Shown here piece by piece: positions 1 to 33,512 of a DNA stretch of 33,512 nucleotides. Source of the DNA: Methylococcales bacterium (GTDB lineage: Bacteria > Pseudomonadota > Gammaproteobacteria > Methylococcales > Methylomonadaceae); the NCBI GenBank assembly GCA_028713055.1, contig JAQTOX010000013.1:1-33512 (forward strand). Direction: 5' to 3'. Both the position numbers and the translations under genes were made by a program. Numbering within the stretch: the first letter of the stretch is position 1; every line of letters starts with the position of its first letter. The notes below the pieces were generated by a model. It had not been told where the DNA came from and searched no databases. It worked only from the letters and a program-made list of their open reading frames with translations.

Positions 1-1104
1 ATGAAAACATTAAACTGTGACGATGCAGATATTAAATACTGGTTAGCATTATTACGTATCGAAGGTATCGGCTGTAAAACATTTGCCAATTTGATAGAAG
101 AACATACGCCCGAAGAAATTTTCACATCGCCTGCCACAGAATTGCTCGCATGGGGCATTAAAAAAAATTTCGTCGAAGCCATTACACAATTCGATTGGGC
201 AGCGGTGGAGTATGATTTGAAGTGGCTCGCGCAGCCGAATAATGACGTTTTAAAAATTACACATTCGCTTTATCCCGACCCATTAAAAGAAATTTACGAT
301 CCACCACCATTGCTATTTGTTCGCGGTAATTCCCACGTTTTAGCGTATCCACAAATTGCCATTGTCGGCAGTCGTAATCCATCGGCATTAGGAAATAAAA
401 CGGCGTTTGATTTTGCGTTTGAGTTGAGTCAATACGGTTTCGCGATTACGAGCGGATTGGCGTTAGGTATTGATTCCACGGCGCATCAAGGCGCGTTAAG
501 TGCGGCGGGTTTTACAATTGCGGTGGCAGGAACAGGGTTAGACCGTGTTTATCCGTCAAGTAATCGGGATTTGGCTTTAGAAATTGTCAACACGGGTGCG
601 ATGGTTTCAGAATTTCCGCCTGGAACAACGGCGAAAGGTTCTAATTTTCCGCGTCGTAATCGAATTATTAGCGGACTTTGCCAAGGTTTATTAGTCGTTG
701 AAGCCGCACAGAAAAGTGGTTCACTCATCACAGCACGCATGGCGTTAGAACAAAACCGCGAAGTATTTGCCATTCCAGGTTCAATTTATAGCCCGCTTTC
801 ACGTGGCTGCAACGCCATGATTAAAGAAGGCGCAAAACTTGTCGAATCGCCGCAAGATATTATTGACGAATTGAGCCAATACAAATCACGCATTAGCTTT
901 TTGCGTACCGAGCCAGAACAATCACTACTTGACCCAGACGGACAAACATTACTGAATCTAGTCATGTTTAGCCCAACGTCAATTGACGATTTGGTTGAAA
1001 GCTCGGCTCAATCCGTAGAATCTATCGCCGCACAATTGATGATGTTAGAAATTCAAGGCTATGTTGAAGCTGTGGCTGGCGGGTGTTATATCCGAGTGAA
1101 ATAG
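1..1104 (+). CDS. dprA: DNA processing protein DprA (Smf)
   Basis: DprA binds incoming single-stranded DNA during natural transformation and loads RecA onto it in the cytoplasm. The 367-residue protein has the usual three parts: an N-terminal SAM/HhH-like region (to about residue 95), a Rossmann-like core, and a C-terminal winged-helix domain from about residue 305. Core motifs visible are GSRNP (about 123-127), SGLALGIDSTAH, SEFPPGT (from about 203) and RRNRIISGL, then EAAQKSGSLITA and VFAIPG. The window begins exactly at its ATG, so its ribosome-binding site and promoter are not visible. It normally sits directly upstream of smg and topA. Here about 1.8 kb intervenes, and the last 234 bases (871-1104) recur at 2687-2920. 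The C-terminal 19 codons may therefore have come with the insert rather than being the original ones. Confidence 0.96.
   Translation: MKTLNCDDADIKYWLALLRIEGIGCKTFANLIEEHTPEEIFTSPATELLAWGIKKNFVEAITQFDWAAVEYDLKWLAQPNNDVLKITHSLYPDPLKEIYDPPPLLFVRGNSHVLAYPQIAIVGSRNPSALGNKTAFDFAFELSQYGFAITSGLALGIDSTAHQGALSAAGFTIAVAGTGLDRVYPSSNRDLALEIVNTGAMVSEFPPGTTAKGSNFPRRNRIISGLCQGLLVVEAAQKSGSLITARMALEQNREVFAIPGSIYSPLSRGCNAMIKEGAKLVESPQDIIDELSQYKSRISFLRTEPEQSLLDPDGQTLLNLVMFSPTSIDDLVESSAQSVESIAAQLMMLEIQGYVEAVAGGCYIRVK
871..1104 (+). repeat. dprA 3'-end direct repeat, copy A
   Basis: This 234-base segment is the 3' end of dprA including the stop. It is repeated without gaps 1816 bases downstream (2687-2920). Hand comparison gives three zones: 871-952 differs at about 16 of 82 positions; 953-1046 differs at a single position (T996 versus C2812); 1047-1104 differs at about 15 of 58. 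A nearly identical middle between clearly diverged flanks suggests recombination or gene conversion rather than a plain recent duplication. Confidence 0.93.
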
Positions 1105-1120
1105 ATTCAGTTGTATAAAA

Positions 1121-1136
1121 TCCTAAAAGTTTAGGA
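1121..1136. other. Short palindrome downstream of dprA
   Basis: TCCTAAA-AG-TTTAGGA is a perfect inverted repeat with 7-base arms and a 2-base centre, lying 17 bases past the dprA stop. The centre is too tight for a good RNA terminator loop and no T tract follows. A protein-binding palindrome is at least as likely, possibly autoregulation of the genes downstream. Function is unknown. Confidence 0.35.
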
Positions 1137-1164
1137 ATTGGTTGTGTCGTTGGTAGAGGTTGAG
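1133..1164 (+). repeat. Imperfect 33-base direct repeat, left copy
   Basis: This stretch starts AGGAATTGGTT and ends AGGTTGAG. It matches 2577-2609 at about 26 of 33 positions with one single-base gap. The two copies flank the unrecognised gene and the toxin-antitoxin pair closely, so they may mark the edges of a smaller cassette inside the dprA repeat. No recombinase site type could be assigned. Confidence 0.5.
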
Positions 1165-1213
1165 AAAGTGAAGAAGCATAGAAAATTAAGAATTTACAAG
1201 GAGATTTAAAGAT

Positions 1214-2020
1214 ATGAATATTTGGTATCTAATAAAGTTTTTTACAGAGGAAACTCATGCAGACCAATTTATTAAGGGAGATCTTTATCTGAATAGAGTT
1301 TCATATTTTAAATATGGCAAATTTAATTATTTAAAAAAGAAGAAGTTTTTTACCTTATTTCAAAATTTTGAAAAGTGCGATTGCAATGATGATGGTCGCG
1401 CTGATAGAAGTGAAACTACAGCTTCTTTATTGCAACTTAATCAATCAAAGGTTGTTATAAATTTTGGAAATGAAAAAGTTATTTTAGAAGAAGGAAATGA
1501 GGGCGAAACATTTTCTGTAGCACCCAACGAATATGATAATCATCATTTGTTTTGTATGTATGCCGTTCGTACATTCGACTTAAAATGCGTTAATGGACAC
1601 GTAATATGTGATTCAATCGATGAAGATGAGATTTTAAAAAAACAATTAGAAATCGATGAAAGATGCTTTAAGTTTGGCAAATTTGCGGTGATAGTTTCAG
1701 CATCAAAATTTTTTAGTCATCTTAAAAAATCCTTAGAAAAACAAGAATACAAAGGTGTATGCCGATTGGTTGATTACTATGATAAAGATTTATTTCATGG
1801 TCACTTTCAACAAAATGAAGCACCTTTTAAAAAACAGAAAAAATTTAGCTATCAAAACGAATTTAGAATTTTGATTAAACCTAAAACATTTGATGGAAAA
1901 GCCATTGTTATCGATGTAGGAGATATGTCAAGTTTTACCATAAAGACGGAATCCTATGAATTGCCTAAAATTTTGGAAAAATTAGTAGTAAAAGATGATT
2001 GTGTAAACAATGAGAACTAA
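1214..2020 (+). CDS. Hypothetical protein, accessory, next to toxin-antitoxin pair
   Basis: I do not recognise this 268-residue protein with certainty. The start is supported by AAGGAG at 1198-1203, 10 bases before ATG. It is lysine- and acid-rich with no signal peptide or membrane segment, so it is probably cytoplasmic. The opening (residues about 1-35, including GDLYLNRVSYFK) and the later FSYQNEFRI and GDMSSF segments loosely recall DUF2971-type proteins that often occur in accessory or prophage regions; this is a memory-based resemblance only. Composition differs from the neighbours: bases 1321-1380 contain only 11 G/C. It ends 3 bases before the antitoxin start, so the three genes are probably co-transcribed. 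It could be a third component of the module or an unrelated cargo gene. Confidence 0.8.
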   Translation: MNIWYLIKFFTEETHADQFIKGDLYLNRVSYFKYGKFNYLKKKKFFTLFQNFEKCDCNDDGRADRSETTASLLQLNQSKVVINFGNEKVILEEGNEGETFSVAPNEYDNHHLFCMYAVRTFDLKCVNGHVICDSIDEDEILKKQLEIDERCFKFGKFAVIVSASKFFSHLKKSLEKQEYKGVCRLVDYYDKDLFHGHFQQNEAPFKKQKKFSYQNEFRILIKPKTFDGKAIVIDVGDMSSFTIKTESYELPKILEKLVVKDDCVNNEN

Positions 2021-2023
2021 AAA

Positions 2024-2233
2024 ATGAGCTACGCAATTGAGCAACAAGAATGGCAAAGTTTGCCAGAACACGCACAACGTGAAATTTATGATTTTTTCCT
2101 TTTCGTAAAACAGCGTTATGAACAACGCGCTACACAAAAAAATGATTTAAATGAAACGCTCGCTTTTTCAAATCACAGCGCAAACCTTGTTGAAGAATGG
2201 GCGAGCGAAAAAGAGGATGAAATATGGATGTAA
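2024..2233 (+). CDS. Antitoxin-like protein of type II TA pair (DUF2281-like)
   Basis: This 69-residue acidic protein has the layout of small DUF2281-type antitoxins: an N-terminal LPEHAQREIYDFFLFVKQR helix, then a variable linker and a tail ending in VEEWASEKEDEIW. Such proteins are expected to bind and neutralise the toxin encoded next door and usually repress their own operon. Its last 10 bases overlap the start of the PemK/MazF-like gene, the usual sign of translational coupling. It lies 3 bases after the preceding unrecognised gene. Family assignment rests on pattern and context, since no DNA-binding motif is obvious in so short a protein. Confidence 0.75.
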   Translation: MSYAIEQQEWQSLPEHAQREIYDFFLFVKQRYEQRATQKNDLNETLAFSNHSANLVEEWASEKEDEIWM

Positions 2234-2568
2234 AAACCGCAGATGTTGTGTTGTGCGAGTTTTATTTCAGTGATTTGAAAACGACTAAAAATCGTCCTGT
2301 TTTAGTGTTGAAAGACAATTTACCGCATTATGATTTTGTTGGTTTGCCGATTAGTAGCCAATTGGACAAATTACACGATGGTGAATTTGAAATTGATAAT
2401 TCAATGTTTCAAATTGGCGGTATTCCTAAAAAATCAAAAATAATTGTTCGTAAACCGTTTGTGGTTTCAAAAAATGTGGTGATTAAAAAATACGGTTCGC
2501 TCAATCAACACGATTTTGCAAATTATCATCAATTGTTTTGTCAGTATTTTGGTTGTGACTGTGTTTAA
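2224..2568 (+). CDS. PemK/MazF-family toxin (putative mRNA endoribonuclease)
   Basis: Proteins of this family cleave RNA at short specific sequences and arrest growth when the antitoxin is degraded. The 114-residue protein carries the hallmark N-terminal strand pattern: ADVVLCEFYFSD followed by KNRPVLVLKD, matching the conserved RPvlVl segment of the SH3-like MazF fold. Next come FVGLPISSQ and the central RKPFVV strand. Length is normal for MazF/PemK. Its ATG lies inside the antitoxin gene (10-base overlap). The pair sits in the dprA insert and could help keep the insert in the chromosome. The RNA target cannot be read from the sequence. Confidence 0.85.
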   Translation: MDVKTADVVLCEFYFSDLKTTKNRPVLVLKDNLPHYDFVGLPISSQLDKLHDGEFEIDNSMFQIGGIPKKSKIIVRKPFVVSKNVVIKKYGSLNQHDFANYHQLFCQYFGCDCV

Positions 2569-2576
2569 AAAATATC

Positions 2577-2609
2577 AGGAATTGGTTACGCCATTGATTG
2601 GAGGTTGAG
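2577..2609 (+). repeat. Imperfect 33-base direct repeat, right copy
   Basis: This is the partner of 1133-1164 (same AGGAATTGGTT start and AGGTTGAG end), located 8 bases after the toxin stop codon. Between this repeat and the second dprA copy (2610-2686) I see only non-coding or TTG-started sequence with no clear signal. Confidence 0.5.
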
Positions 2610-2626
2610 TCGGATTTGGTCAGTAG

Positions 2627-2920
2627 TTGATTCACTGGAAATTTCGACTGATTAACAAACCTAAAAAGCAAAATGTTGTTAGCCTGTTAAGTCAATATAA
2701 ACAACGCATTAGCTTTTTGCATTCAGCGATAGAACAATCATTGCTTGACCTAGACGAACAAACATTATTGAATCTAGTCATGTTTAGCCCAACGTCAATT
2801 GACGATTTGGTCGAAAGCTCGGCTCAATCCGTAGAATCTATCGCCGCACAATTGATGATGTTGGAATTGCAAGGCTATATCGAATCAACAGCAGGCGGTT
2901 GTTATATCCGCGTAAAATAA
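2627..2920 (+). pseudogene. Duplicated C-terminal fragment of dprA (winged-helix domain)
   Basis: The frame encodes about 97 residues if the TTG at 2627 is used. From about residue 21 it repeats the last 78 residues of DprA, with 11 or so replacements, and ends in the same GGCYIRVK. No ATG and no convincing Shine-Dalgarno sequence precede it, and it lacks the N-terminal and Rossmann parts, so it is most likely a remnant. Its 3' end lies 9 bases from smg, the spacing expected for the original dprA end. The right part of this copy is therefore probably the ancestral dprA terminus. No stop codons interrupt the frame and many differences from copy A are synonymous, so expression as a free winged-helix domain is not excluded. 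Confidence 0.7.
2687..2920 (+). repeat. dprA 3'-end direct repeat, copy B
   Basis: This is the second copy of the dprA 3' end, collinear with 871-1104 at a constant offset of 1816. Bases 2769-2862 match 953-1046 at 93 of 94 positions, whereas 2687-2768 and 2863-2920 are only about 80% and 74% identical to copy A. Homology ends just upstream of 2687, where sequence unrelated to dprA begins. Confidence 0.93.
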
Positions 2921-2929
2921 TTTGGAATT

Positions 2930-3397
2930 ATGAAAGAAAATATATTTGATGTTTTGATGTACCTTTTTGACAACTACATGGATGACGATAGTGAGTTGTC
3001 GCCCGATAACGATGCTGTAAAAACTGAATTGCTCGAAGCCGGTTTTGAACATAAAGATGTTACGAAAGCCTTTGATTGGTTGGAATCGTTGGCGATTGAA
3101 GACCTTGATATTGCTGCACAAGCCACTTCTTCGTTGCGTATTTTTAGTGCGTTTGAAAAAGAACGTTTAGATGTTGAATGCCAAGATTTAATGATGACCT
3201 TAGAGCGCACAGGGATTTTGAATTCGGTAAATCGTGAATTGGTTTTAGACCGTGCGATTGCATTGGAAGAAACGCTTTCGCTAGAAAAATTGAAATGGAT
3301 TGTGTTGATTGTGTTACTCAATCAACCTGATGAAGAACTCGCTCTTGCCCGCATGGAAGATATGATTTACGACTTGATTCCCACTTATCTGCACTAA
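2930..3397 (+). CDS. smg: Smg family protein (DUF494)
   Basis: This 155-residue protein is of the Smg/DUF494 family, found next to dprA and topA in many gamma- and betaproteobacteria; its function is unknown. The sequence begins MKENIFDVLMYLFDNYMDDD and is acidic at the start, as in relatives. It continues with AFDWLESL and RIFSAFEKERLDVECQ and ends with the conserved KLKWIVLIVLLNQP and MEDMIYD segments. Length matches the family. It lies 9 bases after the duplicated dprA end and 25 bases before topA, preserving the usual gene order. No signal peptide is present. The Shine-Dalgarno match before ATG is weak, which fits translational read-in from an upstream gene. Confidence 0.93.
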   Translation: MKENIFDVLMYLFDNYMDDDSELSPDNDAVKTELLEAGFEHKDVTKAFDWLESLAIEDLDIAAQATSSLRIFSAFEKERLDVECQDLMMTLERTGILNSVNRELVLDRAIALEETLSLEKLKWIVLIVLLNQPDEELALARMEDMIYDLIPTYLH

Positions 3398-3422
3398 ATT
3401 TTATCAAAGGGATATGGATTAA

Positions 3423-5714
3423 ATGAGTAAAAGTCTTGTCATTGTTGAATCGCCTGCTAAGGCTAAAACCATTGAAAAGTATTTGGGCAAGGATTTTCAC
3501 GTCCTCGCGTCTTACGGTCACGTCCGCGATTTAGTACCCAAAGAAGGCGCAGTTGATACACAAAATGATTTCGCTATGCGATATGAAGTGATTGAACGCA
3601 ATCACCGCCATGTTCAAGCAATTACCAAAGCATTAAAAACCTCCGACACACTTTATTTAGCGACCGATCCAGATCGTGAAGGTGAAGCGATTTCGTGGCA
3701 TTTGTTGGAATTATTAAACGAGAAAAACTTACTAAAAAATAAAACAGTTCATCGTGTTGCCTTTCATGAAATCACTAAAAAAGCAGTGATGGAGGCAATT
3801 GCAGCACCTGCAGAACTGAATTACAACATGGTTCACGCGCAACAAGCCCGACGCGCTTTAGATTATTTGGTGGGGTTTAAGTTGTCACCGTTGTTGTGGA
3901 AAAAAATTCGACGTGGTTTGTCGGCGGGTCGGGTACAAAGTCCTGCGTTACGGTTGATTGTAGAACGTGAATTAGAAATTGAAGCCTTCAAAAGTCGTGA
4001 ATACTGGTCAGTCGATGCCGCCGTTTTCGCACTCGAACAAGCATTTAAAGCGAAACTCACTTATTTTTCTGGCGAAAAAATGTCACAGTTCAGCATTCCT
4101 AATGCTGATTTAGCAACACTCACGCGACAAGTGTTACTCGATGAGGCAAAGGGAGAATTAACAGTTGCTAAACTGGAAAAGAAACAACGCAAAAGTAATC
4201 CTGCGCCGCCATTCATCACATCTACATTGCAACAAGAAGCCGCACGCAAACTCGGTTTTACGACGAAACGGACGATGACGGTTGCTCAACAACTTTATGA
4301 AGGCATTGATATTGGCGGCGAAACGGCGGGCTTGATTACTTATATGCGTACCGATTCGGTCAATTTATCAGTGGAAGCCGTAGATGATATTCGCACGTTG
4401 ATCGCCGAAACGTATGGGGCAGAGAATGTACCCAAAGACCCCATCATCTATAAAACCAAATCAAAAAATGCACAAGAAGCCCATGAAGCTGTGCGTCCGA
4501 CTTCAGCGCGATATTTACCGAGTCAAATTCAACCGTTTTTATCCGCTGAACAATTCAAACTTTACGAATTGATTTGGAAACGGACGATTGCTTGCCAAAT
4601 GATTCACGCGACTTTGAATAGTGTGGCGATTGATTTGAGTTGTGCGAATAACAAACACGTTTTTCGGGCAACTGGTTCATCGATTGCAAATCCTGGTTTT
4701 ATGGCAGTTTATTTAGAAGGCAAAGATGATTCTAAAGAGAGCGACGATAAAGAAAATTTTCTACCCGCATTAAAAGAAGGCGATGTTGTCAAATTAAACG
4801 ATGTGATAATCGCGCAGCATTTCACCGAACCACCACCGCGTTATGGCGAAGCGAGTTTGGTTAAAGCGTTAGAAGAGCATGGCATCGGTCGTCCTTCAAC
4901 TTATGCGTCAATTATTTCAACGTTGCAAAATCGAGAATATGTCACGCTCGAAACTAAACGTTTTCATCCAACAGACGTTGGACGAATTGTAAATAAATTT
5001 TTGACAGAACATTTCACAAAATACGTTGATTACGATTTTACGGCGAATTTAGAAGATGATTTGGATGCCGTAGCACGAGGCGAAAAAGAGTGGATCCCTT
5101 TAATGCACAGTTTTTGGAAACCGTTTGGTGAATTGGTCATCGAAAAAGAAACCTCCGTACAGCGCAAAGATGTTACGCAAGAAGCGATTGACGAACTTTG
5201 TCCACAATGCGGCAAAGCGTTGTCGATTCGATTGGGGCGTAATGGACGTTTTATTGGTTGTACTGACTATCCGACCTGTGATTACACACGTAATTTAACG
5301 GATTCTGCGACGCTTGAACCCGAACTTGTTGAAGGGCGCGAATGTCCAGAATGTGCATCGGCACTGGTTTATAAAAGTAGTAAATTTGGAAAATTCATTG
5401 GTTGTACTGGCTATCCCGATTGTCGCTATATTGAACCCATCGAAAAACCTATCGATACTGGTGTGCGCTGTCCACAATGTAATAAAGGACAAATTTTCAA
5501 ACGCAAAGCACGTAGCGGGAAAGTATTTTATTCGTGTGAAAATTATCCAAAGTGTGATTACGCGCTGTGGAATACACCACTCAAAGAGGTTTGCCCGACA
5601 TGTCACTGGCCATTATTGACATTGAAAGAAAGTAAAAAACGAGGTACGGAGAAAGTCTGCCCACAAAAAAATTGTAATTATGTGGAAGCCGTTGAAATGA
5701 ACGAGGTGGAATAA
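3423..5714 (+). CDS. topA: DNA topoisomerase I (type IA)
   Basis: Type IA topoisomerase, which relaxes negatively supercoiled DNA by nicking one strand through a tyrosine. The 763-residue protein starts with a Toprim domain (SLVIVESPAKAKTIEKYLG, then ATDPDREGEAISWH). The catalytic tyrosine is in LITYMRTDS at about residue 307. The carboxyl region has four zinc-ribbon-type segments: three regular ones of the form CPxC...C with a YPxC end (from about residue 597), and a last one, CPTC...CPQKNC. E. coli TopA has 865 residues, so this copy is somewhat shorter at the carboxyl end. AGGGA lies upstream of ATG. A strong hairpin follows the stop. Confidence 0.97.
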   Translation: MSKSLVIVESPAKAKTIEKYLGKDFHVLASYGHVRDLVPKEGAVDTQNDFAMRYEVIERNHRHVQAITKALKTSDTLYLATDPDREGEAISWHLLELLNEKNLLKNKTVHRVAFHEITKKAVMEAIAAPAELNYNMVHAQQARRALDYLVGFKLSPLLWKKIRRGLSAGRVQSPALRLIVERELEIEAFKSREYWSVDAAVFALEQAFKAKLTYFSGEKMSQFSIPNADLATLTRQVLLDEAKGELTVAKLEKKQRKSNPAPPFITSTLQQEAARKLGFTTKRTMTVAQQLYEGIDIGGETAGLITYMRTDSVNLSVEAVDDIRTLIAETYGAENVPKDPIIYKTKSKNAQEAHEAVRPTSARYLPSQIQPFLSAEQFKLYELIWKRTIACQMIHATLNSVAIDLSCANNKHVFRATGSSIANPGFMAVYLEGKDDSKESDDKENFLPALKEGDVVKLNDVIIAQHFTEPPPRYGEASLVKALEEHGIGRPSTYASIISTLQNREYVTLETKRFHPTDVGRIVNKFLTEHFTKYVDYDFTANLEDDLDAVARGEKEWIPLMHSFWKPFGELVIEKETSVQRKDVTQEAIDELCPQCGKALSIRLGRNGRFIGCTDYPTCDYTRNLTDSATLEPELVEGRECPECASALVYKSSKFGKFIGCTGYPDCRYIEPIEKPIDTGVRCPQCNKGQIFKRKARSGKVFYSCENYPKCDYALWNTPLKEVCPTCHWPLLTLKESKKRGTEKVCPQKNCNYVEAVEMNEVE

Positions 5715-5725
5715 GAATTTGTGAC

Positions 5726-5752
5726 GTAATCACGGCATGTTGCCGTGATTAC
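5726..5752. terminator. Hairpin between topA and the convergent receiver gene
   Basis: GTAATCACGGCA and TGCCGTGATTAC form a perfect 12-base-pair stem around a TGT loop. It sits 11 bases after the topA stop and 14 bases before the end of the opposing gene, so it can serve both strands. A clear T run is missing on either side, so termination strength is uncertain. Confidence 0.75.
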
Positions 5753-5766
5753 CTTAAATTGATGAA

Positions 5767-6162
5767 TTAACCGGCTTTTAGTTTTGCAACTAATTGGTTA
5801 ATCAAATTATCGGGCTTGAAAGGTTTAACAATGTAGGACGTAATGCCGACTGAAATTGCTTCTTTTACTTTGTCGCCATCTGAAGAGGATGTCAGCATAA
5901 TCCAAGGTGGAGTCGCTAATTTTTCGTCATCTTTAACCGCTTGATACAATTCGATGCCGCTCATGCCAGGCATGTTCCAGTCACAAATGACCACATTGAT
6001 TTTAACTTTCGCCATCATCATCAATGCTTCACGTCCGCCAGGAACGTCAAAAACGTGTGCAAAACCCGCCTCACGCAAAATCGCTTTTGTTAACGTCCGC
6101 ATTGACGCTGCATCATCAACAATAAGAATTTTTTTTTGTAACATTTCGGGTGATATATCCAT
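5767..6162 (-). CDS. CheY-like single-domain response regulator
   Basis: This is a stand-alone 131-residue receiver domain with no output domain. It is expected to pass a phosphoryl signal to another protein by binding. The acidic pocket (D16, D17), phosphoacceptor D61 in VVICDWNMPG, the TSS switch (IMLTSSSD) and the conserved lysine in YIVKPFKP are all present, so it should be phosphorylatable. A good Shine-Dalgarno (AGGAAAGGAAAATG) supports the start. No kinase gene is adjacent on this strand. The nearest candidate is the CheA-like kinase about 3 kb away, and pairing with it is speculative. It is transcribed away from the FAD dehydrogenase gene. Confidence 0.93.
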   Translation of the reverse strand: MDISPEMLQKKILIVDDAASMRTLTKAILREAGFAHVFDVPGGREALMMMAKVKINVVICDWNMPGMSGIELYQAVKDDEKLATPPWIMLTSSSDGDKVKEAISVGITSYIVKPFKPDNLINQLVAKLKAG

Positions 6163-6432
6163 TTTCCTTTCCTAAAGCTATGTAGTTAATTTAATTTCGC
6201 GGTGCATCGCACTATGATGGTTCGAACCGCATTTTACAATAGTTACGAATTTCTCAAAAAAATTCTAAGATTCTCCGTACATACAGCACCGATAACCTGT
6301 CAGTACTTCTCCTCAAAAGGAAGTATGAGCATTATAAACGATACATTAACATCATCAAACGGTTGCTTTTAGCAATAGATGTTTGAACGCAAAACAATAA
6401 CCTTTTTAACAATAATCACTAACCTGAAATTT
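6163..6432. promoter_or_regulatory. Divergent intergenic region with a 10-base palindrome
   Basis: This 270-base region separates two divergently transcribed genes and should hold both promoters. A perfect palindrome GGTTCGAACC occurs at 6219-6228. The wider segment is flanked by GCGGT (6199-6203) and ACCGC (6226-6230), which could pair. No convincing -35/-10 pair could be assigned by eye. The palindrome resembles a tRNA T-arm but no tRNA fold surrounds it. Confidence 0.35.
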
Positions 6433-8034
6433 ATGCTGAGAATTACTGAATTAAAACTCCCACTCAATCACTCTGTTAGCGACATACAATCTGCTGTGCT
6501 TTATCGGCTAGGTGTCGATTTAAATGAATTTATTAGCTACAAAATTTTTCGTCAGGGTCACGATGCGCGAAAACGTGATGCAATTCAAATGGTTTACACT
6601 GTTGATGTGGACATAAAAAATGAGGCTGAAGTATTAGCGCGTTTTACCAATGACATTCACATTAGTTCAACGCCAAATACCGAATATCATTTACCACTAA
6701 ATATCGTGGCTCTCAATAAAGCTCGCCCAATCATTATCGGTTCTGGTCCATGCGGTTTATTAGCAACGTTGATTTTAGCGCAAATGGGTTTCAGACCTAT
6801 TATGTTAGAACGGGGTAAATCGGTTCGTGAACGCACCAAAGACACGTTTGCATTGTGGCGAAAAGGTAAATTTAATGCCGAATCAAATGTCCAATTTGGC
6901 GAAGGCGGCGCAGGCACTTTTTCCGATGGCAAACTTTACACTCAAATCAAAGACCCGAATTATTACGGTCGGAAAGTATTACAAGAATTCGTCAAAGCAG
7001 GCGCACCCGAAGAAATTTTATATTTAAGCAAACCTCATATTGGTACGTTTCGTTTGGTTTCGATGGTTGAACAAATTCGCGCCACTATTGAATCGTTGGG
7101 CGGCGAGATTCGTTTTGAACATCGTGTCGACGAATTACTCATTGAAAACGGACAAGTGCAAGGCGTGAAATTAGCGACGGGTGAAACGCTTGAAAGTCAG
7201 CATGTTGTTTTGGCAATTGGTCACAGCGCACGCGATACGTTTTCAATGTTGCAACGTAATGGTGTTTATATGGAAGCAAAACCCTTTTCGATGGGGTTTC
7301 GTATCGAACATCCACAATCATTGATTGACCAATGTCGTTTTGGTAGCCACGCCGGACATCCATTATTGGGTGCGGCAGATTATAAACTGGTGCATCACTG
7401 CAAAAATGGAAGATCGGTTTATAGTTTTTGTATGTGTCCAGGTGGTACAGTCGTTGCCGCAACGTCGGAAGCTGGTCATGTTGTCACTAACGGCATGAGC
7501 CAGTATTCACGTAACGAACGTAATGCCAATAGCGCAATCGTGGTTGGTATTACACCTGAAGTCGATTATCCGCAGCATGTTTTAGCGGGTGTAGATTTAC
7601 AGCGGCATTGGGAGCGACAAGCATTTTTGTTAGGTGGTGAAAATTACGCTGCTCCAGCACAATTAGTGGGTGATTTTTTGGCTGGACAAGCATCAACAAA
7701 ATTCGGAACTGTTGAACCGTCTTACACGCCGTCTGTTAAATTAGGAAATTTAAGTGCTGCCCTACCCGATTATGCGATTGCTGCTATTCGTGAAGCATTA
7801 CCCATGTTTGATAGAAAAATAAAAGGTTTTGCCATGCACGACGCACTGTTGACGGCAGTTGAAACGCGAACATCATCGCCTGTTCGAATTAAACGTAACG
7901 AGCAATTCCAGAGTTTAAATACCCTCGGTTTATATCCTGCTGGCGAAGGTGCCGGCTACGCGGGTGGTATTTTATCTGCGGCAATTGACGGCATTAAAGT
8001 TGCCGAAGCCGTGGCGCGTGCCATGCAAAGTTAG
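6433..8034 (+). CDS. FAD-dependent dehydrogenase (COG2509-type NAD(P)/FAD oxidoreductase)
   Basis: This is a predicted flavin-dependent oxidoreductase of the large, biochemically uncharacterised family often annotated as FAD-dependent dehydrogenase. The substrate is unknown. I place the start at the ATG at 6433, because MLRITELKLPLNHS is the usual N-terminus of the family; an upstream ATG at 6379 in frame would add 18 unusual residues. Length is then 533 residues. After a mixed N-terminal domain there is a Rossmann dinucleotide motif (IIIGSGPCGLLATL, about residues 98-111), ERGKSVRERTKDTFALW, and FGEGGAGTFSDGKLYT, which are typical of this family. Near the end, GLYPAGEGAGYAGGILSAAIDG matches the second FAD-contacting segment. 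No signal peptide is seen. A G/C-rich hairpin follows the stop. Confidence 0.9.
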   Translation: MLRITELKLPLNHSVSDIQSAVLYRLGVDLNEFISYKIFRQGHDARKRDAIQMVYTVDVDIKNEAEVLARFTNDIHISSTPNTEYHLPLNIVALNKARPIIIGSGPCGLLATLILAQMGFRPIMLERGKSVRERTKDTFALWRKGKFNAESNVQFGEGGAGTFSDGKLYTQIKDPNYYGRKVLQEFVKAGAPEEILYLSKPHIGTFRLVSMVEQIRATIESLGGEIRFEHRVDELLIENGQVQGVKLATGETLESQHVVLAIGHSARDTFSMLQRNGVYMEAKPFSMGFRIEHPQSLIDQCRFGSHAGHPLLGAADYKLVHHCKNGRSVYSFCMCPGGTVVAATSEAGHVVTNGMSQYSRNERNANSAIVVGITPEVDYPQHVLAGVDLQRHWERQAFLLGGENYAAPAQLVGDFLAGQASTKFGTVEPSYTPSVKLGNLSAALPDYAIAAIREALPMFDRKIKGFAMHDALLTAVETRTSSPVRIKRNEQFQSLNTLGLYPAGEGAGYAGGILSAAIDGIKVAEAVARAMQS

Positions 8035-8035
8035 G

Positions 8036-8078
8036 ACTTTGACATCCACCCCCGCCTAAAAAGCGGGGGATTCCTCAG
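8036..8078 (-). repeat. Solitary IS200/IS605-like right-end sequence (putative relic)
   Basis: Read on the minus strand, the sequence runs GAGGAATC, a G/C-rich hairpin with CTTTTTAG-type loop, then TGGATGTCAA. From memory this matches the common 3' end of tnpB-bearing IS200/IS605 elements, where a GGAATC-hairpin-GGATGTCA structure forms the element end and the scaffold of the guide-like RNA. No tnpA or tnpB lies nearby: the response regulator gene ends 7 bases beyond. It is therefore a relic, a short non-autonomous copy, or a convergent look-alike. Confidence 0.45.
8049..8069. terminator. G/C-rich hairpin between convergent genes
   Basis: CCCCCGC (8049-8055) pairs perfectly with GCGGGGG (8063-8069) around a CTAAAAA loop. 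It lies 14 bases after the FAD dehydrogenase stop and 15 bases before the end of the opposing five-gene operon, so it can act as a bidirectional terminator. Its sequence looks like an insertion-sequence end, suggesting co-option. Confidence 0.7.
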
Positions 8079-8084
8079 TGTAAA

Positions 8085-8489
8085 TCAAAAAAATTGTAAC
8101 TTGATAGGTCTTTTGCACATTTTCTGAATCGTCTCATACACCTTCTGTTGCTGAAATGGTTTTAATATATAGCCTTTTGCCCCTGCTTTTAACGCATTAA
8201 GTACCATTGCCTCCTGCCCATGTGATGTGACCATCACAATTCTTGCCTCAGGAAATTCGCCCATAATCGCTTGCGTCGCCTCAATGCCATCCATTTCTGG
8301 CATCGTAATATCCATCGTGACTACATCAGGTTTGCAAATTTTATAAGCTTCGACCGCTTCTTTGCCATTTGCCGCTGTCTGAATAACTCTATATCCCAAC
8401 CCGTCTAACAGCATACTCAGTTTTTTAACAATAATTGGTGAATCATCAACTACTAAAATATCAAGTACCGTATTATTCAAAATATCCAT
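8085..8489 (-). CDS. CheY-like response regulator, last gene of the pqqE operon
   Basis: This is a single receiver domain of 134 residues. The start at 8489 is chosen because the preceding GTGAGGACATG gives a GAGG box 5 bases before this ATG; an in-frame start at 8543 would overlap the upstream gene by 38 bases. D15, D16 and phosphoacceptor D60 (VVTMDITMPEMDG) are present, with the VTSHG switch threonine/serine region and YILKPF lysine. There is no DNA-binding or enzymatic output domain, so it likely acts by protein contact or as a phosphate sink. It follows the CheX-like gene by 16 bases, and the kinase two genes upstream is its natural phosphodonor. A short KRPIKLQFF tail ends the protein. 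Confidence 0.93.
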   Translation of the reverse strand: MDILNNTVLDILVVDDSPIIVKKLSMLLDGLGYRVIQTAANGKEAVEAYKICKPDVVTMDITMPEMDGIEATQAIMGEFPEARIVMVTSHGQEAMVLNALKAGAKGYILKPFQQQKVYETIQKMCKRPIKLQFF

Positions 8490-8505
8490 CATGTCCTCAC
8501 TGTAT

Positions 8506-9015
8506 TCAAAAAACTGTATCAAATAGCTCTTGCGAACCCACAAGACTAATCGTCATACCGCCCAATGGCGTACTTAAACTCTGCGCGTAAAACATTTTAC
8601 ATTTCATAGCTCGAATTACGTTTACATCTTTTAAAATTCGCGGCGGCGTAATGCTGATGCCATTTTTATCGAGTCTCAATAAATCTATGGTCGAATGCCC
8701 TAGAACAGTGTTAATCACGTCCCCTGCGGCGGCTTTACGATACGTTTCAACTTCGTGATCTTCAATACTTAACCCATCTATCATTTTACGATAAATCGCG
8801 TTAATTAAAGACGCTTCAAAACTAAAAACCACCAATAGATTTATTTTTCCCCCCATAATAATAACTACCGTCATATCAAGCAAAACAAGCGCATCTAATT
8901 TTCCACTGACACTGTTGCATTCAGTAGTTTCAATTCCGAATTCGCTTTTAAAATACGCGTATGTCCTTTTTGTTACTGATTCCATGACTTCAATAATGAG
9001 TTGTTTTTCTGACAC
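8506..9015 (-). CDS. CheX-like domain protein (putative CheY-phosphate phosphatase or adaptor)
   Basis: This 169-residue cytoplasmic protein has the CheX/CheC-type pattern. CheX proteins speed loss of phosphate from CheY-like receivers, using a glutamate and an asparagine four positions apart. Here the matching helix reads AAAGDVINTVLGH, with D99 and N102, so the usual glutamate is replaced by aspartate. The later ISITPPRIL segment matches the conserved TP strand. The start is GTG at 9015, supported by AGAGG about 7 bases upstream. It sits between a CheA-like kinase gene (26-base gap) and a CheY-like gene (16-base gap), exactly the partners expected. Activity as a phosphatase is uncertain because of the E-to-D change. 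Confidence 0.75.
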   Translation of the reverse strand: MSEKQLIIEVMESVTKRTYAYFKSEFGIETTECNSVSGKLDALVLLDMTVVIIMGGKINLLVVFSFEASLINAIYRKMIDGLSIEDHEVETYRKAAAGDVINTVLGHSTIDLLRLDKNGISITPPRILKDVNVIRAMKCKMFYAQSLSTPLGGMTISLVGSQELFDTVF

Positions 9016-9041
9016 CCTAAACCTCTTTGTTTAATTTTTTT

Positions 9042-11240
9042 TTATTGTAATGGTAAGGTAAATAAGAATTGTGTCCCTTGTCCGACAACTGTTTTAACTG
9101 TCAAATCGCCGCCTATATTTTTCGTTTCATTTAACACTGCCGCTAAACCTACACCGCGTCCTGCTAATTCTGTCACTTCTTGTTGTGTACTGACATTGTC
9201 CATAAAAATGAATTTGATGATTTCTTCATCTGAAAACGCTGCAACTTCATCAGCAGTATAAATTCCTGCTGTGATAACTTTTTCACGCAACGCTTCAAGA
9301 TTGATTCCCGCACCATCATCTGCAATCGTTAATTTAATTGCATCGCCGACAATAGCAACGTAACAAGTAATTTTTCCCACCTCATCTTTATCCATTTCCC
9401 AACGCACTTCAGGACTTTCGATACCATGCGCCACCGTGTTGCGAAACACATGAACCAATGAACGCAAAAATGCCTGATAAGCACACGGATCTATCCAAAT
9501 ATCCGAACCGCCTTTCACCACAATCGGCGCGACTTCTTTTTCCATCCGTTCAGCTGCTTGTTGAACTAGCCCATTAAATCCCATTAGCACATCTTTAAAT
9601 GACACTTTGCGTAGCGTACTGATTTCATTGAGTAGTTTTCTCACCTCTGAAATCGACGTATCGACCGCTTCGCCACACAATAAACGATAAGCAAGTTTTT
9701 CCATTTGCAACGCCTGTTCGCAGGTCAAAACGATGCTTTCGCCATGAGCAAGGAATTTATCGCCAAGGGCTTTAGACAAGATAGAAAGATCTTCATTAAA
9801 AGGAATTTGAAGCATGCCTGATGAAATAATATCTGTAATTTGCTGATATGTGAGTGTATCGCCCAGCGTAAGCAAGTTTGATAAATGGCTTTCAATTTCA
9901 TGCAGAATTTTTGGTGTATTCGGAAAACTAAATTGGTTCAATAAACCTTTGTAAGTATGAATTTCGCGGTAAAGTTCTTTCGCCAGTATTTGTGGTGACA
10001 TTGAATCGCTTAACATTTGTGGCAATTCTTGGGATAAAAACTTGCGGAAGGCTTCAACAAGATCAAAGAAATTGCGACTATCGGAAATTGCTAAAACAAT
10101 CAATTCAAGATGCAGACGTTCTTTGTCCAACATCGCCGCAATCTGTCGTTCTTGCGTAATATCGGTTAAAACGACCATGAATTTATCGTGTTCGAGAATT
10201 TTATATTCGGCTTTCAGAATTAGCTCGTTGTGTTGGATTTCTGCCGGCAACAACGACAACATATTTTCACGCACAAATTCGTCAGTCTCATTTTGCACCG
10301 ATGAAATAATCGTATTGAACAAATCAGTTTTCGTTTTATCGTCATGAAAAAATACCTCGGCGGCATATTTACCTGCTGGAATCTCCCCCAACATACTTTC
10401 ACAAGCACGACTGTATTCGTTATCGATAATTAAATTCGTACCAAAAGACAAAAATCCTTGCCCTGAATTATCAAGTAAACTCCTGAAATCTTTGTTGGCA
10501 CGTTCCAATTCGGTGGTCATAGCGCGAATAAAATTCATCAATCGAAACACAAATGGCAATGTAATTAGAATAACAACCAGCGATGCAATAAAAATAGTGA
10601 AAATATATTGCAGTTGATGCTCTCGAATACTTTTTGCAGACACATCAATTCCGACAACAGCATCAAGCTTACCTGAAGATGTAAAAATAGGCGCATAAGC
10701 CGACAACCAGACTCCCCAATCATCCGTATAAATTTCAGGTTCAATATGTATTTCATTATTTTCGGGTGTTGCATTAAAAACACTGGCAAATTCTTCTGTG
10801 ATTTCCTCGCTGGGATAAATATCACCCGTCGCATTTACATCTTTTTTTGAACCATCGACGACAAAAACAAAATTTCCGTTATCCAATTTTCGCATGGTAT
10901 AGGCATTGGCGATTTCTGTGCCGTGTTCACGCATATCCCATAATTTACTTACCAATTTGATGTATGACTCTTTTGTATCATCTTCAACCGTTTGAATTTT
11001 GCTGTGCAAATCACCATCAATTTCTTTAGCCATCATCGTGACGACATCGTGGATTCTTAAACGTAATTCGTCTCGCAAAAATCGATCGACTTGAATGGAC
11101 GTTACAACGGTTAAAATCAAAATTCCCATCATCGTTAACCCGCAAAGCGAATAGGTTATTGATGTGACAGTATATTTTTTGGTCTTTGCTGTTTTATTGC
11201 GGCGAGGAACTTTTTGAATGTCTGCGGGTATTTTTTTCAT
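9042..11240 (-). CDS. Membrane-bound CheA-like sensor histidine kinase with Hpt domain
   Basis: Predicted inner-membrane sensor kinase of 732 residues. The start is the ATG at 11240; a longer frame to 11333 would run into the preceding gene. Order of parts: basic cytoplasmic N-terminus; membrane segment (about 28-48); an extracytoplasmic domain of about 160 residues resembling a Cache/PDC sensor (YTDDWGVWLSAYAPIF, VVGIDVSAKSI); a second membrane segment (about 211-232); a PAS-like region; an Hpt-like helix bundle with REIHTYKG (H428); then a CheA-type ATPase with N601 (FRNTVAHGIE), DDGAGIN and GRGVGLAAVL. There is no classical DHp H-box, and no CheW-like domain at the end. It likely phosphorylates its own H428 and then the CheY-like protein encoded two genes downstream. 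The ligand is unknown. Confidence 0.88.
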   Translation of the reverse strand: MKKIPADIQKVPRRNKTAKTKKYTVTSITYSLCGLTMMGILILTVVTSIQVDRFLRDELRLRIHDVVTMMAKEIDGDLHSKIQTVEDDTKESYIKLVSKLWDMREHGTEIANAYTMRKLDNGNFVFVVDGSKKDVNATGDIYPSEEITEEFASVFNATPENNEIHIEPEIYTDDWGVWLSAYAPIFTSSGKLDAVVGIDVSAKSIREHQLQYIFTIFIASLVVILITLPFVFRLMNFIRAMTTELERANKDFRSLLDNSGQGFLSFGTNLIIDNEYSRACESMLGEIPAGKYAAEVFFHDDKTKTDLFNTIISSVQNETDEFVRENMLSLLPAEIQHNELILKAEYKILEHDKFMVVLTDITQERQIAAMLDKERLHLELIVLAISDSRNFFDLVEAFRKFLSQELPQMLSDSMSPQILAKELYREIHTYKGLLNQFSFPNTPKILHEIESHLSNLLTLGDTLTYQQITDIISSGMLQIPFNEDLSILSKALGDKFLAHGESIVLTCEQALQMEKLAYRLLCGEAVDTSISEVRKLLNEISTLRKVSFKDVLMGFNGLVQQAAERMEKEVAPIVVKGGSDIWIDPCAYQAFLRSLVHVFRNTVAHGIESPEVRWEMDKDEVGKITCYVAIVGDAIKLTIADDGAGINLEALREKVITAGIYTADEVAAFSDEEIIKFIFMDNVSTQQEVTELAGRGVGLAAVLNETKNIGGDLTVKTVVGQGTQFLFTLPLQ

Positions 11241-11277
11241 GAGAAATACTTCGATTTTGTAGTTCGAAAAATGTGGA

Positions 11278-12669
11278 TTAAAACGTAAACGTGGCAGTGA
11301 GGAAACCTTGTAACCAAACTTTGTTACCCTCACCTAAATATTGTTTACTTGCTGCACTGGGTACAAACGCTTCGAGACCTGTTGAAAATTCTAACGCATC
11401 ACTAAATTCCCAATCTGCCAATAAATTCACTTCATTACCATAATTTGCCGAAGTCAGTGCAAAGGCAGCAGGATTTACAAATGTAAAATTGATGTAAATT
11501 AAATTGAGCGTGACGCTTTCAACCGGAGTCACAATGAGTCTGCCGACGTGTGTAACTAAATTGGAATTATCTAGCATCCATTCCCCCGTAATTTCGCCCT
11601 GGAACCATGTTCCCCACGTTCCAAAACCAGGTGACATACTGTCAAAACCTTCGCCTTGAATCGCGTAACGGTAACTTATTGCGGGTTGCCAAAATAAATC
11701 TTCACGCTTGTATTCAATTTGCCCGAAACCACCAGACGCATGAATTTTTGTTTTATCAATGAATTCGGTTGTAGCAATTTTGGTTGAATTGATTTGATAG
11801 GCGTATTCCGTACTGATAGTAAAATTTTCCAATGGCGAAAATTCAACTCGCGCATTGTAAGTATCGTTATCTAACCCTTGTTTACCGAGTGAATCGGTTG
11901 AACCGTCGTCATGCAGAGAACGTTTATTGCCAGTTTTAATGTAACTTAAAGCGAAATGGGTGCTATCCGAATACGCATATTCAAGGTTTGCGCCTTGATA
12001 ACTTCTTTTTTCGGCGGGATTAAGCGGTCGCGTTTCTAAATAAAAACCTTCTAATTTTATGGCTTCAAAATTAAATCGTCCAAGTATCGTATTGTTAAAA
12101 GCGGTTCGCGGATTTATCCAACCCGCGCCACGATTACCGCCATTATCTGCCCCGTAATTTAATAAAAAGCCAGAACCTAATTTATAGTTTTGTCTGCCAC
12201 CAGATAAATCAACGGTAATTTTTTCATCTTCGTCCAATAATTTCCCCGACTTCCAGCCTAAATATAATTCTTCCGTTTTATTTTTATAATGATAGTTATC
12301 ATAACGTCCTAGAGTGGTGTAATCGGTTTCTTGAAGATACATATCAACACCTTTTTGCGTATAACCCGATGGATCATGCCCTAGCGTGCTGCTATAAACA
12401 TAACTAAAACCACCGTACAGTTTGCTGTCGTTAAATAAATTTAACGACGCATTTAAATACGGTTTTGCACTAAGTTCCCAAAAATAATCGGTGAGATTCG
12501 CTTTCGCAGCCCCCCCCGCTTGATTATTAACATCCCCGAATATCGCCGTTTGAATTTGTAAACCGGCTGACAATTCACCATGATCACCTTCGTAAAATGA
12601 ATAGTCGGCACTCGCAATGGTTGTAAAAACCGTGATGAAAATACCGACGAAAATACGACGGTTAATCAC
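11278..12669 (-). CDS. Outer-membrane beta-barrel protein (porin-like, alginate-export-type)
   Basis: Predicted outer-membrane barrel of 463 residues. It starts with a signal peptide (MINRRIFVGIFITVFTTIASA, cleavage probable before D22) and ends in ATFTF, the C-terminal phenylalanine expected by the BAM assembly machinery. Between them are many alternating strands rich in Tyr, Gly and Asn, with tyrosine/aromatic girdles typical of substrate-specific porins or the alginate-export family. The start is GTG and overlaps the last 8 bases of pqqE, so translation is probably coupled. What crosses the barrel is not evident. Coupling to pqqE hints at a PQQ-related, peptide or alcohol substrate, but this is inference. 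The sensor kinase follows after 37 bases. Confidence 0.85.
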   Translation of the reverse strand: MINRRIFVGIFITVFTTIASADYSFYEGDHGELSAGLQIQTAIFGDVNNQAGGAAKANLTDYFWELSAKPYLNASLNLFNDSKLYGGFSYVYSSTLGHDPSGYTQKGVDMYLQETDYTTLGRYDNYHYKNKTEELYLGWKSGKLLDEDEKITVDLSGGRQNYKLGSGFLLNYGADNGGNRGAGWINPRTAFNNTILGRFNFEAIKLEGFYLETRPLNPAEKRSYQGANLEYAYSDSTHFALSYIKTGNKRSLHDDGSTDSLGKQGLDNDTYNARVEFSPLENFTISTEYAYQINSTKIATTEFIDKTKIHASGGFGQIEYKREDLFWQPAISYRYAIQGEGFDSMSPGFGTWGTWFQGEITGEWMLDNSNLVTHVGRLIVTPVESVTLNLIYINFTFVNPAAFALTSANYGNEVNLLADWEFSDALEFSTGLEAFVPSAASKQYLGEGNKVWLQGFLTATFTF

Positions 12670-13792
12670 CTAAATATCCGCGTACATTTTTACTATTCCG
12701 AAAAACGAGCGGTTTTTCATTCTCCGATAATGCCGAAATTCGTGCCGTGGCAATTAAATCGTCAATGACATGATGTTGCGGCGATTTACTACATACTGGA
12801 TCAGTCGCACTCGCATCACCCGTCAGCAAATAGGCTTGGCAACGACAACCGCCGAAATCTTTTTCTTTTTCATCGCAACTGCGACACGGCTCTTGCATCC
12901 ATTCAAAACCACGAAAGAAATTAAACGCTTTCGAATCATTCCAAATTTCAGAAACACTAAAATCATTCACATTCGGACATTTAAAATTTGGCAATTCACG
13001 TGCTGAATGACACGGTAACGCCATCCCATCTGGAGCAATTGTTAAAAACGTCGTCGCCCAACCGTTCATACAGGCTTTCGGACGGTCTTCGTAAAAGTCT
13101 GGAACGACGTAATAAATTTTCATTTTCCCCGCGACTTGTTCTTTGAATGCCTGGGCAATCGCTTCGGCAGTTTCAAATTGCTCTTTGGTTGGTAATAGCA
13201 AATCTCGATTGATATGCGCCCAACCGTAGTATTGTGTATTGGCGAGTTCTAAATAATCTGCGCCAAGTGATTCAGCCATCGCTAAAATTTCAGGCATTTG
13301 ATGAATGTTTTCACGATGAATCACAACGCACAACACCATCGGATAACCGTGTTTTTTCACCAATCGCGCCACATTTTGTTTGTGTTCAAACGACGCGGTA
13401 CCGGCAATATGGTCGTTTAATTCTTGTGAACTGGCTTGGATACTGACTTGAATATGGTCTAAACCAGCGGTTTTGAGTTGCACAATTTTTTCTTCGGTTA
13501 AACCATAACCTGATGTAATCAGATTCGAGTAATAACCCAACTCACGTGCATGTTGAACTAATTCAACCAAATCGGGGCGTGTAAGCGGTTCGCCACCCGA
13601 AAAACCAAGTTGAACTGCCCCCATTTTTCGTGCTTCCGTTAAAACACGTTTCCAGTCGTCGGTGCTAAGTTCGTTTTTATATGCCGTGTAATCCAGAGGA
13701 TTCGAGCAATACGGACATTGCAACGGACAAGAATAAGTTAATTCCGCCAACAACCAACGCGGAGGTGTATTTGTTTTTTGTAATTCAGTCAT
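12662..13792 (-). CDS. pqqE: PqqA peptide cyclase, radical SAM protein PqqE
   Basis: PqqE joins a glutamate and a tyrosine of the PqqA peptide by a carbon-carbon bond, the first step of pyrroloquinoline quinone synthesis. The 376-residue protein has the radical SAM cluster motif C22-C26-C29 (SCPLQCPYCSNP) and the SAM-binding GFSGGEPLTRPDL. It also has an auxiliary iron-sulfur (SPASM-type) region: ACMNGWATTF, LPCHSAREL, and the run CRSCDEKEKDFGGCRC with the later DPVC. All of this is specific to PqqE rather than to other SPASM proteins. It is normally the last gene of pqqABCDE. Here no pqqA, B, C or D is in the window, and the gene starts a different operon. A PqqD partner would have to be encoded elsewhere. 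Confidence 0.93.
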   Translation of the reverse strand: MTELQKTNTPPRWLLAELTYSCPLQCPYCSNPLDYTAYKNELSTDDWKRVLTEARKMGAVQLGFSGGEPLTRPDLVELVQHARELGYYSNLITSGYGLTEEKIVQLKTAGLDHIQVSIQASSQELNDHIAGTASFEHKQNVARLVKKHGYPMVLCVVIHRENIHQMPEILAMAESLGADYLELANTQYYGWAHINRDLLLPTKEQFETAEAIAQAFKEQVAGKMKIYYVVPDFYEDRPKACMNGWATTFLTIAPDGMALPCHSARELPNFKCPNVNDFSVSEIWNDSKAFNFFRGFEWMQEPCRSCDEKEKDFGGCRCQAYLLTGDASATDPVCSKSPQHHVIDDLIATARISALSENEKPLVFRNSKNVRGYLGD

Positions 13793-14068
13793 TTTGGTTT
13801 CAGTGTTTTGGGATTAAAAAATACTGCGACTCAACTTTTAGTGGCTGACGCAATGGTTTTACTGGCTAATCTGTTGATGATAACCGAAAAATGAAGCCTA
13901 TGCTTACGATTCAAATCCATTACTTTTAAACAAGGGAGTAGGGCTTTTTTGTTATACTTCGCACCTCGATTACGGGGCTTTCTCTACATTGCACCACGCA
14001 CGTTAGAATCAAATTGCACTAAAACTGCAAAACACCTTTTACTTTTCACCAACTTATAAGAATAAAAA
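13793..14068. promoter_or_regulatory. Divergent intergenic region, pqqE / YcxB-like gene
   Basis: These 276 bases separate the pqqE operon from a rightward gene and should hold both promoters. TATACT at 13953-13958 is a possible -10 element for the rightward gene, without a good -35. I searched the minus strand for a small pqqA-like frame (a start followed by tryptophan, and an E-x3-Y motif) and found none. No terminator-like hairpin is evident. Confidence 0.35.
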
Positions 14069-14599
14069 ATGTTTGAAATTGAATACGAATTCCGCGAAGA
14101 AGATTTAATCCACTTTAATGAAGTGCAATTTACCCGTAATGAAGACATCCAAAGCAACATCCGCAAAAACCGTTGGATTGTGCCAGCCGTGATGGCATTG
14201 ATTGGTGGGTTTTATTATTTTTATTATGGCGATCAAAATTCTGCCGCCTATATTCTTGTGATTGCCATGTTATGGGGTTGGTTATCGCCAAAAGTGATGA
14301 TGCTTGATTTACGTCGTCAGATTCTCGCTAACTATACCCACAAAGAAAAAAACGCGATGTTTGGCACTTACACGCTAACCATTGACCCTGAACAACCTCA
14401 GTATTTATTAGAAAAGTCACCCAGCGGTAAACATAAAATGTTGTGGTCGGATTTGGTGCGTGTCGAATACAGCAAGCATTACGTCTACATTTATATCAGT
14501 TTAGCGACGGCGTTAGTGATTCCCATCGAAACAGTCAAAAGTGGTGACGTGAAAGCGTTTGCTAAACAAGCTGAACAAATGATTGAACGGGCGGCGTAA
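14069..14599 (+). CDS. YcxB-like membrane protein
   Basis: This 176-residue protein has two close membrane segments (about residues 36-52 and 57-74) after a short cytoplasmic N-terminus beginning MFEIEYEFREEDLIHF. The remainder is a cytoplasmic beta-rich domain with GTYTLTID, MLWSDLVRVEYSKHYVYIYIS and a final VIPIETV segment. This layout, with a transmembrane hairpin followed by the w-x-d-l and y-i-y strands, matches YcxB-like (PF14317-type) proteins, whose function is unknown. It is transcribed divergently from pqqE, and a weak hairpin follows. I see no functional link to the neighbours. Confidence 0.75.
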   Translation: MFEIEYEFREEDLIHFNEVQFTRNEDIQSNIRKNRWIVPAVMALIGGFYYFYYGDQNSAAYILVIAMLWGWLSPKVMMLDLRRQILANYTHKEKNAMFGTYTLTIDPEQPQYLLEKSPSGKHKMLWSDLVRVEYSKHYVYIYISLATALVIPIETVKSGDVKAFAKQAEQMIERAA

Positions 14600-14616
14600 A
14601 AACTTAAATTTTAAAA

Positions 14617-14642
14617 GGTGGGCGCAAATTTATGCACTCACC
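14617..14642 (+). terminator. Possible terminator after YcxB-like gene
   Basis: GGTGGGCGCA and TGCACTCACC can form a 10-pair stem with one G-T pair and one mismatch around a short A/T loop, 18 bases after the stop. An A/T-rich stretch with TTTT follows some bases later. It is a weak candidate. Confidence 0.35.
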
Positions 14643-14707
14643 GTCTATATAATTTTCAAACACACAACTACTTTGTCTAATACAACGTTTTAAAACGAGA
14701 GAATTTT

Positions 14708-16387
14708 ATGTCATTCATGTTGATGGAACCGACTAACCAAACTTTTCAGGAACTTATTGGAAACGGTGTGAAATATCAAGTTCCCAGATTTCAAAGGGAT
14801 TACGCTTGGGATAAAGCACAATGGGAAGATTTATGGGGCGATATTGAAACCATTGAAGAAGAGCATTATCACTACATGGGTTACATTGTGCTTCAGCGTA
14901 AAAGCCAGCACGATTTTGAAGTTGTCGATGGTCAACAACGTTTGATTACGCTTTCTTTAGTGATTTTGGCGGCAATGAAAAATATTCAATTGTTAATTAA
15001 CAAGGAAAATGAAACGGCTGAGAATATAGAGCGATTGCGTGTTTTAACAGAGCGTTACATTGGTTCTAAGAACCCGATTTCGCTCAGAGTAGATAGTAAG
15101 TTGTCGTTAAATCGTAATAACAGCGCGAATTTCAAAGAAATTTGTTCTCACTTAGAATCACTGACTAAACGCGGTCAAACCAATACGAATAAATTACTCA
15201 ATAAATGTTTCAAATTTTTTGAATCCAAAAAAATGGGAAACACAGGTCAAGAAATTGCCGAATTTATTGAACGTGTTTCGTCAGGCATGATTTTTACTAA
15301 AATTGTCGTGCAAGATGATTTGAACGCTTACAAAGTATTTGAAACATTGAATGCTCGCGGTGTGCAATTATCTACCCCCGATTTATTAAAAAATTATATT
15401 TTTTCAATTGTTACCAAAGACAATCCTATTGCGGATGACGAACTTAATGAACTTGATGAAAATTGGTCAGAAATCGTTGAACAACTTGGTGAAAGTAATT
15501 TCACGGATTTCATTCGCTACCATCACAATTTTCAAGCCTCGCTGGTTACCAAAAAAGATTTGTTTTCGTCGGTGCGAAAATTAGCTAATACACCAGAAAA
15601 AGCTTACGCTTATCTTCGTTCTTTGAGTAAATACGCGCCTGTTTATGCGTCATTATTGAATCCACACGATGAGTGGTGGGCAAATCAAGATGTCGCTTAT
15701 CGAGAAGTCAAAAAATACTTGGAAGGCTTTGAATTATTTAATATCAAACAACCATTCACCATTTTTATGGCAGCATTTTATGATTTTTCGCCTGAAGAAT
15801 TTATCAAACTCACGCGCTATTTTTACGTTTTAACAATTAGATATAATGTCATTTGTCACCATTCACCTAACGAACAAGAATCCACTTACAACAAGTTAGC
15901 AATAAAAATACATTCAAAAGAATATATTCGAGCCAGCCACGTTAAAAATAGCGAAATTTTTAAAAAATTATATCCAGACGATAATGCTTTTTTTAATGCG
16001 TTCCAGTTTCACAAAATGCCAAGCAAACAATCTAGTAAAAAAATACGATTTCTGTTGGCAGAAATAGAAACTTATTTAGGACATGCAACTGATTCTTCAA
16101 AAGTGACGCTGGAACACATTTGTCCATACAATCCAGATGAACATTGGAATGATTATTTTGGTGAAGGCGTTAATGATATTCAAGATCGCTTGGGTGACGT
16201 GATATTACTCGAAACAGATGAATTAAAAAGAGCAAATTTTGCAGAAAAAAAACAGGCTTATTTACAGACTCATTATCCATTGGCAAAAAAAATAGCCTCT
16301 TATGAAAAATGGAATTTACAGAATTTAAATGACTACCAGACGTGGCTATCAAAGCAAGCTGTAGAAACATGGAAGGTTTCGTTTTAA
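14708..16387 (+). CDS. DUF262/DUF1524 protein, GmrSD-type putative restriction nuclease
   Basis: Proteins with DUF262 followed by DUF1524 include the type IV restriction enzyme GmrSD, which cuts phage DNA carrying modified bases. Many homologues are defence proteins. The 559-residue chain shows the DUF262 nucleotide-dependent part, with VPRFQRDYAW (about 25-34) and VDGQQRLITL (D74-R78). The DUF1524 HNH-like part has LEHICPYNP (E469, H470, P473, N475), then GDVILL and the FAEKKQAY end that closes this domain. Both parts are fused in one chain. The start has a GAGAG box about 7 bases upstream. It stands alone, with no methylase or partner nearby, between a membrane protein gene and an ABC-F gene. 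Substrate specificity cannot be inferred. Confidence 0.87.
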   Translation: MSFMLMEPTNQTFQELIGNGVKYQVPRFQRDYAWDKAQWEDLWGDIETIEEEHYHYMGYIVLQRKSQHDFEVVDGQQRLITLSLVILAAMKNIQLLINKENETAENIERLRVLTERYIGSKNPISLRVDSKLSLNRNNSANFKEICSHLESLTKRGQTNTNKLLNKCFKFFESKKMGNTGQEIAEFIERVSSGMIFTKIVVQDDLNAYKVFETLNARGVQLSTPDLLKNYIFSIVTKDNPIADDELNELDENWSEIVEQLGESNFTDFIRYHHNFQASLVTKKDLFSSVRKLANTPEKAYAYLRSLSKYAPVYASLLNPHDEWWANQDVAYREVKKYLEGFELFNIKQPFTIFMAAFYDFSPEEFIKLTRYFYVLTIRYNVICHHSPNEQESTYNKLAIKIHSKEYIRASHVKNSEIFKKLYPDDNAFFNAFQFHKMPSKQSSKKIRFLLAEIETYLGHATDSSKVTLEHICPYNPDEHWNDYFGEGVNDIQDRLGDVILLETDELKRANFAEKKQAYLQTHYPLAKKIASYEKWNLQNLNDYQTWLSKQAVETWKVSF

Positions 16388-16472
16388 TTTTCTAATCGTC
16401 AAAACTTCTTGTATTTAATAAAGTCGCCACATTGAAAACGGCTACATCTGTCCAACGTAATCAAGAGAAAAA

Positions 16473-18374
16473 ATGCTTAACTTTAGAAACATCACGCTTC
16501 GACGCGGCACGCGCGTTTTATTTTCAAACGCTTCTTTCACGTTGCACAACGGGCAAAAAGTCGGTTTCACTGGCGCGAATGGTGCGGGAAAATCGAGTTT
16601 GTTTGCAATGGTAAAAAACGAACTCCACGCAGACGAAGGCGATTTCACCATGCCGCCAAATTTAGCAGTCGCACACGTCGCGCAAGAAATGCCAGCGGTC
16701 GAATGCTCTGCACTCGATTACGTTATGGATGGCGATGTGGAATTGCGCCAATTGCAACAACAATTAGAAATCGCAGAACAAAATCATGACGGTTTAAAAC
16801 AAGCCGAATTGCACGCCGCGTTAGACGTTATTGGCGGTTATAGCGCAAATTCCAGAGCTGCCCGTTTGCTCGATGGACTAGGATTTACTGCACCAAAAAT
16901 GGAAAATCCCGTGAATTCCTTTTCAGGTGGTTGGCGAATGCGCTTGAATTTGGCACAAGCGTTAATGTGTCGCTCGGATGTTTTACTGCTCGACGAACCG
17001 ACAAACCATTTGGATTTGGACGCGGTTTTATGGTTGCAAGATTGGCTCGGACATTATGCGGGAACGCTGTTGTTGATTTCACATGACCGCGATTTTCTCG
17101 ACACAATTACAGACCACATTGTTCACATTGAACAAGGTCAAGCCGAAATCTACACCGGCAATTATTCAGCGTTTGAGAGAATGCGTGCCGAAAAATTAGC
17201 ACAGCAACAATCGTCTTATCAAAAACAACAACGTGAAATTGCTCACATTCAAAGTTTTGTTACTCGTTTCAAAGCGCAAGCCACGAAAGCCCGTCAAGCA
17301 CAAAGTCGGATTAAAGCATTAGAACGCATGGAATTGATTTCGATGGCACACATCGATTCACCGTTTAATTTTACGTTTCCAGCTCCAAAAAAAATGCCGA
17401 ATCCATTGCTGACGTTGGATGACGTAACGATTGGTTATGAACAAAAAACGATTTTGCCCAACATCAGTTTAACAATTGCGGCAGGTGATAGAATTGGGCT
17501 ATTGGGTTCAAATGGCGCGGGTAAATCGAGTTTGTTGAAAACCTTAGCGGGAACGTTGCCACTATTATCAGGCAAACGATTAGAAGCCGATGCCTTAAAC
17601 ATGGGTTATTTCGCGCAACATCAATTGGAACAATTACATTTGGATGAAAGTCCGTTGTGGCATTTTCAACAAATCGATAAACAAGCCACTGAAAAAGAAT
17701 TACGTAATTTTTTAGGCGGTTTTGATTTTTGTGGCGATAAAGTCGTTGAAGCCGTGAAACCATTTTCAGGTGGCGAAAAAGCGCGTTTAGTTTTAGCGTT
17801 AATCGTTTATAAAAATCCGAATTTATTATTGCTCGACGAACCAACCAACCATTTAGATTTGGATATGTGTCATGCGTTGAGCGTGGCGTTGCAAGATTTT
17901 CAGGGCGCGATGGTCGTGGTTTCACACGATAGACACTTGTTGCGTTCTGTTACGGATACGTTGCTATTAGTTGCAAATGAAAAAGTTGTACCGTTCGATG
18001 GCGATTTAGATGATTACCGTGCGTGGTTAACCGAGCAAAAACGAAATAATGACGCAACGAATTCAGCCGATAAAACAGAAAATGTGTCGCGTAAAGACCA
18101 ACGCAAACTCGATGCCGAACGCCGTCAAAAACAAAAACCGTTACTTGATGCACTGAAAAAAGCGGAATCGGCAGTCGAAAAATTTCATGCTGAACAACGC
18201 GATTTGGAAGCGCAATTGGCAGACATGGAAATTTATGCCGATAGCGAAAAAGCACGTTTGAAAACAGTTTTAGAACGCAAAACACAAATTGATAAAGCCT
18301 TAGACGACGCTGAATTAACGTGGTTAGATTTACAAGAACAAGTTGATTCGTATGCTGATAATGCAAATTCATAA
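16473..18374 (+). CDS. yheS: ABC-F family ATPase, YheS-like
   Basis: This is a soluble ABC-F protein with two ATPase domains and no membrane part. Such proteins bind the ribosome and modulate translation. The 633 residues match the length of E. coli YheS (637). The opening MLNFRNITLRRGTRVLF, GQKVGFTGANGAGKSS and the VAQEMPAVECSALDYVMDGD stretch are YheS-like rather than Uup- or EttA-like. The two Walker A motifs are at about 34-42 and in GLLGSNGAGKSS. Two SGG signatures (NSFSGGWRMRL, KPFSGGEKARL) are each followed by an LLLDEPTNHLDLD Walker B. A charged coiled-coil tail with KDQRKLDAERRQKQK closes the protein. A purine-rich AAGAGA precedes the ATG. Confidence 0.93.
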   Translation: MLNFRNITLRRGTRVLFSNASFTLHNGQKVGFTGANGAGKSSLFAMVKNELHADEGDFTMPPNLAVAHVAQEMPAVECSALDYVMDGDVELRQLQQQLEIAEQNHDGLKQAELHAALDVIGGYSANSRAARLLDGLGFTAPKMENPVNSFSGGWRMRLNLAQALMCRSDVLLLDEPTNHLDLDAVLWLQDWLGHYAGTLLLISHDRDFLDTITDHIVHIEQGQAEIYTGNYSAFERMRAEKLAQQQSSYQKQQREIAHIQSFVTRFKAQATKARQAQSRIKALERMELISMAHIDSPFNFTFPAPKKMPNPLLTLDDVTIGYEQKTILPNISLTIAAGDRIGLLGSNGAGKSSLLKTLAGTLPLLSGKRLEADALNMGYFAQHQLEQLHLDESPLWHFQQIDKQATEKELRNFLGGFDFCGDKVVEAVKPFSGGEKARLVLALIVYKNPNLLLLDEPTNHLDLDMCHALSVALQDFQGAMVVVSHDRHLLRSVTDTLLLVANEKVVPFDGDLDDYRAWLTEQKRNNDATNSADKTENVSRKDQRKLDAERRQKQKPLLDALKKAESAVEKFHAEQRDLEAQLADMEIYADSEKARLKTVLERKTQIDKALDDAELTWLDLQEQVDSYADNANS

Positions 18375-18394
18375 TGACGAAAGTGCGCGTCATT
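18373..18394 (+). terminator. Possible terminator after yheS
   Basis: AATGACG and CGTCATT form a perfect 7-pair stem around an 8-base loop, beginning within the yheS stop codon. Only TTTC follows, so a rho-independent role is tentative. It separates yheS from the mlaA-pga genes. Confidence 0.4.
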
Positions 18395-18455
18395 TCAAAA
18401 ACTCCGTAAAATAGCATCCTAACGAAAAACTTCCCCTGATTACATTCTAAAATTT

Positions 18456-19361
18456 ATGACTTTACGGAAAATTTTCACAACAGGCTGCGTGCTTTTAAGC
18501 GTCGCCTGTTCGACTGCTCCAATTAAAAAAGAAACCGCTGCTCAAAAAAATCCAGATACGTTTGAAGATTGGAATCGTAGCATTCACTCATTTAACGAAG
18601 GTTTAGATGCGGCTATTTTAAAACCCATTGCTAAAGGTTATATGTGGGTGGCTCCTGATTTGGTTGAAAAAGGTGTAACCAATTTTTTCAGTAACATCAA
18701 TGATATTGGTGTGACGGTGAACGATTTATTGCAATTTAAAATGACGCAAAGCGGTATGGATGCGAGTCGTTTTATTATCAATACGACGGCGGGTGGATTG
18801 GGCGTTTTTGATGTTGCCGAAATGATTGATTTACCCAAACACAACGAAGATTTTGGACAAACATTAGGATTTTGGGGTGTGCCAGCGGGTGACTTTTTAA
18901 TGTTACCTTTCGTCGGACCGAGTTCGCCACGTGAAGTAGCTGGAATGGTTGGTGATGCACTGTTAAATCCGTTTAGTTATACCTTTTTATTCGGTGGTGG
19001 CATTGCAGTGACGGCAGCAACTTCGGGCATTAAATCATTAGATGTTACTAATACTCGCGCCAATTTGATGGGAACTGAAAAAATGGTGAACGAAGCCGCT
19101 ACCGATAAGTACAACTTTATCAAAAACGCTTATCAGCAACGCCGAGAGTATTTGGTTCATGATGGTAATGTTCCCGCTGAAGATGATATTGATTTGCTCG
19201 AAGATGAAGAATCGTCAGCACCACCGCCTAAATCGACACCTCCTATACTCAACAAAAGTTCGACGAAATTGAATTCATCTGTTCCTGCACCAACGCCTTC
19301 TAATTTACCGACGACCGTTAATAAATCTCGTCGCTTTTTAGAATTGAGCGCACCTAAATGA
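18456..19361 (+). CDS. mlaA: MlaA/VacJ outer-membrane lipoprotein
   Basis: MlaA removes misplaced phospholipids from the outer leaflet of the outer membrane and passes them to the periplasmic MlaC carrier. The 301-residue protein has a lipoprotein signal ending in LLSVAC (C18). It then shows the conserved DTFEDWNRSIHSFNEGLD, FFSNINDIGVTVNDLLQFK, SRFIINTTAGGLGVFDVA, HNEDFGQTLGFWGVPAGDFLMLPFVGPSS and RREYLV segments. It is longer than E. coli MlaA because of a Pro/Ser-rich low-complexity tail from about residue 240. Its last 4 bases overlap the pgaB start (ATGA), so it appears to lead the pga operon. The other mla genes (mlaBCDEF) are not in the window. Confidence 0.95.
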   Translation: MTLRKIFTTGCVLLSVACSTAPIKKETAAQKNPDTFEDWNRSIHSFNEGLDAAILKPIAKGYMWVAPDLVEKGVTNFFSNINDIGVTVNDLLQFKMTQSGMDASRFIINTTAGGLGVFDVAEMIDLPKHNEDFGQTLGFWGVPAGDFLMLPFVGPSSPREVAGMVGDALLNPFSYTFLFGGGIAVTAATSGIKSLDVTNTRANLMGTEKMVNEAATDKYNFIKNAYQQRREYLVHDGNVPAEDDIDLLEDEESSAPPPKSTPPILNKSSTKLNSSVPAPTPSNLPTTVNKSRRFLELSAPK

Positions 19362-21283
19362 ATATGTTTATCCGTTTAAAACTTGCAGTTTTATTGTCTG
19401 TCCTACTGGCTTTTAGTCCATTCGTATACAGTAAAGACGGGCATTTTTTAGTTTTAAATTATCACGACATTGTCGGGGCAGAAGGCGCAAAACCACCTTT
19501 TAACTCAATGGATGTAGCAATTGATCATTTTGAAGAGCATTTGGATTGGCTACAAAAAGAAGGCTACAAAATTGTCAGTGTGCAAAATGTTTTTGATGCA
19601 GCGGCAGGTAAAGAGCCGTTACCTGATAAAGCGGTACTGCTAACGTTCGATGATGGCTATTTAACTTTTTACACCCGCGTCTTTCCCATATTAAAAAAAC
19701 ACCATTACCCTGCGACGGTTGCATTGGTTGGAACATGGATGGATGGTCATACTACTGCCGATGAACCCGGAAAACCGTTAATGAACTGGGAACAAATTCG
19801 CGAATTAGTACAATCTGGCTTAGTAGAAATTGCCTCGCATACTTACGACCTGCACAATGGCATTTTGGCAAATCCACAAGGTAACACTCAAGCCGCTGTA
19901 TCTACCCGTTTGTACGATGATCCGATGCTAGTTTATGAAACGGATGGGGCATATCAAGCTAGAATTCGGGCGGCGATGTTTAAAAGTGCCGAATTTATTT
20001 TTCAACATGTAGGTGTTCGTCCGCGTGTGATGATTTGGCCTTATGGCGAATATAATGAAACCGCCGTTATTGCTGCAAAGGAAGCGGGAATGCCCATGAC
20101 GATGGGCTTGCTTGATGGTTTTAATACACTGGCAAATTTCAGTGTGTTACGTCGGTTAATTATGTTCAATAACCCAGACCTTAAAAAATTTACCGAACTC
20201 GTCACTGGTTTGCGTGTCGAAAAACATTTGCGTGTTGCTCACGTCGATATGGATTATTTGTACGATAAAGATTCTGAGCAAACAGAGAAAAATATCGATA
20301 GCCTTGTGCAACGCATCAAAGAAATGCACATTAACACCGTTTATTTACAGGCTTACGCCGACCCCGATGGCGATGGTAATGCCGAAGCATTGTATTTTCC
20401 AAATCGAAATTTGCCCGTTAAACAGGATTTGTTCAATCGCGTTGCGTGGCAACTGAAAAAACGTGCCGCTGTTCATATTTATGCGTGGTTGCCCATCATG
20501 GCATATCAAAATAAAAACATTGATGACTCGTGGTATGTTCAAGAATGGCGGGACGGTAAAGCACAACAATCGAGTCATATCTACACGCGCCTTTCGCCAT
20601 TTAATCCCGCAGCCCGTCAATTTGTTGCTGAAATTTATGAAGACTTAGGCAAGTATTGCAATTTTGATGGTGTACTTTTTCATGACGACGGTATTTTGTC
20701 GGATTTCGAAGATGTTTCGCCGATGGCTCTCGCTTATGGCAAACAGGTTTGGGGAATTTCTGACGATTTCAATAAACTTCATGCGACCAGCAAAAGTCGT
20801 TTGGAATGGGCAAAACATAAAACCGAATTGATAGGACAATTCACTGACGAATTAACAAATCGTGTCCGTTTTTATCGTCCGAATATCCAAACAGCACGTA
20901 ATTTTTATGCCTTGCCTTTGTTACAACCCGACAGCGAAGAATGGTACGCACAATCGTTTAAATCATTTTTGGCACATTATGATTATGTGGCAATTGAAGC
21001 GATGCCGATTATGGAAGATGCGAAAAATCCAAATCAATGGCTGACTGATTTAGTAAAAACTGCTGCAAAAGAACCCGATGGTTTGAAAAAAACGGTATTT
21101 GAATTACAAACCGTCAATTGGAAAAATCAGCAAAAAATTCCGAGCAATATGTTTATCGAACAATTGAATTTACTCAAAAAATTGGGTGTAACACATATTG
21201 GTTATTACCCTGATAATGTGTACGAAGATCAACCGCGCTTGGAAGATTTGAAGCAACATTTTTCCTTACCCGAGTTGCAATAA
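19358..21283 (+). CDS. pgaB: Poly-beta-1,6-N-acetylglucosamine N-deacetylase PgaB
   Basis: PgaB partly deacetylates poly-N-acetylglucosamine in the periplasm so it can be exported for biofilm. The 641-residue protein has an N-terminal polysaccharide deacetylase domain with NYHDIV (H36-D37), LTFDDGY (D98-D99) and the metal-binding SHTYDLH. This is followed by the PgaB-specific C-terminal glycosidase-like domain: HVDMDYLYDKD, VYLQAYADPDGDG, LFHDDGILSDFED. Both domains of the E. coli enzyme are present. The signal peptide (MNMFIRLKLAVLLSVLLAFS...) lacks a lipobox cysteine, unlike the E. coli lipoprotein, so this PgaB may be soluble in the periplasm. It overlaps mlaA by 4 bases and is followed after 3 bases by pgaC. 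Confidence 0.95.
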   Translation: MNMFIRLKLAVLLSVLLAFSPFVYSKDGHFLVLNYHDIVGAEGAKPPFNSMDVAIDHFEEHLDWLQKEGYKIVSVQNVFDAAAGKEPLPDKAVLLTFDDGYLTFYTRVFPILKKHHYPATVALVGTWMDGHTTADEPGKPLMNWEQIRELVQSGLVEIASHTYDLHNGILANPQGNTQAAVSTRLYDDPMLVYETDGAYQARIRAAMFKSAEFIFQHVGVRPRVMIWPYGEYNETAVIAAKEAGMPMTMGLLDGFNTLANFSVLRRLIMFNNPDLKKFTELVTGLRVEKHLRVAHVDMDYLYDKDSEQTEKNIDSLVQRIKEMHINTVYLQAYADPDGDGNAEALYFPNRNLPVKQDLFNRVAWQLKKRAAVHIYAWLPIMAYQNKNIDDSWYVQEWRDGKAQQSSHIYTRLSPFNPAARQFVAEIYEDLGKYCNFDGVLFHDDGILSDFEDVSPMALAYGKQVWGISDDFNKLHATSKSRLEWAKHKTELIGQFTDELTNRVRFYRPNIQTARNFYALPLLQPDSEEWYAQSFKSFLAHYDYVAIEAMPIMEDAKNPNQWLTDLVKTAAKEPDGLKKTVFELQTVNWKNQQKIPSNMFIEQLNLLKKLGVTHIGYYPDNVYEDQPRLEDLKQHFSLPELQ

Positions 21284-21286
21284 ACG

Positions 21287-22597
21287 ATGATTTTTTATGT
21301 TGAATTATTAAATATCTGGCAAGTTTTTATGGCATGGTGGTCGCCGATTGATAAATCGATTGAAGAATTTATTTATTATTACCCGCTTTTCATGGCATAT
21401 ATTTGGATGTTTGGCGCGATTATTTTTTGTTTGCGTTACGAATGGCGTAAATCCTCACCTTCCCCTTTTTTAAGTGGGAAAAATTGTCCTCCTGTTTCGA
21501 TTTTAATTCCTTGTTACAACGAAGGCGAAAACGTTCGTGAAACCATTGGAATTTTGCAGAAACAACAATATCCAAACTTTGAAATTATCGCGATTAACGA
21601 CGGCAGCACAGACAATACACTAAAAATTCTGCACGAACTCGCCGCGCAACATGAAAATTTGCGTGTGGTGAATCTACACACCAATCAAGGTAAAGCAATG
21701 GGATTACGGACGGCAGCGTTGCTCGCTAAAAGTGAAATTTTAGTGTGCATCGATGGTGATGCGTTGTTATCGCCCGACGCAGTGGGTTGGATGGTGCAGC
21801 ATTTTGTCGAAAATCCCAATGTTGGCGCAGTGACGGGAAATCCTCGGATTCGTAATCGTTCCACTTTGCTCGGACGGATTCAAGTCGGTGAGTTTTCAGC
21901 GATTGTCGGCATGATTAAACGCGCCCAACGTTCTTACGGCAAAGTATTCACGGTTTCAGGCGTTATCGCGGCATTTCGAAAATCGGCGTTGCACAATGTC
22001 GGTTATTGGAGCAACGATATGATTACCGAAGACATTGATATTAGTTGGAAATTGCAGCTGGCGGGTTGGACGATTCGTTTTGAACCGAATGCACTTTGCT
22101 GGGTTTTAATGCCCGAAACGTTAAATGGGTTGTGGAAACAACGAGTACGTTGGTCGCAAGGTGGTAGTGAAGTCTTGTTGCGTTATTTCCAAAATTTATT
22201 TCGTTGGTCATCGCGAGGAATGTGGCTACTTTACGGCGAATGTTTAATTAGCGTGACGTGGGCATTTTTGATTTTGTTGCATTTGCTGTTTATACCGATG
22301 GAATTTTTGACTTCAACAGCGAATGAATCGTTGCATGATTTAAGTCCGAGTTGGACGAGTATGTTGTTGAGCGTGACGTGTTTATTGCAATTTGGCGTAA
22401 GTTTGGCAATTGACTCACGTTATGAATCGCAAACGGGCGGTGTGGGTCGTTATTATTATTGGATGGTTTGGTATCCGATTGTCTATTGGCTAATGAATGT
22501 CAGCACGACGATTGTCGGTACAATTCGCGCCATCAAAAAGAAACGAGGTCAACGCGCTGTGTGGGTTACGGTCGATAGAGGCTTACGCGAAAAATGA
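21287..22597 (+). CDS. pgaC: Poly-beta-1,6-N-acetylglucosamine synthase PgaC
   Basis: PgaC is an inner-membrane family 2 glycosyltransferase that polymerises UDP-N-acetylglucosamine and extrudes the chain. The 436-residue protein has an N-terminal membrane segment pair, then the cytoplasmic catalytic domain with ILIPCYNEGENVRETI, AINDGSTDNT, DGDA (D156, D158), TED (247-249) and the QRVRW product-binding motif (285-289). Further membrane segments lie in the C-terminal 130 residues. Length matches PgaC/IcaA. It starts 3 bases after pgaB, and its stop overlaps pgaD by 4 bases (ATGA). In characterised systems PgaC acts with PgaD and is switched on by cyclic di-GMP. Confidence 0.95.
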   Translation: MIFYVELLNIWQVFMAWWSPIDKSIEEFIYYYPLFMAYIWMFGAIIFCLRYEWRKSSPSPFLSGKNCPPVSILIPCYNEGENVRETIGILQKQQYPNFEIIAINDGSTDNTLKILHELAAQHENLRVVNLHTNQGKAMGLRTAALLAKSEILVCIDGDALLSPDAVGWMVQHFVENPNVGAVTGNPRIRNRSTLLGRIQVGEFSAIVGMIKRAQRSYGKVFTVSGVIAAFRKSALHNVGYWSNDMITEDIDISWKLQLAGWTIRFEPNALCWVLMPETLNGLWKQRVRWSQGGSEVLLRYFQNLFRWSSRGMWLLYGECLISVTWAFLILLHLLFIPMEFLTSTANESLHDLSPSWTSMLLSVTCLLQFGVSLAIDSRYESQTGGVGRYYYWMVWYPIVYWLMNVSTTIVGTIRAIKKKRGQRAVWVTVDRGLREK

Positions 22598-23025
22598 AAC
22601 AATACATTATTAACGCCCCGCAATTGCAAAGCCTCTCAAAACGTTTGAGTAGTTTTGCCGTAACTGTAATTTGTTGGGTGATGTGGGGCTATTTGCTATA
22701 TCCAATTATCACCGTGATTAACTGGTTGCGTGGTGATTACGATGTGATTAACGAAATGCGTTGGTTTGGTGGTTATAAAAGTCTGTTGGAACTTTTACAA
22801 ATTTACGTCGGAACGCTCATCGTTTTAGGTATTATGTGGATTGCGTGGATTTTGTTGCGTAAATTACGCCGACAACAGGTTTTACCAGCCGCTGAAAAAA
22901 TCGTGACAGATGACGAAATCGCTACGTTTTATCACGTCGAAACTGAACAAATACGCCACTTTCGTAAGCAGCAAAATGTGACTGTGTTTTTTGATGAACA
23001 CGGACAAATCATTCGTTTGAAATGA
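22594..23025 (+). CDS. pgaD: PgaD, inner-membrane partner of PGA synthase
   Basis: PgaD binds PgaC and, in E. coli, the pair forms the cyclic di-GMP receptor that activates polymer synthesis. The 143-residue protein opens with MKQYIINAPQLQS and has two membrane segments (about residues 22-42 and 68-90). A WGYLLYPIITVINWLRG stretch resembles PgaD, and a charged cytoplasmic tail follows. Similarity between PgaD proteins is low, so the call rests on size, topology, the N-terminal pattern and position. It overlaps pgaC by 4 bases. It ends 5 bases from the end of the convergent kinase-like gene, with no clear hairpin between them. Confidence 0.9.
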   Translation: MKQYIINAPQLQSLSKRLSSFAVTVICWVMWGYLLYPIITVINWLRGDYDVINEMRWFGGYKSLLELLQIYVGTLIVLGIMWIAWILLRKLRRQQVLPAAEKIVTDDEIATFYHVETEQIRHFRKQQNVTVFFDEHGQIIRLK

Positions 23026-23030
23026 GGCTT

Positions 23031-24506
23031 TCAAACTTCCGTGCTATGAACTCGAATCACTTTATTCAATTCGTCTGATGTCAACGGTTGGGCATTCTTT
23101 AACTGTTGCTGTAACACGTCTAACGTAGCTTCAGACACATCATTGCCAAGTTGTTGCCGTTGAAAAATACGCCGATTTAATTCTTCTTCAGCAACTTGAA
23201 AATCTAAAATCAAAAATTTTACCTGCATCTTGTTGGCTAATTTTTGAAACAAATCTCGCTGCTCTATTTTGAGAAAAGTGGCATCACACACAACCGAAAA
23301 ACCAGCCGCTAAAATAGTTTCAGCAAAGTCGGCGAGTTTTTGATAGGTTTGCCGAGTATGTTCCGTACTATAAAGATTCACTGCCGATTTTGATTCGGCA
23401 AACAAACGTTGTCGTTCAACATCAGAACGCAAATGGATAATTCCATCATTCTCCGCGAGTTTTGTGCTGTAAGTAGATTTCCCTGAACCCGAATAACCAT
23501 GCGTAATTAGTAATGCTGGTGGTTCGGGGGTTGTGAAATTTTCCGCCAGATTCGCATAAATTTTCGCGTCCTGTAAATCTTGTGGATTTTGATGCTGTTG
23601 CCAACGCAACACACACACTTTCGTGCGAACTAAAGCGCGATAAACCAAGTAATAACGCAATAAACTCAAACCCGAATAATCACCGTTACGACTCAAATAA
23701 CGGTTTAAAAATCGATAGGAAAAAGAACCAAGATTGCGATATTGCAAATCCATCACGATAAACGCTATATCACTCATCACATCAATCCAACGCAATGCCG
23801 GATTGAAGTCAATACCGTCAAACGGCGTAACACGATTCTCAAATAACGTGATATTGCCTAAATGCAAATCTCCATGACATTCACGAATAAAACCCTGTTG
23901 CTTGCGCTGCTGCATTAACGGCGTATTTTTTAATAATTCCTGTTCACCCCAATTTTCTAATTGCGTCAATTGCTGCAAAAATTTATCGTCCTGAATATAT
24001 GGACGAATATGCACAAAATTACCTGAAAACCAACGATGCGTTTCAATCACGGTGCCATAATAACTATCTGAAATATCTACGTTAGCATGATAGTGAAAAT
24101 CAGCGATGAGATCAGCGAGTTGGTCGATAATTTCAACGTCTAAACGACCTTGATTCGCCATTTCACTCAAAAGTTGGTCAGCAGAAAATTGCCGCATTTT
24201 CACCGCATATTCCATCACTTCACCATCACCATTTATTTTCGCATTCCCCAACGTTCCAGTAATCGGTACGACTTGTAAATAAAGTTCTGGCGCGAAACGG
24301 CGATTGAGGCGTAGTTCTTCTTCGCAATAAAAACGCCTTTTTTCGAGCGTGGAAAAGTCCAAAAAATCAAACTGAACTGGCTTTTTGATTTTGTAAACGA
24401 ATTGTCCCGTCAGTAATACCCACGAGATGTGCGTTTCAATCAATTCAATCGCACTCACAGAATGCGGATAAGCACTTGGATTTTGTAACGACTGAATTAA
24501 ATTCAT
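23031..24506 (-). CDS. Bifunctional APH-like kinase / P-loop ATP-binding protein (COG2187-COG0645 type)
   Basis: This 491-residue cytoplasmic protein joins two domains. The N-terminal part resembles aminoglycoside phosphotransferase-like kinases, with CHGDLHLGNI (H211, D213) as catalytic loop and FDGIDFNPALRWIDVMSDIAF as the metal-binding segment. The C-terminal part is a P-loop kinase of the zeta-toxin/gluconate kinase kind, with GYSGSGKST at 337-345 and VVCDATFL. Fused proteins of this design are widespread in proteobacteria and have no established substrate; resistance to aminoglycosides should not be assumed. GAGGTG upstream supports the ATG at 24506. It follows the DHOD-like gene by 30 bases on the same strand and may be the last gene of that transcript. 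Confidence 0.88.
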   Translation of the reverse strand: MNLIQSLQNPSAYPHSVSAIELIETHISWVLLTGQFVYKIKKPVQFDFLDFSTLEKRRFYCEEELRLNRRFAPELYLQVVPITGTLGNAKINGDGEVMEYAVKMRQFSADQLLSEMANQGRLDVEIIDQLADLIADFHYHANVDISDSYYGTVIETHRWFSGNFVHIRPYIQDDKFLQQLTQLENWGEQELLKNTPLMQQRKQQGFIRECHGDLHLGNITLFENRVTPFDGIDFNPALRWIDVMSDIAFIVMDLQYRNLGSFSYRFLNRYLSRNGDYSGLSLLRYYLVYRALVRTKVCVLRWQQHQNPQDLQDAKIYANLAENFTTPEPPALLITHGYSGSGKSTYSTKLAENDGIIHLRSDVERQRLFAESKSAVNLYSTEHTRQTYQKLADFAETILAAGFSVVCDATFLKIEQRDLFQKLANKMQVKFLILDFQVAEEELNRRIFQRQQLGNDVSEATLDVLQQQLKNAQPLTSDELNKVIRVHSTEV

Positions 24507-24536
24507 GGCACACCTCGCTATTTATGCGTTAAAAAA

Positions 24537-25550
24537 TCACCGCAACACACCCGTCGAACCAGAATAATTATCTAGAATCTGTACATAATTGGCACGTTCA
24601 TACGCACTGGGGTCAATCGCATTTTTTTGGCTGACACTGCCTTTCAGTTGCTCAATCGATTCATACTCATGTTCGATTAGCCACCGTTCTAATTCCGTCA
24701 ACATTTCAGTTAAACGCCCAACACCATCTTTCAACAAAACACTGCAAAGCTGCACCACATCCGCGCCAGCTAATAATGCTTTCAACATATCAGGGGTTTC
24801 GTGAAAACCACCCGTGACCGCTATGGATAAATTAGTGCGTCCATACAATAACGCCGCCCAACGGATGCGTAATAAGGCTTCGGATGGTGTGGATAATTCT
24901 AATTTTGGAATCACTTGCAACGTTTCTAAATCAATATCGGGCTGATAAAAACGATTAAAAATCGTAATGCCATTTGCGCCAGCCGCTTCCAACCGTTTCG
25001 CAAAATGAATCGGTGAGCTGAATTGTGATGAAATTTTTATCGCAATCGGCACGCTAACGCAGATTTTCAATTCTCGCAAAATGTTTATGTAACGATTTTC
25101 TACCACTTCACTACTTTCATCCGCATTTGCCGCCAAGTGATAGATATTTAGCTCTATCGCATCTACACCGGCTTGTTCCAATTGTTTGCCGTAATCTACC
25201 CAACCGCTCAAAGACGTGCCGTTCAAACTTGCAATCACAGGAATCGCCAACGCAGATTTTAGCTTTTGTACGTGCGCTAAATACTTTTCTTGGTGAGTTT
25301 GGATGTCAACCAGTATTGGATGAAACGAATCCGCCTCGCTATGCCCGATGGCTTGCTGATCAAAAAATCGCGCCATTTGCTGTGCTTCAGATTCGATTTT
25401 CTCTTCAAACAGCGAATAAATAACCAATGCCGCTGCCCCTGCATCTTCCACTCGCCGCGCACTGTCTACGTCTTTACTTAATGGCGATGCGGATGGCACT
25501 AACGGATTTTTCAATTTCAACCCAAGATAAGTCGTCGTCAAATCAATCAT
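24537..25550 (-). CDS. Dihydroorotate dehydrogenase-like flavoprotein
   Basis: FMN-binding TIM barrel of 337 residues, related to class 1 dihydroorotate dehydrogenases. I start it at 25550 (MIDLTTTYLGLKLKNPLVPSAS), where ATGA overlaps the stop of the nifJ-type gene; a longer frame would run into that gene. It retains SPLSKDVDSARRVEDAGAAALV, the VPIAIKIS strand and a phosphate-binding VTGGFHETPDMLKALLAGADVVQLCSVLL. It lacks the N-x-S-x-P-N active loop of true enzymes: ELNIYHLAAN stands in its place. It is thus probably not the pyrimidine enzyme. Close relatives are commonly found beside pyruvate:ferredoxin oxidoreductase, so a role linked to electron transfer is plausible but unproven. Confidence 0.88.
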   Translation of the reverse strand: MIDLTTTYLGLKLKNPLVPSASPLSKDVDSARRVEDAGAAALVIYSLFEEKIESEAQQMARFFDQQAIGHSEADSFHPILVDIQTHQEKYLAHVQKLKSALAIPVIASLNGTSLSGWVDYGKQLEQAGVDAIELNIYHLAANADESSEVVENRYINILRELKICVSVPIAIKISSQFSSPIHFAKRLEAAGANGITIFNRFYQPDIDLETLQVIPKLELSTPSEALLRIRWAALLYGRTNLSIAVTGGFHETPDMLKALLAGADVVQLCSVLLKDGVGRLTEMLTELERWLIEHEYESIEQLKGSVSQKNAIDPSAYERANYVQILDNYSGSTGVLR

Positions 25551-28500
25551 TGTTGTTCTCCCACTTTGCGTTGGACTTTGAGAGCTGAAACAGGAGTAGT
25601 TTCGTTCCAATCTAGCTCAGAAAGCTGCTTGTAAAAATGATAACGATCTTTTACATCTTGTTGTGCTTGCGCCAAAAAACGCTCGGCATCGTCGGGATGC
25701 GTTTGCCACAACATACTGAAACGGGTTTCAGTTTGCACAAATTCACGGTATGGAATCGACGGTTCTGCTGAATCCATGTGCATCGGATTTTTTCCCTGTT
25801 TAATTTTATTGGGATCAAAGCGGAATAATGGCCAATGTCCACTTTTTACCGCTAAGTTTTGTTGTCGATGATTGTTCGATAAATCCACACCATGCGCGAT
25901 ACAAGGTGCGTAAGCGATGATAATCGACACGCCTTCATGCGCCTCAGCTTCAATAAAAGCATTGAGCGTTTGAGTATCTTTACCAGCATAAGCAACATGT
26001 GCGACATACACATTGCCGTAATCCATCGCCAATAAGGCTAAATCTTTTTTTGCCGTTGCTTTACCGCCCGCTGAGAATTTTGCCACCGCGCCTAATGGTG
26101 TTGATTTTGAAGTTTGTCCGCCAGTGTTGGAATAAACTTCCGTATCCAAAACCAAAATATTGACATTGCGACCACTCGCCAAAACATGGTCAAGTCCGCC
26201 ATAACCAATGTCATACGCCCAGCCGTCGCCACCAATAATCCACACGCTTTTTTTGCATAAACTGTCAGCTAATTCCATCAATTGAGATGCAAGTGGATTA
26301 TCGATAGTTTTCAATTCCTCTTTTAAATCAGCGATTCTTTGACGCTGTTCATAGATTCCTGTTTCTGTAGATTGGTCTGCTCTTAGGATGTCTTCAAATA
26401 AATCAACGCCTATTTTTTCCCACAATCCCATAAGCAACTCTTTTGCTTGCTCGGCTTTTTTATCCAGCGCAACGCGCATTCCTAAACCGAATTCGGCATT
26501 GTCTTCAAATAACGAATTGCTCCACGCTACACCACGTCCTTCAGCATTTTTAGTCCACGGTGTTGTCGGTAAATTACCCCCATAAATCGACGAACAACCT
26601 GTTGCATTCGCTACCAACATTCGGTCGCCAAATAATTGCGAAGCGAGTTTGATATAAGGCGTTTCGCCACAACCTGCACACGCACCCGAAAATTCAAACA
26701 ACGGCTGCAACACCATCGAACCTTTGATGGTGTTGGTTTTTAACAATCGACGGTCATATTCGGGAATCGATAAAAAGAAATCCCAATTTTCACGTTCGGT
26801 TTCGCGCAACGGCGGTTGTGGCTGCATATTTAATGCTTTGCGACTGGCGTTGGATTTATCTCGAATCGGACAAATATCCACACACAAACTACAGCCCGTG
26901 CAATCTTCTGGCGCGACTTGGTAACTCATCGCTAATTCAGCGGGGAAATCCTTGCCAAGTATTGGCGCGTATTTAAATGTTTTTGGCGCGTTTGCCAAAA
27001 AATCAGTTTGAATTAGTTTGCTGCGAATCACCGAATGTGGACAAACCATCACGCATTTACCACATTGCGTACACAAATCGGTTTCCCATACCGGAATTTC
27101 TAAGGCTAAATTTCGTTTTTCATAAGCTGCCGTGCCGGTTGGAAATGTGCCATCAACGGGCATCACGCTAACGGGCAACATATCACCCCGACCGGCAATA
27201 ATTTCACCCGTCACTTTTTTTATAAAATCAGGTGCAAATTCGCCAATTGCAGATGGAATCGAAATAGAAGTACACACCAAGGTTTGTAACGGTACAGAAC
27301 GCAACCCCGCTAACGTTTCGTCGATAGCGAGCATATTGAGTTCGATTATTCGCTGACCTTTTTTGGCGTAAGTTTTTTCGACAGTATGTTTAATAGCAGC
27401 TATCGCTTGCTCCTGCGGTAACACGCCAGAAATCGCAAAAAAACAAGTCTGCATAATGGTGTTAATACGTCTGCCCATTCCCGTTTTTTCAGCGACCGCA
27501 TACGCATCGATGACATAAAATCGAATGTTCTTATCGAGCATTTGCTGTTGCATTTTATCGGGCAATGAAGCCCAAACTTGCTCAACGGATTCAGAAGAAT
27601 TCAATAAAAACACTGCATTTTTCGCCGCGTTAGCGAGCATGTCGTAACGTTGCAAAAAAATCGTTTGATGACAGCCAATGAAATTCGCGTCATTTTCAGA
27701 AATCAAATACGTCGAACGAATTGGTTTTACCCCAAAACGTAAATGCGAAACCGTAATTGCCCCCGATTTTTTCGAGTCATAAACGAAATAACCTTGTGCA
27801 TTCAATTCCGTTTCTTCACCAATAATTTTGATGGTGTTTTTATTTGCGCCAACTGTGCCATCACTGCCTAAACCATAAAACATGGCCTGGAATGTTTCGG
27901 AGTGCGCGTCGGTGCGATAACTTTCGTCCCAATCTAAACTGGTGTGCGTGACATCGTCGTAAATACCGATAGTGAAATTATTTTTAGGGGACGTAGATTT
28001 TAATTCGTCGAAAATTGCCTTAATCATTCCAGGCGTAAATTCTTTAGACGACAAGCCATAACGTCCGCCAACAACTTTTGGTAATTCTAAAAATTTCGAC
28101 GCGCCACTCAGATAATCTTGTGCGAGTGCCGTCAAAACATCTTTGTAAAGCGGTTCGCCGTCCGCACCAGGTTCTTTAGTGCGATCTAACACAGCGATTT
28201 TACGGCAGGTTTTAGGTAATGCTGCGAGCAAACTGTTAGCATCGAAAGGACGATATAAACGTACTTTAAGCAAACCGACCGATTCACCTTGTCGATTCAA
28301 ATACTCAAGCGTTTCTGTGACCGCTTCTGCGCCCGAACCCATGATAACAATCACACGCTCCGCTTCTGTTGAACCGACATATTCAAACAAACGATAAGCT
28401 CGTCCCGTCAGTTCAGCAAAACGATTCATCGCATTTTGCACAATTTTTGGCATCGCTTGATAGTGTGAATTTACGGATTCACGCGCTTGGAAATACACAT

Positions 28501-29170
28501 CTGGATTTTGCGCCGTCCCGCGCAACATAGGATTATCAGGCGTTAAAGCACGACTTCGGTGAGCCACAATCCATTCTTCGTTAATCATTCCGCGAAATAC
28601 ATCATCGTCAAACATTTGAATTTTGGCTAATTCATGCGACGTTCGAAAACCATCGAAAAAATGCAGCAACGGAATCCGACTTTCTAGCGTCACGGCGTGA
28701 GCAATCAACGCAAAATCTAAAACTTCTTGCGGCGAATTAGAACAGAGCATTCCAAATCCCGTCATTCGCGCTGCCATCACGTCGCTGTGATCGCCAAAAA
28801 TGGATAATGCCTGACACGCCAACGAACGTGCAGCAATATGAAACACTGTCGACGTTAATTCACCGGCAATTTTGTACATATTCGGCAGCATCAACAATAA
28901 ACCTTGAGATGCGGTAAATGTGGTGGCAAGTGAACCGGCTTGCAACGCGCCATGAATTGCGCCCGCTGCACCGGCTTCACTTTGCATTTCGATAACGTGG
29001 GGAACGGTTCCCCATAAATTAGTTTGACCGTTAGACGACCATTCGTCTGACCATTCGCCCATTGGCGTGGCGGGAGTTATGGGATAAATTGCGATGACTT
29101 CGCTGAGTTTGTGCGCTACCGTGGCGGCAGCTTGATTTCCATCGATGGTAAGTGTTTTCTGATTTTGCAT
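25547..29170 (-). CDS. nifJ: Pyruvate:ferredoxin (flavodoxin) oxidoreductase
   Basis: This enzyme converts pyruvate and coenzyme A to acetyl-CoA and CO2, reducing ferredoxin or flavodoxin. It works in anaerobic or low-oxygen metabolism and often feeds electrons to nitrogenase. The 1207-residue single chain has the full domain series: alpha-type N-terminus (DGNQAAATVAHKLSEVIAIYPITPATPMGEW); gamma domain; two 4Fe-4S motifs (CTQCGKCVMVC from about residue 700, CTGCSLCVDIC from about 757); and the beta part with the CAGCGETPYIKL cluster ligand, GGDGWAYDIGYGGLDH (about 977) and NTGGQTSKSTPLG for thiamine pyrophosphate. GAGGG precedes the ATG by 7 bases. The DHOD-like gene is translationally coupled downstream. 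No nif structural genes are in the window. Confidence 0.96.
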   Translation of the reverse strand: MQNQKTLTIDGNQAAATVAHKLSEVIAIYPITPATPMGEWSDEWSSNGQTNLWGTVPHVIEMQSEAGAAGAIHGALQAGSLATTFTASQGLLLMLPNMYKIAGELTSTVFHIAARSLACQALSIFGDHSDVMAARMTGFGMLCSNSPQEVLDFALIAHAVTLESRIPLLHFFDGFRTSHELAKIQMFDDDVFRGMINEEWIVAHRSRALTPDNPMLRGTAQNPDVYFQARESVNSHYQAMPKIVQNAMNRFAELTGRAYRLFEYVGSTEAERVIVIMGSGAEAVTETLEYLNRQGESVGLLKVRLYRPFDANSLLAALPKTCRKIAVLDRTKEPGADGEPLYKDVLTALAQDYLSGASKFLELPKVVGGRYGLSSKEFTPGMIKAIFDELKSTSPKNNFTIGIYDDVTHTSLDWDESYRTDAHSETFQAMFYGLGSDGTVGANKNTIKIIGEETELNAQGYFVYDSKKSGAITVSHLRFGVKPIRSTYLISENDANFIGCHQTIFLQRYDMLANAAKNAVFLLNSSESVEQVWASLPDKMQQQMLDKNIRFYVIDAYAVAEKTGMGRRINTIMQTCFFAISGVLPQEQAIAAIKHTVEKTYAKKGQRIIELNMLAIDETLAGLRSVPLQTLVCTSISIPSAIGEFAPDFIKKVTGEIIAGRGDMLPVSVMPVDGTFPTGTAAYEKRNLALEIPVWETDLCTQCGKCVMVCPHSVIRSKLIQTDFLANAPKTFKYAPILGKDFPAELAMSYQVAPEDCTGCSLCVDICPIRDKSNASRKALNMQPQPPLRETERENWDFFLSIPEYDRRLLKTNTIKGSMVLQPLFEFSGACAGCGETPYIKLASQLFGDRMLVANATGCSSIYGGNLPTTPWTKNAEGRGVAWSNSLFEDNAEFGLGMRVALDKKAEQAKELLMGLWEKIGVDLFEDILRADQSTETGIYEQRQRIADLKEELKTIDNPLASQLMELADSLCKKSVWIIGGDGWAYDIGYGGLDHVLASGRNVNILVLDTEVYSNTGGQTSKSTPLGAVAKFSAGGKATAKKDLALLAMDYGNVYVAHVAYAGKDTQTLNAFIEAEAHEGVSIIIAYAPCIAHGVDLSNNHRQQNLAVKSGHWPLFRFDPNKIKQGKNPMHMDSAEPSIPYREFVQTETRFSMLWQTHPDDAERFLAQAQQDVKDRYHFYKQLSELDWNETTPVSALKVQRKVGEQQ

Positions 29171-29200
29171 TGAACAACCCTCGTGATAAACAAAAAAGTG

Positions 29201-29229
29201 AGTATCTTGACTGCGGCACGAGTTTACAA
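29201..29229 (-). promoter_or_regulatory. Candidate sigma-70 promoter for nifJ-type gene
   Basis: On the minus strand TTGTAA (29229-29224) and GATACT (29206-29201) are separated by 17 bases and end 30 bases before the start codon. Each box matches four of six consensus positions. No sigma-54 GG-N10-GC pattern was seen. Read by eye only. Confidence 0.35.
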
Positions 29230-29261
29230 CGGTAATCGAAAATAAGTTACATTTTTAGGGC

Positions 29262-29294
29262 GTGAACTTGCCATTTTCTCTTTGACAAGTTCAC
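29262..29294 (-). terminator. Inverted repeat after valS
   Basis: GTGAACTTG and CAAGTTCAC form a perfect 9-pair stem around a 15-base loop, 14 bases past the valS stop on the minus strand. No T run follows, so it may be a rho-dependent stop or a stabilising 3' hairpin rather than a classic terminator. Confidence 0.45.
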
Positions 29295-29308
29295 TCTGAA
29301 ATCAAAAT

Positions 29309-32107
29309 CTACAACGCGCTAATTTTTACGTGTTGCACTTGTAAATTACCGAGCGTTGATTGCAATTCAGCTAATCTTGCCCGTTCTTTTTCAAGCACCG
29401 CAACGGGAGCTTTTTCAACAAACGATGGATTGTTTAGTTTTACTTCGATGCGTTCCAATTCAGTTTGGATTTTCAAAATTTCTTTGTCTAATCGTGCCAA
29501 TTCAGCCGTTTTATCAATCAAGCCTGCAATCGGAATCAAAATTTGCATTTCACCCACAATCGCAATCGCTGATTCTGGCGCAACATCATCGGCATTTAGC
29601 CACGTCATCGTTTCTAAACGTGCCAATCTGTTCAAATAAACGCGATTGGTTTCTAAACGTTCAGCATCTTGCGTTGAACCGTGTTGCAATAAAACAGGTA
29701 ATGGTTTGCTTGGCGCAATGTTCATTTCGCCGCGAATTCGACGCACGCCCAAAATCACAGCCATGAGCCAATCGGTATTTTGAACTGCCTCGTTATCGAT
29801 TTTAGATTCGTCGGCAATCGGATACGACTGCAACATAATCGTGTCGCCTTCAACGCCAGCGAGCGGCGCGACACGTTGCCAGATTTCTTCGGTAATAAAC
29901 GGAATGATTGGATGGGCTAAACGCAAAATCGTTTCCAAAACGTGCAATAACGTTTTGCGTGTCCCACGTTGCAACACTTCGTTATCCGATTGCAATGCAA
30001 CTTTTGTTAATTCCAAATACCAATCGCAGTATTCATTCCAAGTAAATTCGTAAATTGCTTGCGCCGCCAAATCGAAACGGTAGTTATCAATCGCGTGACT
30101 GGTCGTTGAAATGACTTGATTCAAACGCGCCACAATCCAACGGTCAACGTGTGAGAATTCACATTCGCCCGTCAAACCACAATCGTGTTCTTCGGTATTC
30201 ATCAACACATAACGCGCGGCATTCCAAAGTTTGTTACAGAAATTGCGATAACCTTCGGTGCGAGCCAAATCAAAACGAATATCACGCCCTGTTGAAGCGA
30301 GTGACGCAAAGGTAAAACGCAACGCATCTGTGCCATAAGATTGAATGCCGTCAGGGAATTGTTTGCGTGTAGCTTGTTCGATTTTTTTCGCATATTGCGG
30401 TTGCATCATCCCAGACGTGCGTTTTGCAACCAGCGTTTCTAAATCGATACCGTCGATAATATCAATCGGGTCTAACACGTTGCCTTTCGATTTCGACATT
30501 TTTTGCCCTTCGGCATCGCGCACCAAACCATGAATGTAAACTTCTTTGAATGGCACTTCGCCACGGAATTTCAAGCCCATCATAATCATCCGCGCCACCC
30601 AGAAGAAAATGATGTCAAAACCTGTGACTAAAACGCTAGTTGGATAAAAGGTTTTTAAATAATCAGGTTCATTTTTGCCATCCCAACCCAATGTCGAGAA
30701 CGGCCATAACGCCGATGAAAACCAAGTATCCAAAACGTCTTCGTCTTGTTTCAATGAATAATCCGCTGGCAAATTATGTTTTTCACGAATTGCAGATTCT
30801 GATTCACCGACGTAGATATTGCCTTTGTCGTCATACCACGCAGGAATGCGATGTCCCCACCAAATTTGGCGCGAAATACACCAATCTTGAATGTTTCGCA
30901 TCCACTCGAAATAAGTGTTTTTCCAATTATCAGGGACAAATTTAATATCACCATTTTCAACAGCAGCAATTGCTGGTTCAGCAAGTGGCGCAACTTTCAC
31001 ATACCATTGGTCAGTCAAAAATGGTTCGATAACACTGCCTGAACGGTCGCCGCGTGGTGTCATCAATTTATGGTCAGCAATTTTTTCAAGCAAACCAGCC
31101 GCTTCAAAATCAGCAACAATTTGTTTGCGAGCTTCAAAACGGTCTAAACCACGGTATTTTTCAGGCACGAGCGCATCATCATTGATGCTGGCGTTGACAG
31201 TTAAAATGTTAATCAAACCGCCGTGTGGCAAATTTTGAATGGCTGACGTGTGACGGTGGCGCGTCCAGACTTCGTAATCGTTGAAATCGTGAGCAGGCGT
31301 GATTTTCACGCAACCTGTTCCAAATTCGGGGTCAACATATTCGTCAGCAATAATCGGAATTCGACGACCTGTTAAAGGCAATTCCACAAATTCACCGAGT
31401 AAATGTTTATAACGGTCATCGTTTGGATGAATCGCCACTGCCGCATCACCGAGCATTGTTTCAGGGCGCGTCGTGGCAACAATTAAATGCCCTTGACCAT
31501 TCGACAACGGATAACGCAAATGCCACATAAAGCCGTTTTCTTCTTCAGATAAAACTTCTAAATCCGAAACCGCCGTGTGCAAAACAGGATCCCAATTCAC
31601 CAAGCGTTTACCACGATAAATTAAGCCTTCTTCGTATAATTTAATGAAAACTTCTTGCACCGCGCCAGACATTCCTTCATCCATCGTGAACCGTTCGCGT
31701 GACCAATCGAGTGATGACCCCATGCGACGTAATTGACGGGTAATGGTTCCGCCTGATTCGCCTTTCCATTCCCATATTTTTTCGATGAATTTTTCCCGTC
31801 CAAAATCGTGGCGCGTTTTGCCTTCGGCATTGCAAAGACGTTCCACAACCATTTGTGTGGCAATCCCCGCGTGGTCAGTTCCCGCTTGCCAAAGAGTGTT
31901 GCAACCTTTCATGCGGTGATAACGTGTCAACGCATCCATAATCGTGTCTTGAAACGCATGACCCATGTGCAAACTGCCTGTGACGTTTGGCGGTGGAATC
32001 ATGATGCAATACGGTTCACCTTCGCCAGATGGTGCGAAATACTGTTTGCTTTCCCAGTTTTCATACCATCGTTGTTCAATATCATGCGGGGCGTAAGTTT
32101 TTTCCAT
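29309..32107 (-). CDS. valS: Valyl-tRNA synthetase
   Basis: ValS is a class I aminoacyl-tRNA synthetase that charges tRNA-Val and edits mischarged threonine. The 932-residue protein has the HIGH-type motif HMGH (47-50) in [13 protein letters not shown] and an inserted editing domain with [18 protein letters not shown]. The [13 protein letters not shown] motif (KMSKS about 536-540) is present. An anticodon-binding region is followed by a C-terminal coiled coil ([23 protein letters not shown]) typical of bacterial ValS. Length is close to E. coli ValS (951). A strong AAGGAG lies 9 bases before ATG. It is transcribed divergently from the EAL gene. Confidence 0.97.
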
Positions 32108-32250
32108 GAGTTTTTCTCCTTATGAGTTTGTTAAATTAAAATGAAAAATGTGTAATTTTTGATTTAAAAAAGCCGCGTTTTAGTTGTTGTTATTTTGTAA
32201 TAAAAACGGTCTAACCTACACAACAAATTAAAACATTTATTAGGTTATTT

Positions 32251-33512
32251 ATGTCTTCGTTACAGTTGCAACAAGAGTTACAGTCAATCGTTAAACATAG
32301 ATTGCTCACGCCACACTTTCAACCGATTATCTCTTTGGTCGAAAAGAAAATTATTGGTTACGAAGCACTCATTCGTGGTCCATCCGATAGCTGTTTGCAT
32401 AATCCCATAAATCTTTTTCGTGTCGCAGAAGAATTTAATTTAACTACTCAACTCGATTTTATGTGCCGTGAAATCAGTATCGAGCATTATGCACATTTTA
32501 ATTTGAATACCAAATTACTGTTTCTTAACGTGAGTCCGCACATTTTAAGGTCGCCAAAATTTAAACCGGGCGAAACGCTACGTTATTTAGCGCAATTTAG
32601 TCTAAGTCCGCATGACGTAGTTATCGAATTAACCGAACACAAACCTATTGATGATTATGGATTGATGCGTGAAGCAGTAGCACATTATCGAGATATGGGA
32701 TTTGAAATTGCGTTAGACGATTTGGGTGCGGGTTATTCTTCAAGTTTGCGTTTGTGGTCAGAATTGCTGCCTGAATATATCAAAATTGATCAGCATTTCA
32801 TTAGTGAATTACAAAATGACACGCTCAAATTTAATCTAATTTGTGCGGTGCAGGCGGTGGCTAATTCGCTTCATTGCAACGTAATTGCAGAAGGTATCGA
32901 AACCGATGCGGAGTTTAAAGCGGTGGAAGAGTTGGGCGTAACACACGCGCAAGGTTATTTCTTTGCACGCCCTGCGCCGGTGCCACTGGTCAGAATTAAC
33001 ACCACATTTTTTTCTAGTAATGACCCTGTGGATGAAAAACGTTTTTGGTTAAACGCCATTCCAGTAGAAATGATTAGCGAATTTGTTGAACCTATTTCAG
33101 CTGAAATGCCGATTGCTAAGGTCTTAAACATTTTTCAACGTCATCATGAATTAACGTTTTTACCGCTAGTTGATAGTGGCATTGCAACAGGCATTATTTT
33201 TCGAGAAATGTTTTTATCAAAATTATTTTCTAGTCGCTATGGCATGGATTTGCACGGTCGAAAAGCTATTAAGACATTTGTTGAGCAAATTCCATTGAGT
33301 ATTGATTATAAAACGCCTGTCGAATTAGTCAGTCAACGATTGACTTCGGCGGCTCATCCAGAACAAGCATTTATTGTGACAAAAAATGGCGAATACATTG
33401 GTGTTGCCACTATATTGTCATTGTTAGAAGCCATTACGAAACAACAAATTGATAATGCGAAACATGCGAATCCGTTGACGTTATTACCGGGAAGTGTGCC
33501 GATGAATGAACA
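32251..33512 (+). CDS. EAL-domain protein with CBS pair (cyclic di-GMP phosphodiesterase), truncated by window end
   Basis: The open frame starts at ATG 32251 and is still open at the last base (420 codons seen). Residues about 17-245 form an EAL domain, which hydrolyses cyclic di-GMP. The active-site set is present: YEALIRG (E38), the LNVSPH asparagine, IELTE (E126), ALDDLGAGYSS (D156, D157), IKIDQHF (K178) and AEGIE (E217). A region of about 150 residues follows that resembles a CBS-domain pair (FLPLVDSGIATGIIF, AFIVTKNGEYIGVATI). The last visible residues, ANPLTLLPGSVP, look like the lead-in of a GGDEF domain, so the full protein is probably EAL-CBS-GGDEF. There is no signal peptide, so it is cytoplasmic. 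The upstream 143 bases are A/T-rich with no clear promoter. Confidence 0.9.
   Translation, partial: MSSLQLQQELQSIVKHRLLTPHFQPIISLVEKKIIGYEALIRGPSDSCLHNPINLFRVAEEFNLTTQLDFMCREISIEHYAHFNLNTKLLFLNVSPHILRSPKFKPGETLRYLAQFSLSPHDVVIELTEHKPIDDYGLMREAVAHYRDMGFEIALDDLGAGYSSSLRLWSELLPEYIKIDQHFISELQNDTLKFNLICAVQAVANSLHCNVIAEGIETDAEFKAVEELGVTHAQGYFFARPAPVPLVRINTTFFSSNDPVDEKRFWLNAIPVEMISEFVEPISAEMPIAKVLNIFQRHHELTFLPLVDSGIATGIIFREMFLSKLFSSRYGMDLHGRKAIKTFVEQIPLSIDYKTPVELVSQRLTSAAHPEQAFIVTKNGEYIGVATILSLLEAITKQQIDNAKHANPLTLLPGSVPMNE

Follow-up and report, generated by a model that had tools for sequence, protein, structure and literature searches.

A candidate membrane sensor kinase on a CheA-type catalytic core, with adjoining CheX and CheY genes, in a Methylococcales bacterium

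Can the catalytic core of CheA work under a membrane sensor of its own, outside a chemoreceptor array? This question is raised by a gene on contig JAQTOX010000013.1 of a Methylococcales bacterium (assembly GCA_028713055.1), of which we analyzed a stretch of 33,512 nucleotides (the window). An earlier note, made from the letters of the window, had proposed that the gene encodes a Cache-like sensor, an Hpt histidine, and a CheA-type ATPase in one chain lacking a CheW-like end. We conclude that the protein is probably a membrane sensor kinase on a CheA catalytic core, freed from chemoreceptor arrays and provided with its own CheX and CheY. The part of this conclusion that is read from sequence comprises the predicted Hpt and P4 domains, the lack of a CheW or HisKA match, the conserved catalytic residues, the kinase-CheX-CheY set, and the swapped inputs; we infer the phosphotransfer steps, dimerization, what CheY acts on, whether flagellar motor, type IV pilus, or something else, and the non-involvement of the receptor array.

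Architecture of the kinase

The open reading frame of the kinase was confirmed; it was listed from a GTG at 11333, and starting from the ATG at 11240 it encodes 732 amino acids. The features of the kinase gene, with the evidence for each, are as follows:

9042..11240, minus strand: CheW-less CheA-core sensor kinase, 732 aa (open reading frame, profile and PDB matches, alignment, model)
11112..11168, minus strand: transmembrane segment 1, residues 25-43 (hydropathy)
10605..11111, minus strand: extracytoplasmic sensor domain, residues 44-212, Cache-like at best (model, homologue profile scans)
10548..10604, minus strand: transmembrane segment 2, residues 213-231 (hydropathy)
10161..10487, minus strand: conserved PAS-like linker domain, residues 252-360 (strand and helix order in a confident part of the model, by eye)
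9765..10079, minus strand: Hpt/P1-type helical bundle, residues 388-492, H428 codon at 9957-9959 (profile, alignment, model)
9621..9722, minus strand: short helical hairpin in the position of CheA P3, residues 507-540 (low-confidence part of the model)
9048..9608, minus strand: CheA-type P4 ATPase, residues 545-731, N601 codon at 9438-9440 (NCBIfam, PDB, structure and profile comparison)

The order is therefore TM1, outer domain, TM2, PAS-like domain, Hpt with H428, and CheA-type P4, and the chain ends one residue past P4. Two transmembrane segments, Hpt, and P4 within 732 residues bear out, at the level of sequence, the proposal that sensor and CheA core share one chain. The PAS-like domain, a CheX gene at 8506-9015 (minus strand), a porin-like neighbor, and the existence of a kinase family go beyond what the earlier note had described.

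The P4 assignment draws on several comparisons. Residues 594-731 match Pfam HATPase_c significantly (E 1.9e-11), and residues 535-731 match NCBIfam CheA_Halo (E 2e-41) at 142 bits, far below the whole-protein cut-off of 950 for that model, as expected for a part of CheA. The best PDB match is a CheA P3P4 structure (4xiv, E 3.3e-27), and in our family-guided structure model, whose confidence was read as pLDDT, P4 is mostly confident and superimposes on CheA P4 over 174 residues (Z 23.5, rmsd 1.8). Matches to P4 and other ATPases took up the VIA and Foldseek lists shown for the models, which so said little about the sensor, the PAS-like part, or Hpt; a viral fold search returned general histidine kinases.

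The Hpt match of the single window sequence is weak (Pfam E 0.026, below the cut-off). Built from nine members, an Hpt-segment profile matches the CheA P1 structures 2ld6 and 1tqg at about 4e-5, outranked in the PDB search by two designed helical bundles that we take to derive from CheA P1; the relative L047 exceeds the Pfam Hpt cut-off, and residues 388-492 form a confident helical bundle in the model. H428 and N601 are invariant, and the H and N boxes kept, in all 19 members of the alignment, which are 33-75% identical to the window kinase. These members keep the G-boxes as well, except that L117 and L118 have GQG where GRG is expected and L047 has DNGGG. Together, the profiles, PDB matches, and alignment uphold the proposed Hpt histidine and the CheA-like ATPase with N601, and H428 is the putative phospho-acceptor of the Hpt domain. 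Between these two domains, Pfam found no P3 (H-kinase_dim) match; residues 507-540 form in its place a low-confidence hairpin, and the profile alignment with CheA begins only at the hairpin's end.

The layout of a two-TM sensor followed by a PAS-like domain is typical of ordinary sensor kinases, and the protein could be one of these with its DHp domain misread as Hpt. We searched for such a domain as a refutation test, and no HisKA-type match was found in the window kinase by Pfam at E values up to 1. Given also that the Hpt profile finds CheA P1 and that P4 matches CheA far above other kinases, we regard the misreading as highly improbable, and a DHp/HisKA reading is refuted as far as profiles reach.

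A CheW-like C terminus was ruled out by a six-frame Pfam search of the whole genome (97% complete), which found 11 CheW domains, three of them in three ordinary CheAs on contigs C132, C66, and C47, and none on the contig of the window (C88). With the chain stopping at P4, the expected absence of a CheW-like end held. The tail past P4 measures 0-15 residues in 24 of the 25 rows labeled family I in our P4 tree, the other row, L122, carrying CheX, and at least 134 residues in the 47 CheAs. Rows received the family I label by this tail (L122 by hand), and the tree grouped the 25 afterwards.

The earlier note had called the sensor Cache-like. The membrane-anchored outer domain stands, a stretch of 169 residues between the two transmembrane segments that also occurs on a cyclase and on other kinases. 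Its Cache identity is unproven: dCache_1 matched two of 11 homologues (best E 0.038, weak), a profile search returned no related PDB chain, and model confidence over residues 44-212 is pLDDT 31-73 by 10-residue blocks. A plain PAS label for residues 252-360 was dropped, since Pfam gave no PAS match in the 11 members scanned and a profile of the domain gave no related match in the PDB. We keep the term PAS-like for what the model suggests.

CheX, CheY, and other genes at the locus

Three further genes on the kinase's strand adjoin or lie close to it:

8506..9015, minus strand: predicted CheX-type CheY-P phosphatase, GTG start, D99xxN102 (Pfam, family profile, motif alignment)
8085..8489, minus strand: CheY-type single-domain receiver, ATG at 8489 (Pfam, PDB matches)
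11278..12669, minus strand: porin-like gene directly upstream of the kinase (outer-membrane barrel reading by eye)

The CheX gene begins 26 nucleotides past the kinase stop and lies between kinase and CheY. Its product matches Pfam CheX (E 2.7e-8), and the family profile matches Thermotoga maritima CheX (1xko, E 6.5e-8). It is the only CheX over the cut-off in the genome; one weaker match, on contig C117, falls below it. The E-x-x-N motif is the active site of CheX phosphatases. In the alignment the asparagine (N102) does not vary; the acidic position holds D in the window protein and E in some relatives. By profile, this is the same domain as in T. maritima CheX (1xko/1squ) and the CheX/CheC phosphatases, with the E/DxxN motif in place; it differs from them by having D for E, and its partner is a sensor kinase, not a CheA bound to an array. 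The receiver matches Pfam Response_reg (E 4.3e-31), and its best PDB matches are chains named CheY, among them that of T. maritima. A second stand-alone receiver (5767-6162, Pfam) lies on the same strand about 2 kb beyond CheY, an arrangement shared by G010 and G011.

The porin-like gene has no match in Pfam or NCBIfam. It was found near carriers of the window-type sensor in ten genomes of the genus, a count that includes G007, whose sensor half is on another contig, and L046, where the kinase output is different. It is missing beside L044, which has lost the sensor, and L047, in which the sensor is replaced; it was also not seen beside the sensor-bearing L049 and L052, nor beside L045, which is cut at a contig end. 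This distribution suggests that the gene may provide the ligand to the sensor. Beyond pqqE, the window contains a GmrSD-type restriction gene (14708-16387) adjoining a YcxB-like protein (14069-14599).

The kinase family, its inputs, and a second CheW-less lineage

We surveyed genomes from Pseudomonadota with a profile of the kinase core. In the phylum sample the best nonmembers, which are CheAs, score at most 165 bits; complete members score at least 343 bits, and pieces of members score down to 202. The family occurs in at least two of 398 genomes drawn from Pseudomonadota (a raw tally of 140 in this sample includes CheAs), at least six of 369 genomes of the class, at least 16 of 311 genomes of the window organism's order, and at least three of 199 genomes of another family of the class. 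These counts are lower bounds, with up to three (phylum), four (class), five (order), and seven (other family) candidates scored per genome; the samples overlap, and the window's own genome was counted where drawn. Together they yielded at least 27 loci in 23 genomes. L055, the only locus from the genome-collection scan with the single protein as query, is by its length and gene positions the same contig as L035 and was left out. The survey of homologues suggested by the earlier note showed the order input, PAS-like domain, Hpt, and P4, with no CheW, to be common to members from the 23 genomes, among which the G003 member breaks off where its contig ends, that of G007 is split over two contigs, and that of G967 is degenerate.

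Kinase, CheX, and CheY are adjacent in 23 of the 25 assessable loci, counting the window, G007, and G1109; L040, at a contig end, and L114, a fragment with a stop, could not be assessed. In G1109, CheX is fused to the C terminus of the kinase (Pfam E 2.6e-5, just below the cut-off; profile E 1.1e-21). The exceptions are L112, with no CheX or CheY downstream and its upstream side cut by a contig end, and the distant member L133, where none was seen with about 600 nucleotides covered upstream.

L133 (6388-8442) has, by eye, Arg at the position of the phospho-His and degenerate G-boxes, and is possibly a pseudokinase. Its N terminus has no Pfam match, and a CBS-like reading of it, not borne out by Pfam, was dropped. 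The decay seen in L133, together with the weak Pfam Hpt match, raises the question whether the window kinase is itself a decayed or regulatory CheA fragment whose P4 or Hpt is defunct, with Hpt phosphorylated by another kinase. We consider this unlikely, given the H and N boxes kept throughout the 19-member alignment across its range of identities and the maintenance of the cassette at several chromosomal sites: it lies beside pqqE in several genomes and elsewhere in G001/G015, G008, and G014. A kinase with a working CheA-type core remains our preferred reading.

On this core, which by sequence is constant, inputs are swapped across the family. They consist of the window-type sensor itself, NMT1 plus three SBP_bac_3 domains (L047), NMT1 (L117, L118), four PAS domains in a chain that has no membrane segment (L086, L109, L110), one PAS (L112), a receiver (L131, L132), or a sensor with two TM segments to which Pfam gives no credible assignment (L111; L099, L113, L115, and L116 by likeness). 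In L044 (8315-10324, genome G009), the sensor is replaced by an N terminus in which two copies of a HisKA-like segment can be seen by eye (HisKA E 0.00042, below the cut-off), making it a possible HisKA-Hpt-P4 chimera. Conversely, one sensor is reused across output types in the genus. The window-type sensor is found on a cyclase (L049:2713-4410 by Pfam; L041:10038-11750 by eye), on a hybrid histidine kinase (L046:5310-8996 by Pfam; L045:158-3763 by likeness), and on a histidine kinase (L052:6292-8391 by eye).

A tree of P4 was built from 78 sequences comprising 25 family members, 47 CheAs, and six sequences of a second CheW-less lineage. A branch (100/100) separates the 25 family members from the 47 CheAs, and the six form a separate group (100/98) on the CheA side. 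The tree was midpoint-rooted for drawing only, contains several long branches, and drew a warning from the tool of possible false joins, so that a twofold origin is a reading of the tree and not proof.

The second lineage consists of four Burkholderiales plasmid records (L126-L129) and two genomes, one from the window's family and the other from its genus (L050/L027, L051), and it occurs in at least four of the 398 genomes of the phylum sample, with up to two candidates scored per genome. Among the 30 listed of 450 matches in a plasmid search, five span 80% or more of the core, with 23-27% identity; four of these fall in the second lineage, and the tree was built without the fifth (H2). The kinases of this lineage share the order sensor, Hpt, P4 with the window kinase, and their C-terminal tails measure 18-47 residues. 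The input differs, the L126 kinase having 4HB_MCP, HAMP, and Pfam PAS ahead of Hpt and P4. The L126 cluster (4167-9270) places a protein with an MCP signal domain beside a kinase without CheW; L128 (4206-7865), L129, and L050 belong to the same lineage. Neighbors in L126 include two CheX-like proteins, one weak (E 0.015) and the other over the cut-off (E 1.3e-9), and a CheY (by eye); one of the two CheX-like proteins has, by eye, a receiver-like N terminus. In L128, a reverse transcriptase gene and an avd gene of a diversity-generating retroelement (9518-11443) are annotated some 2-3 kb away from the kinase cluster, which is that of Ideonella.

Comparison with CheA, proposed mechanism, and output

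With CheA, the class II histidine kinase, the window kinase shares an Hpt with a putative phospho-His, a CheA-type P4 with the N-box HVFRN..HGIE, and the lack of HisKA. It differs by its own membrane sensor, its PAS-like domain, and the lack of CheW and of a P2 match, and it has only the short low-confidence hairpin in the position of P3. The survey by Berry, Andrianova, and Zhulin reports CheW in 100% of 13,673 CheA sequences and describes CheA without a sensor domain; its archaeal sequences were collected via the CheW domain (PMC10542144). The window kinase falls outside this definition, and we therefore do not call it CheA; it has the appearance of a CheA core that operates under a sensor. 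The survey also describes CheAs with fused CheC/CheX in Leptospirae, which are F1 CheAs and by the survey count have CheW (PMC10542144). As in G1109, kinase and CheY phosphatase are thereby joined in one chain; on that description, the Leptospirae fusions keep CheW, whereas the G1109 kinase has CheX in the position of CheW. With two-TM sensor histidine kinases of the HisKA/HATPase_c type, the window kinase shares an extracytoplasmic sensor, transmembrane segments, a linker domain, and a kinase in one chain, and it differs by its Hpt acceptor, its CheA P4, and CheY and CheX as neighbors in place of a DNA-binding regulator.

We propose that a ligand outside the inner membrane would bind the domain of residues 44-212, and that the signal would pass through TM2 and the PAS-like domain to the Hpt-hairpin-P4 core. 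By analogy with CheA, P4 would phosphorylate H428, probably in trans within a dimer. The phosphoryl group would then be transferred from H428 to the neighboring CheY, from which the neighboring CheX would strip it, allowing a quick reset. Three points count against this proposal: the P3-like hairpin is of low confidence, the CheX motif has D and not E, and L112, L133, and L044 are exceptions in the family.

The three ordinary CheAs and further CheW proteins of the genome mean that cross-talk with arrays is possible. The kinase could be a side input to ordinary chemotaxis, in which its CheY competes at the same motor or the canonical CheY is phosphorylated, so that the array is modulated and not bypassed; the receiver is of CheY type, and the genome has FliM. 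Across the 30 genomes tested FliM was found in 28, that is, in 21 of 23 carriers of the kinase and in all seven genus members in which no kinase was found, and within the genus it does not separate carriers (11/11) from noncarriers (7/7). The two carriers with no FliM match, G886 (88% complete) and G890 (99% complete), belong to one genus and both have the kinase-CheX-CheY triad, so it is probable that not all carriers have the flagellar motor as their target. If this absence is real, a flagellar target is not general. This, and the dedicated CheX and CheY that adjoin the kinase, with this CheX the genome's only one over the cut-off, lead us to consider a side input possible but rather doubtful.

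Alternatively, the output could be the type IV pilus or a surface behavior and not flagella. PilT was matched in 29 of the 30 genomes, including all 23 carriers and thus G886 and G890, as against the 21 carriers with FliM. PilT is also present in six of the seven genus members in which no triad kinase was found, the seventh being a 72%-complete genome; occurring in carriers and noncarriers alike, it does not discriminate. The window CheY moreover resembles chemotaxis CheYs, and we give a pilus output, like the side input, a minority share of our belief. As for the organism itself, the genome encodes a particulate monooxygenase-type subunit (AMO family) and pqqE, from which it is probably a methanotroph.

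Returning to an array-free kinase with its own CheX and CheY as the preferred reading, we found no description of a membrane sensor joined to Hpt and a CheA P4 without CheW in the open-licence literature searched. We tentatively suggest, at somewhat short of even confidence, that CheA cores lacking CheW, with freely exchanged built-in sensors and a CheX and CheY of their own, constitute a distinct class of chemosensory systems that work outside arrays and have at least two origins. In such systems a single protein would control motility or pili in the absence of chemoreceptors, CheW, and adaptation by methylation. For annotation, CheA surveys built on the CheW domain would miss CheW-less kinases of the window type. 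A natural family with P1 and P4, its own sensor, and no CheW would reveal on which of CheA's parts the control of the kinase depends.
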